DNA of 64,000 bases, taken from Polaromonas sp. (lineage in GTDB: Bacteria > Pseudomonadota > Gammaproteobacteria > Burkholderiales > Burkholderiaceae_C). The stretch is from contig NZ_JAQSDL010000085.1 in NCBI RefSeq assembly GCF_029945895.1, positions 1 through 64,000 of the forward strand. The letters run 5' to 3'. The notes under the pieces are model-generated. The model ran no database searches. It saw nothing but the letters and a program-made list of their open reading frames with translations, and was not told the origin of the DNA. Each line of letters begins with the position of its first letter. The stretch's first letter is position 1. This document shows, in pieces, positions 1 through 64,000 of this stretch. Position numbers and translations under genes: made by a program.

Positions 1-243
1 GACGGCTCCAAACTGACCGCCACGCAACTCGCCGTCGCGCCCAACATGGCCGGCAGCATCCCGCTGCAGCTCGTCAAGGGCAACCCCGCCATGGGCAACG
101 GCGCCATGCAGGGCGTCACCTACATCCAGCGCGTGGCCACGATGGGCGGCGTTGCACCGGCCACACCGTGCGCCGCCGGCAACCTGGGCGCCAGGCAAGT
201 CGTCAAGTACCAGGCCGACTACATCTTCTACAAGGCCATGTAA
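1..243 (+). CDS. DUF3455 family secreted protein, C-terminal part (5' end outside window)
   Basis: The open frame enters from the left edge and stops with TAA at 241-243, so only the last 80 codons are present. They align by eye with the C-terminal third of the complete DUF3455 protein at 1326-1919: a DGS start, a GVTYIQR segment matching NITYVQR, a TPC segment, and the shared end YxADYIF. DUF3455 proteins are small exported proteins of unknown function, common in proteobacteria and fungi. The two paralogues flank one unrelated secreted protein. Confidence 0.8.
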   Translation, partial: DGSKLTATQLAVAPNMAGSIPLQLVKGNPAMGNGAMQGVTYIQRVATMGGVAPATPCAAGNLGARQVVKYQADYIFYKAM

Positions 244-722
244 GCCCCGCGGTGCCGCAAGCTGAGCGTCATCGCGCGCCTGGACCGGCCATGTTTTCAC
301 CATGTTCTTTTAACCAGCTTCTCACTGGCATCCACAGTGGGAACACGCCCTGAATGGTGAGCGGCCGGCCTTCGCGTTTTGCGGGGTCGGCTTTGACAGC
401 CTGCAGGCCATCACAAGCGTGGTGGCCTGCAGGCTTTTTTGGTGCCTGCGTGACATTGCGTTGTTGGACCGCAGGCCCCGGGCGCGGCGTCCTACAGACG
501 CTTACACCTGTTGCAGCCGAAACTGGTGATCAGCCCCACCCAAGCATCCATCAGACCTGCCATGAAACGCCTTCCCGCCCATCCGCCCGGAAAAGCCTTG
601 TTCCATGGAAGCCCCTGTTCCACGCCGCGCTGTGCGCCGTACCGCGAAAGCGGCGGCTTCCTACAGGGCCCGGCGCGGGCCTGCGGTCTGATAGCCGAAT
701 CATCAGCAAGGAGTAACCTGTC
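244..722. other. Gene-poor stretch after the first DUF3455 gene
   Basis: No convincing gene is seen in these 479 bases; the short open frames lack ribosome binding sites and overlap one another. The stretch holds one strong terminator hairpin (398-440) and, at its right end, the ribosome binding site AAGGAG (about 708-713) for the gene at 723. Confidence 0.6.
398..440 (+). terminator. Rho-independent terminator
   Basis: A perfect 13-bp stem (AGCCTGCAGGCCA with TGGCCTGCAGGCT) around a 12-base loop is followed directly by a run of T. It lies about 155 bases beyond the stop of the left-edge gene and probably ends that transcript. Confidence 0.85.
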
Positions 723-1208
723 ATGAGAAACACGTACCATTTGTTTCGCGCGATCAGCCTGACCATCGGTCTGGCCCTTCTGGTGGTCACCGGCACGGCC
801 GCCATGATGGCCGCCTTTTCTTCAGGTCCTGCCTCGGCGCCCCGCGCTTATGGCCAGATGGTGCTCGCTCCCCTGCCTGAGGCCGCTCAAGCCTCAGGTC
901 AAGCCCTGTCACCCGCCGGTGACGACCACGTGTTGTACCAGCGCGTGGCCCGCGCCGACGGAACCCAGGCATGGGAACTGACGCCAGCCCCGCAAACCAC
1001 CGAAGCAACCGACAACCGCAGCAAGGCCGTCGTGGCCATGCGCCCCACCTTTGATGACCCGGGCTTCAGCCGCGTCAGCTACAGCCTGCAGGCCAAACCT
1101 GCCGGCTTCAGCAAGGCCCTGAAAAGCTGCACCCACGCCGTGATCGGCCAGGGCGCCAAGCTCAAAACCATGGGCGCGTATGACATTTCCTGCGCGAGCC
1201 TCGGCTAA
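723..1208 (+). CDS. Secreted protein of unknown function
   Basis: A 161-residue protein with an N-terminal hydrophobic segment (about residues 9-30) that looks like a signal peptide or membrane anchor, followed by an Ala/Pro-rich linker. The ATG at 723 follows AAGGAG at a normal distance. The C-terminal half contains two cysteines (in KSCTHA and DISCAS) that could form a disulphide in the periplasm. No family is recognised. It lies between two DUF3455 genes on the same strand. Confidence 0.7.
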   Translation: MRNTYHLFRAISLTIGLALLVVTGTAAMMAAFSSGPASAPRAYGQMVLAPLPEAAQASGQALSPAGDDHVLYQRVARADGTQAWELTPAPQTTEATDNRSKAVVAMRPTFDDPGFSRVSYSLQAKPAGFSKALKSCTHAVIGQGAKLKTMGAYDISCASLG

Positions 1209-1325
1209 AAAGACGCCTGCGCCGGTCGCGGACAGGACAACCAGGCTGGCGTGCGGGGGTTTCCCCGTACGGCGTCCCCCATGATCATGGGGTGTACTAG
1301 GGCAAACCCATACTCCGGAGCGTTC

Positions 1326-1919
1326 GTGCAAACAACTTCCCCCAGCCATGTCCCCCGCGGCCGCCTGTCGCGCCGTTTCGGCCTGCTTGTGCTCGTCGGC
1401 AGCGCAGCCCTGCTGGGGGCCTGCAGCCACCGCCCGCTCCAGCCCTACAACACCCAGCAGGATCTGCCCGAGGCGGTTCGGGTGCCAGACGGTTACCAGC
1501 CCGTGCTGGAAGCCACCAGCAATGGCACGCTGCTGTACGAATGCCAGGCCGTCAAACGCGCACCGTATGAATACGAGTGGCTCATGCGAAACGGCAGCGT
1601 GGACCTGACCGACACCTACGGCGCGGCCATCATGCACAAGCCCGGGGCACGCGCCAGCTGGGTCCACCGGGATGGCTCCAGCGTTACGGCCCGTGAATTT
1701 TCAGAAGTGCCCAACGGCATCAGCAGCCTGCCGCTGCAGCGCTACACCGCCCAGTCGTCCGGCGTGCCCGGGGTGTTGCACAACATCACCTACGTCCAGC
1801 GCCTGCGCACCGTGGGCGGCTGGATATCGACCACCCCTTGCACCTCGGCGCAGCTGGGCATGCGCATGACCGTGCCTTACGAGGCCGACTACATTTTCTG
1901 GCGCGCCAAAGGCTCCTGA
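1326..1919 (+). CDS. DUF3455 family lipoprotein
   Basis: 197 codons from a GTG start preceded by GGAG five bases upstream; the longer frame from 1251 has no good ribosome binding site. Residues about 12-35 form an Arg-rich n-region, a hydrophobic core and a lipobox (ALLGAC), so the product should be a lipoprotein anchored through its Cys. The mature part has the DUF3455 pattern: a VPDGYQPV start, LLYECQA, EYEW, WxxxDGSSV, and the end YEADYIF. The family has no assigned biochemical role. The partial gene at 1-243 is a paralogue. Confidence 0.85.
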   Translation: MQTTSPSHVPRGRLSRRFGLLVLVGSAALLGACSHRPLQPYNTQQDLPEAVRVPDGYQPVLEATSNGTLLYECQAVKRAPYEYEWLMRNGSVDLTDTYGAAIMHKPGARASWVHRDGSSVTAREFSEVPNGISSLPLQRYTAQSSGVPGVLHNITYVQRLRTVGGWISTTPCTSAQLGMRMTVPYEADYIFWRAKGS

Positions 1920-1953
1920 AACGCCGCCGCCAGCGCGGGGCCAAGCCGCCCAC

Positions 1954-1989
1954 AAAAAAGCCCGCAGATCTGAGCCTGCGGGCTTTTTT
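1954..1989. terminator. Bidirectional terminator between convergent genes
   Basis: AAAAAAGCCCGCAG and CTGCGGGCTTTTTT form a perfect stem around an eight-base loop. The A run on one side and T run on the other let it stop transcription from both the DUF3455 gene (plus) and the gene ending at 2014 (minus). Confidence 0.9.
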
Positions 1990-2013
1990 GATGGGGGGTG
2001 GCAAGTGGCGGGT

Positions 2014-2451
2014 TCAGCGGCCGTAGTAATAACCTGGCGCCTGGTTCTGCACGTAGTAACCACCCTGGCGATAGCCACCGCGGCGGTCGTCGTCACGGCC
2101 GTGATGGCCATGCCGCTTGTTCCAGCCATGGGGGCGGCCGTAATACACCGGTGCGGGCTGCACGTAGACAGGGCGCGGCTGGTAGTACACCGGCGCCGGC
2201 TGGTAATACACCGGTGCCGGTTGCACATACACAGGGCGGGGCTGCACATAAACCGGCTGCGAGTACACCGGGTAGGCATTGGTCACGCCGATCTGCGCGC
2301 CCGGAAGCACCACACCAACGGAAAACTGCACGTCGCTGCGGGCGTGCGCACCGCCGGCAAAACCCATGGCCGCAACGGCCAGGGCGGCGGCTGCGCCGGC
2401 CATCAACATCGGCTTGCGGGACGGTGCGGCTTGAAAGGTTGTCTTAAGCAT
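2014..2451 (-). CDS. Secreted Tyr/Pro-rich repeat protein
   Basis: 145 residues. The N-terminus has a positively charged stretch, a long Ala-rich hydrophobic segment and an AHA-R signal peptidase-like site near residue 38. The middle (about residues 60-105) is a run of short imperfect repeats built on PVYVQP and PVYYQP; the tail is rich in Gly, Tyr, Arg and His. Similar repeat proteins occur as uncharacterised exported proteins in betaproteobacteria. No catalytic motif is present. The gene is divergent from the glnS fusion, with 148 bases between the two starts. Confidence 0.75.
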   Translation of the reverse strand: MLKTTFQAAPSRKPMLMAGAAAALAVAAMGFAGGAHARSDVQFSVGVVLPGAQIGVTNAYPVYSQPVYVQPRPVYVQPAPVYYQPAPVYYQPRPVYVQPAPVYYGRPHGWNKRHGHHGRDDDRRGGYRQGGYYVQNQAPGYYYGR

Positions 2452-2586
2452 TGCTTTCTCCTTGAACTGGGCAGAAAAAGCCCATGAAGGTATTAAACGC
2501 GCCAGCCGGGTAACGGGCTACCGCACGCACAGTGAAGAGCGTAGCCAAAAGTAACGCCCACGAAGGGGCGACCAGTGGCAACACCC

Positions 2587-2592
2587 TAGAAT
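2587..2592 (+). promoter_or_regulatory. TAGAAT -10 element, probable leaderless start of the glnS fusion
   Basis: TAGAAT ends seven bases before the ATG at 2600, and no Shine-Dalgarno sequence is present. A transcript from this -10 element would begin at or within a base or two of the start codon. The same arrangement is seen at 14386, 15911 and 39850. Confidence 0.45.
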
Positions 2593-2599
2593 CAGCCTC

Positions 2600-5500
2600 A
2601 TGAACGCCCCTGCAGACAAAGAAACCCACAAACCCAGCAATTTCCTGCGCCAGATCATCGAACATGACCTGGCCGCCGGCACCTATTCCGGCCGCAAATG
2701 GGGCGGCAGCCCCGGCGACGCGGCCCACCACGCCGCCGGCCAGCCCGACCCGGCCAAAATCCGCCTGCGTTTTCCGCCCGAGCCCAACGGCTACCTGCAC
2801 GTCGGCCACGCCAAAAGCATCTGCCTGAACTTTGGCCTGGCGCGCGACTACGGCGGCGTCTGCCACCTGCGTTTTGACGACACCAACCCCGAAAAGGAAG
2901 ACACCGAATACGTTGACTCCATCAAGGACGCCGTGCAGTGGCTGGGTTTTGACTGGCACAACGGCAGCGAAAACAACCTCTACCAGGCCAGCGACTACTT
3001 CGACTTCATGTACCGCGCCGCCGAATATCTGATCGAGTCCGGCAACGCCTATGTGGACGAACAAAGCGCCGACGAGATGCGCCACAACCGCGGCGACTTC
3101 GTCAAACCCGGCACCAACAGCCCCTTCCGCGGCCGTACCCCGGCCGAGAATCTGGCGCGCTTTCGCGAGATGCGTGACGGCCAGCTGGCCGACGGCGCCG
3201 CCGTGCTGCGCGCAAAGATCGACATGGCCAGCCCCAACATCAACCTGCGCGACCCGGCCATCTACCGCATACGCCGCGCGCACCACCACAACACCGGCGA
3301 CAAATGGTGCATCTACCCGATGTACACCTATGCGCACCCGATCGAAGACGCACTGGAGCAGATCACCCACAGCATCTGCACGCTGGAGTTTGAAGACCAG
3401 CGCCCGTTTTACGACTGGCTGCTCGACAAGCTGGCTGAAGGCCAACTGATCGCCAGCCCGCATCCGCGCCAGTATGAATTTGCACGGCTCAACCTCACCT
3501 ATGTGCTGACCAGCAAACGCAAGCTTCGACTATTGGTTGAGGACGGGCACGTTAGCGGATGGGATGACCCTAGGATGCCCACGATTGTTGGAATGCGCAA
3601 GCGAGGCTACACGGCCGAGGCAATTAACCTATTCTGTCAGCGCATTGGTGTGACCAAAAGTGATTCTTGGATTGACTATGCAGTACTTGAACAAGCAGTC
3701 CGCGATGACTTGGAGGCCAAAACCGACCGGGTTATGGCTGTTTTCGATCCCCTCAAAATTGTTGTTACAAACCTACCCGACGACTGGAGCGACGTTTGCG
3801 TGGCACCAAGGAACCCCCACGATCCAACGGCGTTACCACGGACTTTCAGCTTTGGAAAAAATCTTTGGATAGAACGTGATGACTTTAGAAAAGTACAAGA
3901 GAAGGGTTTCTTCAGACTCTTCCCAGGCAACACAGTTAGGCTGAAATATGGACACGTTGTAAAGTGCACCGGATTTACAGTCGACTCCAATCAAAGAGTT
4001 TCCGAAGTGCAGGTTGAGTTGGTGCCTGATACGAAAAGTGGAACTAGCGGCGCAGACAAAGTGAAAGTCAAAAGCACTTTGAGTTGGGTTAACGCAAAGG
4101 ATGGGGAGGAAGTTGAGGTCAAGTTGTATGACCGACTGTTCATCTCAGAAAAACCAGAATCCAGCGTCGAGAACTTTATAGACGCACTGAACCCAAGATC
4201 GCTCTCCATTGTTCGTGGATTTATCGAAGCCGGATTTTCTTCTAAGTTAAGAACTTCCAAAGCCGTTCAAGTTGAACGGCATGGGTATTTTTTATTAGAC
4301 AACGATGACGGGAAAACTACCCTTTCACGAATCGTTTCACTCAAAGATTCTTGGACTAAAAAAGAAACAGTGATAGGGGACACAGTCGTGGAAGATCAAC
4401 TGGTACTTTCTGACCTGATTAACCGCTTGAGCAAGAATGGTGCATATGAGCTACCTGACATTGTTACCTCGAGCGCAGTCCATCTAACTGACCCTGTACA
4501 AAACTACGTTGACCCAGCTCTCTCCACTTTAAGAGCTGGTACGGAGCGCTCCCCAATTGCCGTCATCAGAGCACCGGGGGCAGTCGGAAAAACGTCTCTA
4601 GCAAAAGAGATTGCATACCGCACAAAAAGTCTCTATTGGAATGTGAGCGAGCTGGAGTTAGGCTCAAACGCCTTCGTAGGGACTTTGTTAGAAACAGTCG
4701 GAGATACACACGTTAGCGCTACGCTGGAAGCGCTTCGGACCGGGAAAGTGGCTCTCATATTCGATGCGTTCGACGAGGCGAATATTCGCTCAGGAATTTC
4801 AAAAATAGAAACGTTCATAGCCAAAATTGCTCAACGAACTTCAGAATCGCCAAACTTGGTCGTATTATTTTTTGCCCGAGGTGATACTGCCGATCAACTT
4901 GTGAATTACCTCGACGAGTTGGATTCTTTTCCATCAAATGTTCCGCTTTATGAAATCCAACACTTTGACCGTCAGCGTTCTTTAAAGTTTGTTTTGAACG
5001 GTGTCGGTCCAGCGCATGGCACGGGTGCTATCCGGGAAACCTTTACCGAGCTTGAGACTGGGTTTGCATCATCCATGGGAATTTTGGGAGACCCATGGAA
5101 TGACGATGGTTTTCGCTCATTTATGGGTTACGCACCGGTTTTACAAACAATTATTCGGTATATCGCGAGAACCCCTAACCTAGTCAAAAACTCACACTCG
5201 CTTCTTCCACACTCCAGCCTGAAAACCAGCCCATTGGAGTCAGTCTTTGAAGCTCTTCTAAGTCGTGAACAAAATAAAGCCATTGAAGCCCTGAAACCTA
5301 AATTTCAAACTGATGAGGCGAAGGCTTTCAACTGGGAAGCGGTGTACGCTCGGGATGAACAACTGGAGCGCTTGGCCGCCCTAGTACTTACAAGAGAAGA
5401 GGGGTTTGTCCCAGACTGCGTAGATTCATTCCCAGTCTGGTTAAAAGAAAAGTACATGGCAGCTACGACAGAATTTTTAGGGGAGCACGTCTTCCTGGAT

Positions 5501-6475
5501 GGACGTCAGTTTGTAGGTCCCGCATTTAGAGACTATGTTCTCGCTTGGTCGCTAAAACACGAACTGCTTTCGCAGGATGCCGAGAGGTATCTCGACGACG
5601 CAAAATTTGTTCCGAGTCAAGTATTGAGTCGTATGTACAAAGCATTCAAGGGCAATGGGTCGCGTAGCCATTTTGGATATTTGATTGAAGCCGAGCAATC
5701 TGCCAGCCGCCAAGCGAACCCTAGTGTCGCAATCGTTACTGACGAAAAATCGACTTCTCTTTTGATCGCAAATCAATTTTCAGAGGAAGACGGCGGATTT
5801 CTGATTAGGGCTGAAGACTCTGACCAACCCATACGCCTCGGAACTCGGTTTCAAAAATTGCTGATTAATGACAGTGGCACCATTTACTTGGGAAGGCATG
5901 GCGCAGAACTTCAGATTGGGGAATGCGACATCTCGGGAGCCAACATTGATATCGTGTCTGAAACATTTAGGATTCTGGCCACTGCACATGGCAACGAAAG
6001 CAACTGTTTTATTGACGCCCGGGAGACCTTGACAGTCGTACCGTCCGGCGGAAATGTGTTTCTAGGCTTAAAAGGAACACTGGAGATTCGATGCCCTAAC
6101 TCACTTCCATATCCATGGGAGCTTTACAAAGCGAAGTCTCCGAGTGGAACCGGTGGATCTATCACTGTTCAGGATGCATTTCATACCTTGGCGAGAATTG
6201 TTCATTGGTTCAAGAATACTGAAAGTACCGGGGAACTGGCTTGCTTTGAAGAACTAGTTAAAAGTCATATTTCCAAGAAAAACGACCTCCGATCAGAATT
6301 GCTTAACTATCTGCTGGCTCAGGGAGTACTGAGTCACAGGAGACCGTGGTTCATCGTAGATCCCCATCAAGCGGAGAAGGCTGGTATTAACTGGGCTTCG
6401 ATTAACAAAAGCGATCTAACGCCTAAGCTAAATACTTTCGTTGAAGGTTTTTTGAAGCATCGCAATCAAGGCTAA
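2600..6475 (+). CDS. glnS: Glutaminyl-tRNA synthetase fused to a NACHT/STAND-type NTPase
   Basis: 1291 residues, against about 550-600 for normal GlnRS. Residues 1 to ~589 are a complete class I GlnRS: PPEPNGYLHVGHA (HIGH motif, 67-70), the catalytic core, the KMSKS-type LTSKRK at 303-308, WDDPRMPT, and the anticodon-binding beta-barrels ending in LKDSWTKKE. After a short linker comes a P-loop ATPase: APGAVGKTS (658-666, a Walker A variant with Ala at the first Gly position) and ALIFDAFDE (718-726), a Walker B with the second acidic pair typical of NACHT/STAND ATPases, then LVVLFFARGD like a sensor-1 strand. Residues ~780-930 look helical, ~930-1090 beta-rich, and the last ~100 helical again; none of these is recognised. 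Up to codon 308 base use is GC-rich like the neighbours. From codon 309 (3524) to the stop it is clearly AT-richer, with CGA, CTA, TTG and GTT codons. It is presumably the cell's essential GlnRS. A defence or sensing role for the NTPase is inference. Confidence 0.9.
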   Translation: MNAPADKETHKPSNFLRQIIEHDLAAGTYSGRKWGGSPGDAAHHAAGQPDPAKIRLRFPPEPNGYLHVGHAKSICLNFGLARDYGGVCHLRFDDTNPEKEDTEYVDSIKDAVQWLGFDWHNGSENNLYQASDYFDFMYRAAEYLIESGNAYVDEQSADEMRHNRGDFVKPGTNSPFRGRTPAENLARFREMRDGQLADGAAVLRAKIDMASPNINLRDPAIYRIRRAHHHNTGDKWCIYPMYTYAHPIEDALEQITHSICTLEFEDQRPFYDWLLDKLAEGQLIASPHPRQYEFARLNLTYVLTSKRKLRLLVEDGHVSGWDDPRMPTIVGMRKRGYTAEAINLFCQRIGVTKSDSWIDYAVLEQAVRDDLEAKTDRVMAVFDPLKIVVTNLPDDWSDVCVAPRNPHDPTALPRTFSFGKNLWIERDDFRKVQEKGFFRLFPGNTVRLKYGHVVKCTGFTVDSNQRVSEVQVELVPDTKSGTSGADKVKVKSTLSWVNAKDGEEVEVKLYDRLFISEKPESSVENFIDALNPRSLSIVRGFIEAGFSSKLRTSKAVQVERHGYFLLDNDDGKTTLSRIVSLKDSWTKKETVIGDTVVEDQLVLSDLINRLSKNGAYELPDIVTSSAVHLTDPVQNYVDPALSTLRAGTERSPIAVIRAPGAVGKTSLAKEIAYRTKSLYWNVSELELGSNAFVGTLLETVGDTHVSATLEALRTGKVALIFDAFDEANIRSGISKIETFIAKIAQRTSESPNLVVLFFARGDTADQLVNYLDELDSFPSNVPLYEIQHFDRQRSLKFVLNGVGPAHGTGAIRETFTELETGFASSMGILGDPWNDDGFRSFMGYAPVLQTIIRYIARTPNLVKNSHSLLPHSSLKTSPLESVFEALLSREQNKAIEALKPKFQTDEAKAFNWEAVYARDEQLERLAALVLTREEGFVPDCVDSFPVWLKEKYMAATTEFLGEHVFLDGRQFVGPAFRDYVLAWSLKHELLSQDAERYLDDAKFVPSQVLSRMYKAFKGNGSRSHFGYLIEAEQSASRQANPSVAIVTDEKSTSLLIANQFSEEDGGFLIRAEDSDQPIRLGTRFQKLLINDSGTIYLGRHGAELQIGECDISGANIDIVSETFRILATAHGNESNCFIDARETLTVVPSGGNVFLGLKGTLEIRCPNSLPYPWELYKAKSPSGTGGSITVQDAFHTLARIVHWFKNTESTGELACFEELVKSHISKKNDLRSELLNYLLAQGVLSHRRPWFIVDPHQAEKAGINWASINKSDLTPKLNTFVEGFLKHRNQG

Positions 6476-6580
6476 TGGGGGCGCTCGACGAGGTTTCACG
6501 TTTGCCACCTGCGTTTATGGAAGCTAGGCAGCTCATTTTTAGATTTTTTTGTCCGATGATGAGCACGCCGGACACAGCCG

Positions 6581-6715
6581 ATGCTCGACTTCCTCGAAGA
6601 AGTCGCCTTCGTCGCATCCTCAGACTACGTCACGCCGAAGATGCTCAGCTACGCCGGTGTCAAGCGCGACGGTCACGATCGACCTCCCTCGGCTGACAGG
6701 CGCATGGTGACGTAA
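6581..6715 (+). pseudogene. Relic of a SAM-dependent methyltransferase N-terminus
   Basis: A 44-codon open frame starting MLDFLEEVAFV. Its sequence LEEVAFVASSDYVTPKML and SYAGVKR match position by position the LEEVPFITSP and MLTIAGVKRGDHVIDLG region of the broken methyltransferase at 7369-7721. The similarity stops just before the SAM-binding glycine loop, where the frame runs into unrelated residues. It is a truncated second copy of that family, not a working gene. Confidence 0.6.
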
Positions 6716-6752
6716 CCACCGAGCGGCCAAAGCCAAGCACCCTGCCATAGAG

Positions 6753-7194
6753 TCACTTCTTCTGAGAAATCAGCTCCGCCTTGTCCCGCACCAGGTTCGC
6801 AGAGATACCCGACTCCAGCAGGGTCTTGAGGTCACACAGCACGATGCTGAAACCTTCGGTCGCACCGACCGCTTCTGCCGCTTCCATGAACCCGCTAGCG
6901 ACCACGCTCACCACGGTAGCACCTGCCCCCTGTGGCTTGAAAGTCATCTCGACGTGGATGCCGTCGGACCAGTCGAACCCAAGCTGGTGCGCTGCTTCAA
7001 AATGCCGTGACAGTGACGGTGTGTTCAGCGCCGGGCACCATGAAGTGCCAAGTCACCGTTGCGCCCTGCCTGAGCGGGCCCGACGTTTTGGCCAGCCAGA
7101 ATTTGACAATGGTGTCGGGGTTCACGAAAGCGTCAAAACAGCGCTGAGCTGAACTGCGGATGAGCATCTCGGCCTTGGCATCGCATGTATTCAT
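6753..7194 (-). pseudogene. SRPBCC (AHSA1-like) protein broken by a frameshift
   Basis: The N-terminal part (start at 7194, MNTCDAKAEMLIRSS) reads into VTVTAF and then meets a stop at the run of four A at 6999-7002 (four T on the coding strand). Removing one base there joins it to EAAHQLGFDWSDGIHVEM and the remaining frame down to 6753, which ends with the AHSA1-type LCDLKTLLESG and NLVRDKAELI. Together they make a normal SRPBCC domain of about 147 residues. Either the gene is dead by a one-base insertion, or the base is a sequencing error. Confidence 0.75.
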
Positions 7195-7368
7195 ATCGGT
7201 CGCCTGTATCAAGAAAGCGGAAGCGTTGTTGGCACCCCCCTGTGCCATGAAAAATGATAGCCAAAGCGACCGCGCTGAGCATGACAGCGCAGAGCACGAC
7301 CCCGTCAGACCTCGCCTTGCCGAAGGCCGGCTGCGGCGCCAGCCAATCGGCAGCACAATATCCCGATG

Positions 7369-7721
7369 ATGCTGAAATCCAACCCTTCCCCAAAAATTGC
7401 AGCCCGATTTTTGCAGATGGCGATCGGCGCCGGTGTGGCCGTCTCCGCCCAAGCCCAACCCCTCGAAGAAGTCCCCTTCATCACCTCCCCGACAACGTCA
7501 CTCTGGAGATGTTGACTATCGCAGGCGTGAAGCGCGGCGACCATGTGATTGACCTCGGCTCGGGCGACGGGCGCATCGTGATCCTGGCGGCCAAACGTTT
7601 TGAAGCGACCGGCCTGGGTGTCGAGATTGACCCGTCGCTGGTGGAGAAAGCCAAGGCCAGTGCGCACAAGGCGGGGTTGGCGGACAAGACGGGAGCTAAG
7701 TGGCTGGAAGCCCGGCTGTAA
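7369..7721 (+). pseudogene. Exported class I methyltransferase, frameshifted and truncated
   Basis: From the ATG at 7369 the frame encodes a signal-peptide-like start (hydrophobic, ending VSAQAQ) and LEEVPFITSP, then slips by one base near 7487. The following frame continues with NVTLEMLTIAGVKRGDH, the SAM-binding motif VIDLGSGDGRIV, and GLGVEIDPSLVEKA, before stopping at ADKTGAKWLEARL. Family members continue for roughly 90 more residues, so the 3' end is missing as well. The upstream relic at 6581-6715 belongs to the same family. Confidence 0.75.
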
Positions 7722-7724
7722 TTT

Positions 7725-7783
7725 TGCTACTACATTGATAGCTGGTTGCGCTTGTTCCACGCGGGCTGCAACCTGATTCTGTT
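7725..7783 (+). repeat. Dispersed intergenic element, copy 1
   Basis: Matches the ~55-60 base element found eight times in the window: TTGCTAnnnnnTTGATAGCTGnTTGCGCnnG followed by a GGGCTGCA segment. It lies directly after the broken methyltransferase. Confidence 0.6.
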
Positions 7784-7826
7784 CACATACCTTCGCACAA
7801 CCCCACCCGCCCCCAAGGGCCTGCCC

Positions 7827-7854
7827 TCAAGTTTTGGGTGAAACCTGCCGATAT
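7827..7854 (+). promoter_or_regulatory. Sigma-28 (FliA) type promoter for the chemoreceptor
   Basis: TCAAGTTT (7827-7834), a 12-base spacer and GCCGATAT (7847-7854) match the flagellar consensus TAAAGTTT-N11-GCCGATAA with one mismatch in each box and one extra spacer base. Transcription would start about 190 bases before the ATG at 8056. Chemoreceptor genes are classic FliA targets. Confidence 0.65.
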
Positions 7855-8055
7855 GTACAGGGAGGTACCGGCCAGGCCGCAGCCCGGGCTGCCGGCGCGC
7901 TGGCGGGCTTCTGCGCCCAGCCGTGGGGGCCAGTGCGGGGGGAAGCTGTTGAAGTCCAGCGTGGCCCGCTTCCGCGGACTGGCACTGGCTGGGCGGCATT
8001 GACCGCGGCAGGTCCGTCACCGCTTTTTTTGTGAAATTCAAAAGAGAAAAACACC

Positions 8056-9762
8056 ATGAAACTCAGAACCAAGATGATTTCCGTGATGGCGCTGGTCTGC
8101 GCCTGTTTCACCTTGGCCATTGGTGTGGCGCTGGTGGGCATGCAGAACGCGAAAAGCCAGTTCGAGACCTTTCTGCAGCAGGACCAGGCCCTGCTTCAAG
8201 CCGGCAGCAATTTGTACGCCCAGGGTTTGCAGATGGGGCAGGCCTTGCGCAACATCGTGCTCGACCCGGCGAACAAGAAGGCCCAGGAAAACCTGGACGC
8301 TGCCAGCGACGAATTCAAGACCTCTTACCTAGCGGCGATGGCCCTTTCACGGCAGGATGCGGACACCTTGAGCATCCTGCAGAAAGTCGGCGATTTGCGT
8401 GAGAAGCAGGCGCTGCTCCAGAAGCAGATTGCCGGGCTCGCCCAGAGTGATGCCAGTGCCGCCAGCAGCCTGCTGAACACCGCAGAGACGCCGGTCTGGC
8501 GGGGCATGCGCGGGCATCTGCTGGAGTTCATCAAGGTAAAAAACGAGGCGGCCAAAACCACCGAAGCAGAACTGAGCCGGTTCACGCAGCAGATGCTGCT
8601 GATCAGTGTGGTCATGGCGTGTGTTGCCATTCTGCTGGGTGTCGGAATCACCTTCTGGCTGACCCGCGATGTGATGAAACAACTGGGCGGCGAGCCCGAC
8701 TACGCGGTGGCGATTGCCAGCAGCATTGCAGCCGGCGACCTGACGGTGGATGTGCAGACCCGCGCGGGTGATCAAACCAGCCTGTTGTTTGCGATGAAAC
8801 AGATGTGCAACAGCCTGGCCCGGGTGGTCGGCGAAGTCCGCAGCGGCACCGACACCATCGCCACGGCAAGCAGCCAGATCGCCGCCGGCAACCACGACCT
8901 CTCGTCCCGCACCGAAGAGCAGGCCAGCTCCCTGGAAGAGACCGCAGCGTCGATGGAAGAGCTGACGTCCACCGTCAAACAAAACGCCGACAACGCCCGC
9001 CAGGCCAACCAGCTGGCCGTCACCGCCTCCAGCGTTGCCGTCAAGGGCGGCAGCGTGGTCGCCGAAGTGGTCGGCACCATGGGCGCCATCAACGCCTCCT
9101 CCAGAAAGATCGTCGACATCATCGGCGTCATCGACGGCATCGCCTTCCAGACCAACATCCTCGCCCTGAACGCCGCCGTTGAAGCGGCTCGGGCCGGCGA
9201 GCAGGGAAGAGGCTTTGCCGTGGTTGCCGCAGAAGTCAGAAACCTCGCCCAGAGAAGTGCCGCAGCGGCCAAAGAGATCAAGACCCTGATAGGCGACTCC
9301 GTCGACAAAGTCGAAGAAGGCAGCAAACAGGTGGCCGAGGCCGGCAAGACCATGGACGAGATTGTGGACAGCGTCAAACGCGTGACCGACATCATGGCCG
9401 AGATCACGGCGGCCAGCCAGGAGCAGACCCAGGGCATCGAGCAGATCAACCAGGCGATCACGCAGATGGACCAGGTGACGCAGCAAAACGCTGCGCTGGT
9501 CGAAGAAGCCGCCGCCGCAGCGTCTTCGCTGCAGGAGCAGGCCAGCGGGCTCAGCCAGGTGGTGAGCGCCTTTCGGCTGAACCAGCAACATCAACAACAA
9601 CCCGGACAGGGCGATTCAGCACGCCGCACAAGCCACAGCCGCCCGCGTGAGAACCCCAGGCAGCCGCCCCGCGCCAAACAGGCCGTGGCTGCCCCGGTGC
9701 AGCGGCAGTTAAGCCATGCGGGTGGTCTGGCGACCGCGCAAGGGAGCTGGGAAACGTTTTAA
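8056..9762 (+). CDS. Methyl-accepting chemotaxis protein
   Basis: 568 residues. Membrane segment 1 lies at about 10-30, a helical periplasmic ligand-binding domain of four-helix-bundle type at 31-185, and membrane segment 2 at about 186-206. A HAMP domain and a long coiled-coil signalling domain follow. The highly conserved hairpin tip is clear ([35 protein letters not shown]). After the helices a flexible Gln/Pro/Arg-rich tail ends in GSWETF at the very C-terminus, the type of tether used to dock CheR (NWETF in E. coli receptors). The ligand cannot be told from sequence. A FliA-type promoter lies upstream; no other che gene is in the window. Confidence 0.95.
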
Positions 9763-9852
9763 GCGCTTCGCTGCAGGCTGGGAAACCCGCAACGCCCCCA
9801 CCCGGCGTGGCACGGCGCGGCGCGGCGGTTGTGCCTTTCGCCGGAAGAAAGA

Positions 9853-10599
9853 TCAGCCTTTTTTCTCAACCGGGTTGGCCGTCAGCCAATTCGCCGGATA
9901 AGCCCGCATGAACTCCCGGGCTTTCTCCGGGCGGGCGCCCAGCCAGGCGTCGTAAGCGCCTTCGTTCAATATCGCGACCATGCGTTTTTCGTTGCCGGGC
10001 TGCTGGTAGCGGCTCATCAGCGCGTGGCTGTTGGCGTTGACGGTGAGCAGGGTGTAGCTGATGATCACGTCGCCGTTTGCCCCCGTCCAGCTTTCCCACA
10101 GGCCCGCCACCCCCATGGGTTTGCCGTCTACCCGCGCGATGCGGGTGGACACGGCCTTGCCGCTGCGCCAGTCGTCTTCCATAAACGCCATCAGGGGCAC
10201 GATGCAGCGCTGACCGGCCAGCCAGGCGTCGCGGAAGTTGTTGGAGGTGGTCACGGTTTCCGAACGGGCATTGACCAGCTTGGTCGAACGCAGCTTGGCG
10301 TCTGACGCCGACTTGACCCAGCGCGGCACCAGGCCAAACTGCCCGGCGACCAGCTCACGCACCGGCGCCTCACGCGCAGGCTGGTCTGCGTCTGCGCCCT
10401 CTTCGCTCTTTGCAGCTTCTGTGGCTTCTGTGGCTTCTGTGGCCTCTGCGGCTTCCTGCGCCTCGGCGGCCAGGGCCGCGCGGATAAAAACACCCGGCTG
10501 GCGCGGCCACACGGCACGCCCCACAGGCACAAGCGGGGCGGGCACATGGAAGGCGTCGGGGTAAAGCGCGGTTTGAACGCTTTCGTAATAGGTACTCAT
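9853..10599 (-). CDS. SRAP (SOS response-associated peptidase, YedK/HMCES) family protein with Ser at position 2
   Basis: 248 residues. SRAP proteins cap abasic sites in single-stranded DNA through a thiazolidine made by Cys2, exposed after Met removal. Here the start reads MSTYYESV, so position 2 is Ser; an in-frame stop lies a few codons upstream, so no longer start supplies a Cys. The other active-site residues appear kept: Asn110 (VNARSE), Glu141 (AFMEDDW) and His192 (NSHALM), with spacing like YedK Asn75, Glu105 and His160. Residues ~42-78 are a low-complexity Ala/Glu/Thr insert encoded by 9-bp tandem repeats. It may be an inactive or altered SRAP. Confidence 0.85.
   Translation of the reverse strand: MSTYYESVQTALYPDAFHVPAPLVPVGRAVWPRQPGVFIRAALAAEAQEAAEATEATEATEAAKSEEGADADQPAREAPVRELVAGQFGLVPRWVKSASDAKLRSTKLVNARSETVTTSNNFRDAWLAGQRCIVPLMAFMEDDWRSGKAVSTRIARVDGKPMGVAGLWESWTGANGDVIISYTLLTVNANSHALMSRYQQPGNEKRMVAILNEGAYDAWLGARPEKAREFMRAYPANWLTANPVEKKG
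10415..10450. repeat. Nine-base tandem repeat inside the SRAP gene
   Basis: Three exact copies of GCTTCTGTG and a fourth with two changes lie head to tail. On the coding (minus) strand they encode repeated Glu-Ala-Thr. Slippage here would change the linker length by three residues at a time without shifting the frame. Confidence 0.85.
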
Positions 10600-10776
10600 G
10601 CGGCGATGCTATCGCACAGCAGCGCCTGGCAGCCGCGCACTGCCTCCACGCGCAGGCCAATTACAAGTTGGCGTCCTTCGCCGACATACAAGGCCGCAGC
10701 GGACAGGTAACATGTTTCAAGGCCGCGTCACACACGGCAGCTCAAGCCACCCATTCAATTCATCCAGGAGATTGCC

Positions 10777-10995
10777 ATGCCCCAGTTCGCCATGATTACC
10801 GGTGACGTGACTTACACACCGGGTGACGGTGCACCCATCACGATTCCGCAGGTTCGCGTTGAAGTAGCGCTGTCTTTCGACAGCGCCACCCTGAGCTGGG
10901 AAGACGCCCCGGGCATCGTCGGCCTGACGGCCATTCCCATCACGCAGTTTGATGACTATGTGACAGACGGAAAGATCACCTGGATACCGGAATAA
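10777..10995 (+). CDS. Small conserved-looking cytoplasmic protein
   Basis: 72 residues, ATG preceded by CAGGAG at a good distance. There is no signal peptide or membrane segment. The sequence alternates hydrophobic and polar residues in short strands (VRVEVALSF, ATLSWED, GIVGLTAIPITQF), suggesting a small beta-rich fold. No family is recognised. It ends 29 bases before the GTG of the M23 peptidase and may share its transcript. Confidence 0.65.
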   Translation: MPQFAMITGDVTYTPGDGAPITIPQVRVEVALSFDSATLSWEDAPGIVGLTAIPITQFDDYVTDGKITWIPE

Positions 10996-11024
10996 ACCAG
11001 CAAGCAAGCCCTGCCTCCCGTACC

Positions 11025-11972
11025 GTGACCACCCGCTTTTTTCAGCCCACCTCCGCGCCTTCTCCCGCGCCCTCCCACACGCTTTCCGACACGCCTCTCA
11101 CCCGCCGCTGTGCCCTGCTGGCCGGCGCGGGTTTGCTGGCGTGGCCGGCGGCCCGCCTTGCCGCGGCACCTGCCTCGCCATCGCCATCGCCGTCATCTTC
11201 TGGCGTCTGGCCGCGTGCGCTGGCCGTGCCCGGCGGTGTGGCCCGGCTCTCGCTGGGTCCGGCAGGGGTGCGGCCGGTGGCGCATCTGCGGCTCGCTGAT
11301 GGCGACGTGCCGCTGCTGGTGGTGGGCGACGTGATCGAGTGGACGGCGCTGGTGGGCATTGCGCTGTCGGCTGCGCCCGGCGAAGCCAGCATTGCCGTGC
11401 AGGCGCCCGAGGGCGGCCAGCACGCGCTGAGTTATGCGGTGGCGGCCAAACGCTACAGCGAGCAGCAACTCAAGGTCTCGCCGCGCACGGTGGACCTGTC
11501 GCCGGAGGACCTGGCGCGTTACGAGCGCGAGCGCGCGCACCAGGCGTTGGTGATGGCCACCTTCAGCCAGCCCCTGCCGCAGACCCTGCGCATGCAGGTG
11601 CCCACGCCGGGGCGGCGCTCCAGCTCCTTCGGCTTGCGGCGCGTGTTCAACGGGCAGGCACGCAGCCCGCACAGCGGCATGGACATTGCGGCCGGCACGG
11701 GCACCCCCGTGCTGGCGCCGCTGCCAAGCCGGGTGATCGACATCGGCGACTACTTTTTCAACGGCAACACCGTCTGGCTGGACCACGGCGGCGGCCTGCT
11801 GAGCATGGTCTGCCACCTGAGCGCCATCGACGTGCAGCCGGGCGATGTGCTGAAAACCGGCGAACGCGTGGGCGCCGTGGGTGCCACCGGCCGCGTGACG
11901 GGGCCGCACCTGCACTGGGGCGTGATGCTGAACCGAACCATGGTGGACCCGGCGCTGTTTCTGCCCGCCTGA
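11025..11972 (+). CDS. M23 family (LytM-type) peptidoglycan endopeptidase, exported
   Basis: 315 residues from a GTG start. Residues ~25-50 carry a Tat-like or Sec signal (TRRCALLAGAGLLAW and an Ala-rich end), so it acts in the periplasm. The C-terminal third is a peptidase M23 domain with the zinc and catalytic motifs: SSFGLRRVFNG, HSGMDIA (HxxxD) and GPHLHWGV (HxH). M23 enzymes cut peptide cross-links of peptidoglycan; all metal ligands are present, so it should be active. The N-terminal ~150 residues form a beta-rich domain seen in many proteobacterial M23 proteins. Confidence 0.92.
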   Translation: MTTRFFQPTSAPSPAPSHTLSDTPLTRRCALLAGAGLLAWPAARLAAAPASPSPSPSSSGVWPRALAVPGGVARLSLGPAGVRPVAHLRLADGDVPLLVVGDVIEWTALVGIALSAAPGEASIAVQAPEGGQHALSYAVAAKRYSEQQLKVSPRTVDLSPEDLARYERERAHQALVMATFSQPLPQTLRMQVPTPGRRSSSFGLRRVFNGQARSPHSGMDIAAGTGTPVLAPLPSRVIDIGDYFFNGNTVWLDHGGGLLSMVCHLSAIDVQPGDVLKTGERVGAVGATGRVTGPHLHWGVMLNRTMVDPALFLPA

Positions 11973-11991
11973 GGCGCGGCGCAGCCACCCC

Positions 11992-12058
11992 CGTTCGCCC
12001 TGAGCTTGTCGAAGGGTAGCCACCATGCCAACAGGCTTCACAGGCTCAGCCCGAACGG
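11992..12058. repeat. REP-like extragenic palindrome
   Basis: GTTCGCCCTGAGCTTGTCGA (11992-12011, continuing AGGG) is the widespread proteobacterial extragenic repeat. A degenerate inverted partner (TTCACAGGCTCAGCCCGAAC) follows at about 12037-12056, so RNA from here can fold into a long imperfect hairpin beyond the M23 gene. Confidence 0.7.
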
Positions 12059-12083
12059 CAAGGCACAAATTCACCAGTCAAAT

Positions 12084-12137
12084 GTGCCTTCAGCCCAATA
12101 CTGGCGTGCGGCAGCAGCTCTCAAAAGCATAGCAACT
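12084..12137 (-). repeat. Dispersed intergenic element, copy 2
   Basis: Reverse-strand copy: TTGCTATGCTTTTGAGAGCTG, then GGGCTGAAGGC. It lies immediately beyond the REP-like palindrome. Confidence 0.5.
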
Positions 12138-12265
12138 TCCCCTCCTGAAGCCCGTCGCCGCTGGTTCTGGACGCCCGCCCCTAGCCCATTAGGTCGCCAA
12201 CACTAGGGGAAACCCTCAAAATTGGGCCATTGTTGAACCACTTCCAAACTTCCCAAGGAAACCCC

Positions 12266-12793
12266 ATGAGCGCCAAAAACCTGTCTACCGTTGCTGCCGA
12301 CCTGATCGAGTCTTACGGCAACACCGCCAGAAACGTGATTGATGCCTACCGCGCCGGCGGCGAGCGTGTGGTCAGCGAGCTGGAGCAGCGCTGGAACCGC
12401 GCGCTGAAACAGTCGCGCTCGGAACTGAGCAACGAAACCGCAAAAAACGCCCGCGCTGCGCAGCTGGCCTTCAGCGCGCTGTACAGCAAGGGCCTGACCC
12501 TGAGCTCCGACGGCGCCCAGCAGGTGGTGAGCCAGCTGGTGAAGCTGGCTGAAACCGGCGTCGAGCGCGCCGCCGCCAACGCCGCGATGTTTGAAGAAAA
12601 AACCGGCGCAAACACGCTGACCACCCTTGCCGCCGTCACGGCACCCGGCGCGCTGGCACTGAGCAAGCTGGCCGCGCAGATCGAGCAGAAAACCGCCAGC
12701 CTGGCCGACAAGATTGCCGGCGACGAGGCCACCACGGTCAAGGCCAAGCGCAGCTCGGCCTTCAGCCAGCGCCGCGCCGCCAAAGCCGCCTGA
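12266..12793 (+). CDS. Phasin-like helical protein
   Basis: 175 residues from the ATG at 12266, preceded by AAGGAAA; the open frame reaches further upstream without a better site. The protein is Ala-rich, almost wholly helical by appearance and has no signal peptide, with amphipathic heptad-like spacing and a basic C-terminal tail (KAKRSSAFSQRRAAKAA). This pattern resembles phasins, which coat polyhydroxyalkanoate granules, and other granule-associated proteins of Burkholderiales. There is no PHA synthase gene in the window, so the role is inferred only from the composition. Confidence 0.6.
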   Translation: MSAKNLSTVAADLIESYGNTARNVIDAYRAGGERVVSELEQRWNRALKQSRSELSNETAKNARAAQLAFSALYSKGLTLSSDGAQQVVSQLVKLAETGVERAAANAAMFEEKTGANTLTTLAAVTAPGALALSKLAAQIEQKTASLADKIAGDEATTVKAKRSSAFSQRRAAKAA

Positions 12794-12813
12794 TCCGGTT
12801 TTTATATAAGAAA

Positions 12814-12868
12814 AGTGGCACCAGCCCTTGATGGGCGGGCGCCACCAGCTATCAAAGATATAGCATTT
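12814..12868 (-). repeat. Dispersed intergenic element, copy 3
   Basis: Reverse-strand copy with TTGATAGCTGGTGGCGCCCG and AAGGGCTGGTGCCAC. It sits between the convergent phasin-like and ArsR genes. Confidence 0.7.
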
Positions 12869-12903
12869 GACGCCCGGGAAAGCAGCCGCTTTCCTGGGCG
12901 TCA
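12868..12903. terminator. Hairpin at the end of the ArsR gene
   Basis: TGACGCCCGGGAAAGC and GCTTTCCTGGGCGTCA form a 16-base stem with one imperfect pair and a four-base loop. It overlaps the stop codon of the ArsR gene. There is no T run on either side, so it may stabilise or stop transcripts rather than be a classic intrinsic terminator. Confidence 0.4.
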
Positions 12904-13266
12904 GTCCTTCTGGCCCGTCTCCATCGCCAGTTTGAAGCGGCCCAGCGCCTGATCCCACTGCCGGGCAATGAGTTCCAGCGTGCGGCGCGCCTCGTCCAGC
13001 TGCTGCGGCTCAAACTGCCACAGGCGTTCGCGGCCAATCTTCAGGTCTTTCACCAGCCCGGCATCGGCCAGCACCTGCAGGTGCTTGGTGACGGCCTGGC
13101 GCGTGAGCGCGGTGTTGGCGGTGAGCTGCGCAATCGAAAACACGCCGCCCACACACAGCGCGGCAACGAGCTGCAGGCGTGTCTTGTCGCCCAGCGCAAA
13201 AAAAACCGGCGCCATGTCGGGTGCGGGTGCTGCCCCCCTGTCAGCGCGCGGTTGGGCTGGTGACAT
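12901..13266 (-). CDS. ArsR family winged-helix regulator
   Basis: About 121 residues from the ATG at 13266, which overlaps the end of the SRPBCC gene by 26 bases; a second ATG at 13215 starts right at the conserved domain (MAPVFFALGDKTR). The winged helix is clear: FALGDKTRLQLVAAL, SIAQLTANTALTRQAVTKHL, QVLADAGLV, and a GRERLWQFEP wing. No metal-binding cysteine pattern is visible. It follows two SRPBCC genes on the same strand and probably regulates them, as such ArsR-AHSA1 pairs are common. Confidence 0.85.
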   Translation of the reverse strand: MSPAQPRADRGAAPAPDMAPVFFALGDKTRLQLVAALCVGGVFSIAQLTANTALTRQAVTKHLQVLADAGLVKDLKIGRERLWQFEPQQLDEARRTLELIARQWDQALGRFKLAMETGQKD

Positions 13267-13717
13267 GGCGGGCAATGTTGTCGAGCTGATGCGGCCAGCC
13301 GTTGCTGACGCCGCGGAAGGCTTCCATGCGGCGCGCCGGCGGCACCTTGTCAAAGCCGGTTTCGGTCACCGTCAGCAGCGTGCCGTCGGGGGCGTCTTTC
13401 AGGGTGAAGGTCACCAGGGTGCGTTCTTCTTTTGAGTAGTCCACCCCCGCGTCAACCGCATGGGGGTGCCAGCGGTAACTCATCAGGGTTTCGGGCTCGA
13501 CGCGGTCGATCACCACGTCGAACACCACATGTTCATACCCCTGGATGGTGATGGGCCCCTGCACACGCTGGCCGGGCTCGAAACGCTGGCCGGTGAGCCT
13601 GGCGCCAAACCATTTGCCGTATTCCTCGGCGTGGGTGAGTGAATGCCACACCTTGTTGCGCGGGGCCTGGATGTGAATGCTGCGTTCGACGCGGTCGGTG
13701 CTGCTGTCGGTGGTCAT
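13241..13717 (-). CDS. SRPBCC (AHSA1-like) domain protein
   Basis: 158 residues starting at the ATG at 13717 after AGGAG. It shows the AHSA1/START-like pattern: RSIHIQAPRNKVWHSLTHAE, YGKWFGARLTG, a central beta-sheet with FDVVIDRVEPE and LMSYRWHP, and the C-terminal helix AFRGVSNGWPHQLDNIARHV. Such proteins form a hydrophobic cavity; the ligand is unknown. It sits between another SRPBCC gene and an overlapping ArsR gene, so the three probably form one transcript. Confidence 0.88.
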   Translation of the reverse strand: MTTDSSTDRVERSIHIQAPRNKVWHSLTHAEEYGKWFGARLTGQRFEPGQRVQGPITIQGYEHVVFDVVIDRVEPETLMSYRWHPHAVDAGVDYSKEERTLVTFTLKDAPDGTLLTVTETGFDKVPPARRMEAFRGVSNGWPHQLDNIARHVTSPTAR

Positions 13718-13781
13718 GAGTGAACTCCTGTCGGTGAATGTTAGCGGGGTCTGTGGGCTTGTGTTCAGGCGGAGCAGCGCT

Positions 13782-14249
13782 TCAGGCGGAGCAGTCCGTG
13801 ACTTCCGGAATGAAAGGCGCACCCTGCCCGGTCTCGACCAGGCTTTGCAGGCTGCCAAGGTACTGGTTCCAGCCGCGTTCGCAGACCGCAAAACATTCAA
13901 AGTCCGGCGTGAGGCCCATATGTTCAAAGTCCAGCAGGGTTTGGCCGCCCGGCTGTGGCGTGAGCCGGAAAACGATGTCGGTGCCCACCCATTCGTCCTT
14001 GCGTTTGAAAGCGTCGACGTTGATCAGGGCCTCCACACAATGCCAGCGCACTTCACGCCCGGGCTCCAGGCTGTTGATCTGCATGACCTTGTGGTGTTCG
14101 CCAAAACGGAAGGTGGCCTTGCCACCCACGGTGGTGGCGACGTCGCAGCTCTGCGTCCACCAGCTGCGCAGGCCGTGCTGTGTGGCCACGGCCTGGTAAA
14201 CGGCGGCAGGGGAAGCGGCCAGCAGAAGCTGGCGGTGGTAGGTGTCCAT
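13782..14249 (-). CDS. SRPBCC (AHSA1-like) domain protein
   Basis: 155 residues from the ATG at 14249, preceded by AAGGAGC. Features are RQLLLAASPAAVYQAVATQHGL, the conserved LRSWWTQ, GGKATFRFGEH, PGREVRWHCVEALI and the C-terminal FAVCERGWNQYLGSLQSLVE. This matches the activator-of-Hsp90-ATPase-like subgroup of the START superfamily; ligand and partner are unknown. It is the first gene of the ArsR cluster and divergent from the HAD gene at 14386. Confidence 0.88.
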   Translation of the reverse strand: MDTYHRQLLLAASPAAVYQAVATQHGLRSWWTQSCDVATTVGGKATFRFGEHHKVMQINSLEPGREVRWHCVEALINVDAFKRKDEWVGTDIVFRLTPQPGGQTLLDFEHMGLTPDFECFAVCERGWNQYLGSLQSLVETGQGAPFIPEVTDCSA

Positions 14250-14373
14250 GAAAAAGCTCCTTGTAGATAAATAGGCAACCATTTTGTTGCGTTTATATTC
14301 TGCATCGCTTTGACCTGTCATGCAACCATTTTGTTGCATGATTTGATGCTGCGTCGCCGGCAGCCCGCGTGCG

Positions 14374-14379
14374 GATAAT
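14374..14379 (+). promoter_or_regulatory. GATAAT -10 element, probable leaderless start
   Basis: GATAAT ends six bases before the ATG at 14386 and there is no ribosome binding site, which suggests transcription starts at the start codon. Confidence 0.4.
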
Positions 14380-14385
14380 GCGCAA

Positions 14386-15099
14386 ATGACCACCCCACCC
14401 GCCCCCGCTCTCCCCCAGGTTCTGGCTTTTGATGTTTTTGGCACCGTGGTGGACTGGCACAGCGGCATCGCGCGCGAAGTGCAGGCCCTGCGCCCCGCTG
14501 TGGACGGCGCCGCGTTTGCGCTGGCCTGGCGCGCCGGCTACCAGCCGGCCATGCGCCGCGTGATGGCCGGTGAGTTGGGCTGGACGCTGATTGACGACCT
14601 GCACCGGCTGATCCTCGACGGCCTCCTCGACCAGTTCGGGCTGGGCAATTTGAGCGAGGCGCAGAAGCAGCACCTGAACAAGGCCTGGCACCGGCTCGAC
14701 CCGTGGCCCGATGTGGTGGAAGGCCTGACGCGGCTCAAGTCGCGCTTCACGATCTGCACGCTGTCCAACGGCAACATCGGCCTGCTCACCCACATGGCCA
14801 AACGCGCGGGCCTGCCGTGGGACTGCATCCTGTCGGCCGAAGTCTTTCGCGCCTACAAGCCCGACCCGGCCACCTACCTGGGCGTGGCCAAGGTGTTTGA
14901 CCTGGCCCCCGCCGACGTGATGCTGGTCGCCGCCCACCAGGATGACCTGGCCGCCGCCCGCGCCTGCGGCCTGCAGACCGCCTACATCGAGCGGCCGGCC
15001 GAGTTCGGCGCGGCGCAGCCCAAGGACGTGTCGCCCGACCCCGCCAACACTCGCCACGCCAAAGACCTGCGGGCGCTGGCGGAGCAGCTGGGCTGCTGA
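14386..15099 (+). CDS. HAD superfamily, type II 2-haloacid dehalogenase-like hydrolase
   Basis: 237 residues. The HAD motifs are in order: FDVFGTVVDW with nucleophile Asp16; TLSNGN (motif II); AYKPDPATY with the motif III Lys; and a motif IV segment MLVAAHQDDLAAARACG. The large helical cap between motifs I and II and the DxFGTVVDW form fit L-2-haloacid dehalogenases, which hydrolyse 2-haloacids to 2-hydroxyacids through an aspartyl ester. Many family members act on other substrates, so the substrate is not established. Cytoplasmic. Confidence 0.88.
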   Translation: MTTPPAPALPQVLAFDVFGTVVDWHSGIAREVQALRPAVDGAAFALAWRAGYQPAMRRVMAGELGWTLIDDLHRLILDGLLDQFGLGNLSEAQKQHLNKAWHRLDPWPDVVEGLTRLKSRFTICTLSNGNIGLLTHMAKRAGLPWDCILSAEVFRAYKPDPATYLGVAKVFDLAPADVMLVAAHQDDLAAARACGLQTAYIERPAEFGAAQPKDVSPDPANTRHAKDLRALAEQLGC

Positions 15100-15171
15100 G
15101 GGCGCCGCCGCAGCCAGGACTGCCACGCTTGACAGTCAGCGCCTGACAACCCCCAGCGGGTTTGGCGCGGC

Positions 15172-15816
15172 TCAGGCTGAGGCCAACTCGCTGGCGCGCC
15201 CGCGTCTGTTCGACAGCAGCACGTTGTCCATGGCGATCTCCTGACCCGCCTGCATGGCTGCTATCCAGTCGCTGGTCCCTGTCACTGCCGCGAAGTTGCT
15301 GTGGAACACCACGCTGAATACGCGGTGAATTTCTTCCGCGCTGGCCCGACCCGCGGCATTGGCATAGGGCAAGGCGCCGCTCGCATCAGAGAGAAACTCC
15401 GCTTTCAGGCCACGATGCATGGCCTCAAACGCTGTGGAGGCGACACAGTTGTGGGTCATGTAGCCGGTCAGACTGAGCGTGTCGATCCGATGACGCGCAA
15501 TCCAGTCCGCGAAGTCTGTCCCGGTGAAAACGCTGGGAAAGGTCTTGGTGACCAGGTGGTCATGCGGGCGCCTGGCGATCTCGGGATGCAGCTGTCCATT
15601 GTGTGCATCTGCCTGAAACAGCGGCGCGCCTTTTGCGGCGTGATGGCGCACCACGACCACGGGAATGCCGGCTGCGCTGGCTGCATCCATGGCCTGCGTC
15701 ACGTTGGGCAATGTCTGCTCAATCGGCGGGTATTCGATGGGTAAACCGCCGCCCTCGAAATATTCGTTTTGTACGTCGATCACCACCAGGGCGCGGCGCG
15801 GTGCGGGTTTATTCAT
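15172..15816 (-). CDS. Isochorismatase-like cysteine hydrolase
   Basis: 214 residues from the ATG at 15816, preceded by AAAAGGAG. The catalytic triad of the family is visible: Asp in ALVVIDVQNEYF, Lys in VTKTFPSVFTGT, and Cys in TGYMTHNCVASTAFEA, followed by the usual cis-peptide region. Relatives are amidohydrolases such as nicotinamidase and ureidoacrylate hydrolase; the substrate here is not clear. It is divergent from a GlxA-type regulator with 94 bases between them, a common arrangement in which the regulator controls the hydrolase. Confidence 0.9.
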   Translation of the reverse strand: MNKPAPRRALVVIDVQNEYFEGGGLPIEYPPIEQTLPNVTQAMDAASAAGIPVVVVRHHAAKGAPLFQADAHNGQLHPEIARRPHDHLVTKTFPSVFTGTDFADWIARHRIDTLSLTGYMTHNCVASTAFEAMHRGLKAEFLSDASGALPYANAAGRASAEEIHRVFSVVFHSNFAAVTGTSDWIAAMQAGQEIAMDNVLLSNRRGRASELASA

Positions 15817-15898
15817 GGGTAGCTCCTTTTCAGTTGGGACAAGCTTATTGTTCGTCCACAGCCGGTGGCTGAAAAGTGGCCCGATAGCCATATACCGA

Positions 15899-15904
15899 TA
15901 GAAT
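15899..15904 (+). promoter_or_regulatory. TAGAAT -10 element, probable leaderless start
   Basis: TAGAAT ends six bases before the ATG at 15911 and no Shine-Dalgarno is present. The same geometry occurs at 2600, 14386 and 39850. Confidence 0.45.
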
Positions 15905-15910
15905 CGGGCC

Positions 15911-16888
15911 ATGCGCACACCGTCGCCCGAAACCGTCGCCGTCGTCGCCTTTGACGGCATCAGCCCCTTTCATCTCTCCGTGCCGTGCCTGGTGTTCGGC
16001 GAGGACCGCACGGAGTCGGGCGTGCCGCGCTTTCGTGTGCTCGTGTGTTCGCTCGAATCCGGCCCCCTGCGCACCAACGCCGGCTTTTCCATCGAGGCTT
16101 CTCACGGACTGGAAGCCATCCGCCGGGCCCAGATGGTGGTGGTCCCCTCGTGGCACGACGACGGGCTTCCCGCGCCCCCGGCCCTGCTCAAAGCGCTGCG
16201 GGATGCCCACCGCCGTGGCGCAACGGTGGTGGGGCTGTGCCTGGGCGCTTTTGTGCTGGCAGAAGCCGGCCTGCTCGACGGCCGCCCCGCCACGACACAC
16301 TGGCATTTGGCCGCCGAGTTCGCCAGACGTTATCCGTCCGTCAAGCTGCAGCCCGAAGTACTGTATGTGGACAACGGCGACGTGCTCACCTCAGCCGGCA
16401 CGGCGGCCGCCATCGACTGCTGCCTTCATCTGCTGCGGGTGCGCCACGGGGCCGAGGCCGCCAACCAGGCCGCCCGCCGAATGGTGGTGGCGCCACTCCG
16501 TCAAGGCGGGCAAGCCCAATACATTCGCCAGCCGGTGCCCGTGGCTCCCGAGCGCGATCGCCTGATGCCGCTGCTGGAATGGCTGGGCCAGCAGCCGCAG
16601 CGCCCGCACCAGCTCGACGACCTCGCCCAGCGTGCGCTGATGAGCCGGCGCACGTTCACGCGGCGTTTTCGCGAAGCCACGGGTACCACCGTGGGCCGCT
16701 GGCTGCAGAACCAGCGCCTGGCCCTGGCACAACGTCTACTGGAAACCACCGACCGGCCCGTCGAGGCCGTCGCGGCCGACGCTGGCTTCGGGTCGGCCGT
16801 CTCGCTGCGTCAGCATTTCGCGGCTGCGTTCCGTGTGTCGCCCTCCGCTTACCGGCGCCAGTTCTCCACCGTGCCGCGCAAGCTCTGA
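15911..16888 (+). CDS. GlxA-type transcriptional regulator (DJ-1/PfpI plus AraC domains)
   Basis: 325 residues. Residues ~8-180 form a DJ-1/PfpI (amidotransferase-like) domain with the elbow VVGLCLGAFVLAEAG (Cys110) and THWHLAAEFARRYP. The last 100 residues hold two AraC helix-turn-helix motifs: LDDLAQRALMSRRTFTRRFR and PVEAVAADAGFGSAVSLRQH. GlxA regulators sense small nitrogenous metabolites and bind DNA through the AraC part. The divergent cysteine hydrolase at 15816 is the likely target. The ligand is unknown. Confidence 0.93.
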   Translation: MRTPSPETVAVVAFDGISPFHLSVPCLVFGEDRTESGVPRFRVLVCSLESGPLRTNAGFSIEASHGLEAIRRAQMVVVPSWHDDGLPAPPALLKALRDAHRRGATVVGLCLGAFVLAEAGLLDGRPATTHWHLAAEFARRYPSVKLQPEVLYVDNGDVLTSAGTAAAIDCCLHLLRVRHGAEAANQAARRMVVAPLRQGGQAQYIRQPVPVAPERDRLMPLLEWLGQQPQRPHQLDDLAQRALMSRRTFTRRFREATGTTVGRWLQNQRLALAQRLLETTDRPVEAVAADAGFGSAVSLRQHFAAAFRVSPSAYRRQFSTVPRKL

Positions 16889-17038
16889 GTCCGGTGACGG
16901 AGGCATTCACGCAAACGTTGAGACCCGCGTTCCCCTTGTCGATCATCGAACACCTGAACCCCCGGGGCGTCCAGCGCGACAAACCAGACGGTCCTTGATA
17001 AGCTTCCCTATTAGAAAACCGAAAACCGGATTGGACCC

Positions 17039-17518
17039 ATGAATCTTTCCCTTTCACTTTCCCTCTTCCCCCTGGGCTGGCAGCACTACCTGCTCGGCGG
17101 TCTCATCATTGGCCTGGGCACGGCGCTGCTGTTCGTGCTGACCGGCCGCATTGGCGGCATGAGCACGGTGTTCTCCAGCACCTGGTCGTTTGTGCTGCGC
17201 CGGCCGTTTTTCCAGCAGGCGCGTTTTGTCGACTCGCGCGGCTGGCGGCTGGTGTATGCGGCCGGGCTGATTCTCGGCGCGCTGGTCTGGTGGCTGGGTT
17301 TTGCCGGCGGCAAGCCGGAAGCCACGGCGGTGCCGGTGTGGCAGTTGCTGGTGGGCGGTTTCTTCGTGGGTTACGGCGCGCGGCTGGGCAACGGCTGCAC
17401 CTCGGGTCACGGCATCTGCGGGCTGGGCTCGCTGCAGCGGCCCTCGCTGATGGCGGTACTGACTTTCATGGCCACCGCCTTCCTGACGGCCAATCTGGCT
17501 GCAAGGTGGCTCGCATGA
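17039..17518 (+). CDS. YeeE/YedE family membrane protein, N-terminal partner
   Basis: 159 residues with about four membrane segments and the family signature GARLGNGCTSGHGICGLGS. YeeE/YedE proteins move sulphur compounds (thiosulphate in E. coli YeeE). In many proteobacteria the transporter is split into two half-size proteins encoded together; this one carries the conserved Cys-containing loop GNGCTSGHG, and its stop overlaps the start of the second half as ATGA. No sulphurtransferase gene is adjacent. Confidence 0.88.
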   Translation: MNLSLSLSLFPLGWQHYLLGGLIIGLGTALLFVLTGRIGGMSTVFSSTWSFVLRRPFFQQARFVDSRGWRLVYAAGLILGALVWWLGFAGGKPEATAVPVWQLLVGGFFVGYGARLGNGCTSGHGICGLGSLQRPSLMAVLTFMATAFLTANLAARWLA

Positions 17519-17937
17519 AGGACGCCGGCATGAAACTCCCCCGCATGCTCGCCACGCTCGCGGCGGGCGCCCTGTTTGGCTTTGGCCTGTCGTACTCGAC
17601 CATGATCCGGCCCGAGGTGGTGCTGAGCTTTCTGCGCTTTGAAGACTTCGGGCTGATGCTGGTGATGGGCGGCGCCGTCGTGGTCGTGGCGCTGGTTTAC
17701 AAGCTGGCACCCCGGCTGCTGGCCCGGCCGCTGCTGGGCGACCATTTCCACACCCACCCCAGCGCCTGGAACCGCGACACCGCCGTGGGCGCGGCGCTGT
17801 TCGGCGTGGGCTGGGGCCTGTGCGGCGTGTGCCCCGGCCCGGCCATTGCGGGCCTGGGCGCGGGCAACTGGGACCTGTTGTGGGCGCTGGCCGGCATAAC
17901 GCTGGGCGCGCTGGTGCAAGGGCTGCGGGCCAAGTGA
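17515..17937 (+). CDS. YeeE/YedE family membrane protein, C-terminal partner (DUF6691-like)
   Basis: 140 residues, ATG overlapping the previous stop by four bases. Four hydrophobic segments surround GFGLSYSTMIRPEVVLSFL and the Cys loop GWGLCGVCPGPAIAGLG, the counterpart of the first half's GNGCTSGHG. Together the two proteins should form one complete sulphur-compound channel in the inner membrane. The pseudouridine synthase GTG overlaps the stop of this gene, so translation is coupled. Confidence 0.88.
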   Translation: MKDAGMKLPRMLATLAAGALFGFGLSYSTMIRPEVVLSFLRFEDFGLMLVMGGAVVVVALVYKLAPRLLARPLLGDHFHTHPSAWNRDTAVGAALFGVGWGLCGVCPGPAIAGLGAGNWDLLWALAGITLGALVQGLRAK

Positions 17938-18509
17938 AAGACAGCCCGGCCCGCCTGATCCTTTTCAACAAGCCCTATGGCGTGCTGAGCCAGTTCACGC
18001 CGGAAGGGCGCTGGCGCGGACTGAAGGACTTCATCGCCATCCCGGACGTGTACGTGGCCGGCCGGCTCGACGCCGACAGCGAAGGCCTGCTTCTGCTGAC
18101 CGACAACGGCCGGCTGCAGGCCCGCATCAGCGACCCACGCTTCAAGATGGAAAAAACCTACTGGGTGCAGGTGGAAGGCGTACCCGACGAGGCCGTGCTG
18201 CAGGCACTGCGCGCGGGCGTTCAGCTCAAGGACGGCCTCACCCTGCCGGCCAGAGCCCGCCTGCTGGCGCCGCCGCCCGACGTGTGGGAACGCGAGCCGC
18301 CGATACGCACGCGGCAAGCCATTCCCACGGCGTGGATCGAGCTGGTGATACGCGAGGGCCGCAACCGCCAGGTGCGGCGCATGACGGCGGCCACCGGTTT
18401 TCCGACGCTGCGCCTGATCCGCGCCGCCATCGGCCCCTACCGCCTGGACGGCCTGGCGCCGGGAAGCTGGCGTGAACTGAAACCGGAGACCAACCATGAC
18501 GAGGCCTGA
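17934..18509 (+). CDS. rluE: 23S rRNA pseudouridine synthase, RluE-like (RsuA family)
   Basis: 191 residues from a GTG that overlaps the TGA of the YeeE partner. There is no S4 domain; the protein starts straight into the catalytic domain with LILFNKPYGVLSQF, the catalytic AGRLDADSEGLLLLT (Asp of RLD), KTYWVQVEGV and the C-terminal REGRNRQVRRMTAATG. Length and lack of S4 fit RluE, which modifies U2457 of 23S rRNA in E. coli. Close RsuA-family members cannot be fully excluded. It overlaps the methyltransferase gene by 14 bases. Confidence 0.85.
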   Translation: MKDSPARLILFNKPYGVLSQFTPEGRWRGLKDFIAIPDVYVAGRLDADSEGLLLLTDNGRLQARISDPRFKMEKTYWVQVEGVPDEAVLQALRAGVQLKDGLTLPARARLLAPPPDVWEREPPIRTRQAIPTAWIELVIREGRNRQVRRMTAATGFPTLRLIRAAIGPYRLDGLAPGSWRELKPETNHDEA

Positions 18510-19155
18510 GGAAGAAACGGTAAAGCCAACAGCCGGCGCGTCCTGGTACGACCGTCACATCCTGCCGCGCGCGCTGGACTTTGCCTGCGGCCTGCCGATG
18601 CTGGGCCGCCAGCGCCAGCTGGTGGTACCGCTGGCGCGCGGCCGCGTGCTGGAAGTCGGCGTGGGCACGGGACTGAACATGCCCTATTACGACAAGGCCC
18701 GCGTCAGCAGCATCATCGCGCTGGACCCGGCGCTGGAACTGCACCCGCTGGCGCGCGAGCGTATTGCGCAGGCCGGGCTGGACGTGGAGCTGCTGGCCCT
18801 GTCGGCCGAAAAAATTCCCTTGCCCGACGCGAGCATCGACACGGTGCTGATGACCTACACCCTGTGCACCATCCCCGACCCGCTGGCCGCGCTGAGGGAA
18901 ATGCGACGCGTGCTGGCACCCGGTGGCCGGCTTCTGTATTGCGAACATGGCCGCGCGCCCGATGCATCGGTGCGGCGCTGGCAGGAGCGCCTGCAGCCGC
19001 TGTGGGGCACGGTGGCCGGCGGCTGCCACCTGGGCCGCGACATCCCGGCGCTGCTGCAGGAGGCCGGCTTTGTGCTGCCCGACCTGCACACACGTTACCT
19101 GCCCGGTCCGCGGCCCTTCACCTTCCACTACTGGGGCGAAGCCCTGCCCGCCTGA
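18496..19155 (+). CDS. Class I SAM-dependent methyltransferase
   Basis: 219 residues with the standard motifs: VLEVGVGTGLNMPYY (SAM-binding), IIALDPALELHPLA, AEKIPLPDASIDTVLMTYTL and MRRVLAPGGRLLYCEHG. The form with DRHILPRALDFACGL before motif I and CHLGRDIPALLQEAGF near the end is typical of UbiE/phosphatidylethanolamine-type methyltransferases. The substrate is unknown. The 14-base overlap with the pseudouridine synthase suggests co-translation. Confidence 0.88.
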   Translation: MTRPEEETVKPTAGASWYDRHILPRALDFACGLPMLGRQRQLVVPLARGRVLEVGVGTGLNMPYYDKARVSSIIALDPALELHPLARERIAQAGLDVELLALSAEKIPLPDASIDTVLMTYTLCTIPDPLAALREMRRVLAPGGRLLYCEHGRAPDASVRRWQERLQPLWGTVAGGCHLGRDIPALLQEAGFVLPDLHTRYLPGPRPFTFHYWGEALPA

Positions 19156-19182
19156 GCACGGCCTGCGGGCTGCCCCGGCGTT

Positions 19183-19737
19183 TTACTCGGTGTCGCCCAT
19201 CACCAGGTAACGCCTGACCAGGTCAAAGAAGCTGTCATAAAACCCATCGGAGGTGATGGTTTCGCTGCTGACCTTGACCAGCGAGTCGTTGCTGGCGCTG
19301 AAGGGCAGCGAGACCGACCCGATCGCCCCCACCCCGAGGCTGGCCGAGTTGTTGCTCTTTTTCAGGGCGTAGGTGTCCTGCAGGGCGGTGACAAAACCCA
19401 GGCTGACCTTGCCATCGACGCTTTCCGGCGCACACACCACGCGAATCGCGATCTGCAGATGCGATTCGGGCTCGGGCTGGAAACTTTTCTGGGCATCCAC
19501 CAGGTCTTTTCTGGCGGTGTTGACGAGGTAACCCTGACTCAGCAGGGCGCGCCGTGAGGCCTCGCAGGTCTGCGCGGGCGTGGCGTCAAACAGGCGCGAG
19601 TAGGTGGCGGTGGATGCGAATTGTTCCTGCAGGGGAAACTGCTTGATCGGGGCGGCGCAGCCAGCCAGCAGGGCCAACACACCCAAGGCGCCCGGCAGCG
19701 CCACGGAAGTCTTGCCGCGTATCCAGGACAGGTTCAA
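19183..19737 (-). CDS. DUF2242-like lipoprotein
   Basis: 184 residues if started at the TTG at 19737, which has AAGGAG nine bases upstream; the frame continues upstream to 20010 without a better start. The N-terminus is a lipoprotein signal (LGVLALLAGC). The mature region has the family pattern of DUF2242 envelope proteins: FASTATYSRLFDATPAQTCEASRRALLSQGYLV (residues given in two overlapping parts: ATYSRLFDATPAQTCEA, then RRALLSQGYLV), and DGFYDSFFDLVRRYL near the end. Function unknown. Confidence 0.75.
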   Translation of the reverse strand: MNLSWIRGKTSVALPGALGVLALLAGCAAPIKQFPLQEQFASTATYSRLFDATPAQTCEASRRALLSQGYLVNTARKDLVDAQKSFQPEPESHLQIAIRVVCAPESVDGKVSLGFVTALQDTYALKKSNNSASLGVGAIGSVSLPFSASNDSLVKVSSETITSDGFYDSFFDLVRRYLVMGDTE

Positions 19738-20017
19738 AACAGGGCTCTCCTTGAGTCGATCGCAGCGCCAGAGAAGCGCCGACACGGGGCCAGTCAGCCT
19801 ACCACAGCGACCGGCCGGGGGGCAGCCAGGTTGGGGCCGGGAAGCGCTCGACAGAGGCTGCCGCCTGGCCAGAGCTGCGCAACCGAGGCGACCAGCCACG
19901 CGGCATCTCACTCGGTGTTGCCCGCTCACCGGCACATAAAAAACACCTGCTTTGCGCCCTGCCCTGCACCAATCTCCAGGGCGATTTATTGGCTCCCTCA
20001 GGCAGGCCACACTGCAC

Positions 20018-20023
20018 TAGAAT
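20018..20023 (+). promoter_or_regulatory. -10 element of the tRNA-Ala promoter
   Basis: TAGAAT lies ten bases before the first base of the tRNA, the expected spacing for a short-leader tRNA transcript. A clear -35 box was not seen. Confidence 0.5.
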
Positions 20024-20033
20024 CGGCTTGCGT

Positions 20034-20109
20034 GGGGGGGTAGCTCAGCTGGGAGAGCGCTGCGTTCGCAATGCAGAGGTCGGGAGTTCGATCCTCCTCC
20101 TCTCCACCA
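20034..20109 (+). tRNA. tRNA-Ala, anticodon CGC
   Basis: 76 bases fold as a full cloverleaf. The acceptor is seven G paired with CCTCTCC (two G-U pairs), D stem GCTC/GAGC, anticodon stem CTGCG/TGCAG with loop TTCGCAA (anticodon CGC, reading GCG Ala codons), T stem GGGAG/CTCCT with loop TTCGATC, and an encoded CCA end. Confidence 0.97.
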
Positions 20110-20135
20110 AAGTTTTCTTTCACTTCGTCAGCTTC

Positions 20136-20801
20136 ATGCATCCCTTGCCCCACCCGGCCGCCACCACGCGGCGCCAATGGCTGCTCGGCAGCCTGGCCGG
20201 CACCCTGCTGCTGGCCACCGGCTGCTCGAAATCGGCCAAGACCACAGCCAGGGCATTGCCGAAGGACGCCACCTTGCTGTGCCTCGGTGATTCGCTGACC
20301 TTTGGTTATGGCGCGCCGGCGGGTACCGCCTATCCGCCCATGCTGGAGCAGTTGACCGGCCATGTGGCGCAGAACGCCGGTGTCAATGGCGACACGGCTG
20401 AAGGAGCGCTGGCGCGGCTGCCGGCGCTGCTGCAGGCCAACACGCCGGGCCTGGTGCTGGTGTCGATTGGCGGCAACGACTTCTTGCGCAGACTGCCGCC
20501 AGAGCGCACACGTGCCGCGCTCACGTCCATCGTGCAGGTGGCAGCGGCCAGCGCGCAGGTGGTGCTGATTGCGCAGCCCGAGCCGGCGCTCATGGCGCTG
20601 GCCACCGGTGCGCTGAAAGACCATGAGATGTATGCCGAGGTTGCCAGCGCCACCGGGGTGCCGCTGTTTGCGGGTGGCTGGTCACATGTGTTGTCGCGGC
20701 CCGAGTTGCGCTCGGACCAGATCCACGCCAATGCCGAGGGCTACAAGGTGTTTGCCGAACGCCTGGCCGCGTGGCTGCGTGAACGCAAATACGTGGCCTG
20801 A
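20136..20801 (+). CDS. SGNH-type arylesterase/lysophospholipase, exported lipoprotein
   Basis: 221 residues. The N-terminus combines a twin-arginine motif (TTRRQWLLGSLAG) with a lipobox (LLLATGC), so it is probably a Tat-exported lipoprotein. SGNH blocks are complete: CLGDSLTFGYGA (Ser), NAGVNGDTAEGA (Gly), SIGGNDFLRR (Asn) and SDQIHANAEGY (Asp and His). This pattern is that of TesA/arylesterase-type esterases, which hydrolyse short acyl or aryl esters and lysophospholipids. The gene begins 26 bases after the tRNA and may share its transcript. Confidence 0.92.
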   Translation: MHPLPHPAATTRRQWLLGSLAGTLLLATGCSKSAKTTARALPKDATLLCLGDSLTFGYGAPAGTAYPPMLEQLTGHVAQNAGVNGDTAEGALARLPALLQANTPGLVLVSIGGNDFLRRLPPERTRAALTSIVQVAAASAQVVLIAQPEPALMALATGALKDHEMYAEVASATGVPLFAGGWSHVLSRPELRSDQIHANAEGYKVFAERLAAWLRERKYVA

Positions 20802-20827
20802 GCCCCCTGCCGGATACACCGGCGGAA

Positions 20828-20888
20828 ATACCACTCCGTTTTTGATAGCTGTCTGCGCCCGTCACCATTGGGCTGGATGCCATTTTTA
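20828..20888 (+). repeat. Dispersed intergenic element, copy 4
   Basis: Plus-strand copy: TTTTTGATAGCTGTCTGCGC, CCG, then TTGGGCTGGATGCCATTTTT. It lies directly after the SGNH esterase gene. Confidence 0.7.
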
Positions 20889-20900
20889 TCATGAGACACA

Positions 20901-20929
20901 AAAAAAGCCAGGCACTGCCTGGCTTTTTT
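20901..20929. terminator. Bidirectional intrinsic terminator
   Basis: An A run, GCCAGG, a short loop, CCTGGC and a T run make a strong hairpin between the esterase gene (plus) and the gene ending at 20961 (minus). Confidence 0.88.
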
Positions 20930-20960
20930 GCGCGGGCGCTGTGAACGCCCGGGACCTGAC

Positions 20961-21560
20961 TTAACCGCGGCCGTTGTGGATCATGCGATCGACTTCCTTG
21001 CGCAGCGCAGTCAGTTCGTTACGCAGCTGGCGGCGCTCCTGCGGAGTCACGACGCCGTCGGCCTTGAAGGAGACCTCATGGCGCTCGATGGTCCGCTCAC
21101 GCTTGTGCAGCCTGGCCGCTTCGCGTTGGGAAATGCGGCCGGTACGAACACCTTCGTCGATACGCTGGCTGATCTTGTACTCCTGCCGGTCGATGCCGCT
21201 GGTATTGCCAGCGACGGGGGGCGCGTTGTACACGTTGTTGGCCATCATGCGTTCCACGTCGGCGCTCAGGGCGCCCAGGTCGGCGCGCAGCTGCTGGCGT
21301 TCCTGCGGGTTGGCACTGCCATTGGCCTTGTAGCGCATCTCACGCGCTTCGATCTCGCGGTCACGCCGGTAAAGCGCCTGCGCCTCCGAGGGGGTGATGT
21401 GGCCGGACGCCAGGCCCTGCTGGATGCGGGCGCTGATTGCCTGCTGCGACTGGTCAATGCCGGGGGTGTTGTTGTTGCCTTGTGCCATCGCCGGGGCCAT
21501 GCCCAGACCGGCGAACAAGGCGGATGCCAACAGGGAAGCGGTCAACAGTTTCGATTTCAT
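20961..21560 (-). CDS. Exported protein with two tandem ~75-residue repeats
   Basis: 199 residues with a signal peptide ending AMAQ near residue 26. The mature protein is two copies of one helical unit: SxxI-Q/DxGhxSGHIT or RTGRIS, a long charged helix (YRRDREIEAREMRYKANG against HKRERTIERHEVSFKADG), then PQERQQLRADL against PQERRQLRNEL. The units resemble periplasmic stress proteins with EF-hand-like or helical-hairpin repeats, but no named family is claimed. The sequence shows a clear internal duplication. Confidence 0.75.
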   Translation of the reverse strand: MKSKLLTASLLASALFAGLGMAPAMAQGNNNTPGIDQSQQAISARIQQGLASGHITPSEAQALYRRDREIEAREMRYKANGSANPQERQQLRADLGALSADVERMMANNVYNAPPVAGNTSGIDRQEYKISQRIDEGVRTGRISQREAARLHKRERTIERHEVSFKADGVVTPQERRQLRNELTALRKEVDRMIHNGRG

Positions 21561-21825
21561 GGGGTTCTCCTGCGATGCGGATGAAAAGCCAGCAGCCTGT
21601 CAGGCCGCTTGCGGTGGCTGGAAGGGTTTCCAGGGTCGGCAAGCGGCGGTGGGGAGCTGCTCCTGAAGCACTGCTTTTTGAAGGCTTGTGTGTGATTCAG
21701 TGAGGCCATTGTTGGCCTGGCTTAGTGAAGGCCGTGTAAGGAAAACGGAGATTTACCGGGGATTTACCGCGCGACTGCAATCGTGTGCAGATGCGCTTGC
21801 AGCGTCAGGCTGTACCGACACCCGG

Positions 21826-22377
21826 CTACAACTGGTAGTTGTCAAGCTGCGGACGGATCAGGGCAACCAGCATGGCCACGCCCACGTAAAGACCTGCGAG
21901 CTGCGTGATTTCTATCAGGATCTCCTCGCTGAAATGCGAGCGTGCCCGGGCGTAGATGTCGTCGTCCACCGCACGGCGCACCACGGCATCCACCAACAGG
22001 ATGGCAGCGAGCAGGGACGCCGGCCAGAGTTTGTCCGAAGGCTCAACGGCACGCAAATCCGCAATCTGCGCCGGGCTCAGCCCCATACGCGCCGAAATGG
22101 TCTGGACATGCAGGTTGAACTCATAGTCATTGCAGGTTGCTACACAGGTGCGCAGGATGACGGTCTCGCGAAGATCCTTGGGAAGCACACGCCGGTCCAG
22201 CAAGCCTGTGGGGCCAATCAGCCCGCTGTCCACAAGAAAGCCGAAGAGGCCAGCGTTGCGTGCAACGCTCAGAAAGAGCTGTGGCGCAGGCATGCCGGGC
22301 GGCAGCAGTTTTGCCATGTGACCGGCCAGCGGCTGCTGCAGAGGTTCGGTCACGGGAAGGATGCGGGTGGTCTGCAT
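21826..22377 (-). CDS. Carboxymuconolactone decarboxylase (CMD)-like protein
   Basis: 183 residues from the ATG at 22377, after AAAGGAA. The CMD core is visible: DLRETVILRTCVATCNDYEFNLH (shown in part: RETVILRTCVATCNDYEFN and the following LH), then ARMGLSPAQIADLRA, and a helical C-terminus. Proteins of this type include AhpD-like disulphide reductases and small decarboxylase relatives. The CxxxC-H arrangement could be redox active. It is divergent from the HxlR gene at 22512 and twin palindromes lie between them, so it is the likely HxlR target. Confidence 0.8.
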   Translation of the reverse strand: MQTTRILPVTEPLQQPLAGHMAKLLPPGMPAPQLFLSVARNAGLFGFLVDSGLIGPTGLLDRRVLPKDLRETVILRTCVATCNDYEFNLHVQTISARMGLSPAQIADLRAVEPSDKLWPASLLAAILLVDAVVRRAVDDDIYARARSHFSEEILIEITQLAGLYVGVAMLVALIRPQLDNYQL

Positions 22378-22402
22378 GACAAATTCCTTTTGGGTTGGAT
22401 TT

Positions 22403-22462
22403 ATTGCTTCTAAAAACGAAGCATTCCGATTTTGACCCGGATTGCTTCTAAAATCAAAGCAT
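22403..22462. promoter_or_regulatory. Twin 22-bp operators, probable HxlR binding sites
   Basis: ATTGCTTCTAAAAACGAAGC (22403, ending AT) and ATTGCTTCTAAAATCAAAGC (22441, ending AT) are direct repeats whose starts are 38 bases apart. Each is itself a partial palindrome (GCTT...AAGC). They fill the gap between the divergent CMD and HxlR genes and are AT-rich in a GC-rich genome. Confidence 0.65.
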
Positions 22463-22511
22463 CTGGTCATGCAGGTGACATCACCATTTGATCAACCGAC
22501 AGGAAGGCACG

Positions 22512-22838
22512 ATGAGTACACGCAGCGCCACGGCGGGAGCCCACCCCTACAAGGACGGGATCAACGCAGCAATTGATCTTTTCCACCGGCGCTGGACGAT
22601 GCGCATCCTCTGGGAGTTGCGCAGCGGCCCGGTGAACTTTCGCGCCTTGCAGACAGCTTGCGCGGAGGTTTCTTCGTCAGTACTTAATGTGCGGCTGGCC
22701 GAACTTCGGGAAGCCAACCTGGTCGAGCATGCGAGCGGTGAAGGGTATTCGCTGACGGGCTGGGGCCAGGAGCTGCTGACGGCCATGGAGCCATTGGTGC
22801 TGTGGGCGGGGTGCTGGCAAAAATCGAAAAAGGTCTGA
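22512..22838 (+). CDS. HxlR family winged-helix regulator
   Basis: 108 residues, start at the ATG at 22512 after AGGAAGG. The HxlR pattern is clear: a short N-terminal arm, INAAIDLFHRRWTMRILWEL, GPVNFRALQTACAEVSSSVL, NVRLAELREANLVEH, and the wing GYSLTGWGQELL, ending MEPLVLWAGCWQK. HxlR proteins often respond to aldehydes or reactive carbonyls through a Cys; one Cys is near the C-terminus and one in the recognition region. It is divergent from a CMD gene and should regulate it and itself. Confidence 0.9.
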   Translation: MSTRSATAGAHPYKDGINAAIDLFHRRWTMRILWELRSGPVNFRALQTACAEVSSSVLNVRLAELREANLVEHASGEGYSLTGWGQELLTAMEPLVLWAGCWQKSKKV

Positions 22839-22856
22839 GCACGGGCGGCCACCGCC

Positions 22857-23447
22857 TCAGACGTGTTTGCCCGCCGTCCAGCCTTGGCCGCCCAGGGCCT
22901 GCGTGGCCACGGCCTCGGGGCTGGTTTCGAGCGGCGTGGCCATGGTGTCGTTCCAGCGATTCAAAAAAGCAAACATGGCGACCACGCCCAGGATTTCGGT
23001 GATTTCGGTGTCGCTCCAGTGCTGCTGCAGCTGTGCAAACTGTTCGTCGGTCACCGCGTTGGGCTGGCTGGCCGCGGCCAGGGCAAAGTCCAGTGCCAGG
23101 CGTTCGCGCTGGCTGTAGAGCGGGCTGCTGGCGTAGGTCCAGACATCGGCGAGCTTGGCATCGCTGATGCCAAAGTTTTTGGCACCGAGCAGGGTATGCG
23201 CCTGGCAATACAGGCAGCCTGCCACCTTGCTCACCACGTGGCCGATCAGACGGCGAAAACCCAGGTCCACCTCGCCTTCAGGGTCCATCACCGCGCCATT
23301 GAGCTGCGCCAGCGCCTGCACGAGTTTGGGCTTGCGCTGCATGGTCAGCACGCTGTTGGGCGTGAACCCCAGCGTGGTCAGGAAGAAATCAAAATGCGGC
23401 TTGAGCGCCGGCGTGGTGTCGGGCGACAGGGGGGCAAGGCGTGGCAT
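22857..23447 (-). CDS. CMD/peroxidase-like protein with CxxC motif
   Basis: 196 residues. The AhpD-type signature VAGCLYCQAHTLLGAK holds the redox CxxC and the following His. Other helices match the uncharacterised peroxidase-related subgroup of the CMD family (ALNGA-like LAQLNGAVMDP, LGVVAMFAFLNRWNDTMATP). It probably reduces peroxides or disulphides. The HxlR gene ends 19 bases away on the opposite strand, so the two genes converge. Confidence 0.85.
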   Translation of the reverse strand: MPRLAPLSPDTTPALKPHFDFFLTTLGFTPNSVLTMQRKPKLVQALAQLNGAVMDPEGEVDLGFRRLIGHVVSKVAGCLYCQAHTLLGAKNFGISDAKLADVWTYASSPLYSQRERLALDFALAAASQPNAVTDEQFAQLQQHWSDTEITEILGVVAMFAFLNRWNDTMATPLETSPEAVATQALGGQGWTAGKHV

Positions 23448-23481
23448 GGGGGGGTGTCCGTTGATGAGGTTGGTTGAGTGC

Positions 23482-24423
23482 TTACCGGGCTTCGGTGCCC
23501 GGCGCTGCGGCCGCGTCAAACACGCCACCGAGCAGTTCGGGCAGGCGCGTGGTGGCCATCTTGAAGCCGCAGGCCTGCGCGTGGCCGCCACCGCCCATGC
23601 TTTCGGCCAGCGCGATGCAATCAAAGCCGCGTTGCGAGCGCAAGCCGGCCTTGACCACGCCGCCGGGGGCCACCGTCCACAACAGCGCAAAGGTGCCGCT
23701 CTGTTTTGAAAGCAGGTCACCCACCAGGCTGTGAAACACGCCGGGCGCGTTGACCATCAGGCCGTGCTGGCCGTTGAAGGTGACGGGCTGCGCGTTCTCG
23801 GCGATGCCGGCCGCCAGCTTGCTGAATTTTTCGTCCATGGCCTGGCCACGCGCCATGAAGGCCGCCACCTGTTCGGGGCTGAAGGCGGCAATCGCCGCCC
23901 AGCGCGCAAAGTCGTGGGGCTCCATGTCGAGCGCCGCCAGAAAGGCCGGGCTCTCGGGGTAGCGCCAGACCCAGATGTCGCGGTCCTCGATGAAACGCAC
24001 CAGATCCGGCAATGGTGCGGCAGGATGAAAAAATTCCCAGGCCAGACGGGCCCCGCATTTGTCCATGTCGAAGTGCACCACACCGCAACGGCAGGAAAAA
24101 CCGGTGAGTTTTTCTGCGGCGCTTTTGTGGTGGTCCAGCATCACGAGTTTGGCGGCGCGTTCCTCGATGCCGCGCAGGATGTCGGCGGAAAACGAAAAAT
24201 CGAGGATGTACACCGCGCGCCCGGTGAGCGCCGGCAGGTCATCGACCGAACGGGTGTCGCCGTGGTCCAGCCCCACCAGCTCGGCCCGGCCTTCGTAATA
24301 CAGCCAGGCAGCCAGGGCCGCGGCAAAGCCGTCCGGGCAACCGCGCCCGTGGTAAAGAATCAGGGGTTGCGGGTCGTTTTTGTCAGGCGCAACCAGCAGT
24401 TGCAGGGGAAGTATGGTTTTCAT
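23482..24423 (-). CDS. DHH/DHHA1 family phosphoesterase
   Basis: 313 residues from the ATG at 24423. Family motifs are LILYHGRGCPDGFAAALAAW, AVYILDFSFSAD, the eponymous KLVMLDHHKSAAEK, WEFFHP, FIEDRDIWVW, and the DHHA1 motif AESMGGGGHAQACGFKM. DHH phosphoesterases use two metals to cleave phosphodiesters or pyrophosphate-like bonds (RecJ, NrnA, others). The version lacking a RecJ OB-domain is common in proteobacteria, with no firm substrate. Confidence 0.88.
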   Translation of the reverse strand: MKTILPLQLLVAPDKNDPQPLILYHGRGCPDGFAAALAAWLYYEGRAELVGLDHGDTRSVDDLPALTGRAVYILDFSFSADILRGIEERAAKLVMLDHHKSAAEKLTGFSCRCGVVHFDMDKCGARLAWEFFHPAAPLPDLVRFIEDRDIWVWRYPESPAFLAALDMEPHDFARWAAIAAFSPEQVAAFMARGQAMDEKFSKLAAGIAENAQPVTFNGQHGLMVNAPGVFHSLVGDLLSKQSGTFALLWTVAPGGVVKAGLRSQRGFDCIALAESMGGGGHAQACGFKMATTRLPELLGGVFDAAAAPGTEAR

Positions 24424-24481
24424 GGCTCCCCGATTGTCGCCGGGCGACGGCACAGGCCTCCCCGGGGATCGGTCGCGGGGA

Positions 24482-24877
24482 TCAGTCCTGGGGCGCCGGG
24501 CCGTTCGGTGGCCTGCGGCTGGCGGCTTCTTCGGCGCTTTCCATGTGCTCGTTCGGCCGGTCGGTGTGCGACACCCAGAGCCCGTCGGCCACATACCCCG
24601 GGCCTTTCATGATCATCACAATCACACAACCAAAGGCCACGGTGACCACCATGGACCAGTGAAACAGGATGGCGCCCAGCACCATATAGCCCACCATCTG
24701 CTCCCAGCGGGCCTGGGCGGCTCCGGCGGCGGGATCGTTGAACAGGTACACCAGCCCCAGGACCAGCAACGGCAGCAACGTGCCCACCGCGGCAATCAAG
24801 GGCAGCTTGCGCCACAAGGTCCATTCCAGGCCGCTGGCGCTGCGCCGGGAGTTCGGGAGTTTTTTCAACCAGTTCAT
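24482..24877 (-). CDS. Small inner-membrane protein
   Basis: 131 residues with two membrane segments (about residues 27-45 and 67-88). The cytoplasmic N-terminus is basic and the tail is polar with no motif. The loop around FNDPAAGAA and the second segment containing HWSMVVTVAFG are reminiscent of small uncharacterised proteobacterial membrane proteins. No function is assigned. It follows the DHH gene on the same strand with a gap of 58 bases. Confidence 0.65.
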   Translation of the reverse strand: MNWLKKLPNSRRSASGLEWTLWRKLPLIAAVGTLLPLLVLGLVYLFNDPAAGAAQARWEQMVGYMVLGAILFHWSMVVTVAFGCVIVMIMKGPGYVADGLWVSHTDRPNEHMESAEEAASRRPPNGPAPQD

Positions 24878-25156
24878 CGGGGGCCCGGCAGGTCATGAAA
24901 AGTCTGTTGCACGATGTCCAGTATTCCACGTGGGCGGCCTCCCCGCCATGACATGGATCAGGGGGCACCGCAGGAGGTCTGCCCCGAAGTTTTTGTTGTA
25001 GCCCAGCTTGTCCGTTCCTGCCGCAGCGCGCTGTTTTGCCCATGTTGATGTTGTGGGGGACGGCTGCCTCACTGCCGGGACGGGAACCAATCCGCGCCGG
25101 CCCGCTCCATCGTGCAGGCCTTTGCGCGCTTGGCCGCAAAGCTCCGAAGGAAGCCC

Positions 25157-25624
25157 ATGCTCAGAACCCTCAAAGACCTGTTTGACACATTCACGACGCC
25201 CGCCCAGGCACCATCCCCCGCCGACCGCGAACATGCACTGCAACTGGGCACCGCCGTGCTGCTGGTGGAGGTCATGCGCGCCGACCCTGCCATCACTGCC
25301 GCCGAAAGGGCGACCGTGCTGGACACGCTGCGCGCAAAATTTTCACTCTCCGACGACGAGCTGGCGCGGCTGCTGGAACTGGCCGAAGACACCGCCAGCA
25401 CCAGCCACGACTACCACCGCTTCACCTCCGCCATGAACGAGCATTTCACACACGCACAGAAGATTCATGTGGTGGAAACCATGTGGCAGGTGGCATATTC
25501 GGACGCCCATCTCGACGCCCACGAAAACCACCTGATCAGCAAGATTGCCGGCTTGCTGCATGTCACGCATGGCGAATACATAGGCGCCAAAATGCGCGCC
25601 AGGGAAGCCGCCGGCCCGGCCTGA
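25157..25624 (+). CDS. TerB family (tellurite resistance-like) protein
   Basis: 155 residues, ATG after AAGGAAG. It is a TerB-type helical bundle: ALQLGTAVLLVEVMRADPAI, acidic residues in ITAAERATVLD and SLSDDELARLLELAED, then IHVVETMWQVAYSDAHLDAH and ENHLISKIAGLLHV. TerB-like domains bind calcium or other metals and membranes; the cellular role of this short form is not known. The last ~195 bases are nearly identical to 30098-30294. Confidence 0.88.
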   Translation: MLRTLKDLFDTFTTPAQAPSPADREHALQLGTAVLLVEVMRADPAITAAERATVLDTLRAKFSLSDDELARLLELAEDTASTSHDYHRFTSAMNEHFTHAQKIHVVETMWQVAYSDAHLDAHENHLISKIAGLLHVTHGEYIGAKMRAREAAGPA

Positions 25625-25640
25625 GCGGAACGCTGGCAGC

Positions 25641-25704
25641 CAATTTGCTCTTCTATTGATAGCTGCCTGCGCCCGCTGCAAAAGGGCTGCAGGCACTTTT
25701 TACA
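25641..25704 (+). repeat. Dispersed intergenic element, copy 5 (terminator-like)
   Basis: TTGATAGCTGCCTGCGCCCG, CTGCAAAAGGGCTGCAGGCA, CTTTTT. The TGCCTGC...GCAGGCA and GCCC...GGGC arms make a hairpin followed by T residues, so this copy can act as the terminator of the TerB gene. Confidence 0.75.
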
Positions 25705-25719
25705 TACTCCAGCGCCGTG

Positions 25720-26109
25720 TCAGCGGGATGCTTTCAATTCACGCAACGCCACCACGGCCACCACCCCCCAGAACAGCAGCCTGAGCGCGAGCGCAGCCAC
25801 CGTGCGTGTTTCATAGGCACCCCCACCCGCAACATGCACGGCGAAGGCGCCCGCGACGAGGGCTGTGGCCAGCGCCAGCAGGCTGGCCGCCCGGGCAGCC
25901 CAGCGACGCCCCCGCCAAAGCCCGAAGCCACTGATCACATAGGCGAAGCCGGCGAGAAAGTTGAACCACAACACGAAGTCCACGGCGTTGCCCACGGCGG
26001 CGCGTGCCTCGGTGCCACCAAACAGCGCACGCCCGCCACTGAAAACTGTGAGTACACCAAAAACAATGGCGGCAGCGGCGAGGATTTTGAGGAGTCGGGA
26101 CGTGTTCAT
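25720..26109 (-). CDS. Four-helix inner-membrane protein of unknown function
   Basis: 129 residues from the ATG at 26109 (AAAGGACC upstream). Four hydrophobic segments span most of the protein, joined by short charged loops (GGRALFGGTEAR, RGRRWAARA). The shape resembles DoxX-like or small DUF membrane proteins but no signature is clear. It ends a minus-strand run, 41 bases after the ABC ATPase, and may be part of that efflux operon. Confidence 0.7.
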   Translation of the reverse strand: MNTSRLLKILAAAAIVFGVLTVFSGGRALFGGTEARAAVGNAVDFVLWFNFLAGFAYVISGFGLWRGRRWAARAASLLALATALVAGAFAVHVAGGGAYETRTVAALALRLLFWGVVAVVALRELKASR

Positions 26110-26149
26110 GCAAGGTCCTTTCATGGTCTGGCGCCCACCCCGCCGGTCA

Positions 26150-26893
26150 TCAAAAGCTCAGCCCCTGGCCGGCTTCTTCAATGGTCTGGCCATCACGGAT
26201 GTGATAAATGCGCTTGAACGTCGGAATGATTTTTTCGTCGTGAGTCACCACGATGATCGCGGTCTGCGCCTGCCGGGCCATCTGGTTCAGGATGCGCATG
26301 ACGGCGAGCGCCCGTTCACTGTCCAGCGGGGCGGTGGGTTCGTCGGCCAGGATCACGGGTGGACGGTTCGCCAGGGCCCGCGCAATGGATACGCGCTGCT
26401 GCTCTCCGCCGGACAGTTGCGATGGTTCGGCGCGGGCGCGGTGAGCCACATCCAGCGCGGTCAGCAGTTCCAGCGCCCGGGCCCGGGCTTGGGCATTGGG
26501 GACCCCGGCGAGCATGGGCAGCAGGGCCACGTTGTCGGTGATGTCCAGAAAGGGAATCAGGTACGGGGCCTGGAACACAAAACCGATGCGGTCGCGCCGC
26601 AGGGCGCGCAGGTCGGAGGTGGTCCAGCCGTTGTCGTAAATCACATCGTTGCCCAGCGTCATGCGCCCGGACGTGGGTTCAATGATGGCGCCCAGGCATT
26701 TGAGCAGTGTGCTTTTGCCCGAGCCCGAGGGGCCCACCAGTCCCACGACCTCGCCGGGGCCCACGGTCATGTTGACGTTCCTGAGGGCCTCGACGGCGGT
26801 GTCGCCCTGACCGTAGACCTTACGCAGGCCTTCAATGCGGATGCCGCCGGCGCTTGCCGGGGTGGCCGGGCTCATGGCCATCACCGGGGTCAT
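26150..26893 (-). CDS. ABC transporter ATP-binding protein (MacB/LolD/DevA-like)
   Basis: 247 residues with Walker A ([13 protein letters not shown]), Q-loop ([13 protein letters not shown]), signature ([15 protein letters not shown]), Walker B ([13 protein letters not shown]) and H-loop (IIVVTHDEK). The N-terminal [18 protein letters not shown] pattern is that of MacB/LolD-type ATPases, which power FtsX-like permeases that extrude substrates from the periplasm instead of moving them across the inner membrane. The start overlaps the permease stop by four bases. Its partners are the permease and adaptor upstream. Confidence 0.95.
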
Positions 26894-28083
26894 CCGATGG
26901 CCTCTGCGGGATCGACCTGGAGTGCGGCGCGGATGGCCAGTGTGCTGGCCAGCGCGCAGATCAGCAGCGTGCCGCCCAGCCCCATCATGGCATCCTGCGT
27001 CAGCAGCAGAACGAACTTGGGAAACACCGGCGCCCAGAGCGTGGCACTTACCTTGCCGACGACAAAACCAATCAGCCCCAGACCCAGTGCCTGCTGCAGG
27101 ATCATGCTGGCGATGGTCAGGTTGCGCGTGCCGATGAGCTTGAGCACCGCGATCTCGCGGATCTTGCCCAGTGTCATGGTGTAGATGATGAAGGCCACGA
27201 CGGCGGCGCTGACCACCGCCAGAATCACCAGGAACATGCCAATCTGTCGGGCCGATGTGGCAATCAGCTTGGCCACCAGAATTTCCTCCATGCCGTCCCG
27301 CGTGAACACCTCCAGGTGTTTCCAGCGGCGAATCGGTTCGGCGACCTGGTCGGCCCCGAACCCGGGTGCCAGTTGCACCAGCACCGCATTGACGTTGTGG
27401 CTGCTGGTCTGCAGCGCCTGCACCGCATCGAGCAGACCCGGCACGCCGGGGCGGTTGAAGGCCGGGTTGGCGGCGGTTCGGGTGCGGTCATTGACGATGG
27501 CGTCGTTGTCTTTCAGGAACTGCGCCTCCTGGGCGTCCTTGAGCGGGATGAACACCATCGGGTCGCCGCCCGAAGACACCATGCGCTGCGTCAACCCCAC
27601 CACGGTGTAGTCGTGGCGGCGGATGCGGATGCGCTCGCCCAGGACGAAGCCGGTTTTCACATCGGCCACGGCCTCGTAATGGCCACGTGTGAGCTGGCGG
27701 CCCGCCACCAGATAACCCGGCTCGCCGGGCTGGCCCGGCTCCATGCCAACCACCATGGCCCGGGTGTCGTCGCCGTCATGGCTTTGCACCTGCATGGTGA
27801 AGTAGGTCACGTTGGCCGCCTGGGCCACACCGGGCATGCCGCGCACGCTGCGCACCACATCGTCTTTCAGGCTCGATGATTCGGCATACGGCCCCTGCGT
27901 GTCTTTTTGCACCACCCACAGGTCGGCCCGGCTGTTGGTCAGCAGGGCTTGCGCGTCATCGACCATGCCGCGATAGACACCGGCCATGGTCAGCGTCACC
28001 CCGATCAGCAGGCCCAGACCCAGGCCAGTGAGCACAAACTTGCCCCAGCTGTGCGCAATGTCGCGCCCGGCCAGACTGATCAC
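26890..28083 (-). CDS. FtsX-like ABC permease (MacB/DevC type)
   Basis: 397 residues. The topology is one N-terminal membrane segment (SWGKFVLTGLGLGLLIGVTL), a large periplasmic domain of about 230 residues, then three C-terminal membrane segments (AVVAFIIYTMTLGKIREIAV, ALGLGLIGFVVGK, and LGGTLLICALASTLAIRAAL) typical of FtsX/MacB permeases. The family couples ATP hydrolysis to a periplasmic adaptor and an outer-membrane channel. It overlaps both neighbouring genes by four bases, so the ATPase, permease and adaptor form one coupled unit. Confidence 0.93.
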   Translation of the reverse strand: MISLAGRDIAHSWGKFVLTGLGLGLLIGVTLTMAGVYRGMVDDAQALLTNSRADLWVVQKDTQGPYAESSSLKDDVVRSVRGMPGVAQAANVTYFTMQVQSHDGDDTRAMVVGMEPGQPGEPGYLVAGRQLTRGHYEAVADVKTGFVLGERIRIRRHDYTVVGLTQRMVSSGGDPMVFIPLKDAQEAQFLKDNDAIVNDRTRTAANPAFNRPGVPGLLDAVQALQTSSHNVNAVLVQLAPGFGADQVAEPIRRWKHLEVFTRDGMEEILVAKLIATSARQIGMFLVILAVVSAAVVAFIIYTMTLGKIREIAVLKLIGTRNLTIASMILQQALGLGLIGFVVGKVSATLWAPVFPKFVLLLTQDAMMGLGGTLLICALASTLAIRAALQVDPAEAIG

Positions 28084-29297
28084 GGTGCGGTCCCCTGGCG
28101 TCCGTCCTTGACCAGCGTGTCCACGACCTGCACGCGGGCGCCGGGCGTGAGGGCCTTCTGGCTGTACACCACCACCTCGTCACCGGCCTTGAGGCCGTCA
28201 ATCACCTGCACCTGGCCATCCAGACTGCGAACACCCAGCCGCACCGGCACGAACACCGGCTTGCCGCTTTCGATGCGCCAGACGCCGGTGGCCCCCTGAC
28301 GATGCTGGATGCTGGCATTGGGCACCAACAATGAAGAAGCTGTTTCGGGCAGCTGCAGCGTGACCTCGGCCAGTTCACCGACGGCGGCGCCCATCACCTT
28401 GGCGGTCGGCGCCTGCGCAAAGGCCACCTGGGCGATGCGCTCCTCGGTCACGCTGTCGGCCAGCAGTTCCACGCGCGCAACCTGCCCCGCCACAGGCTCA
28501 CCCGGATGCGAACGCAGCACGATGCGGGCGGACAGGCCCGGCGCGAGACCGGCCGAACGCCCCTGGTCCACCCGCAATTTCACCCACAGGCTGGACGGGT
28601 CGATCAGGCGCAGCACAGGCTGGCCGGCCACCACGGTGGTGCCGGCTTCGGCGTCGCGGCTGGTCACCACCCCATCGGCCGGGGCCAGCAGACGGACATT
28701 GCCGCGTTGCTGCTGCAGACCCGCACGCTCTGCCTTCTGGCGGGCCACGTCCTGGCCAGTGCCGGCCAGATTGGCCTGGGCAGCCTGCAGCGCAGCGTCG
28801 GCGGAGGCTTTTTCCTGCAAGCGGGATTCAAGCGCAGCGGCACTGATGAAATTTTGCGCGGCCAGCTCCTCGTTGCGTCTGGCGTTGATGGCGGCCAGTT
28901 CCCGCCGGGCCGCAGCGTCCTTCAACTGGGCCTGCGCCGCTGCCTGCGTGCTGCCCGCGCGGGCCAGCGAGGCATCCAGGGCCACGAGGCGCTGGTCGAG
29001 ATCCACCGGGTCCATGTCAGCCAGCAACTGCCCGGCCTTGACCGTGTCGCCCACGTCCACCCGGACAGCCAACACCCGGCCCGCCGCCGTCGGGCCAACC
29101 ATCCAGCTGCGCCGCGCTTCCACGGTGCCGATGCCAAAAATCGCCGGGGCCAGACGACCCTCCTGTACCTGCGTGACCGTGATACGCGTTGCCGCCAGCG
29201 GGCCGGTGCGCAGCGCCACCCAGGCCAGTGCGCCCGCCAGGGCCAGAACCAGGGCGCCCAGCGCGATGCGGCGTGAAAACGGGAAGTAACGTTTCAT
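28080..29297 (-). CDS. HlyD/RND-type periplasmic adaptor (membrane fusion protein)
   Basis: 405 residues. An N-terminal membrane anchor (RIALGALVLALAGALAWV) is followed by a biotinyl-lipoyl half (GRVLAVRVDVGDTVKAGQLL), a long coiled-coil hairpin rich in Ala/Gln/Arg, the second lipoyl half (VRLLAPADGVVTSRDAEAG), and a beta-barrel and membrane-proximal domain. It links the inner-membrane ABC complex to an outer-membrane channel, which is not encoded here. It overlaps TetR upstream and the permease downstream as ATGA. Confidence 0.93.
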   Translation of the reverse strand: MKRYFPFSRRIALGALVLALAGALAWVALRTGPLAATRITVTQVQEGRLAPAIFGIGTVEARRSWMVGPTAAGRVLAVRVDVGDTVKAGQLLADMDPVDLDQRLVALDASLARAGSTQAAAQAQLKDAAARRELAAINARRNEELAAQNFISAAALESRLQEKASADAALQAAQANLAGTGQDVARQKAERAGLQQQRGNVRLLAPADGVVTSRDAEAGTTVVAGQPVLRLIDPSSLWVKLRVDQGRSAGLAPGLSARIVLRSHPGEPVAGQVARVELLADSVTEERIAQVAFAQAPTAKVMGAAVGELAEVTLQLPETASSLLVPNASIQHRQGATGVWRIESGKPVFVPVRLGVRSLDGQVQVIDGLKAGDEVVVYSQKALTPGARVQVVDTLVKDGRQGTAP

Positions 29298-29965
29298 GGG
29301 TATTCCTTCAAGGCAGGGGCCGGTCTGCCTGTCGCCGGTGTGCGACCTTTGCCGACAGTGAGCCCGCGCTGGTAAATCATGAACACGCCGGGAGCATGCG
29401 TGGTCACGGAGCGCACATCGCCACTGAGCAGCGATTGCATGACCAGGCCCTGCACCGAACCGATGAACAAGACGGCGGCGGCCTGCAGGTCGGTGCCCGG
29501 CGCCAGCAGGCGCTGGTCCTGCGCCTGCTGCAACACACCCATGAGCAAGCTCCGGTATTTCTGCATCAGGCCGCGCACGCTGGCCTTCAGTGCTGTGTCC
29601 TGCGCGTGCTGCAGTTCCTGAAAGATGAGCCGGGGAACGCCGGGATGGGCCACCACAAAGTCCACATGCGCCATGAACACCGCCCGCAACGCTGCCAGCG
29701 GGGTGGACGCCGTGCCAGCGGCCGTTTGCAGCCGGGCCATCAGCGTATCGGAAGCCCCGTCCAGCACGGCCAGCCAGATGGCCTCCTTGCTGGGAAAGTG
29801 CCGGAACACCGCGCCCTGGCTGATGCCCACGGCCTGCGCCAGATCACCCGTGGTGATGTCAGCCGGGCTGCGTTGTGCGGCCAGTTGCAGGGCAGCCTCC
29901 ACCAGGCCGGCCTGGCGGACTTCCGTGGCCTGCTTCGGGCGCTTGCTGGTTGCTGCTGCATTCAT
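29294..29965 (-). CDS. TetR family repressor of the ABC efflux operon
   Basis: 223 residues. The N-terminal HTH is standard TetR (RQAGLVEAALQLAAQR, DITTGDLAQAVGISQGAVFR, HFPSKEAIWLAVLD). The rest is the helical ligand-binding domain with a long C-terminal tail. It is the first gene of a four-gene operon in which each start overlaps the previous stop, so it should repress itself and the efflux genes. A perfect inverted repeat lies just before its start codon (29974-29993). The inducer is unknown. Confidence 0.93.
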   Translation of the reverse strand: MNAAATSKRPKQATEVRQAGLVEAALQLAAQRSPADITTGDLAQAVGISQGAVFRHFPSKEAIWLAVLDGASDTLMARLQTAAGTASTPLAALRAVFMAHVDFVVAHPGVPRLIFQELQHAQDTALKASVRGLMQKYRSLLMGVLQQAQDQRLLAPGTDLQAAAVLFIGSVQGLVMQSLLSGDVRSVTTHAPGVFMIYQRGLTVGKGRTPATGRPAPALKEYP

Positions 29966-29973
29966 GGGTATCC

Positions 29974-29993
29974 AAGTAATTAATCAATTACTT
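29974..29993. promoter_or_regulatory. Palindromic operator for the TetR repressor
   Basis: AAGTAATT-AATC-AATTACTT is a perfect 8-bp inverted repeat with a four-base spacer, beginning nine bases upstream of the repressor start codon. Its AT content stands out from the surroundings. It fits autoregulation by the TetR protein. Confidence 0.75.
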
Positions 29994-30043
29994 TGATTAT
30001 GGCGTCCTCCCTGTTGCAGCGCAGGCATGGATCCGATGGAACT

Positions 30044-30057
30044 TTGATCAAGGTCAA
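30044..30057 (+). promoter_or_regulatory. FNR/ANR-like box
   Basis: TTGATCAAGGTCAA matches the FNR consensus TTGAT-N4-ATCAA with one mismatch. It lies about 50 bases before the TerB fragment and about 80 bases upstream of the divergent TetR start, so either could be affected. Confidence 0.35.
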
Positions 30058-30093
30058 ACAACACGGCAAGGACCCATCACGACCAACACTGCT

Positions 30094-30294
30094 TTGTCCG
30101 CCATGAACGAGCACTTCACGCAGGCACAGAAGATTCACGTGGTGGAAACCATGTGGCAGGTGGCATATTCGGACGCCCATCTCGACGCCCACGAAAACCA
30201 CCTGATCAGCAAGATTGCCGGCCTGCTGCATGTCATGCATGGCGAATACATAGGCGCCAAGATGCGCGCCAGGGAAGCCGCCGGTCCGGCCTGA
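30094..30294 (+). pseudogene. Duplicated 3' fragment of the TerB gene
   Basis: From TCCGCCATGAACGAGCA (30098) to the stop, the sequence is almost identical to 25428-25624, with only about ten base differences, and encodes residues from MNEHFTQAQKIHVVETMW to the same C-terminus (MRAREAAGPA). The first ~90 residues of TerB are missing. The copy also carries the same downstream dispersed element. It could still be translated from the ATG at 30103 as a 63-residue peptide, but no Shine-Dalgarno is evident. Confidence 0.8.
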
Positions 30295-30314
30295 GCGCGG
30301 GCAGACGCCTGAGA

Positions 30315-30372
30315 CGCTACGGTATTCATAGCTGCTTGCGCCCGCTGCACAAGGGCTGCAGGGGGTTTTTAT
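30315..30372 (+). repeat. Dispersed intergenic element, copy 6 (terminator-like)
   Basis: ATTCATAGCTGCTTGCGCCC, GCTGCACAAGGGCTGCAGGG, GGTTTTTAT. It lies after the TerB fragment just as copy 5 lies after the full TerB gene. It may also end transcription of the histidine kinase gene from the other side. Confidence 0.75.
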
Positions 30373-30410
30373 TCAAAATCCCGGTGGACCGGGTGCGGTG
30401 CGCCTGGCGC

Positions 30411-32441
30411 TCAGTCCGCGGTCAGGGTTTCGACGATGGCAAACAGTTCTGCGGTCTTGATGGGTTTGGCCAGGTAGTCATCCATGCCGGCCTCCAGGCA
30501 ACGCTCGCGGTCGCCGCGCATGGCGTTGGCCGTCATGGCCACAATCGGCGTGCGCAGGCGCTCCTGTTTGCGTTCGAGCAGACGAATCGCCTTGGTCGCC
30601 TCAATGCCGTCCAGGTCGGGCATCTGGATATCCATCAGGATCACGCAAAAGCGGTGCATCAGGAATTTCTCCACGGCTTCCCGCCCCGTGCCCGCCAGGG
30701 TGACGCGGTAACCGCCACGTTGCAGCAGCGTCATCACCAGCGTCTGGTTGATCAGGTTGTCTTCAACCACCAGCACCGGCAGTTCCTCTTTCGTCCCCGG
30801 GGTAAGGATTGCCGGGAAAGCGGGCAAGGCGTCCGGTACCCGCAGGGGCGTCACATCCTCGGTAAAAGCCATGGTGAAATGAAAACTGCTGCCGGAACCG
30901 GGGGTGCTGTCCACCCACAACTCACCCTGCATCAGGCCAGCCAGACGGCGCGAAATCGTCAGCCCCAGACCCGAGCCGCCAAACCGGCGCGTGGTCGACG
31001 TGTCTTCCTGGCTGAAGGCCTGGAAAATATGCTGCTGCTTTTCACGCGAAATGCCGATGCCGGTGTCTGTCACGGTGAAGTGCAGCATGGCGCCGCCGGA
31101 TTCGCCCGGCTCCAGCGCGCAGTGAACACTGACCTCGCCGCGGTCCGTGAACTTGACGGCATTGCCGAGCAGGTTCAGCAGAATCTGCCGCAGCCGCACC
31201 TGTTCGCCCACCATCCGCCGCGGCACCCCAGGCGCCATCGTGCTGCTCAGCCGCAGCCCCTTTTCCTGGGCCCGCAGGGACAGCGACTGGACCGCTTCGT
31301 CCACCAACTGGTGCAGATCGAACGGAATCAACTCCATGGTGAGCATGCCTGCCTCGATTTTCGAGAGGTCCAGAATGTCGTCAATGATGGTCAGCAAGGC
31401 ATCAGCCGAAGTTTTCACAATGCCGAGAAACTGGCGCTGTTGCGCCGTGAGCTCGGTTTTGAGCACCAGGCCTGTCATGCCCAGGATGCCGTTCATGGGT
31501 GTACGGATCTCGTGACTCATGTTGGCAAGAAATTCGCTTTTGGCCCGGTTGGCGGACTGGGCCGCAGCGACGGCTTGCTGCAGTTCGTCGCGCCTTGCGC
31601 CGCGTTCCTGCACCAGGTCGGCAATCGTGCGGGACAGCACCGCAATGTCGTCACTGCCCGCGAAACCGTCAGAAGCAACATGCGGCAGCAGTTCCGCCAG
31701 CGCGCTGCGCAGTGAGGCCAGGGCCTTCTCGCGGTTGTCCAGCTCGTTTCTCAGGCGGTGGGCGGTCTGGTCGAGAATCTCGAACGTGGAACGAAATTCC
31801 AGGGGCAGGGTCTGCAGCATCGAGGCTCCCGCAGGATCGCCGTGGCGAGGAAATTTCGCCTGGAAGGTGTTCACGCGCTCCAGTGAACCGAGCCAGTGGC
31901 GCAGCGGAAACCAGATCAGCAGCAAGCCTCCGGCAAGACCGGCCAGTGCCATCCCCAAGGCAGCCTGCATCGATTGCCACAAACCTGCGGCCACCTGGCC
32001 CACCGCAAAATTCAGGCGCAGCACGCCATAGTCGCGCCCTCCCACTGAAATGACCCGGCTGACGGGCTCCAGGTTCGCATCGACCGCGTCGCGCAGCCAG
32101 CCGGGCGGGCGCACCAGCGCGGGTTGGGCGTTGTCGCGCTCAATGACACCGCCGGCGAGGTCGATGAACAAGGCCGACGAAAACTGCGAGCGCAGGACCG
32201 CCTTGTCCAGAATACGCTCGATGGTGGCGTAGTCCCCGATCACCGCGCTGTCGGAAATGGTCTGCGTCGCCACTTCGACCAGCATGGTTGCCGAGTCCTG
32301 TGCGTTTTCCACGGCCTCGGAGAACTGGAAATGGTAGAACAACCACAAACCGCTGCAGACAAACAGCAGCAGTGTCACCGTGTAGAGAAGATAGACCCGT
32401 GCAACCAGCGATTGCGGCAGGAGTCGGGCGAGATCGACCAT
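30411..32441 (-). CDS. Hybrid sensor histidine kinase with periplasmic sensor
   Basis: 676 residues from the ATG at 32441. Membrane segment 1 is at about 11-32, a ~120-residue periplasmic domain of CHASE8-like appearance ([28 protein letters not shown]) follows, then membrane segment 2 and a HAMP-like linker. The HisKA domain carries [13 protein letters not shown] (phospho-His), and the HATPase domain shows the N box ([13 protein letters not shown]), DTGIGIS and [16 protein letters not shown]-terminal receiver domain has the acidic pair, phospho-Asp ([12 protein letters not shown]) and Lys ([10 protein letters not shown]). No cognate output regulator is adjacent, so the signal probably leaves by phosphorelay. 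Confidence 0.95.
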
Positions 32442-32716
32442 CGGCACCCGCTCAGCGCAAACCGGTCCGGGCCGGCTGGTCAAGCTGCCAGCAGGCAGCG
32501 GTCAGGCGGATGTCGCATGGGTTGACCGACGGGAAGGCGGAAACTGGTTTTTCGGCCTGCGCGAAGGCACAGCCTGACAGCACGGCCGTGCAGCCTGCAA
32601 GGTGACGGAACAAGGATCGCCTTCAAAGTCAACGTAGCTAAAAAGTGTAGCTACCGACGGGCCACGCGGTTGGCCGATGTGCGGCCAGAACACCCTTGAC
32701 TTTGACCGATCGACGC

Positions 32717-33211
32717 TCAGGTTGTCATCCCCCGGTTTGCATCACCCGCCTGGACCGCGCCGTCTGAATGACCATCAGCCGCGCCCTGGCCTGCGCGGCC
32801 CTGCTGCTGCACCAGGTCGTGCAAGGAGACCGACGCCAGGAATTGCGCCATCTCGCGTTCAAGGTCGGCGCACCAGTCGCTGGCAATCCGCTGACCCGCA
32901 GAAGGGATGGAACTGGACGACTCAGGCGCGGCGCGGGCGCCCAGCGGCTTCGATTCGTCGACGGCGTAGACGATATCAGCCACGGTGATGTCAACAGCGC
33001 TGTACGCCAGGCCATAGCCGCCGCCGGGCCCGCGCGTGCTGCGCACCAGACCTCGCCGACGCAGCCGTGCGAACAGCGACTCCAGATACGTCAGCGAGAT
33101 CTTCTGCCGTGCACCGATCGTGGCCAGCGCAATCGGTCCCTGCTCTGTGCGAAGGGCCAGATCAAGCATGGCGATCACGGCCACACGGCCTTGGGTAGCG
33201 ATTTGCATCAT
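32717..33211 (-). CDS. Rrf2/IscR-like regulator lacking the iron-sulphur cysteines
   Basis: 164 residues (ATGATG start; either Met is possible). The N-terminal winged helix matches IscR: RVAVIAMLDLALR, ISLTYLESLFARLRRRGLVR, RGPGGGYGLAYSAVDITVAD and IVYAVDES. IscR has three cysteines within the next ~15 residues; here that stretch is PLGARAAPESSSSIPSAGQR with none. The only Cys in the protein is in SDWCADLE, and the [2Fe-2S] ligands are therefore absent. The C-terminal FLASVSLHDLV matches the IscR end. It lies 140 bases downstream of the TerC-Usp pair. Confidence 0.88.
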   Translation of the reverse strand: MMQIATQGRVAVIAMLDLALRTEQGPIALATIGARQKISLTYLESLFARLRRRGLVRSTRGPGGGYGLAYSAVDITVADIVYAVDESKPLGARAAPESSSSIPSAGQRIASDWCADLEREMAQFLASVSLHDLVQQQGRAGQGAADGHSDGAVQAGDANRGMTT

Positions 33212-33351
33212 GAACTTTCGGTTGTTGTTTCCAGAATCAGAACTTCCCGGGGACCTCCGCGACGAACCCGCCACGGCACCTCCCCATCGGGCAGGCGGCA
33301 TGGAGGGTGTGGTCGGCACTGCAGCAGCGTCATTCAGGATGGCCACGGGCG

Positions 33352-33867
33352 TCACCGCACGATCAGCACAGGCTGCCTGGCCAGGTGCACGACCCGGTAG
33401 GCCACCGAGCCCAGCAAGAGGGATTCGGTAGCGGTCAACCCGCGTGAGCCGATGGCAATGCCGCGGCTGCCCAGAACGTCGGCCAGGCTTGCAATCTCTG
33501 GCGCGCCCTCGCCCATGAGCACATGCAGGCGCCAGGGGACCGACGCTGCGTCGAGCAACTGACGCGCCTGCGCCGTGGCTTGCCATCCGCGCCGCGGCAG
33601 TTCGGTCTCGGCAGCCTCCTTGTTCAGCCAGGGCTGGACATGCACCAGATCGACCCCGGCGCCCGGCTCTGGTGTCACCAGCCCCGCGGCCATCGAGACG
33701 GCGCGCAAAGAGCACGCCGAACCATCGACCGCCACCAGCCAGCGCGCAGGGCCGGACACTTCGTCGCTCCCGTCGCCGTGCCAGGACACGGCGACGAGCC
33801 GGCCCAGGTCATCGCGCCGCTCGTGGGCTGGCCCCGGCAGGGCGCCCTGTGTTGCAGCATCGGTCAT
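33352..33867 (-). CDS. Universal stress protein (UspA family)
   Basis: 171 residues. Usp core starts at WLVAVDGSACSLRAV; the ATP-binding tail motif G-2x-G-9x-G-(S/T) is present as GSRGLTATESLLLGS and ends VAYRVVHLARQPVLIVR. The first ~40 residues are an extra, poorly ordered arm. Usp proteins of this type bind ATP and accumulate under stress. Its start overlaps the stop of the TerC gene by four bases, so the two are translated together. Confidence 0.92.
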   Translation of the reverse strand: MTDAATQGALPGPAHERRDDLGRLVAVSWHGDGSDEVSGPARWLVAVDGSACSLRAVSMAAGLVTPEPGAGVDLVHVQPWLNKEAAETELPRRGWQATAQARQLLDAASVPWRLHVLMGEGAPEIASLADVLGSRGIAIGSRGLTATESLLLGSVAYRVVHLARQPVLIVR

Positions 33868-34838
33868 GAGTCACTCCTGGAAGGTTGGCGGGCGCTCATC
33901 TTCAGGCTGAGGACCACGGAAATGAGGATGATGGAGCCCACGATCAACAGCGACCACTGCACCGGCATGTGGAACCAGGGCATCGCCAGCATCTTGCCTC
34001 CGATAAAGACGAGTACCAGCGCCAGGCCGTACTTGAGCAGGTGAAAGCGTTCGGCCATGTCAGCCAGCAGAAAGTACAGCGCCCTCAGGCCCATGATGGC
34101 AAAGATGTTGGAGGTGAACACGATGAACGGATCGGTGGTCACCGCAAAAATGGCCGGGATGCTGTCCACCGCGAACACCAGGTCGCTGGCTTCGATCATC
34201 ATCAGCACCAGGAACATGGGCGTCGCGTAGCGCAGGCCGTTGATGCGCACAAAGAAAGCCTCGCCATGAAAGCCCGGGGTGATGCGCATGTGGCCGCGCA
34301 GCCAGCGCAGCAGGGGGTTCTTCTCCAGATCGGGCTTTTGATCGGCCATGACCAGCATCTTGATCCCGGTCACCACCAGGAACCCGCCGAACACGTAGAG
34401 CACCCAGGCAAACTCCGACACCAGCCAGACACCCGCCATGATCATGCCGGCGCGCATGACAATCGCACCAATCACGCCGTACAACAACACGCGTCGCTGT
34501 AACTCCGGCGGAACGGCGAAGTAGGTGAAGATCATCACGAACACAAACATGTTGTCCACCGACAAGGTCTGCTCGATCAGGTAACCGGTGAAGAACTCCA
34601 GGGCCTTGCGGTTGGCGATTTCGCGGCCGGCCGTGCCGTCCAGATACCACCACAACAAGGCGCCGAAGGTCGTGGCCAGGAGCATCCAGGCCACGACCCA
34701 GCTCCCGGCCTCCTTGACCGACACCCGGTGGGCCTTGTTGCCGCCCAGGACAAACAGGTCCAGGGCAAGCATGGCAATGACGAAGGCGATAAAGCCGGCC
34801 CACATCGGGCCCGTGGCGAAAGATTCAATATTGCTCAT
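33864..34838 (-). CDS. TerC family integral membrane protein
   Basis: 324 residues with about eight or nine membrane segments and the acidic residues typical of TerC in membrane segments: MLALDLFVLGGNK, EQTLSVDNMFVFVMIFTYF, and VFAVDSIPAIFAVT. TerC/Alx proteins export manganese (E. coli Alx, Bacillus YceF/YkoY) or feed metal to secreted enzymes; they were first found with tellurite resistance. No manganese riboswitch was recognised upstream. It is co-translated with a Usp gene and near two TerB-like genes. Confidence 0.93.
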   Translation of the reverse strand: MSNIESFATGPMWAGFIAFVIAMLALDLFVLGGNKAHRVSVKEAGSWVVAWMLLATTFGALLWWYLDGTAGREIANRKALEFFTGYLIEQTLSVDNMFVFVMIFTYFAVPPELQRRVLLYGVIGAIVMRAGMIMAGVWLVSEFAWVLYVFGGFLVVTGIKMLVMADQKPDLEKNPLLRWLRGHMRITPGFHGEAFFVRINGLRYATPMFLVLMMIEASDLVFAVDSIPAIFAVTTDPFIVFTSNIFAIMGLRALYFLLADMAERFHLLKYGLALVLVFIGGKMLAMPWFHMPVQWSLLIVGSIILISVVLSLKMSARQPSRSDS

Positions 34839-35082
34839 GGGAGCATCCTGGGCCTGAGCTGCTTGTGGGTGTTTTCTGTAAAGGCATGATCGAAGCGATT
34901 GTTTTTTTCATGGGTCGTAAGGTGGCTTGAAAGACGCCAGCAAGCCCCCCGGAGATCCGATGGGGTCAGCGTGAGGCAGCGGGGGCGGCATACAGTGGGG
35001 AGTCGGCGTCCGGCATCCGGACCATGTCGAGCGCAGAAATCCGGACACCGTGATTGCGCCGCCGGGTGGAAATCGGGCCCCA

Positions 35083-35232
35083 TCAGTCGGCCGCCGGTCC
35101 CAAAGCGAGGAGGCCCGCCCCGAATGCAGCCATGGGCTTGGCATCCCGCTTTTGGTCAGCCAGCCATTCACGCCAGGCGCAGCCCAGAATCAAAGCACTC
35201 AGCAATGCGGGCGGAATGAAGTAGTCAGTCAT
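35083..35232 (-). CDS. 49-residue membrane peptide overlapping the TerB-like gene
   Basis: The ATG at 35232 overlaps the TGA of the TerB-like gene (ATGA), giving MTDYFIPPALLSALILGCAW, a charged stretch REWLADQKRDAKP, and a second hydrophobic stretch MAAFGAGLLALGPAAD before the stop. It has one or two short membrane segments. The stop-start overlap and clean hydrophobic pattern support a real gene; no homologue is known to the author. Confidence 0.55.
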   Translation of the reverse strand: MTDYFIPPALLSALILGCAWREWLADQKRDAKPMAAFGAGLLALGPAAD

Positions 35233-35645
35233 GCTGCACCACTGGTTTCAAGCATCTTCCGCTCCAGACCCCAGTGTTCAACAGCCGCCTCGAGAACGAC
35301 AGACTCGCTGTCAGCAACACGTCCGTCAGCCTCTACTATGGCAACACACAGGCTGATGAGCTTGCGTTGAAGCTCGGGAATATCGATCTCGCCCATTAAT
35401 TCAGCCAATGCTCGCGGGTCAACCCCACACATGTCGCTCCAATTCGAATGTGCCGCCATGAGCAGGTCCTCACAAAACGCCTGGACGATCGCATGGAACT
35501 CGGCCTTGTCCAGTCCGATCCGTGCATGCACCTCCAGCCGATCAAAGGTATCGAGTTCCTTCTTGCACATGCCCCCATCAGCAAGCATGGCAAGCGCAAC
35601 AATGCGCGCGCAGGCCTGCGGGCTGTTACGCGGATAAGTTCTCAT
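35229..35645 (-). CDS. TerB-like cytoplasmic protein
   Basis: 138 residues from the ATG at 35645. Two helical repeats with acidic turns resemble TerB: ARIVALAMLADGGMCKKELD and LDKAEFHAIVQAFCEDLL in the first half, and LQRKLISLCVAIVEADGRVA and DSESVVLEAAVEHWGL in the second. ADG-type turns like these hold metal in TerB. It lies upstream of TerC on the same strand and its stop overlaps a 49-residue membrane peptide, so the pair is probably one translational unit. Confidence 0.75.
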   Translation of the reverse strand: MRTYPRNSPQACARIVALAMLADGGMCKKELDTFDRLEVHARIGLDKAEFHAIVQAFCEDLLMAAHSNWSDMCGVDPRALAELMGEIDIPELQRKLISLCVAIVEADGRVADSESVVLEAAVEHWGLERKMLETSGAA

Positions 35646-35679
35646 GGGCAAGTACTTTCTGTATTTGGGTAGGCGACGC

Positions 35680-35958
35680 TCAGTCAAAAATCTCACTGAG
35701 CCACGACTTCTGCTTGCGCGGATAAGCGCGCTGGCGCTGCCGGTAGTCGGAATCGACGAAATCGGGAGGGCTCTGCCGGGGCGCCTGCCTGGCCTGGACT
35801 GGCACCGGCTCGGGTGGCGCGGCGGACAGGGTGATCAGCTTGTCGAGTTCACCGCGGTCCAGCCAGACGCCACGACACTGGGGGCAGTAGTCAATCTCCA
35901 CGCCCTGGCGTTCGGACATCAGCAGGGTGGCATCGGGGCAATGGGGGCATTTCATCAA
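35680..35958 (-). CDS. Zinc-ribbon (zf-TFIIB) domain protein
   Basis: 92 residues. The TFIIB-type zinc ribbon CPHCPDATLLMSERQGVEID, then YCPQCRGVWLDRGELDKL, is complete with four cysteines (two CxxC pairs). The remainder is a basic, Pro/Gln/Arg-rich tail. Such proteins are common in proteobacteria beside stress genes, but have no assigned function. It ends 34 bases before the TerB-like gene. Confidence 0.88.
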   Translation of the reverse strand: MMKCPHCPDATLLMSERQGVEIDYCPQCRGVWLDRGELDKLITLSAAPPEPVPVQARQAPRQSPPDFVDSDYRQRQRAYPRKQKSWLSEIFD

Positions 35959-35993
35959 GGGTTCTCCATCAAGGTTGGAATATCTCCGCAGCC

Positions 35994-36323
35994 TCAGCGC
36001 TGGTAAGCGATGGTTCGCCGGGGCGGGCGCGGCGGCTGCAGTTTGAGCAGCAGGGCCCGCACGGCGCGAGCCAGCGCACTTTGCAGTGCCGAGCCCCAGT
36101 CACGGGCGATCGAGGTGATGACCACGGTTCCGGCGCCCTCGGCAGTGAGTTCGACCTCGCAACGTTTGTCGATACCGTTGTGCGCGCCTTGCACATGAGA
36201 GAGCCTGACCCGGGCGCGCGGGGCCAGCCAGCCGAGCGGGCGCGTGGTCTGCCGTACCCGGCGCAATGCAAACTCACGAAGCTCCTCCAGCCAGGGCTGA
36301 CGGGATTCGAAAATAACCTGCAT
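35994..36323 (-). CDS. HPF/RaiA-like (S30AE) ribosome-associated protein
   Basis: 109 residues from the ATG at 36323 after AAAGGAGAT. Pattern MQVIFESRQP, ELREFALRRVRQT, ARVRLSHVQGAHNGIDKRCE and ALQSALARAVRALLLKLQ is the beta-alpha-beta-beta-beta-alpha fold of hibernation factors, here with the shorter, more divergent form seen beside stress genes. HPF-type proteins sit in the 30S decoding region and store ribosomes. It heads the minus-strand cluster and is divergent from the NhaR-like regulator. Confidence 0.75.
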   Translation of the reverse strand: MQVIFESRQPWLEELREFALRRVRQTTRPLGWLAPRARVRLSHVQGAHNGIDKRCEVELTAEGAGTVVITSIARDWGSALQSALARAVRALLLKLQPPRPPRRTIAYQR

Positions 36324-36419
36324 GTCGATCTCCTTTGCTTTGGAAGTTTCGACCATACCGCTGGCAGAATTTCTTTAAAAGCAGATAATCATTGAAATAA
36401 ACTTCTGAATAACCGAACA

Positions 36420-37304
36420 ATGAGCAAGGACTTCAGCTACCGGCACCTGTACTATTTCTGGGTTGTCGCCAAGGAAGGCGGCATGGCCCGCGCGGCCGAC
36501 CGGCTGGGCATGGCCGTGCAGACCGTGAGCACCCAGGTTCGTGAGCTGGAGCGCTCGCTGGGCTACGTCCTGCTCAAGCCGGCCGGGCGCGGCGTTGCGT
36601 TGACGGAAGCGGGTATCGCGGCCATGCGGCAGGCCGAACAGATCTTCCAGCTCGGTGAACAACTGCCGGCGGCGCTGCGTGACGCGGTCGGCTCACCCGC
36701 CGTGCGGCTGGTCGTCGGCATTTCCGATGGACTGCCGAAGCTGGCGGTTCGGCACCTGATGCAGCCGGTGATGCAGGCGCCGAACCTGCGGCTGCTGTGT
36801 CACGTGGACGAGTTTCCGGATCTGCTGGGCGATCTGGCCCTGCACCGGCTCGATGTGGTTCTGGCCGACCGGGCCGCGCCGCCCAACCCCAACCTCAAGG
36901 TCTACAGCCACCCGCTGGGATCATCGACACTGGCCTGGTTTGCGTCAGCCTCGCTGTCCGCGGCAGCCCGGCGCGGCTTTCCCCAATCGTTGGCCAAGGT
37001 TCCCGTGCTGCTGCCCACCAACCATGCCGCGGTACGGCCGCGGATCGACCAGTGGTTCGAGCGCATGGCCATCAAACCCCACGTGGTGGGGGAATTCGAG
37101 GACAGTGCCCTGCTCAAGACGTTCGGCGCGGCGGGCATGGGCGTTTTTCCGATGGCCGAACTGGTCCACGACGAGCTGACAGCCCAATACGGCGTGAAGC
37201 AGGTGGGCCGCTGCGAGTCTGTCGAAGAGCACTTCTTTGCGATCGGAGCGCACAAGAAGGTGCTGCATCCACTGGTGCAGAAACTGCTGCCGCCTCAGCG
37301 GTAA
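36420..37304 (+). CDS. NhaR-like LysR family regulator
   Basis: 294 residues. It starts YRHLYYFWVVAKEGGMARAA, the NhaR-type LysR HTH, followed by LGMAVQTVSTQVRELERSLG and LLKPAGRGVALTEAG. The effector domain follows, including VRLVVGISDGLPKLA, and the C-terminal AAGMGVFPMAELVHDEL. NhaR activates sodium/proton antiporter and biofilm genes in E. coli; here no nhaA is adjacent. The divergent HPF-led stress cluster is the likeliest target. Confidence 0.92.
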   Translation: MSKDFSYRHLYYFWVVAKEGGMARAADRLGMAVQTVSTQVRELERSLGYVLLKPAGRGVALTEAGIAAMRQAEQIFQLGEQLPAALRDAVGSPAVRLVVGISDGLPKLAVRHLMQPVMQAPNLRLLCHVDEFPDLLGDLALHRLDVVLADRAAPPNPNLKVYSHPLGSSTLAWFASASLSAAARRGFPQSLAKVPVLLPTNHAAVRPRIDQWFERMAIKPHVVGEFEDSALLKTFGAAGMGVFPMAELVHDELTAQYGVKQVGRCESVEEHFFAIGAHKKVLHPLVQKLLPPQR

Positions 37305-37353
37305 CTCGCAGCGCACGGCAGCAAGCCGGGAACAGCCCGGCGCCCTGCGGGCC

Positions 37354-39687
37354 TCAGCCCTGCATCGAGCTCCAGAGCCGCGCCGGGGAGATTGGCATCT
37401 GCAGCGTCCTGGCCTGGTCGGCCAGACCGCGGCGGCCCAGCGCGTCAGCCACGGCATTGACCACCGTGGGGCCGGCCCCAATGGTGCCGAGCTCACCCAC
37501 ACCCTTGACACCCAGCGGGTTGTTCAGGCAGGGCGTGGACTCGTCCATCTCGGTTCTGAAGTCAGGCGCGGTGTCGGCACGCGGCGCGGCGTAGTCCATC
37601 AGGCTACCGGTCACGGGCTGGCCGGTCTCGCGGTCGTAGACCATGCGCTCGCACAGCGCCTGGCCGATGCCCTGTACGGCGCCGCCGTCGAGCTGGCCGC
37701 GCACGATCAGGGGGTTGACAACGCGGCCGACGTCGTTGACCGAGGCGTAGGCCACCACCGCCACCTGGCCGGTCTGCGGGTCGATCTCGACCTCGCTGAT
37801 GTGGCAGCCGTTGGGCCAGGTCGGCCCGGCCACCTTGGTGGTGGAGTCCACAAAAATCTGCCGGTCGCCCTGGCGCGCAGCCAGATCGAACAGGCCGATG
37901 CGCAGGTCGGTGCCGGCCACGGTGAAGTCGCCGCCGGCATAGATCACGTCCTCTGCGGCGGCCTCAAACTCCCTGGCTGCCAGCTGTTTGCCCAGCGCGA
38001 TCGCCTTGTCGGCACCGGCGCGCACCGCCGATCCGCCGGTGAACAGAGAACGTGAGCCGGCGCTGCCAAAACCGTTGCCGCGGTCGGTGTCGCCCATCAC
38101 CACACGCACCTGCTCAGCAGGCACGCCAAAGGCATCCACCACCAGCTGGGTCAGCGTGGTGGCAATGCCCTGCCCCATCGCGTTGACAGCGGTGAAGACT
38201 TCGATCATGCCGTCAGCCTGTACCGCAACGGTGACAGTTTCTTCCAGCGCGTTGCCGCCCGTCCATTCGAGAAAGGTGGCAATGCCGAGACCGCGCAGCA
38301 GGCCGCGCGAGGCCGACCCGGCCGCCCGCGCGTCAAAGCCTTTCCAGTCGGCCAGCACCAGCGCCTGGTCCATCACCGACTCAAAGTTTCCGGTGTCGTA
38401 GACCTGACCCATGGGGTTTTTGTAGGGCATCTGCGCGGGCTGGATGAAGTTGCGCCGGCGCAGTTCGACGCGGTCGATGCCGGTCTGGCGCGCCGCCTCG
38501 TCCATCAGCCGCTCCATCGTGAAAATGGCCTCTGGCCGGCCCGCGCCGCGGTAGGCGCTGGTGGGCGCGGTGTTGGTCAGCACGGCGCTGAAATGAAAGT
38601 CGATGGTCTGGATGTCGTAGACGCTGGTCTGCACCCAGGGACCGATCAGCAGCTGGATGGCCACGCCCGCGCCGGTGGCGTAGGCCCCCACGTTGGCCAG
38701 CGAGGCCAGGCGCAGGGCGAGTATTTTTCCGTTCTCGTCAAGCGCGAGTTCGGCATGGCTCTGCACGTCGCGGCCGTGGTAGGCCGAGATGAATTCCTCG
38801 CTGCGCTCGGCCACCCATTTGACCGGGCGCTCCAAGGCCCGAGCGCAATATGCGGCAGCAATGTCTTCGGGGTAGACGCCGGTCTTCATGCCGAAGCCGC
38901 CGCCCACATCGCCGACCACCACACGCACCTGTTCCTGCGCCATACCCAGAGCGTCACACACCGAGTTGCGCACGCCCGTGGGCATCTGCGTGCTCATGCG
39001 TATCGTCAGGCGCTGCGAGGTTTTGTCGAACGCCGCCAGCACCGAACGCGGCTCCAGGCTCAGCGCGTGCAGGCGCTGGTTGACGATGTCCAGCGCCACC
39101 ACGTGGCGTGCCCCGGCAAAAGCCGCAGCGGTGGCCTCCACGCTGCCATAACGCGTTTCGCAGGCGATGTTGTCGGGGGCTTCAGGCGCGAGCGCCGGGG
39201 CGCCCGGTGCAGTGGCGTCGTTCATGTCCACCACCATCGGCAGCTCGTCGTAGTCCACCATCACGGCTTCGGCCGCATCGCGCGCCTGCTGCAGGGTGAG
39301 CGCGACCACGGCGGCGACCGCCTCGCCGACAAAACGGACCCGTTCATGGGCCAGCACGCGACGCACCGGCGACACCCCAGGCGATCCGTCGGCCCTTGGG
39401 AAGCCGCTGGAGCCGGGAATCGGCTTGACCCCGTCGGCCACCAGGTCTGCGCCGGTCACGATCTTCAACACGCCCGGCATGGCCAGCGCAGCGGCGCTGT
39501 CCACCGCCACGATGCGCGCGTGCGGGTACGGTGAACGCACAAAGAACAGGGCCACCTGCTCCGGCTGCGTCACGTCGTCGGTGAACTGGCCGGCACCGGC
39601 CAGCAGGGCGTCGTCTTCGAGGCGGCGCACGGCCTGTCCGCTGCCAAAACGGGTCGGTTGAAGGTCTGCTGCGGGAGTAATGGACAC
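37354..39687 (-). CDS. Molybdenum hydroxylase large subunit (form II CoxL/aldehyde oxidase type), orphan
   Basis: 777 residues from a GTG at 39687 with AGGAG six bases upstream; the frame to 39795 has no such site. The xanthine dehydrogenase family domains are complete: FGSGQAVRRLEDDALLAGAG, VVGDVGGGFGMKTGVYPED, the active-site AYRGAGRPEAIF near residue 377, and KGVGELGTIGAGP with the catalytic Glu. AYRGAGR marks form II; true CO dehydrogenase has AYxCSFR. Such enzymes hydroxylate aldehydes or N-heterocycles with a molybdopterin cytosine dinucleotide cofactor. No FAD or [2Fe-2S] subunit gene, nor a maturation factor, is adjacent. Confidence 0.9.
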   Translation of the reverse strand: MSITPAADLQPTRFGSGQAVRRLEDDALLAGAGQFTDDVTQPEQVALFFVRSPYPHARIVAVDSAAALAMPGVLKIVTGADLVADGVKPIPGSSGFPRADGSPGVSPVRRVLAHERVRFVGEAVAAVVALTLQQARDAAEAVMVDYDELPMVVDMNDATAPGAPALAPEAPDNIACETRYGSVEATAAAFAGARHVVALDIVNQRLHALSLEPRSVLAAFDKTSQRLTIRMSTQMPTGVRNSVCDALGMAQEQVRVVVGDVGGGFGMKTGVYPEDIAAAYCARALERPVKWVAERSEEFISAYHGRDVQSHAELALDENGKILALRLASLANVGAYATGAGVAIQLLIGPWVQTSVYDIQTIDFHFSAVLTNTAPTSAYRGAGRPEAIFTMERLMDEAARQTGIDRVELRRRNFIQPAQMPYKNPMGQVYDTGNFESVMDQALVLADWKGFDARAAGSASRGLLRGLGIATFLEWTGGNALEETVTVAVQADGMIEVFTAVNAMGQGIATTLTQLVVDAFGVPAEQVRVVMGDTDRGNGFGSAGSRSLFTGGSAVRAGADKAIALGKQLAAREFEAAAEDVIYAGGDFTVAGTDLRIGLFDLAARQGDRQIFVDSTTKVAGPTWPNGCHISEVEIDPQTGQVAVVAYASVNDVGRVVNPLIVRGQLDGGAVQGIGQALCERMVYDRETGQPVTGSLMDYAAPRADTAPDFRTEMDESTPCLNNPLGVKGVGELGTIGAGPTVVNAVADALGRRGLADQARTLQMPISPARLWSSMQG

Positions 39688-39837
39688 AAAAGGCTCCTGG
39701 AAATGGCGAAGTCGGCCCGCGCGCATGCTGGAGCGTGGGCAGGCCAATGGCAAACAGCCACTATAAATCCATTGCTGCGATCCGTCCGGCGGCATGCCGG
39801 CAAGCCCCTGAGCTCACCCTGCCCTCCGCATTTGCCC

Positions 39838-39843
39838 GACAAT
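39838..39843 (+). promoter_or_regulatory. GACAAT -10 element, probable leaderless start
   Basis: GACAAT ends six bases before the ATG at 39850, with no ribosome binding site; the same geometry as at 2600, 14386 and 15911. Confidence 0.35.
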
Positions 39844-39849
39844 CAGGCC

Positions 39850-40107
39850 ATGCCACTACCTCCTCCTCCCATCCGCAGGCACAGCAACAAGGCCAACAAC
39901 GAACTATTGGTCAAGGGACTCCTGTGCGCCCTGATCGGCCTGGCCGTGCTGGTGTCGCCGTATTTCATCACCTCGCCAGGCATGCAGGGCATTGTGGCCA
40001 AGGCCTCTCTGGTGGGCTGGTTTGCGCTGGTGCTGGGCCTCGGTTTTATCGTCGCGTATGTGCGCCGGCGGCTCGCCGGCCAGACCGGCCCGTCGGGACC
40101 GCTGTAA
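39850..40107 (+). CDS. Small membrane protein
   Basis: 85 residues with a proline-rich start, two membrane segments (LLVKGLLCALIGLAVLVSPY and GWFALVLGLGFIVAYV) and a basic tail. No family is recognised. Divergent from the molybdenum hydroxylase. Confidence 0.65.
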   Translation: MPLPPPPIRRHSNKANNELLVKGLLCALIGLAVLVSPYFITSPGMQGIVAKASLVGWFALVLGLGFIVAYVRRRLAGQTGPSGPL

Positions 40108-40286
40108 TTTCCCGGAATCTCGCTGCGCCGCAAGCGCTACTATTTTTGTAGCTTCAAGCGCACGCGTGGCAAGAGGTTGGCGACTGCTGGGGCATAGAAG
40201 TCTGGCCAGCCGGCCAGAGCGTCAAACCGCGCAAGCGCTCTCATGATCCGTTGGGTCCTTGAAGGGTTCTGTCCTACACCTGTGCA

Positions 40287-40772
40287 GTGCAATCGACTGC
40301 GTCGGGCCCGCGATCATCGAGCGAGACTTGTGACGTGACACCCGTGAACCTCGCCAACCACCCACTCAAGGGACCCGGCCCCTCCTCCCCATCCCAGCGC
40401 CCCGCAGCGTTGAAGGCCTACATCGTGGAGGACAACGCAGTGATCCGGGACAACCTCGTCGAAACACTGACCGAGCTGGCTGGCGTGCAGACCGTGGGCT
40501 ACGCGGAAACAGAACAAGGCGCCTGCACCTGGCTGGCCCTTCACCCGCGTGACTGGCAACTGCTGGTGGTGGACCTGTTCCTTCAACAGGGCAGCGGGCT
40601 GGGCGTGCTCAAGGGCTGCAGGCAGCGCTCGCGTCAGCAACGCGTGGTGGTGCTGTCCAACTACGCCACGGATGACATCCGCCAGCGCTGCCTGGCGTGC
40701 GGTGCTGATGCGGTTTTCGACAAGTCCACCGAACTCGACCAGTTCCTGGCCTACTGCACGCGCCCGCACTGA
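40287..40772 (+). CDS. Single-domain response regulator
   Basis: 161 residues from the ATG at 40287; a GTG at 40335 would give 145. After ~40 disordered residues comes a receiver domain: KAYIVEDNAVIRDNLVETL (acidic pair), LLVVDLFLQQGSG (phospho-Asp), VVVLSNYATDDI (Ser/Thr position) and AVFDKSTELDQFL (Lys). There is no output domain. It may act in a phosphorelay or protein interaction; the hybrid kinase at 30411-32441 is a possible but unproven partner. It stands alone among unrelated genes. Confidence 0.85.
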   Translation: MQSTASGPRSSSETCDVTPVNLANHPLKGPGPSSPSQRPAALKAYIVEDNAVIRDNLVETLTELAGVQTVGYAETEQGACTWLALHPRDWQLLVVDLFLQQGSGLGVLKGCRQRSRQQRVVVLSNYATDDIRQRCLACGADAVFDKSTELDQFLAYCTRPH

Positions 40773-40877
40773 CGCATTTGATCACCGGGAAGATGTTGCG
40801 CGGCACCACAGAAGGCATGTGGTCGGGCTTTGAACGCAAAGACCGCCAGCGGTGCCGCCAGCCGGTCTGCGACGTTT

Positions 40878-41831
40878 TCAGTCCTCGCGCGGAGGACGCG
40901 GGATTTTCTTGAAACGCACCAGGCGGTCGGTTTCTATCCGGTCCTTCTTGACCTGCCGTTCGGCATCGAGCAACTGCCCGGCCGCCAGCCACTGGGCGAA
41001 CTCTTCGGGCGTCTCCAGCGTGACGCGGCCCAGGGTGGCGGCGCGGAATTCGTAAATCACGATCTCCGCGGCCTTCTGCAGATTCACCCGGCCTTTGCTC
41101 AACACCGCACCGCGCTTGCGGCCGATCTCTTCGAGCAGTTGCTCGTCGGTGATGCCGGGCGTCAGCTTGAGCTTGTAGCGCGCCTCCAGCAGGGCCGGGT
41201 AGGCCTGGATCAGGTAGTCCAGCAGCTCCAGCGCGACCTCTTCCTCGTTGAAGGCGTTGCGGCCGATGGCGCCGCTGGCGGCCAGGTTGTAGCCGCTTTT
41301 GGCGACGATGATGCGCGGCCAGAGCATGCCGGGCGTGTCCCACAGGTAAAAACCGTCGGCCAGCACGATGCGCTGCTCGAGCTTGGTGATGCCGGCCTCG
41401 TCGCCGGTCTTGGTGGCGCGTTTGCCGGTCAGGGTGTTGATCAGTGTGGACTTGCCGACGTTGGGAATGCCGCAGATCAGCACCCGCATCGGCTTGACCA
41501 TGCTGCCGCGCGTGGGCGCCAGCGCGTGGCAGGCGTCGATCAGGCGGCGCGCCGGCGTGGTTTCGCTGGCGTCGAGCGCAATCGCGCTGGTACCGGGCAG
41601 GCTGTTGTAGTGCGCGAGCCAGAGCAGTGTGCGCGCCGGGTCGGCCAGGTCCTGCTTGTTGAGCACCTTGAGCGCCGGCTTGGCGCCTGTCAGTTCGGCC
41701 AGCATGGGGTTGGCGCTGGAGCCGGGCAGGCGCGCGTCCAGCAATTCGATGACCACATCAATTTCCTTGATGCGCTCACTGATCGCCTTCTTGGTCAGGT
41801 GCATGTGACCGGGGAACCACTGGATAGCCAT
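40878..41831 (-). CDS. ylqF: Ribosome biogenesis GTPase YlqF/RbgA
   Basis: 317 residues from the ATG at 41831 (MAIQWFPGHMHLTKKAI is the standard start). GTPase motifs are circularly permuted: G4 LNKQDLAD precedes G1 CGIPNVGKST, then G3 DTPG in LWDTPGMLWP. YlqF/RbgA helps late assembly of the 50S subunit. C-terminal RNA-binding ANTAR-like helices follow (LLEEIGRKRGAVL). Confidence 0.95.
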   Translation of the reverse strand: MAIQWFPGHMHLTKKAISERIKEIDVVIELLDARLPGSSANPMLAELTGAKPALKVLNKQDLADPARTLLWLAHYNSLPGTSAIALDASETTPARRLIDACHALAPTRGSMVKPMRVLICGIPNVGKSTLINTLTGKRATKTGDEAGITKLEQRIVLADGFYLWDTPGMLWPRIIVAKSGYNLAASGAIGRNAFNEEEVALELLDYLIQAYPALLEARYKLKLTPGITDEQLLEEIGRKRGAVLSKGRVNLQKAAEIVIYEFRAATLGRVTLETPEEFAQWLAAGQLLDAERQVKKDRIETDRLVRFKKIPRPPRED

Positions 41832-42051
41832 TGTCTGAATACTCTTTCGTGTCGTTCGTCGGCCGCCGCAGCCCGACGCAGCCGGCCAGCAGGGATTGTG
41901 ACCGACCCGGGCGATCAACCCTGACAGGCCAACCTTCCCCTGGCCTACGGGGCGCCCGGCCCAGGCGCAGGACAATGACCTTCAGGCCGCGACATCTCGG
42001 CCTGCCCCCATTTTCACCGCGCAGCCCCGGCCGCGCTTTCAAGGAGTACCC

Positions 42052-42741
42052 ATGAAGATTCTGATGGTTTTGACCTCACACGACCAGCTCGGCGATACCG
42101 GCAAAAAAACCGGCTTCTGGCTGGAAGAATTTGCAGCGCCCTACTACGTCTTCAAGGACGCAGGTGCCGACATCACGCTGGCCTCACCGCAAGGCGGGCA
42201 GCCGCCGCTGGACCCGAAGAGCGATGCCCCGGACGCGCAGACCGACGCCACGCGCCGCTTCAAGGACGACAGCCAGGCGCAGCAGGCGCTGGCGCACACC
42301 GTCCAGCTGGCCGGCCTGAAGGATGCGGACTTTGACGCCGTGTTTTACCCCGGCGGCCACGGCCCGTTGTGGGACCTGGCCGAAGACAGGGATTCCATCG
42401 GGCTGATTGAGCGCATGTTCGCCGCCGGCAAGCCCGTGGCGGCAGTCTGCCACGCGCCCGGTGTGTTGCGCCACGTGAAAGCCGCCAGCGGGGCACCGCT
42501 GGTTGAAGGCAAAAAAGTCGCTGGTTTCACCAACACCGAGGAAGCGGCGGCGCAGCTCACGGATGTGGTGCCCTTTCTGGTCGAAGACATGCTGCGCGAC
42601 AACGGCGGCAACTACAGCAAGGGCGCCGACTGGCAGTCTTATGTGGTGACCGACGCCAACCTGATCACCGGACAGAACCCGGCTTCTTCCGAAGCGGCGG
42701 CCCATGAGCTGCTGCGTCAACTGGCCCCCCAGCCGGCCTGA
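42052..42741 (+). CDS. DJ-1/PfpI family protein (type 1 glutamine amidotransferase-like)
   Basis: 229 residues, ATG after AAGGAGTA. Start MKILMVLTSHDQLGDTGKKT and GFWLEEFAAPYYVFKDAGAD give the conserved Glu; AVFYPGGHGPLWDL and VAAVCHAPGVLRHV give the nucleophile Cys elbow. The HchA/YajL-related subgroup acts on glyoxal-type damage or is a stress chaperone; the exact activity is not clear from sequence. Cytoplasmic. Confidence 0.92.
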   Translation: MKILMVLTSHDQLGDTGKKTGFWLEEFAAPYYVFKDAGADITLASPQGGQPPLDPKSDAPDAQTDATRRFKDDSQAQQALAHTVQLAGLKDADFDAVFYPGGHGPLWDLAEDRDSIGLIERMFAAGKPVAAVCHAPGVLRHVKAASGAPLVEGKKVAGFTNTEEAAAQLTDVVPFLVEDMLRDNGGNYSKGADWQSYVVTDANLITGQNPASSEAAAHELLRQLAPQPA

Positions 42742-42782
42742 GCCAAGCAGCCCGCATTAGCCGGCGCTGGAACAGGCGCCGG

Positions 42783-44372
42783 CTACAGGGCGACCGCGGC
42801 CGCGCGGCTGGACACACCCAGCCGTTCAGATGACACGTACTGCTGGCGGTAGATCTCGAACGGCATGGTGTCGGTCGCTTCTATTTTTTTCTGTTCAGCG
42901 ACGGACTGGCGCGATAGGGCCTCGAATGCGGTCTGCTGCCCGGCAGAAAACGGCAGGTCGAGCAGTGCCTCCCTGGTGAGGGCGGAGCGGGCGCGGACAA
43001 ACGACACGAAAGAGTTCTCGTGGCCCTTTTGCATGGCGGCCAGCACCCGGGCCGACGGCAGGGTGGCGGGATCGAGCAGCGCCGCCTCGGCAGCATGCAG
43101 GGTGGCGCTGTACTGCGTGCCCCCATTGGCCGCGTCCAACGCGGCGGCAATCGGTGCGCATTGCGCCACCACCTCGGCACCCCAACCAGTCAGCGACACC
43201 TCGCGCCCGCCGCGCTTGAGCAGCAGGCCCGCCTGGCGCCCGCGCGCCGCCGTGTGGTGCTGGTTGTGCTTGAGCTCGGCGATCTCCTGCGGGGTGTCGG
43301 GCGGACTGTCACTGAGCAGGCAGTGCAGCAGGAACACATCGAGAAAACGCATGGTCTGGGCGTTGATGCCGACCGGCTCGAACGGGTCCAGGTCCATCAG
43401 CCGCACTTCGATGTATTCGACGCCGCGCTCGCGCAAGGCATGCAGCGGGCGTTCGCCGGGGAAAATCACGCGTTTGGGCCGGATGGTGCCGTAAAACTCG
43501 TTCTCAATCTGCAGCAAGGTGGTGGCCAGCTGGTTGTAGTCGCCGCCAGGGTTCTGGATGCCCACCGCTTCATAGGCCGGGTAAGGCCGCGTCAACGCGT
43601 CCTGAAGCGATGCGCCGTAACCTTCCAGGCTGTTGTAACTGACAGCCAGCGAGGCCTGCGCATCGCTCTGGTAGCCCAAGCGCCCCATGCGCAGCGAGGT
43701 GCCGTGCGGCATGTACATGGTGCTGCTCGACAGTTGCTGCAGCTCGTGCTGGCGCCCGGCCACAAAGGTCGAACAAACGGCTGGCGAGGCGCCGAACAGG
43801 TAGAGCAGCAAAAACGCATGACGGCGGAAATTGCGGATCAGCGAAAAGTACTGCTCGCTCGTCACCTCGGGCAGCGACCAGTTGTAGTGGATGCCAGAGA
43901 TGGTCTGCATGCGCCGCCCGTAACGGTGCGACAGGCCCATGCGGTAGACACTTTTGGCGCGCCCGACGTTGGACGAACCGAAACGTGCGATCGGGATGGT
44001 CTCGTCGGTCGGCAGGCCGCAGGGCATGCTCGAGACCCAGAGCATCTCGTCGCCGACCGCCTGCATGGCGCGGTAGGTGAACTGGTGAATCTGCGTGAGT
44101 TCGCGCAGCGCGGCGTCGGCCCCGTCCCCCAGACCTTTGTGTGCGGCGGTGACGAGTTCGACCTGGGACTCGCTGAAGTCGGTGGTGATGCAGGGATGCG
44201 TCAGGGCCGAGCCGAGTGCCGCCGGGTGCGGCGTCAGGGCCAGCGCGCCGCCGGGCTGGGCGCGCAGGCTTTCCTTCTCGATGCCGCGACGCATGCCTTT
44301 CAGCCTGGCAGGGCCGAGCGCCTGGAGGCGGTCGCCCATGAGCGCGGCGGATCGCGCATGCGAGCTGTTCAT
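42783..44372 (-). CDS. gshA: Glutamate-cysteine ligase, E. coli (class I) type
   Basis: 529 residues from the ATG at 44372, a normal length. It makes gamma-glutamylcysteine, the first step of glutathione synthesis. Family segments: RGIEKESLR, DFSESQVELVT, LWVSSMPCGLP, ISGIHYNWSLPEV and GVEYIEVRLMDLDPFEPVGI (the ATP/metal-binding core). The gshB gene is not in the window. The dispersed element follows upstream at 44503. Confidence 0.95.
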   Translation of the reverse strand: MNSSHARSAALMGDRLQALGPARLKGMRRGIEKESLRAQPGGALALTPHPAALGSALTHPCITTDFSESQVELVTAAHKGLGDGADAALRELTQIHQFTYRAMQAVGDEMLWVSSMPCGLPTDETIPIARFGSSNVGRAKSVYRMGLSHRYGRRMQTISGIHYNWSLPEVTSEQYFSLIRNFRRHAFLLLYLFGASPAVCSTFVAGRQHELQQLSSSTMYMPHGTSLRMGRLGYQSDAQASLAVSYNSLEGYGASLQDALTRPYPAYEAVGIQNPGGDYNQLATTLLQIENEFYGTIRPKRVIFPGERPLHALRERGVEYIEVRLMDLDPFEPVGINAQTMRFLDVFLLHCLLSDSPPDTPQEIAELKHNQHHTAARGRQAGLLLKRGGREVSLTGWGAEVVAQCAPIAAALDAANGGTQYSATLHAAEAALLDPATLPSARVLAAMQKGHENSFVSFVRARSALTREALLDLPFSAGQQTAFEALSRQSVAEQKKIEATDTMPFEIYRQQYVSSERLGVSSRAAAVAL

Positions 44373-44502
44373 AAAGTCTTCCCTCTGTATCTTTCGTGGC
44401 GTGCAAGGTATCACAGGCCGGGGTTGTTTGCAGGCCAGGCGGAGCGGCGCCCGACCGCACGGTGCCGGCCAGCGCGGTCCGCTGTGGCCTGCGCGTGCGA
44501 GT

Positions 44503-44560
44503 CACTATCTTTTTGATAGCTTCTTGCGCCCGCCCTGATTGGGCCAGCGCATGATTTCAC
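44503..44560 (+). repeat. Dispersed intergenic element, copy 7
   Basis: ACTATCTTTTTGATAGCTTC, TTGCGCCCGCC, then TTGGGCCAGCGCATGATTT. It lies between the gshA start and the carboxylesterase gene. Confidence 0.7.
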
Positions 44561-44626
44561 TTGAAAAGACAGCCGTCCGCGGCAGCCGGACCGGAAACCC
44601 GGCACGGCAGCGTGACGGGAAAGCCC

Positions 44627-45322
44627 TTACGGCTGCCGGATTTCGCTCGAGAAGCTAGCACCAGACAGTACGCGCAGCAGCCACCGGTTCATGTCGGCGA
44701 TCTCTTCCATGCAGACCGAATGTTCCATGTCGTATTCGTGCCAGTCCACCGGGTAACCCAAGGCCGCCAGTGCGTCGCGCGTCCCGGTGGCCGCAGCCAG
44801 CGGCACCACGCCATCACGCTTGCCATGCGCCAGGAAAATCGGCAGACCTTCATTGGCCCCGCTGCGCTCTGCCGCCACAGTATGCGCCAGCGGCAGGTAG
44901 CCCGACAGGCCCATGATGCCGGCCAGGCGTTCGGGATAACGCAGGCCGGTCATCAACGCCATCGCGCAACCCTGGGAAAACCCAGCCACCACGATGCGGC
45001 CGGCAGGAATGCCGCGCGAGGTTTCGCGCTCTATCAGCGTGTTGATGGCGGCCTGGGTCTGGCGCATGCCGGTTTCGTCCTGGCCCGCTGTCAGGTTGGC
45101 ACCCAGGATGTCGTACCAGGCCGGCATCTGGTAGCCGCCGTTGATGGTGACGGGAATCACCGGCGCGTGGGGAAACAGAAAACGCACGGGTCCCACGCTG
45201 GAAAGATCGAGCTGCTCGGCCACGGGTACAAAATCGCGGCCATCGGCGCCCAGGCCATGCATGATCAGGATGGTGGCGACAGGCTGCTCGCCGGTCTGGG
45301 CTTCGGTAACTTCAAGAGACAT
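44627..45322 (-). CDS. Carboxylesterase/lysophospholipase family alpha/beta-hydrolase
   Basis: 231 residues from the ATG at 45322. Signatures are ILIMHGLGADGRDFVPVAEQ (oxyanion region), AGFSQGCAMALMTGLRYP (nucleophile Ser), FLAHGKRDGVVP (Asp) and YDMEHSVCMEEI (His). All three catalytic residues are present. This is the acyl-protein thioesterase-like subgroup, which cuts carboxylic esters; cytoplasmic. Confidence 0.93.
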   Translation of the reverse strand: MSLEVTEAQTGEQPVATILIMHGLGADGRDFVPVAEQLDLSSVGPVRFLFPHAPVIPVTINGGYQMPAWYDILGANLTAGQDETGMRQTQAAINTLIERETSRGIPAGRIVVAGFSQGCAMALMTGLRYPERLAGIMGLSGYLPLAHTVAAERSGANEGLPIFLAHGKRDGVVPLAAATGTRDALAALGYPVDWHEYDMEHSVCMEEIADMNRWLLRVLSGASFSSEIRQP

Positions 45323-45501
45323 GGGTGAACCTGACGGTGGCGAGGGCGGAAGGGGTGGCTGCCGCACGGAGGTTCATGCGGCAGGTTCAAAGAGGTGATT
45401 TTAGGACCTCTGCGGGCAAGTGCGCTTGTGCCCGGACCGGTGTTTTTGCTAGCATTTTTCAGTCAGCATTTTCTGACGCGTACTGAACATGGGAGATCGC
45501 C

Positions 45502-45738
45502 ATGAAACTCATCCTTGCTGCCGCGGCCCTGGCCGCATCCTCACTCGCCCTGGCCCACAACTGCCCCAACGAGATGAAGGCCATAGACGCCAGACTTGCC
45601 AGCAACCCCAAGCTGCCCGCCGCCGACATGGTCAAGGTCAAGTCCCTGCGTGCCGAAGGAGAGACCTTTCACAAGGCCGGCAAACACGACGAATCGATGA
45701 AAGCCCTGGGCGACGCCAAAAAACTGCTGGGTCTGTGA
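45502..45738 (+). CDS. Small exported protein
   Basis: 78 residues with a signal peptide (MKLILAAAALAASSLALAHN, cut after ALA). The mature part of ~60 residues holds one Cys and a charged helical region with HDESMKALGDAKKLLGL at the end. The start follows GGGAGA. No family is recognised; a periplasmic location is likely. Confidence 0.7.
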   Translation: MKLILAAAALAASSLALAHNCPNEMKAIDARLASNPKLPAADMVKVKSLRAEGETFHKAGKHDESMKALGDAKKLLGL

Positions 45739-45748
45739 ACCTGCGCTG

Positions 45749-46495
45749 TCAGCGCCTGAGCGCGGCCAGCCGCGCTGACAGACCGGCCTGCATGTTGAGC
45801 TCGTCGTACCAGAGGCGGTAGCCTGCGTCGCTGGGGTGCAGACCGTCCCTGGCGTTGAGCTCGTCAGGGCGCTGCGCAAACGGATCATCGGCCTTGTCCT
45901 TGAACAGGTTCACATACACAGCGCCGTTGTCCGTGGCCGCCTGCCGCACAAAGCGGTGCAGCGTCTCCGAGCGGCGCGTCATGAGCCAGGACCAGGGCGC
46001 AAAGAAAAACGGCGCGCTGCCGACATTGCCCGAAGGCATGAACACCACCAGCCGGGCGCGCACGCGCGCCAGTTCTGCGGCGCGGGCGATGTCATTCTCC
46101 AGCTGCGCATCGCCGGTGAAGCGGATCACATCGTTGCCGCCGCCGAGGACGAGGATGGCGTCGAAGCGTTGCTGGCCTTCCAGCTGGGCAGCGATGTCGG
46201 CAAACCGCGCGCCGTCGCGCGCACGGTTGACGATGGTCAGTTGGGGATGGTCGCGTGCGATCAGGCCGGCGATGCTGGTGGCCGGCGACGAAGCGCCCGT
46301 TCCCACTGCCGTGCTGTCGCCCACCACCAGCAGGCTGGATGTGGCCGGGGCGGGCGAGGCTTCAAAAGGCTCGCTTTGCCGCGCCAGGGACACCGATTGC
46401 CCGATGCGCCAGGCGGCGCAGCCGGTGGTGGCCAGCACGGCCAGCGCCGCCAGCACACCAAGCGCACCCAACATGTGAGGCCGGCGCGTCGCCAT
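45749..46495 (-). CDS. SGNH-type hydrolase, lipoprotein
   Basis: 248 residues from the ATG at 46495, which overlaps the stop of the tspO gene by one base (TGATG). A lipobox-like VLATTGC ends the signal. SGNH blocks are VVGDSTAVGTGASS (Ser), VNRARDGARFADI (Gly), LVLGGGNDVIRF (Asn) and ARDGLHPSDAGYRLW (Asp, His). It is an esterase of unknown substrate acting outside the inner membrane. Confidence 0.88.
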   Translation of the reverse strand: MATRRPHMLGALGVLAALAVLATTGCAAWRIGQSVSLARQSEPFEASPAPATSSLLVVGDSTAVGTGASSPATSIAGLIARDHPQLTIVNRARDGARFADIAAQLEGQQRFDAILVLGGGNDVIRFTGDAQLENDIARAAELARVRARLVVFMPSGNVGSAPFFFAPWSWLMTRRSETLHRFVRQAATDNGAVYVNLFKDKADDPFAQRPDELNARDGLHPSDAGYRLWYDELNMQAGLSARLAALRR

Positions 46496-46905
46496 CAGGC
46501 GCCCCGGTTCAGCCAGGTGATGCTGAGCTGCAGCACCGTCGCGAAGAGAACCCACAGCAGGTAAGGGATGTTGACCCAGACCACCCAGCGCGCCCGCAAC
46601 CGGATGGCTGCCATGGCCCACACCAGGGTGGCCAGCACCAGCAGGATGTCGAAGCTGGCCAACGCATTGTTTTTCAGGCCGAACTGGATAGGCGTGTAGG
46701 CCAGGTTGAACAGCAGGTTCAGAACGAAAGGCAGCAGCACGCGAAACGGCAGGCGGCGCTTGAGGTATTGCAACAGGACAAAACCGAAGCTGATGGCAAT
46801 CACGACGTAAAGAGCCGTCCACACCGGGCCGAACACCGATGCCGGTGGCGCAAAAAAGGGCTTGCTCAACTGGGCGTACCAGGCGGCGCTGCTGCTGCTG
46901 TCCAT
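46495..46905 (-). CDS. tspO: TspO/MBR family membrane protein
   Basis: 136 residues from the ATG at 46905. Five membrane segments and the tryptophan-rich TspO pattern are present: WYAQLSKPFFAPPASVFGPV, WTALYVVIAISFG, LAYTPIQFGLKN, WAMAAIRLRAR and VWVNIPYLLWVLFATVL. TspO binds tetrapyrroles and cholesterol-like ligands and is linked to porphyrin and stress control. One-base stop-start overlap couples it to the SGNH gene. Confidence 0.92.
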   Translation of the reverse strand: MDSSSSAAWYAQLSKPFFAPPASVFGPVWTALYVVIAISFGFVLLQYLKRRLPFRVLLPFVLNLLFNLAYTPIQFGLKNNALASFDILLVLATLVWAMAAIRLRARWVVWVNIPYLLWVLFATVLQLSITWLNRGA

Positions 46906-47308
46906 GAAAATCCTTCGGGGAATTGGCGCTGAAATCGCGAGGAGGTGTTCTTTCTGTTTTAGCACCCGCCGGGCGATGGCAGCGACACCCGAGGCTGATC
47001 CTCAGGTAGGACGTGGCCGCTTCAGGCGGGCGGTGGGCGCGTCCGACACGGCAACCATGGCAGGCCGACCGGCCTGGGGCCCGATTTCCCCACCCATCAA
47101 GGCATCTTCTTCCCCTGCCCGCCCCGCCGCGGCCCGGGCGTTTTTTCCGGGGGAAGAGTCACCACGTTGCGGCCGCCCCTGGACAGGCGGAACCACCGCC
47201 CGGGCCGCAGGCTTGACTTGACTTGCCAGTTGAACGACCATCCATCGACAAGCCGGCACCGAACGGCCAGAGCGCTCTGGCCGGGACCGGCGGTGAAGGG
47301 TTGACCAC
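46906..47308. other. Gene-free stretch upstream of tspO
   Basis: 403 bases between the divergent tspO and the gene at 47309. Short open frames are present, but none has a start with a ribosome binding site or a recognisable product. No repeat or terminator was found. Confidence 0.5.
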
Positions 47309-47995
47309 ATGAGACAAGTGTTTGAGCGACTGCTGGGGCTGAGGGCCAAGGCCGGCGGCCATACAGATTCCGGACTGAAACCGGCTTCCCGTCCGTCGGT
47401 GGCAGCCAACCGGGACAGCCAGCACACCATCGAGGACAACTCCGACAACGGCACCCGCCGCCAGCTTGTGCAGATGCTGCTGCGCGACTGCCTGCGCAGG
47501 CACGGCATTGCAACCGACTGGGTGGAATGCCAGATGCTGGTGGTCAACAGCCGCAGCCGCGGCCCGGGCATGTACGTTCGGCTGGTGCTGCGCCAGTGGG
47601 ACGCGCGCCTGATGACCTACGCCTTCGCTTTCCAGAATGAATTGCTCGCCGCGATCACCCAGTTCGAGCCGCAGTCCTCCACCTGGCTGCACGGTATTTC
47701 CTGGGAGTTCAAGGTCGGGAACAGCTGCCCCTACCCCGACATGCCCGACCCGGCCATCTGGGCTGCGCCAGCCCGTGCTGGCGCAGCCGTTGAAGTGCCT
47801 GCTGCGGTCCCTGCGCCCGTGCCTGCTGCCGCTGCCGTCGTGGCGGCAGCAGCCGCAGACGTCGAAGATGACGTGATGCGCGACCTGAAGGACCTGCAAA
47901 ACATGTTTGCCGCGCGCGATGCCAGCATCGACCAGGAAGCGGCATCGGGCGTCCACGCCGACTTCCAGCCGACCCAGCCCTCCGGGCTGCCGTGA
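47309..47995 (+). CDS. Uncharacterised cytoplasmic protein with low-complexity linker
   Basis: 228 residues. Residues ~50-150 form a compact domain with LVQMLLRDCLRRHGI, VECQMLVVNSRSRGPGMYVR and VLRQWDARLMTYAFAFQNEL; this pattern is reminiscent of small proteobacterial proteins of unknown function. Residues ~155-190 are an Ala/Val/Pro linker (AAPARAGAAVEVPAAVPAPV), and the tail is acidic with a helical MRDLKDLQNMFAARD. No catalytic motif is visible. Confidence 0.65.
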   Translation: MRQVFERLLGLRAKAGGHTDSGLKPASRPSVAANRDSQHTIEDNSDNGTRRQLVQMLLRDCLRRHGIATDWVECQMLVVNSRSRGPGMYVRLVLRQWDARLMTYAFAFQNELLAAITQFEPQSSTWLHGISWEFKVGNSCPYPDMPDPAIWAAPARAGAAVEVPAAVPAPVPAAAAVVAAAAADVEDDVMRDLKDLQNMFAARDASIDQEAASGVHADFQPTQPSGLP

Positions 47996-48081
47996 CACTT
48001 GTTCCCGGTAGCGCCGCCAGGCCTGCCCCGCCACCCCGGAAACAGGGCCCGGCCTGAGGCCTCTTGCCACCCGTAGCCCCG

Positions 48082-49353
48082 ATGCGCCCCACCCCCGCCA
48101 CGCCCGCCGCACCCGCTTCACACCTTCCCTCCGCACTGGCCGACTCGCGTTACGCCGTGCTTCGGCTGATGGTCACGCTGGCCCTGATGACCGTCGGCGC
48201 CAGCGGCATGTATGTGGTGGCGGTGGTCATGCCGGCGGTTCAAGCCGAATTTGGCGTGGCGCGCGCCGACGCTTCGCTGCCCTACACCTTGCTGATGATC
48301 GGCTTCGGAATTGGCGGCATGCTGATGGGCCGCCTCGCCGACCGCTTCGGCGTGATGGTGCCGCTGCTGGTGGGGGCCGTCAGCCTGGGCCTGGGTTATG
48401 CCGCTGCGGCCATGGCCGGCAGCATCTGGACCTTCACGCTGGCGCATGGCTTCCTGATCGGCCTGTTTGGCAGTTCCGCGACCTTTGCGCCGCTGCTGGC
48501 CGATACTTCCTTGTGGTTTGTGCGCCGCCGCGGCATTGCCGTTGCCGTGTGCGCCAGCGGCAACTACATTGGCGGCGCCATCTGGCCGCCCGTCGTGCAG
48601 CACTTTGTGGCGACCGAGGGCTGGCGCCACACTTACCTCGCCCTGGGCCTTTTCTCCTTCGTCACCATGACGGCACTGGCCCTGCTGATGCGCAGGCGTC
48701 CGCCGGTGGCCGTCGCAGCGGCGACGCGCCAGAACCTTTCGGCCACCCCCAGCGACCTGCCCTTCGGCCTGTCACCCGGCAAGGCTCAAACCCTGCTGTG
48801 TGTGGCCGGTGTGGCCTGCTGCGTGGCCATGGCGATGCCGCAGGTGCACATTGTTTCCTATTGCACCGATCTGGGTTACGGCGCGGCGCGCGGTGCCGAA
48901 ATGCTCTCGCTGATGCTGGCCTGCGGCGTGGTCAGCCGTCTGGTGTCAGGACTGGTCTGCGACCGCATTGGCGGCCTGCGTACGCTGCTGCTGGGCTCGG
49001 CCCTGCAGGGCCTCGCGCTGCTGCTGTTCCTGCCCTTCGACGGGCTGGTGTCGCTGTACCTGATCGCGGCGCTGTTCGGCCTGTTCCAGGGCGGCATCGT
49101 GCCGTCGTACGCCATCATCGTGCGCGAGTACTTCCTGCCGGCCGAGGCCGGTGCGCGGGTCGGCACGGTGATCATGGCCACCATGGTCGGCATGGCGCTG
49201 GGCGGCTGGATGTCGGGCAAGGTGTTTGACCTGACCGGCTCCTACCACGCGGCCTTCATCAACGGCATCGCCTGGAACCTGCTGAACTTCGGCATTGTGC
49301 TGTTCCTGCTCTACCGCGTACGTGGTCACCGGGCGGCGGCGCAGGCCGCCTGA
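48082..49353 (+). CDS. Major facilitator superfamily transporter
   Basis: 423 residues from the ATG at 48082; a TTG at 48064 is possible. Twelve membrane segments, with the MFS motif GMLMGRLADRFGVMVPLL between helices 2 and 3, and the second-half repeat SRLVSGLVCDRIGGLRTLLL. The overall pattern, including GLFQGGIVPSYAIIVREYF, is like the OFA/monocarboxylate-type transporters of Burkholderiales. The substrate is unknown. Confidence 0.92.
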   Translation: MRPTPATPAAPASHLPSALADSRYAVLRLMVTLALMTVGASGMYVVAVVMPAVQAEFGVARADASLPYTLLMIGFGIGGMLMGRLADRFGVMVPLLVGAVSLGLGYAAAAMAGSIWTFTLAHGFLIGLFGSSATFAPLLADTSLWFVRRRGIAVAVCASGNYIGGAIWPPVVQHFVATEGWRHTYLALGLFSFVTMTALALLMRRRPPVAVAAATRQNLSATPSDLPFGLSPGKAQTLLCVAGVACCVAMAMPQVHIVSYCTDLGYGAARGAEMLSLMLACGVVSRLVSGLVCDRIGGLRTLLLGSALQGLALLLFLPFDGLVSLYLIAALFGLFQGGIVPSYAIIVREYFLPAEAGARVGTVIMATMVGMALGGWMSGKVFDLTGSYHAAFINGIAWNLLNFGIVLFLLYRVRGHRAAAQAA

Positions 49354-49384
49354 GCCCCGGTCTTCCGGTCCGTGCGGGTTTTTG

Positions 49385-49448
49385 CATCAAAAATACCTCC
49401 AGCCCTTACTGCATATGCGCAACCAGCTATATATTTCATAGCAACTAA
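49385..49448 (-). repeat. Dispersed intergenic element, copy 8
   Basis: Reverse-strand copy: GTTGCTATGAAATATATAGC, TGGTTGCGCATATG, then AAGGGCTGGAGGTATTTTT. It follows the MFS gene. Confidence 0.7.
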
Positions 49449-49556
49449 CATGCAGATCCTGTCTGGCCAGCGCATCGGCTGACACCACAACCGGCCACCC
49501 GCCTGCGCCAGGGGCCGGCGGAGGGGCGCAACATAGGCCTTTTGAAAGGCCCGCGC

Positions 49557-49898
49557 ATGAACACCGCCCTGAAATACGCCCTCGCCGCCCTGCTGCCTGC
49601 CCTGTCTGGCGGCCAGGCGCTGGCTTGCTACACCGTCTACAACCGCGCCAACCAGGTGATCTACCATGCCGCGCAGGCCCCGGTGGACATGCGTTACCAG
49701 TTGCACGAGACCCTGCCCGCGGTCTTTTCCGATGGACACATGGTGTTTTCCATCACCGACACTTCTTGCCCGCCGGTCAACCTGACGCGCAGCAATATCC
49801 GGGATTCGGCGGGAGGCAGGGTGGCTTATGCCGCGGGGCCGGGAGAAGCGATCATGCAGGACCCGAGGGCCCGCCCTTACCGGGTGCCCCGGAACTAG
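49557..49898 (+). CDS. Small exported protein
   Basis: 113 residues from the ATG at 49557, with an upstream in-frame TTG at 49542 as an alternative. A signal peptide (MNTALKYALAALLPALSGGQ) is followed by a cut near ALAC. The mature part has CYTVYNRANQVIYHAAQAPV and SITDTSCPPVNL, two Cys that can form a disulphide. Similar short proteins are widespread in Burkholderiales with no known role. Confidence 0.7.
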   Translation: MNTALKYALAALLPALSGGQALACYTVYNRANQVIYHAAQAPVDMRYQLHETLPAVFSDGHMVFSITDTSCPPVNLTRSNIRDSAGGRVAYAAGPGEAIMQDPRARPYRVPRN

Positions 49899-50071
49899 GC
49901 CTCAGCCGGCCCGGGCCTCAGCCTTCCAAGCGGCTTCCCCCGAAGCGATCCGGGAGACGGGAACAGCACTTTCACCCAGGGAAGGGCAAGCAGTGTGGAT
50001 TGACGCGCCCATCAACGGGCGTCACGGCAACGTGTCAGGCGTCGCCGCCGGCGCTGCGCAACACCTCTGGT

Positions 50072-50791
50072 TTACAGGGGCCGCGACGCTGGGGCTTTGG
50101 CGCCGAACACGGACTGCAGGGACCGCGTTTCAGGCAGGACGTACACCACCCCGGGGCTGGCGCCCAGAGCCGGTTTGAGCACCGTGTCGTAAAAAATGGC
50201 CGGCAAATTGATGCAGCCGAAAGAAATGCGGTTGTCGTCCGGCGTCGCTGACGCGAGCCGCTCCAGCCGGCGTTCCTTCTTGTTGTTTGCACGCACGCGG
50301 TGCATGGAAACGGCAGCTTCATAGTCCACCCAGACGATGTCCTCGCCTGACATGTTCACCCCGGGGCTGGATTCAAAACGTCCGGCTGGCGTGGTGCGCT
50401 CGTGCGGACGGATCGCTGACATCGGACGCTCGCCGATTCCCGGCACGGAATCGTCACCCTTGGCGGATCCCAACAGAGCCGCACTGGCGCCCCTGAGTTT
50501 TCCATTGGGATGAAAGACGAAAAGTTTGGCGTGTTGCTTGTCAAGAATCACAAAAGGCATGCCTGCGTGATTACCTGACGCCATCACCCAGTTTGCCATC
50601 TGGCGCACCACCGGTGCGGCCGGTTCAGACGCCAGATCGGCCGCTTGCGCCGACTCTGTCACGGCCGGGAAGGAAGCGTTCGGACTGTCTTTTGCCGTCA
50701 CCTGACCAGGCAGACACAAGGTCACGAGCGCGAAAAAAAGGCCCGCGCCCTGGAGGGCGGCGTCGGTTCGGAAAGAGAGCGTGCGGTTCAT
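50072..50791 (-). CDS. L,D-transpeptidase family protein
   Basis: 239 residues from the ATG at 50791. A signal peptide is followed by an Ala/Pro-rich linker and the YkuD-type domain: FVILDKQHAKLFVFHPNGKL, RTTPAGRF and the active-site NRISFGCINLPAIFYDTVL with the catalytic Cys. The usual SHGC is SFGC here, as in the SYGC subgroup of betaproteobacteria. These enzymes join meso-diaminopimelate residues or anchor lipoproteins in peptidoglycan. Periplasmic. Confidence 0.85.
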   Translation of the reverse strand: MNRTLSFRTDAALQGAGLFFALVTLCLPGQVTAKDSPNASFPAVTESAQAADLASEPAAPVVRQMANWVMASGNHAGMPFVILDKQHAKLFVFHPNGKLRGASAALLGSAKGDDSVPGIGERPMSAIRPHERTTPAGRFESSPGVNMSGEDIVWVDYEAAVSMHRVRANNKKERRLERLASATPDDNRISFGCINLPAIFYDTVLKPALGASPGVVYVLPETRSLQSVFGAKAPASRPL

Positions 50792-50893
50792 GCCGGAAAG
50801 ATAGCAGATCAAGAGTGATTGTCTGGGTGTGGCTCCACAAATCCGGGCGGAGCCCACCCGGATCTGCGCAGAAACCCGCACCAGAAAGTCGAT

Positions 50894-51205
50894 TTAGTTG
50901 CGGTCAGCGCGCGGCTTGCGGGCCACGGTGGTGCGCTGGACAGGGGGGGTTGTGTCGGCTTGCATGGTGGTGGTGGTGCCCATGGTCGCGCCGGTGCTGG
51001 CTGCAGGCTGAGCCTGGACCTGCGGCTGAGCCTTCGCAGCAGGAGCGGTCGGGATTTTCATCTGGGCAGCACCTTGCTTGTTGGTCTCGCCCGGAGCGCC
51101 AGGCATGGTGCCCGACGGTGCCGATGTCTGTGCATAAGCCAGACCGCCAGCGGCGACCAGTGCGAGAGCCGTAACGGCGGAGGTGAGGGTGCGGTTGAAA
51201 TTCAT
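50894..51205 (-). CDS. Small exported Ala/Gln/Thr-rich protein
   Basis: 103 residues with a signal peptide ending LAYAQ. The mature part is low complexity (AAKAQPQVQAQPAASTGAT and a Thr-rich TMGTTTTMQ) and looks intrinsically disordered. The tail is basic. No function is assigned. GGAG precedes the start. Confidence 0.65.
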   Translation of the reverse strand: MNFNRTLTSAVTALALVAAGGLAYAQTSAPSGTMPGAPGETNKQGAAQMKIPTAPAAKAQPQVQAQPAASTGATMGTTTTMQADTTPPVQRTTVARKPRADRN

Positions 51206-51585
51206 GGGGAGTTCCTTGAGACAAAAATCCGGTGAGGGACCTGGGTGGACGCCGACCGGTTGGCCGACTGCGAGTCAGCTTAATTTGCCCCGTCTGATGC
51301 CACGGTGAGCAGCCGTCGCGTGTGGCTGTAGGACAGCCCGGCAGCACGGCGTCGGAGCAACGCGTGCTGACCCGCGCGCGCCCTGTCAGGGCGGGCCGCA
51401 GCTCGTGCGAAGGAAACGACTGACACGCGTTGTCAGCACTGGCCTGCATTCGCGTCTGCGTCAAGCTCAAACACTGAAGACGTGCCAGCCGGGCTCCGCG
51501 CTACAAAGACAGGTATCGGACTTCCGCCCCTCGGTGAAACGTCTGAACATTGCCCAGCGGACCCGGCTGCATTTTTGTCCTGCGT
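51206..51585. other. Gene-free stretch
   Basis: 380 bases between the start of the small exported protein gene (minus) and the 3' end of the SDR gene (minus). It holds no gene with start signals and no clear repeat or terminator; it includes the upstream region of the gene at 51205. Confidence 0.5.
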
Positions 51586-52500
51586 CTAGTCGGACAGACT
51601 GCCGGCCATGGCCTTGCCGACCTCATTGCTGCCTTGCGCAGCGCCGCTTTGCGGCACCATCTCGCCGGCGCGTTCCGTCACTTCGGCCAGTCGCGCGGTC
51701 AGCGCCTCCGGCACCTGCTCGCCCTTGCCCAGATACACCCCCTGCGTCAGCGTGATGTTGGCCGCCTCGAAGGTGCCGGCGCCCGCGCAAAGAATGGTGC
51801 GTGTCGGCGCCTCGTGGGACGCCAGCACCAGCATGGCCGGCACCACGGCTTCGGGTTGCAGTGCCTGGAGCACCTCCTCGGGCATCAGCCCTTCCGTCAT
51901 GCGCGTGGCAGCCGTCGGCGCCAGGCAGTTGACGCGGATGTCGTTTTTCGCACCCTCGATGGCCAACGTCTGCATCAGCCCGACCAGCGCCATCTTGGCC
52001 GCGCCGTAGTTCGACTGGCCGAAGTTGCCATACAGGCCTGACGACGAGGTAGTCATCACGATGCGGCCGTATTTCTGGGCCGCCATGATGTCCCACACGG
52101 CTTTGGTGCAATGTACGGCGCCCATCAGGTGCACATTCATGACCAGCGCGAAGTCGGCCAGGTCCATCTTGGCAAAACTCTTGTCACGCAGGATGCCGGC
52201 GTTGTTGACAAGGATGTCCACCCGGCCCCAGGCATCCATGGCCTGCTGCACCATGGCCTGCACCGCCGCAAAGTCGGTCACCGAGGCGCCGTTGGCGATT
52301 GCTTCACCGCCGGCCGCCCGGATCTCGGCCACCACCGCGTCGGCGGCGCTGACCGATCCGCCCGAGCCGTCGCGCGCGCCGCCCAGGTCATTGACCAGCA
52401 CCTTTGCGCCGCGCCTGGCCAGGGCCAGTGCATGTTGCCGGCCCAGCCCGCCGCCTGCGCCTGTGACGATGGCCACCCGGCCCTTGAAATCAATCCCCAT
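51586..52500 (-). CDS. Short-chain dehydrogenase (MFE-2 3-hydroxyacyl-CoA dehydrogenase type)
   Basis: 304 residues from the ATG at 52500. Rossmann motif VAIVTGAGGGLGRQHALALA, ILVNNAGILRDKSF, catalytic Ser in TTSSSGLYGNFGQ and YxxxK in SNYGAAKMALVG. The form VLVNDLGGARDGSGG is typical of the hydroxyacyl-CoA dehydrogenase part of peroxisomal multifunctional enzyme 2 relatives, so it may oxidise 3-hydroxyacyl-CoA. NAD is favoured by the Asp in VNDLGG. No other beta-oxidation gene is adjacent. Confidence 0.93.
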   Translation of the reverse strand: MGIDFKGRVAIVTGAGGGLGRQHALALARRGAKVLVNDLGGARDGSGGSVSAADAVVAEIRAAGGEAIANGASVTDFAAVQAMVQQAMDAWGRVDILVNNAGILRDKSFAKMDLADFALVMNVHLMGAVHCTKAVWDIMAAQKYGRIVMTTSSSGLYGNFGQSNYGAAKMALVGLMQTLAIEGAKNDIRVNCLAPTAATRMTEGLMPEEVLQALQPEAVVPAMLVLASHEAPTRTILCAGAGTFEAANITLTQGVYLGKGEQVPEALTARLAEVTERAGEMVPQSGAAQGSNEVGKAMAGSLSD

Positions 52501-52599
52501 TTGCTTGTCCTTGTCGTGTTGGTGATGCCTGGTCCGAGGCAAGTCTGATAGCCTAGGCTGTACTGTAATGGACCGCCCCGCCTCCCCCTGAAAGCCACC

Positions 52600-53487
52600 A
52601 TGGAACTCAACCTCGAAACCGTCACCACCCCGCCGCGTCCGGCAGCCACCGTGGTACTGCTGCGTGATGCGCCCGCGGGCCTGCAGGTGTTCCTCATGAA
52701 GCGCCATGGCCTGTCCGACGTACTGGGCGGCGCCTATGTGTTTCCCGGCGGCAAGATCGATGCTGCCGACGCCGAACTGGACATGGCCGCCCACCTGGAC
52801 CAGCCGCTGGAGGTGCTGCATGCCGGGCTGAGCGAGCCTGGCATCGACCTGCGCACAGCCGGCGCCGTGTACGTGGCGGCGCTGCGAGAGGCGTTTGAAG
52901 AGTCGGGCGTGCTGTTCGCGCAGGGCCACCCGGGGCAAGCCCTGCCCGGCCTGGCCGACCAGGCGGCCGCGTTGCTGCGCGAAGGCCACGGCTTCAATGC
53001 CGTGCTGGCCCGCATGGCCTTGCGCCTGCAGACGCTCAACGTGGTGCCCTGGTCACGCTGGATCACCCCCGTCACCCCCTCGGTGACCAACAAGCGTTTC
53101 GACACGCGTTTTTTCGTGGCAGCGGTGCCCGGCGGTCAGGTAGCCAGCCACGACAATTTCGAGACCACAGAGAGCATCTGGCTGAGCCCGCGCCATGCGC
53201 TGCAGCAGTACTGGGACCGGCAGATCGAGCTGGCGCCGCCGCAGATCATGAGCCTGGCGCATCTGTCGCGCCATGCGGGTGTTGAGAGTGTCCTGGCCGA
53301 GGCCCGCGGGCGCCGGCCGCCGGTGATTCAGCCCGAGCCCTTCGACCACGAAGGCAGCCGGGTCATCTGTTATCCCGGCGACACGCGCCATTCAGTGCGC
53401 GAGCAGGCCCTGCCCGGCCCCACGCGCCTGAGCTACCGCAACAGGCGGTTCGAACCCGACGCCGGCTTCGAGGCCCTGTTCGGCTAA
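52600..53487 (+). CDS. NUDIX hydrolase, NUDT19/RP2-like with split Nudix box
   Basis: 295 residues. The Nudix fold begins ATVVLLRDAPAGLQVFLMKR, GGAYVFPGGKID, and an insert of ~40 residues lies before the catalytic helix REAFEESGVLF (REx2EExG). This split box is the NUDT19-like coenzyme A diphosphatase subgroup. It probably hydrolyses CoA or acyl-CoA. Its 3' end overlaps the 3' end of the opposite-strand DusC gene by 96 bases. Confidence 0.9.
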   Translation: MELNLETVTTPPRPAATVVLLRDAPAGLQVFLMKRHGLSDVLGGAYVFPGGKIDAADAELDMAAHLDQPLEVLHAGLSEPGIDLRTAGAVYVAALREAFEESGVLFAQGHPGQALPGLADQAAALLREGHGFNAVLARMALRLQTLNVVPWSRWITPVTPSVTNKRFDTRFFVAAVPGGQVASHDNFETTESIWLSPRHALQQYWDRQIELAPPQIMSLAHLSRHAGVESVLAEARGRRPPVIQPEPFDHEGSRVICYPGDTRHSVREQALPGPTRLSYRNRRFEPDAGFEALFG

Positions 53488-54417
53488 GGCCCCAGCCAGC
53501 CAGACGGTGATGGCGGCCGGCTGGTTGACGGTGCGCAGCGCCTGGAAAGCCCGCTCTGCCTCGGGATAACGGCGGCGCAGAAAATTGAGCCATTGCTTGA
53601 GGCGTCCGGCGCGCGAGTGCGCATCCAGCCGGCTGCAGACCAGTTCCCAGAACTGGGCCACCAGCGGCAGCAGCGCGACCCAGGTCAGCCCCGCAACAGC
53701 GCCTCCGCAGATGGCCAGCGCCAGACCCGGGTCGGCCACCGCGCCGCGGCCCAGCATCAGCATCTCGCAGCCCGAGGCCTGCCGGCACCGACGCGCATCG
53801 TCCACCGTCCAGATCTCGCCGTTGGCCACCACCGGAATGCTGACCGCCGCGCGAATGTCGGCAATGCGTTCCCAATAAGCCGGCGGCCGGTAGGCCTGGG
53901 CCTTGGTGCGCGCATGCACCACCAGTTCGTCGGCGCCGTTGTCGGCAATCGCCTGCGCGCAGTCAATCGCCTTGCTGTCGTCATTGAACCCGAGACGCAT
54001 CTTGGCCGACACCGGCAGGTGCGCCGGCACGGCGCGCCGCACGGCCGCGACGATGGCCGCAATCGTGTCCGGCTCTTCGAGCAGCGCGGCACCGCCGCCG
54101 TGGCGGTTGACCACCTTGGCCGGGCAGCCGAAGTTGAGGTCAATGCCGGCCGGCCCCAGCGTGGCGAGCCGGGCGGCGTTTTCAGCCAGGCACACCGGGT
54201 CCGATCCCAACAGCTGCGCACGCACCGGCACACCTGCCAGGGTGCGCCCGCCGGTGTGCAACTCGGGCACGATGCGCGTGAAGACGCGCTCGGGCAGCAG
54301 TTGGTCGGTGATGCGGATGAATTCGGAAACGCAGCGGTCGATGCCACCGGCCCGCGTCAGGATGTCGCGCAGCACGAAGTCGAGCAGCCCTTCCATGGGG
54401 GCGAGCAGAATGGTCAT
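53392..54417 (-). CDS. dusC: tRNA-dihydrouridine(16) synthase
   Basis: 341 residues from the ATG at 54417. FMN-dependent Dus pattern: MTILLAPMEGLLDFVLRDIL, the catalytic Cys98 in LNFGCPAKVVNRHGGGAAL, LPVSAKMRLGF, HARTKAQAYRPPAYW, VVANGEIWTVDDA and GRGAVADPGLA. The MEGLLD form is typical of DusC, which reduces U16 of tRNA. The C-terminal ~30 residues lie antisense to the end of the NUDIX gene. Confidence 0.93.
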   Translation of the reverse strand: MTILLAPMEGLLDFVLRDILTRAGGIDRCVSEFIRITDQLLPERVFTRIVPELHTGGRTLAGVPVRAQLLGSDPVCLAENAARLATLGPAGIDLNFGCPAKVVNRHGGGAALLEEPDTIAAIVAAVRRAVPAHLPVSAKMRLGFNDDSKAIDCAQAIADNGADELVVHARTKAQAYRPPAYWERIADIRAAVSIPVVANGEIWTVDDARRCRQASGCEMLMLGRGAVADPGLALAICGGAVAGLTWVALLPLVAQFWELVCSRLDAHSRAGRLKQWLNFLRRRYPEAERAFQALRTVNQPAAITVWLAGALAEQGLEAGVGFEPPVAVAQARGAGQGLLAH

Positions 54418-54514
54418 GGCCGGGAGACGGACAGGCAGCGGCAGGCAGACAGAACACGGGCAGGCATCCCGGTGTTTTAACAGATGCGCGGTGACGGCGC
54501 CCCGGGCGCAGCGT

Positions 54515-54778
54515 CTACCCCCACCAGAGGCTTCCATAAGCGGACTCGGCGATCGGGACTGAGCGCTCCCGGGCGAACCGGGTGTCCACCGGCGTGTAAC
54601 CCGCCTCCCGGATGGCACGACCGAGTACGGACGCATCGGCCTTCGCCGACCCGATCGCAACCCGCTGGGAAGCCAGGTCAATCTCGATCCTTGCCATCTT
54701 GTCGGCTGCCTTGACGGCTCGGGTGATGGCGTTGACGCCATGCACGCTGGTCATGTCTTCTACCTGAAATGCGATCAT
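54515..54778 (-). CDS. HMA-domain protein lacking the metal-binding cysteines
   Basis: 87 residues. The heavy-metal-associated fold is recognisable: IAFQVEDMTSVHGVNAITRA, VKAADKMARIEIDLASQRVA and AIREAGYTPV. Working HMA proteins have MTCxxC; here positions 11 and 14 are Ser and Gly (MTSVHG), so the copper/zinc site is lost. The C-terminal tail of ~20 residues is extra. It is next to an RND efflux operon. It may be a decayed metallochaperone or a repurposed fold. Confidence 0.85.
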   Translation of the reverse strand: MIAFQVEDMTSVHGVNAITRAVKAADKMARIEIDLASQRVAIGSAKADASVLGRAIREAGYTPVDTRFARERSVPIAESAYGSLWWG

Positions 54779-54852
54779 TGATTTCTCCGTTTTCTGATGG
54801 CAGTTGCTTGTGGGAAGTCACCCCTGCAAGCGCCGGTCGACCATGAGCCAGG

Positions 54853-56268
54853 TCAGGCCCAGCCGCCACCCAGGGCGCGTATCAGTCCGACCGTGGCCAC
54901 ATACTGCGCGGCGCGCACCTGCAGTGCCTCGCGCCGGTTGCGCAGTTCGCTGCGCCGGGCATCGAGCAGCTCAAGCTGGCTGACCAGTCCGTTGCGGTAA
55001 CGCGAGTCCGACAGCACCGTCGCGCGGCTGGCCGAGGCCACAGAGCGCGATTGCGCTTCGGACTGCTCACCGAGCAGGCGCAGGGCCGAGAGCTGGTCTT
55101 CCACATCCCTGAAGGCGACCAGGATCTGTTCCCGGTAATTGGCCAGCGCGATATCGAGTCCCGCGTTCGCGTTCTGCACGCCCGCTTCGCGGCGGCCACC
55201 GTCAAAAATCGGCAACGACAGCAAGGCGCCCACGCCCCAGGCGCGGGTGGACATCCTGAACAGATCGCCGATCTCGGGCGCCGCGTACCCGCCGGCAGCG
55301 GTCAGCGCAAAACTCGGGAACCAGGCGGCCTTGGCCACGCCGGCCCTGGCCTGCGCCGCCTGCATGCTGCTTTGGGCCGCCGCCACATCGGGCCGCCGAG
55401 CCAGAACGGTGCTCGGCACACCGGCAGGGATCACCGGCAGCGCGGTGGACCAGTCGGCAGGTTTCACCTCGAAAGTGGAAGCCACGTCACCGACCAGCAC
55501 GGCCAGCGTGTGTTCGAGCTCGGCGCGGCGCCGGTCCAGCGCCAGCCCTTCCGACTCGGTGGATGCCACCTCGGTGCGCACTCGCGCCACATCGAGCTCG
55601 GCGACATCACCCTCCCGCAAGCGCACCTCGGTCAGGCGCAAGGTGTTGCGGTAGGCCTGCAGGGTGTCCCGCACCAGCGTGCGTTCGGCATCAAGCGCGC
55701 GCAACTGCAAATAGGTCTGAGCCACATTGGCCTGCACCAGCAGTTGGGTGCTGCGCAGCAGCGCCTCGCGCGATCGGACGTCCTGCGACGCAGCGTCCGT
55801 GGCGAGCGACAGCCGGCCGATCAGGTCCACCTCATAAGACAAATTGGCACCCACACTGACCACGGTTTGCGGCCGGTTGCCGGTGGTGCTGTTTTGCTGA
55901 CGCACCGCTCCCGCGCCGAGATCGACCTGCGGCAAACGGTCCGCATCGGTGCTGCGCGCGATCGCGCGTGCCTGCGCCAGGCGGCCGGCGGCCACCTGCA
56001 CACTGCTGTTGTTGCGGCCGGAACGCTCGACCAGCTGATCGAGCACCGGGTCAGCAAACACCGTCCACCAGCGGCCCTGGGGTTGTGCTTCTGCGCTGAT
56101 GGGCGTGGCCGCCAGCACGCGAGAGGCATCCTGCTGCCCCTTGAAGGCCGGCGGCGTGGCCGGCAGACGCGCAGGATCGACAGCGGCGGGCGTGGCGCAA
56201 CCAGCCAGCACGAGGGTGGCGAGCAAAGGCACAAGCGCATGGCGCAGTCGGGAAGAAGTACGGTTCAT
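54853..56268 (-). CDS. NodT-family outer-membrane efflux lipoprotein (OprN-like)
   Basis: 471 residues from the ATG at 56268 with GAGGAG upstream. The lipobox is LVLAGCA. Two outer-membrane factor repeats follow, including WWTVFADPVLDQLVERS, VDLIGRLSLATDAAS, ANVAQTYLQLRALDAE and RRPDVAAAQSSMQAA. The domain ends LGGGWA. It is the outer-membrane channel of the RND pump encoded upstream (56294-60804) with only 25 bases between. Confidence 0.95.
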   Translation of the reverse strand: MNRTSSRLRHALVPLLATLVLAGCATPAAVDPARLPATPPAFKGQQDASRVLAATPISAEAQPQGRWWTVFADPVLDQLVERSGRNNSSVQVAAGRLAQARAIARSTDADRLPQVDLGAGAVRQQNSTTGNRPQTVVSVGANLSYEVDLIGRLSLATDAASQDVRSREALLRSTQLLVQANVAQTYLQLRALDAERTLVRDTLQAYRNTLRLTEVRLREGDVAELDVARVRTEVASTESEGLALDRRRAELEHTLAVLVGDVASTFEVKPADWSTALPVIPAGVPSTVLARRPDVAAAQSSMQAAQARAGVAKAAWFPSFALTAAGGYAAPEIGDLFRMSTRAWGVGALLSLPIFDGGRREAGVQNANAGLDIALANYREQILVAFRDVEDQLSALRLLGEQSEAQSRSVASASRATVLSDSRYRNGLVSQLELLDARRSELRNRREALQVRAAQYVATVGLIRALGGGWA

Positions 56269-56293
56269 GGTGAACTCCTCAAGCTGTTTTGGT

Positions 56294-59200
56294 TTATTCA
56301 TGGTGTTTCATGGCCGCAGCGGGCTGGGCGTGCATTGGCGCGCCGCCACCCCCGGCGAAGGCCTCGATGTGGGGCACTTCGCCATGCAGCTTGAGTGGTC
56401 GGTTGCCAGCCATGCGGCGCAGCGCCACATAAAAAACCGGCGTGAGGAACAGGCCAAAAGCCGTCACGCCAATCATTCCGGCAAACACCGCGACACCCAT
56501 GGCCGAACGCATCTCGGCGCCGGCGCCGGTGGACAGCACCAGCGGCAGCACGCCCATCACAAAGGCCAGCGAGGTCATCAGGATGGGGCGCAGGCGCAGG
56601 CGGCTGGCCTCGATCGCGGCCTGCACCGGCGTGCGGCCGGCGAATTCGAGCTCGCGCGCAAACTCGACGATCAGGATGGCGTTTTTCGCCGACAAACCCA
56701 CAAGCACCATGAGTCCGATCTGGGTGAAGACGTTGTTGTCGCCGCCCGAAATCCAGACACCGGTCATGGCCGCCAGCAGGCCCATGGGCACGATCAGGAT
56801 GATGGCGATCGGCAGGGTCAGGCTTTCATACTGCGCGGCCAGCACCAGGAACACCAGCAGCAGGGCCAGCGGGAACACCAGCACCGCCGAATTGCCGGCC
56901 AGGATTTCCTGGTAGGTCAGCTCGGTCCATTCGTAGCCTATGCCCTTGGGCAAGGTTTCTGCGGCGATGCGTTCAATCGCTGCCTGCGCCTGGCCCGACG
57001 AATAACCCGGTGCCGGGCCGCCGCTGACGTCGGCCGACAGGTAGCCGTTGTAACGCATGGCGCGTTCCGGGCCGAAGCTGGAGTTCACCTTCATCAGCGC
57101 CGACAGCGGCACCATCTCGCCGGTGGTCGAGCGCACCTTGAGCAGGCCCACGTCCTCGGCGCGTGCGCGATAGGGCGCATCGGCCTGCACGCGTACGCTG
57201 TAGGTGCGGCCGAACTTGTTGAAGTCGTTTGCATACAGGCTGCCCAGGTAGATCTGCATGGTGTCGAAGATATCGGTCACCGGCACATTGAGCTGGCGCG
57301 CCTTGGTGCGGTCGATGTCGGCATAAAGCTGCGGCACGTTGACCTGCCAGCTCGTGAAAGTACCGGCAATCTCGGGCGCCTGCGCCACCTTGCCCATGAA
57401 GGCCTTCACTGCACCATCCATCGCGTCGTAACCGAGCGAGGCGCGGTCCTCCAGCTGCAGCTTGAAACCGCCGGTGGTGCCCAGGCCCTCGACCGGTGGC
57501 GGCGGGAACATCACGATGAAGGCGTCCTGGATGCCGGCAAATGCCCCGTTCAGCTGTCCTGCCACCGCACCACCGCTCTGGTCGGCTCTCTTGCGCTCGG
57601 CAAAGGGCTTGAGGGTGGCGAACACGATGCCGGAGTTGGAGCTGTTGGTGAAGCCGTTGATGGACAGGCCCGGGAAGGCAATCGCGTCTTCCACATTCGG
57701 GTTCTTCTTCATGATCTCGCCCATGCGCTGGATCACGTCTTCGGTGCGGTCCAGCGTGGCGCCGTCGGGCAGTTGCGCAAAACCGATCAGGTACTGCTTG
57801 TCCTGCGCCGGCACAAAACCACCGGGAACCAGCTTGAAGACACCGACCGTGGCCGCCACCAGCACGCCGTACACCACCAGCATCAGTGTCTTGCGCGAGA
57901 TCGCGCCCCTGACACCGCCACTGTAGGCGCCGGCGCCACGGCTGAATATTCTGTTGAACCACGCGAAGAAGCGGCCGAACACCCTGTCCATGCCACGCGT
58001 CAGGGCGTCTTTCGGCGCGTCGTGGCTTTTCAGCAGCAGCGCGGCCAGTGCCGGCGACAGGGTCAGCGAGTTGATCGCCGAGATCACGGTAGAAATCGCA
58101 ATCGTCACCGCGAACTGGCGGTAGAACTGGCCGGTCAGGCCGCTGATGAAGGCCAACGGCACAAACACCGCGACCAGCACCAGCGCAATCGCGATGATGG
58201 GCCCGGACACCTCGCGCATGGCGCGGTAAGTCGCCTCGCGCGGCGACAGGCCGGCCTCGATGTTGCGCTCCACGTTTTCCACCACCACGATGGCGTCGTC
58301 GACCACAATGCCGATGGCCAGCACCAGTCCGAACAGGCTCAACGCGTTGATCGAAAAACCCAGCAGGTGCAGCACCGCAAAAGTGCCGACCACCGACACC
58401 GGCACCGCCAGCAGCGGAATGATGGACGCGCGCCATGTCTGCAGGAACAGGATCACCACCAGTACCACCAGTGCCACCGCTTCGAGCAGGGTGGTGATCA
58501 CCGACTTGATCGACGCACGCACAAACTGCGTCGGGTCGTAGGCGATGCGGTACTCCACGCCCTCGGGCATGTTTTTCGCGAGGTCGTCCATGGCCTGGCG
58601 CACGGCGTCGGAAATTTCCAGCGAGTTGGAACCGGGCGCCTGGAACACACCCATACCCACGGCAGGCTTGTTGTTGAGCAATGAACGCAGCGAATAATCG
58701 GACGCGCCCAGCTCCAGGCGGGCGATGTCGCGCAAGCGCGTTACAGCACCGTCGCTACCGGTCTTGACGATGATGTCGCCGAACTCGTCCTCGTTCTGCA
58801 AGCGGCCCTGGGCATTGATCGACAGCTGCATGTCCACACCCGGCAGGCCTGGCGAGGCACCGACCACGCCGGCGGCCGCCTGCACGTTCTGGCCGCGGAT
58901 GGCAGCCACCACGTCGCTGGCCGACAGGCCGCGTTGTGCCACCTTTTGCGGATCGAGCCAGACACGCATCGAGTAATCGCCGCCGCCAAAAATCTGCACC
59001 TGACCTACGCCCTGGATGCGCGCCAGCCGGTCCTTGACGTTGAGGACCGCATAGTTGCGCAGGTAATTGATGTCGTAGCGGTCGTTCGGCGAGACCAGGT
59101 GCACCACCAACGTGATGTTGGGCGCGCTCTTCACGGTGGTCACACCGAGCCGGCGCACCTCCTCGGGCAGGCGTGGCTCGGCCTGCGAGACGCGGTTCTG

Positions 59201-59527
59201 CACCATCTGCTGCGCCTTGTCGGGGTCGGTGCCGAGCTTGAAGGTCACCGTCAGCGTCATCACGCCGTCGGTGGTGGCCTGGCTGCCCATGTACAGCATG
59301 CCCTCGACGCCGTTGATGGATTCCTCCAGCGGCATGGCCACGGTTTCGGCAATCACCTTGGGGTTGGCACCGGGGTACTGGGCGCGCACCACCACCGAGG
59401 GCGGCGCCACCTCGGGGTACTCGGAGACCGGCAGGCCCCCGAGCGCGACCAGGCCCGCGATCAGCATCATCAGCGACAACACGCCGGCAAAAATCGGCCG
59501 GTCGATAAAAAATTTCGAAAGATTCAT
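56294..59527 (-). CDS. RND multidrug efflux transporter (MexF/AcrB family, HAE1)
   Basis: 1077 residues. Twelve membrane segments and two large periplasmic loops; start MNLSKFFIDRPIFAGVLSL, and GIVVDDAIVVVENVER in membrane segment 4 with the paired Asp of the proton path. The sequence of porter-domain motifs (PEVAPPSVVVRAQYPGANPK, NGVEGMLYMGSQ) is of the MexF/OqxB type. It exports drugs or aromatics using the proton gradient. Adaptor upstream, channel downstream on the same strand. Confidence 0.96.
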   Translation of the reverse strand: MNLSKFFIDRPIFAGVLSLMMLIAGLVALGGLPVSEYPEVAPPSVVVRAQYPGANPKVIAETVAMPLEESINGVEGMLYMGSQATTDGVMTLTVTFKLGTDPDKAQQMVQNRVSQAEPRLPEEVRRLGVTTVKSAPNITLVVHLVSPNDRYDINYLRNYAVLNVKDRLARIQGVGQVQIFGGGDYSMRVWLDPQKVAQRGLSASDVVAAIRGQNVQAAAGVVGASPGLPGVDMQLSINAQGRLQNEDEFGDIIVKTGSDGAVTRLRDIARLELGASDYSLRSLLNNKPAVGMGVFQAPGSNSLEISDAVRQAMDDLAKNMPEGVEYRIAYDPTQFVRASIKSVITTLLEAVALVVLVVILFLQTWRASIIPLLAVPVSVVGTFAVLHLLGFSINALSLFGLVLAIGIVVDDAIVVVENVERNIEAGLSPREATYRAMREVSGPIIAIALVLVAVFVPLAFISGLTGQFYRQFAVTIAISTVISAINSLTLSPALAALLLKSHDAPKDALTRGMDRVFGRFFAWFNRIFSRGAGAYSGGVRGAISRKTLMLVVYGVLVAATVGVFKLVPGGFVPAQDKQYLIGFAQLPDGATLDRTEDVIQRMGEIMKKNPNVEDAIAFPGLSINGFTNSSNSGIVFATLKPFAERKRADQSGGAVAGQLNGAFAGIQDAFIVMFPPPPVEGLGTTGGFKLQLEDRASLGYDAMDGAVKAFMGKVAQAPEIAGTFTSWQVNVPQLYADIDRTKARQLNVPVTDIFDTMQIYLGSLYANDFNKFGRTYSVRVQADAPYRARAEDVGLLKVRSTTGEMVPLSALMKVNSSFGPERAMRYNGYLSADVSGGPAPGYSSGQAQAAIERIAAETLPKGIGYEWTELTYQEILAGNSAVLVFPLALLLVFLVLAAQYESLTLPIAIILIVPMGLLAAMTGVWISGGDNNVFTQIGLMVLVGLSAKNAILIVEFARELEFAGRTPVQAAIEASRLRLRPILMTSLAFVMGVLPLVLSTGAGAEMRSAMGVAVFAGMIGVTAFGLFLTPVFYVALRRMAGNRPLKLHGEVPHIEAFAGGGGAPMHAQPAAAMKHHE

Positions 59528-59574
59528 GGCAGTTCTTCTTGTTCAGGCCAGAGCCTCCCGGCTCCGGCATTCAT

Positions 59575-60804
59575 TCATGACTTCGCGGCGACCTTGACGG
59601 GCTTGTCGGCATTCAACAATTCCGCCTTGGCCGACATCTCGACCGGCTGCGGCGCCACCAGCGCGCCGGGACGCACGCGCTGCAGGCCGTTGACGACGAT
59701 GCGTTCGTTGGGCGCCAGGCCGTTCTTGACGACCCGCAGGCCGTTGACCGATGCGCCCAAAGTGACTTCCCGGTACTCGGCCTTGTTGCCCTCGCCCACC
59801 ACCAGCACGAACTTCTTGTTCTGGTCGGTACCGACGGCGCGCTCATTGACCAGCAGGGCGGTGGCTTGCGTCGCCTGGCCCATGCGGATGCGTGCAAACT
59901 GGCCGGGCATCAACTGGCCACCCTTGTTGTCGAACACCGCGCGGGCGCGCACCGTACCGCTCTTCGCATCGACCTGGTTGTCGACCAGCTGCAGCCGGCC
60001 CTCGAACGGCGTGTCTGTGCTGGCGGCGGTGCCCATCTGCACCGGGATGCGCTCGAGCCTGCGATCGCCACCCGCGTTGACATCCTTCAGGGCCTTGGCA
60101 ATCACCTGCTCGTCGACGTCAAAGCTCGCATAGATGGGGCTCACGGAGACCAGCGTGGTCAACACTGGCGCACCGGGGCCGGCGGCCACCAGGTTGCCCA
60201 CCGTCACTTCCAGTTTGCCGACGCGGCCAGCCACCGGCGCACGCACCTGGGTGTAGCCCAGGCTCAACTGGGCCGTCTGCAGCGCGGCCTGGGCGGCGCG
60301 CAAGTTGGCATCGGCTTCGCCCTTTCCGTTGGTTCGTTCGTCAAACTCGCGCCTGGAAATGGCTTGCTCGCTCCACAGACGCTGCGAACGTTCCTGCTCG
60401 CCTTTGGCCTGTGCCAGCCGCGCCTGCGCGGCCGCGACCTGTGCGCTGGCACGTTCCACTTCCGCTGCATAGGGTGCCGGATCCATGGTCAGCAGCAACT
60501 CGCCCTTTTTGACCAGCGCGCCTTCACGGAAATGCACCGCATGGACGGTGCCGGCCACACGTGAGCGGATGTCCACGCGCTCGACCGCCTCCAGGCGACC
60601 GGAGAACTCGTCCCAGGTCGCCACGTCGCTCGGCACAACAGTGGCCACGGAGACAGGCATGGCGGCGGGGGCGACAACTACATCCGCCCGGGCACCGGCG
60701 CCGGATACGCCAAAAACGGCGGCAGACATGCCGGCTACGGCCAGAACGCCCAGCGCGACCGCCAGGAGACGGCGCTTGTTGTTGTGAAGTTGAATCGATG
60801 GCAT
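59575..60804 (-). CDS. RND periplasmic adaptor (MexE/OqxA-like)
   Basis: 409 residues. N-terminal anchor (RRLLAVALGVLAVAGMSAAV), lipoyl halves (VHFREGALVKKGELLLTMDP and VRAPVAGRVGKLEVTVGNLV), coiled-coil hairpin between them, and the beta-barrel (SVSPIYASFDVDEQVI). It joins the RND pump to the outer-membrane channel; first gene of the operon. No regulator is directly adjacent; the LysR gene at 62331 is the nearest. Confidence 0.95.
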   Translation of the reverse strand: MPSIQLHNNKRRLLAVALGVLAVAGMSAAVFGVSGAGARADVVVAPAAMPVSVATVVPSDVATWDEFSGRLEAVERVDIRSRVAGTVHAVHFREGALVKKGELLLTMDPAPYAAEVERASAQVAAAQARLAQAKGEQERSQRLWSEQAISRREFDERTNGKGEADANLRAAQAALQTAQLSLGYTQVRAPVAGRVGKLEVTVGNLVAAGPGAPVLTTLVSVSPIYASFDVDEQVIAKALKDVNAGGDRRLERIPVQMGTAASTDTPFEGRLQLVDNQVDAKSGTVRARAVFDNKGGQLMPGQFARIRMGQATQATALLVNERAVGTDQNKKFVLVVGEGNKAEYREVTLGASVNGLRVVKNGLAPNERIVVNGLQRVRPGALVAPQPVEMSAKAELLNADKPVKVAAKS

Positions 60805-61276
60805 GGTTGAACCTTATGGAGATGAAAAACTCGGATGACGGCGTCCGGGCACCGCAGACATATCGATGCCCGGACATAAAAAAAACGAAAATGAACAGAT
60901 GGCGACTAAGCGACCCGAAGGGCTGCACACCTGGTGCCGCCTTGCAGGCAGCCGTCCCTGGCCATCTGGCCAGCGCAGCGCCTGCGGTTCACGGCATCAA
61001 CAGGAAATCCCGTCATGAAACGTCCTCAACATGGAACGGTGTGAACTTTCAACCCTCCAACGATGGCAAGGTCAAGACGTGCGGACAAAAACCACATCTT
61101 TCCTGTGGGAAATAGCTTCTGACGTGATGGTTTCTGTGCCCGGGAGCAGCCGCGTGCGCAAGCCAGGGCGAACCGGGACGTGACGGCCAGCAGGCGGCAC
61201 TGGTGCTTGCGTGAACGCATCGATGACATGGAAAACTCACTCAAGAAAAAACAGGAAAAAACAGGAAAAATACGGA
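60805..61276. other. Gene-poor stretch with short direct repeats
   Basis: 472 bases upstream of the RND operon. No gene is supported. Near 61243-61270 a ten-base unit (GAAAAAACAG) is repeated about 2.7 times. The RND promoter must lie here, but no clear hexamers or operator were identified. Confidence 0.5.
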
Positions 61277-62158
61277 TCAGGAAACCGACAGCAGGCTGCT
61301 TTGCACGCTTTGAGCGGCAGCCATGCTGGCAAAAAAATCGCCAAACTGCTTTTGCACCACCGCCGGCCAGCCAGCCTGCGCAGGGCCTGCCTCCAGATAA
61401 CTGCGGGGCCATCCGGTTGGTCCGGGCAACACGGCCTCGTGGGCAAACAACCCCGCGGCGCGCAGCCGCTCGGCATAGGCGTGTGTCTCATCGCGCAGGG
61501 GGTCGTCCTCCGCGGTGATCAGCAGCGTGGGCGGCAAACCGGCCAGGCGAAAAACCGAACCCGGCGCTGCATACGGATGGCTGGCATCTTCCAGGCGAGG
61601 CAGGTAGTTGTGCCAGCCGTCGGCCCAGGTGCAGCCCACCGGACCGGCATGGACATCGCGCAGCGACGCTGTGCCCAGGCAAGGGTCCAGCATCGGTGAC
61701 AGAAGGATCTGGCCGGCAAGCGCAGGGCCATGACGGTCCCGCGCAAGAAGGGCCACGGCCGCTGCAATATTGCCGCCGGCCTCCTCCCCGGCCACAAACA
61801 TCGGGGCTTCATGCCCCGCCAGCTTGTGCCTGGCCTTGCTGGCCCACACCAAGGCGTCGTAACCGGCCTCGACAGCCTGCGGAAAGGGATGGGCCGGCGC
61901 CAGCGGATAGTCCAGCGACAGCACCACCGCACCGCTGGCCGCAAGCAGGCTGCCGATGCATGCGCCCCCTTCGAGCGATCCGCCGACAAACGCCCCGCCG
62001 TGAAAGTGAAGCACCAGCGGCACCACCTGAGCGCCGTACCGATGCCCATAAAAGCGGGCCGAAAGCGGCTCGCGCTGCCCGATGTCGACCTGCTTTTCCA
62101 CGCAGGGCGGCGGGGCTTTCGGGCTGGCCTGACTGGAATGCTGCTGGCTTGTCATCAT
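61277..62158 (-). CDS. Hormone-sensitive-lipase-like alpha/beta-hydrolase without catalytic Ser and His
   Basis: 293 residues from the first of two adjacent ATG (62158). The HSL oxyanion motif HFHGGAFVGGS is at residues 51-61 and the fold continues (VVLSLDYPLAPAHPFPQAVE). Where active members have GDSAGGN this has GEEAGGN (residues 124-130), so the nucleophile Ser is Glu126. The Asp region (AEDDPLRDE) is kept, but the catalytic His of the usual HGF is replaced in PGPTGWPRSYL. It is probably a non-enzymatic binding protein. It is divergent from a LysR gene. Confidence 0.88.
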   Translation of the reverse strand: MMTSQQHSSQASPKAPPPCVEKQVDIGQREPLSARFYGHRYGAQVVPLVLHFHGGAFVGGSLEGGACIGSLLAASGAVVLSLDYPLAPAHPFPQAVEAGYDALVWASKARHKLAGHEAPMFVAGEEAGGNIAAAVALLARDRHGPALAGQILLSPMLDPCLGTASLRDVHAGPVGCTWADGWHNYLPRLEDASHPYAAPGSVFRLAGLPPTLLITAEDDPLRDETHAYAERLRAAGLFAHEAVLPGPTGWPRSYLEAGPAQAGWPAVVQKQFGDFFASMAAAQSVQSSLLSVS

Positions 62159-62247
62159 CTTGAACCGCAAGCGGCTCCGTTGTTGTTGCAATGCAGCAGA
62201 AGATAGGCGCTATGGACTGATCAATAAATGGGCAAACCGTAATTACT

Positions 62248-62267
62248 TTGTTCCAGAGATGGAACAA
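62248..62267. promoter_or_regulatory. Perfect palindrome, probable LysR operator
   Basis: TTGTTCCA-GAGA-TGGAACAA is an 8-bp perfect inverted repeat with a four-base spacer in the divergent promoter between the hydrolase-like gene and the LysR gene. Confidence 0.75.
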
Positions 62268-62330
62268 TCGGCCCTTAAACTGCCCTTGTTTCGGGCTATT
62301 CTTCGCAGCCAGGCTAACGAGGATTTCCGG

Positions 62331-63290
62331 ATGGACAAGTTTTCTGCCATGCAGGCTTTTGTGCGTGTCGTCGAAGCCGGCACCTTCACCAAGGCCGCCG
62401 ATTCCATCGGCATGCCCAAGGCCACGGTGACGCGGCTGATCCAGACCCTGGAAAAAGAGCTGGACACCAAGCTGCTCAACCGCACCACCCGCAAAGTCAC
62501 GGTGACGGCCGACGGCGCGGCCTACTATGAGCGCGCCGGCCGCCTGCTGGGCGACATGGAGGAACTGGAGTCGAGCATGTCGCGGGCCAAGGCCAGTCCG
62601 CGCGGCCGGCTCAAGGTGGACATTCCGGCCTCGCTCGGCATGGCGGTGATCATCCCCGCGCTGCCGGATTTTTATGCCCGCTACCCCGACATCCAGATTG
62701 AACTCGGCGTGAGCGACCGACCGGTCGACATCATTGCCGAAAACGTGGACTGCGTGATACGCGGCGGCGAGATCACCGACCAGTCGCTGGTCGCCCGCCG
62801 GATCGGGGAGTTTTACCTGATGTCCTGTGCCTCACCCGCCTACCTCAAGCGCCATGGCGTGCCGGCCCACCCGCGCGAACTCGCGCGCGCGCACAAGCTG
62901 ATCCGCTACTTTTCGCCGCGCGACGGCAAGCTCTACAACGTGACACTGCAGAAGGACGGCGAAATGGTGGAGGTCGACGGCCAGCACCAGCTGGCGGTCA
63001 ATGACTCCAATGCCGGCGTGGCTGCAGCGCTGGCCGGCCTGGGCGTCCTGCAGACCCTGACCTTTCTGGTCCAGCACCACATCAGCAGCGGAGCGCTCGA
63101 GCCCCTGTTCGGCGGCTGGTGCACCGAGCCCAAGCCCATCCACGTGGTGTACCCGCCGAATCGGCACCTGAGCAACAAGGTGCGCGTCTTCGTGGACTGG
63201 ATTGCCGAGCTGTTTTCAAGACACGACCTGATCCAGCGCAAGAGCACCCTGCCCGTTCGCACGGAACACGCACCGCCCGCCCTGGTGTGA
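62331..63290 (+). CDS. LysR family transcriptional regulator (CrgA-like)
   Basis: 319 residues from the ATG at 62331. The N-terminal HTH is of the CrgA subgroup: MDKFSAMQAFVRVVEAGTFT, KAADSIGMPKATVTRLIQTL, EKELDTKLLNRTTRKVTVT. The effector-binding domain follows (RLKVDIPASLGMAVIIPALP, DFYARYPDIQIELGVSDRPV). It should bind the palindrome at 62248 and control itself and the divergent hydrolase homologue; the RND operon beyond may also respond. Confidence 0.93.
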   Translation: MDKFSAMQAFVRVVEAGTFTKAADSIGMPKATVTRLIQTLEKELDTKLLNRTTRKVTVTADGAAYYERAGRLLGDMEELESSMSRAKASPRGRLKVDIPASLGMAVIIPALPDFYARYPDIQIELGVSDRPVDIIAENVDCVIRGGEITDQSLVARRIGEFYLMSCASPAYLKRHGVPAHPRELARAHKLIRYFSPRDGKLYNVTLQKDGEMVEVDGQHQLAVNDSNAGVAAALAGLGVLQTLTFLVQHHISSGALEPLFGGWCTEPKPIHVVYPPNRHLSNKVRVFVDWIAELFSRHDLIQRKSTLPVRTEHAPPALV

Positions 63291-63466
63291 GCTGACCGGC
63301 CCCTTTCCCTTTTCTCCCCGGTGCCGGGCGTTTGTGGCGATCGCGCTGTGGTCGCCGGGCTCAAGCCCTGCCGTCTTGCAGGCTGGTCCTACAAGGGACG
63401 CGGGCACGTCTTACATGCGGCGCTGGACGAGAGGCCTAAATTGGCTGAATGTTTGAAGGAGACTCC

Positions 63467-63679
63467 ATGGCCCGGCTTGACGCCCCCCGCACTGCGCGCA
63501 GCATTCCCCAAAGTCTTCCTGTCACCCCGCAGATGGACAATGCCACGGCCGCCCCACGCCAGGGCTGGCCCTTTGCTGAAGGATCGCAGAACCACCTTGA
63601 TGAAACCTCGGCCCCATGGCCGCGACCCTCGGCGAAGGTGCCCTATGGCAGGCCCGCCCGGCCGTCGCCACAAAAATAG
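63467..63679 (+). CDS. Possible 70-residue protein
   Basis: An ATG at 63467 follows a strong ribosome binding site (AAGGAGA) and opens 70 codons rich in Pro, Arg, Ala and Ser with no hydrophobic segment or known motif. The surrounding gap (63291-63703) holds no other gene. The start signal is the main support. Confidence 0.4.
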   Translation: MARLDAPRTARSIPQSLPVTPQMDNATAAPRQGWPFAEGSQNHLDETSAPWPRPSAKVPYGRPARPSPQK

Positions 63680-63703
63680 ACGCACGCCGGCTCGGGCCAG
63701 CGC

Positions 63704-64000
63704 TCAATAGCTGCCGATGTAGTCCTTCTTGCCGATCTCCACCCCGCTGTGGCGCAGGATGGCATAGGCCGTTGTGGTGTGGAAAAAGAAATGCGGCAAG
63801 CCGTAGTTCAGCAGGTAAGACTGGCCGCTGAAAATCTTTTCCTTCGGCGTGCCGGCCTGCGTCACAATCTGGCGCGCTTCGCTGCCGTCAATCTGCCCTG
63901 CGGTGAGGCTGTCAATAAAGGCCAGGGTTTTGGCAATGCGCGCCTGCAGATCGGCAAAACTTTCTTCCTTGTCCTCAAAGCCCGGCACTTCCACGCCGGC
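63704..64000 (-). CDS. DUF1993 family protein, C-terminal part (5' end outside window)
   Basis: The frame runs off the right edge; the last ~98 codons are present. PGFEDKEESFADLQARIAKT, GQSYLLNYGLPHFFFHTTTA and YAILRHSGVEIGKKDYIG match DUF1993, a DinB-like helical-bundle family of unknown function found in bacteria and fungi. The His in LPHFFFH are the conserved ones. Confidence 0.9.
   Translation of the reverse strand, partial: AGVEVPGFEDKEESFADLQARIAKTLAFIDSLTAGQIDGSEARQIVTQAGTPKEKIFSGQSYLLNYGLPHFFFHTTTAYAILRHSGVEIGKKDYIGSY

What the first reader, a model, noticed from the sequence alone, without database searches (positions are those of the whole stretch)
2600..6475. Essential glutaminyl-tRNA synthetase fused in frame to a NACHT/STAND-type NTPase
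Seen: one 1291-residue frame contains a complete GlnRS (HIGH at 67-70, KMSKS-type at 303-308, full anticodon domain to ~589), then an ATPase core with APGAVGKTS (658-666) and ALIFDAFDE (718-726), then ~500 unrecognised residues. Known: STAND/NACHT ATPases are frequent cores of bacterial antiphage and signalling proteins, where N-terminal effectors and C-terminal sensors vary; a GlnRS in the effector position is not an arrangement I recognise. Inference: the module may guard or tune glutaminylation, for example sensing a phage attack on GlnRS or shutting off translation when triggered. Fusion to an essential enzyme would also make the module hard to lose.
Basis: partly seen in the sequence, partly recalled or inferred. 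Interest (0 to 1): 0.95.

Follow-up and report, generated by a model that had tools for sequence, protein, structure and literature searches.

The report
tRNA synthetase fused to immune ATPase
In this bacterium the only glutamine-tRNA-charging gene found in its assembly has an apparently foreign second half that runs in frame into a NACHT ATPase, a type of protein predicted to act in defence against viruses; relatives repeatedly carry toxin-type and defence-type genes right behind the same gene, so such genes likely hold their place by attaching themselves to an essential enzyme.

The parts
2600..6475 (+). GlnRS-NACHT fusion ORF, 1291 aa
2600..3439 (+). host-like 5' part of glnS, codons 1-280
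   Evidence: 92.5% identical to G017, GC3 0.839
3440..3589 (+). zone where host-like sequence gives way to foreign-looking sequence, codons 281-330, KMSKS-type motif inside
   Evidence: DNA identity to G017 falls from 0.88-0.97 to below 0.7 between about 3440 and 3740; GC3 0.64
3590..4360 (+). foreign-looking 3' half of glnS, codons 331-587, anticodon-binding domains
   Evidence: 54.0% to G017 over 331-590, GC3 0.458; Pfam PF03950 and PF20974
4361..4399 (+). junction, residues 588-600; GTG codons at residues 591 and 597 are possible old starts of the cargo
4442..5683 (+). NACHT region (about residues 615-1028) with P-loop 658-666 (4571-4597) and Walker B 718-726 (4751-4777)
   Evidence: model range 27-440 matches NLRP3 NACHT; motifs
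5684..6472 (+). C-terminal region: beta-rich part, then winged-helix-like tail (residues 1029-1291), presumed sensor
6476..8055 (.). stretch between fusion stop and right flank; two pieces match G017 or G068 downstream DNA; no glnS remnant found
8056..11972 (.). right flank shared with relatives: MCP gene 8056-9762 (+), SRAP gene 9853-10599 (-), M23 peptidase gene 11025-11972 (+)
   Evidence: Pfam; synteny

Best explanation
The ORF is a glutaminyl-tRNA synthetase whose second half is apparently foreign DNA that runs in frame into a NACHT-type ATPase, and it most likely arose when a defence cassette carrying its own glnS 3' end recombined into the host glnS. Step by step. (a) Shown: glnS is mosaic, its 3' half and the NACHT share one composition, and this is the only glnS found. 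(b) Shown in relatives: the slot behind glnS holds changing toxin-, abortive-infection-, restriction- and ATPase-type genes, in some genomes with displaced glnS 3' ends between or behind them; in the second fusion (L032) a displaced glnS 3' end lies about 150 bp behind the NACHT stop. (c) Inferred: units made of a glnS 3' end plus cargo enter by homologous recombination in glnS, so that GlnRS keeps a working end and the cargo comes under glnS expression. (d) Inferred: in the two fusions the glnS stop was lost and the cargo is now made as a GlnRS tail, so losing the cassette would threaten the enzyme. (e) Predicted, untested: GlnRS stays an ordinary enzyme, and the NACHT works as its stand-alone relatives would, as an ATP-driven switch that oligomerises when its C-terminal region senses a trigger, probably phage infection.
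For: Mosaic: identity to G017 92.5% (codons 1-280) against 54.0% (331-590); GC3 0.839, 0.458, and 0.448 for the NACHT. Second fusion L032, with displaced glnS end and as the only GlnRS found there. Displaced 3' pieces behind glnS in 12 of 73 genus genomes with a hit, own genome counted, and in 7 of 281 other family genomes with a hit. Control on 41 sources: 11 of 30 glnS genes against 1 of 165 other ORFs of at least 280 aa. 36 of 41 loci have an ORF at the glnS stop, 10 of them overlapping it; 26 of the 36 reach a Pfam cut-off. Closest syntenic relative G033 has PDC-M38A-like and Mrr genes in the same slot.
Against: No displaced glnS end was found in the window itself. No recombinase among 50 hotspot ORFs scanned and no boundary motif, so entry by homologous recombination is by elimination. 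No free cassette and no close donor (best listed identity 56%). In G061 the working 3' end is closer to the G017 gene (95%) than its remnants are (84-85%), so there the newcomer seems not to have supplied the working end. The window protein has no PADLOC match. GatB is present in two contig pieces, so GlnRS may not be strictly essential.
Confidence: 0.6

Rival explanations
1. GlnRS is a working part of the sensor: either its effector (NACHT oligomerisation on infection blocks GlnRS and stops translation) or a guarded target (attack on GlnRS or on tRNA-Gln charging triggers the NACHT).
For: GlnRS sits where NACHT proteins usually carry an effector (PMC12169576, passages read). The fusion occurs twice. 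One related stand-alone NACHT gene (L034) lies 21 bp upstream of proS, another aminoacyl-tRNA synthetase gene.
Against: 48 of 49 related loci have no GlnRS, and 43 of them are full-size NACHT proteins without it. The proS neighbour is a single case and may be chance. Other unrelated cargos sit at the same place.
Confidence: 0.2
2. Loss of the glnS stop is a neutral accident that joined GlnRS to a downstream cargo; the NACHT is a passenger with no selected link and perhaps no function.
For: Cargo starts in this hotspot often overlap the glnS stop (10 of 36), so a small indel would fuse them. The sister relation of the two NACHTs is not secure, so the fusions may be independent.
Against: The NACHT frame is open over 700 codons with intact Walker motifs in both fusions, which suggests selection. 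In L032 no ATG or GTG lies between the GlnRS end and residue 647.
Confidence: 0.14
3. Assembly or binning artefact: a foreign contig end joined to the host glnS.
For: 122 contigs; GC changes sharply inside the gene.
Against: Same architecture in another assembly; DNA on both sides of the block matches congeners in order; the frame is intact across the break.
Confidence: 0.03

Closest known systems
Bacterial NACHT (bNACHT, NLR-related STAND) defence proteins (PMC12169576, passages read)
   Same: NACHT core by predicted structure; per that paper, clade 14 members defend without a readily discernible effector domain, like the stand-alone relatives here
   Different: a complete GlnRS at the N-terminus; no Pfam NACHT match over cut-off; defence untested
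Core defence hotspots cDHS1/2 of Pseudomonas aeruginosa (PMC10250203, passages read)
   Same: changing defence genes between conserved core genes
   Different: small slot directly at the stop of a protein-coding gene, with serial displaced 3' ends of that gene; no tRNA or tmRNA gene at the site in the window
Islands that integrate in a gene's 3' end and supply a new end, such as e14 in icd or SCCmec in rlmH (recalled, no call)
   Same: newcomer brings part of the host gene and displaces the old end
   Different: no recombinase or short attachment site seen; remnants of varied length (about 30-120 residues) at 70-93% DNA identity; many small unrelated cargos
GlnRS/YqeY fusion proteins (NF011291)
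   Same: C-terminal extension of GlnRS; this NCBIfam model is the best-scoring one for the GlnRS part
   Different: no YqeY domain here; a NACHT of about 700 residues instead

Membership tests
Glutaminyl-tRNA synthetase | full catalytic and anticodon-binding domains, equivalog score | tested here: met
   TIGR00440 651.9 against 425.8; aligned over residues 53-587 to E. coli GlnRS
Glutaminyl-tRNA synthetase | charges tRNA-Gln in vivo | not testable with these tools
   only GlnRS found in the assembly; GatB present
NACHT / STAND NTPase | P-loop and NACHT-type Walker B acidic motif | tested here: met
   APGAVGKTS 658, ALIFDAFDE 718; conserved in 40 rows
NACHT / STAND NTPase | NACHT fold | tested here: met
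NACHT / STAND NTPase | Pfam NACHT profile over its cut-off | tested here: inconclusive
   no listed match for the window; sub-threshold matches in relatives P0002, P0130, P0007
Bacterial NACHT defence protein | effector - NACHT - sensor order | tested here: inconclusive
   GlnRS at the effector place, uncharacterised C-terminal region; relatives lack an N-terminal domain
Bacterial NACHT defence protein | protects against phage | not testable with these tools
   no experiment; no PADLOC match
Core-gene defence hotspot | conserved flanking genes with changing defence cargo | tested here: met
   glnS left, M23 gene found to the right in 17 of 40 loci; cargo
Integrase-driven island in a gene 3' end | recombinase gene and short repeated attachment site | tested here: inconclusive
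   none among 50 hotspot ORFs scanned; no shared motif before 18 remnants; not every ORF was scanned

The most novel reading that the evidence does not exclude
The 3' end of glnS in this bacterial family is an integrase-free cassette array: portable glnS 3' ends act as homology arms that load one defence or toxin-antitoxin unit after another into an essential gene, newcomers often supplying the working end of the enzyme. GlnRS-NACHT is its end state, an immune sensor and an essential enzyme in one polypeptide that cannot be lost without losing glutamine charging.
Probability: 0.45. Interest if true: 0.87.

Novelty: new variant of a known kind. Interest (0 to 1): 0.75.

Why it matters
It suggests how small defence and toxin genes could move and persist without an integrase: by carrying the end of a gene that the host can hardly do without. 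The glnS 3' end becomes a place to look for new defence genes across a large bacterial family, and the two fusions make it directly testable whether a NACHT sensor uses, guards or merely rides on a housekeeping enzyme.

Tried and rejected
Assembly join: rejected, since another genome has the same fusion. Second glnS: none found. GlnRS-YqeY fusion: no YqeY domain. Fused relatives in protein data: none of the 6 and 15 hits, which are 714-745 aa (candidates capped near 8000). Of 4057 long GlnRS hits 120 were listed and I read five sequences; none of the five has a NACHT, and P0008 is an internally duplicated GlnRS. Plasmids and phages: the 3' half matches GlnRS there below 60% only; the NACHT has 3 weak plasmid matches and no phage match. 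Donor of the 3' half: not found, best listed identity 56% in a draw of 300 genomes of the order. Sisterhood of the two NACHTs: support 90 (67 rows) and 87/93 (22 rows) with long branches; without L032 the window row joins L035, without the window L032 is unresolved, so left open. Boundary motif: not above control positions. Long open frames around glnS in G274, G134 and G356 looked like more fusions; in the fetched stretches G274's extension is upstream of GlnRS, and none of the three showed a downstream fusion. The G029 'split' glnS is two contig ends. C-terminal fold: no clear match. Rfam: nothing in 1-12000. Literature: searches of the held library listed no title or abstract start on a GlnRS-NACHT fusion or a glnS defence hotspot; only listings were seen, except passages of PMC12169576 and PMC10250203.

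Full report

The gene is a mosaic. GC falls from about 0.65 to 0.45 inside glnS, at about 3450-3700, and rises again behind the stop. GC3 is 0.839 for codons 1-280, 0.458 for 331-590 and 0.448 for the NACHT; three neighbouring genes have 0.78-0.87. Against the GlnRS of G017, residues 1-280 are 92.5% identical and 331-590 54.0%. In 29 glnS loci fetched from relatives (55 of 61 genomes searched, own included, had a hit) the 3' half reaches 44-53% in tblastn. In a draw of 300 genomes of the order the best listed identity is 56%; 8 of the first 12 foreign rows belong to one other family of the order. The donor is unknown.

A second fusion. A pattern-based scan of one genome for each of 84,980 species gave 47 loci with the NACHT module, and viral contigs gave 2. 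Of the 49 ORFs, 43 are 675-788 aa without GlnRS, 5 are fragments, and one, L032 (RXJQ01000012.1, MAG Burkholderiales bacterium AWTP1-19), is a 1305-aa GlnRS-NACHT, 47% identical to the window protein over its length; GlnRS is 66.6% identical, the NACHT about 30%. It is the only GlnRS found in its genome. In L032 the whole GlnRS is host-like and GC3 drops at the junction (0.833 to 0.457). The first ATG or GTG after its GlnRS end is at residue 647; two TTG codons lie at 614 and 626. The window has GTG at 591 and 597. Two searches of 5.8 billion proteins gave 6 and 15 relatives, none fused. Among 399 genomes of the family only the window genome and G068 hit the NACHT. G068's is stand-alone and lies in a stretch identical over 4983 bp to Polaromonas sp. 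A23, which suggests that the window's genus is Polaromonas.

The hotspot. The G017 GlnRS C-half matched in 73 of 87 genus genomes, own included. Twelve of them carry one or more further 3' pieces behind glnS on the same strand: G008 (4), G061 (2), G032 (2), G017, G028, G029, G036, G070, G075, G081, G083, G093. Split or contig-end cases (G012, G018, G106) were left out. In the family draw 285 of 299 genomes matched, 4 of them of the genus or own. Of the other 281, 18 had two or more matches, and 7 of these (G125, G137, G173, G255, G316, G329, G338) have a piece 0.4-1.2 kb downstream on the same strand; in G137 and G255 it does not reach the gene end. The other 11 are second full copies, split genes or pieces on another contig. 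L032 has a displaced end about 150 bp behind its NACHT stop. The 18 remnants compared are 70-93% identical in DNA to the working 3' end and stop within 15 bases of its end. As a control on 40 fetched loci and the window, 11 of 30 glnS genes but 1 of 165 other mechanically called ORFs of at least 280 aa have such a 3' piece. These loci were partly chosen for their remnants, so the genus frequency is the one.

The cargo. In 41 loci, 36 have a same-strand ORF of at least 70 aa starting from 15 bp before to 150 bp behind the glnS stop; 10 start before the stop ends (7 by 13 bp). All 36 were scanned with Pfam. 26 reach a curated cut-off (one exactly): 13 in toxin or antitoxin families (Gp49, RelE, Zeta, Unstab_antitox, an AbiEii-like nucleotidyltransferase), 5 DUF4258, 2 AIPR, and one each of DndB, MethyltransfD12, DUF4357, PLD, AAA_15 and an ORC-CDC6-like ATPase. 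Ten do not: L082, L093, L094, L099, L136, L142, L146, L149, L150, L171. PADLOC matches PDC-M38A for L094, and AriA/OLD, PDC-S49, ThsA-type SIR2, NsnA and type IIG for further cargos. In G033, syntenic with the window at about 86% DNA identity on both sides, the slot holds the PDC-M38A-like and Mrr genes. An M23 gene like that of the window lies to the right in 17 of 40 loci.

Mechanism. Shown: mosaic gene, single glnS, recurrent displaced 3' ends, defence- and toxin-type cargo, a second fusion with a displaced end. Inferred: units of glnS 3' end plus cargo recombine into glnS, the crossover point deciding whether the working end is old or new; in the window it lies far upstream, near codons 281-330. 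Cargo starts that overlap the glnS stop would make an in-frame fusion a matter of a small indel. Predicted: the NACHT works like its stand-alone relatives, as a switch in defence, and fusion mainly secures expression and retention. GlnRS as effector or guarded target stays open at about 0.2; the proS gene 21 bp behind the stand-alone NACHT of L034 is its one hint from outside the fusions.

Limits and results against. Two MAG-type genomes; no displaced end in the window; no recombinase, boundary motif or free cassette seen; in G061 the working end, not the remnants, is the one close to congeners; tree placement of the fused NACHTs is unsure; GatB is present, so essentiality of GlnRS is likely but not shown; no expression or phage data.

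Noticed in passing
L034:3963-7937: In an Anaerolineae MAG a stand-alone NACHT relative (GC about 0.50) lies 21 bp upstream of a full-length, host-like proS, the only full match to that ProRS found in its genome.
   Followed up: partly
plasmid and phage records H1-H42: Whole GlnRS-like genes occur on plasmids of Comamonas, Cupriavidus, Achromobacter and 90 Escherichia records, and in phage D6; six family genomes have a second full-length glnS (G120, G292, G321, G334, G339, G384).
   Followed up: no
L091, L092, L093, L094 (G025, G026, G004, G033): GlnRS of these close relatives has an insertion of about 100 residues after residue 280, near where the window's glnS changes origin.
   Followed up: no
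L150:6632-7505: A GIY-YIG/DUF4357-like cargo gene in G067 has a 3' remnant of its own downstream, the only non-glnS case in the control.
   Followed up: no
window 6592-6710 and 7442-7688: Two pieces behind the fusion match one downstream region of G017 (the second also G068); by sight they resemble methyltransferase gene remnants, perhaps scars of earlier changes in the slot.
   Followed up: no
L079 and L080: Two IMG/VR viral contigs carry stand-alone relatives of the NACHT among genes that look phage-like by sight.
   Followed up: no
G000:C77:18214-18792 and G000:C41:3-323: GatB is present in the window's genome as two contig pieces.
   Followed up: no
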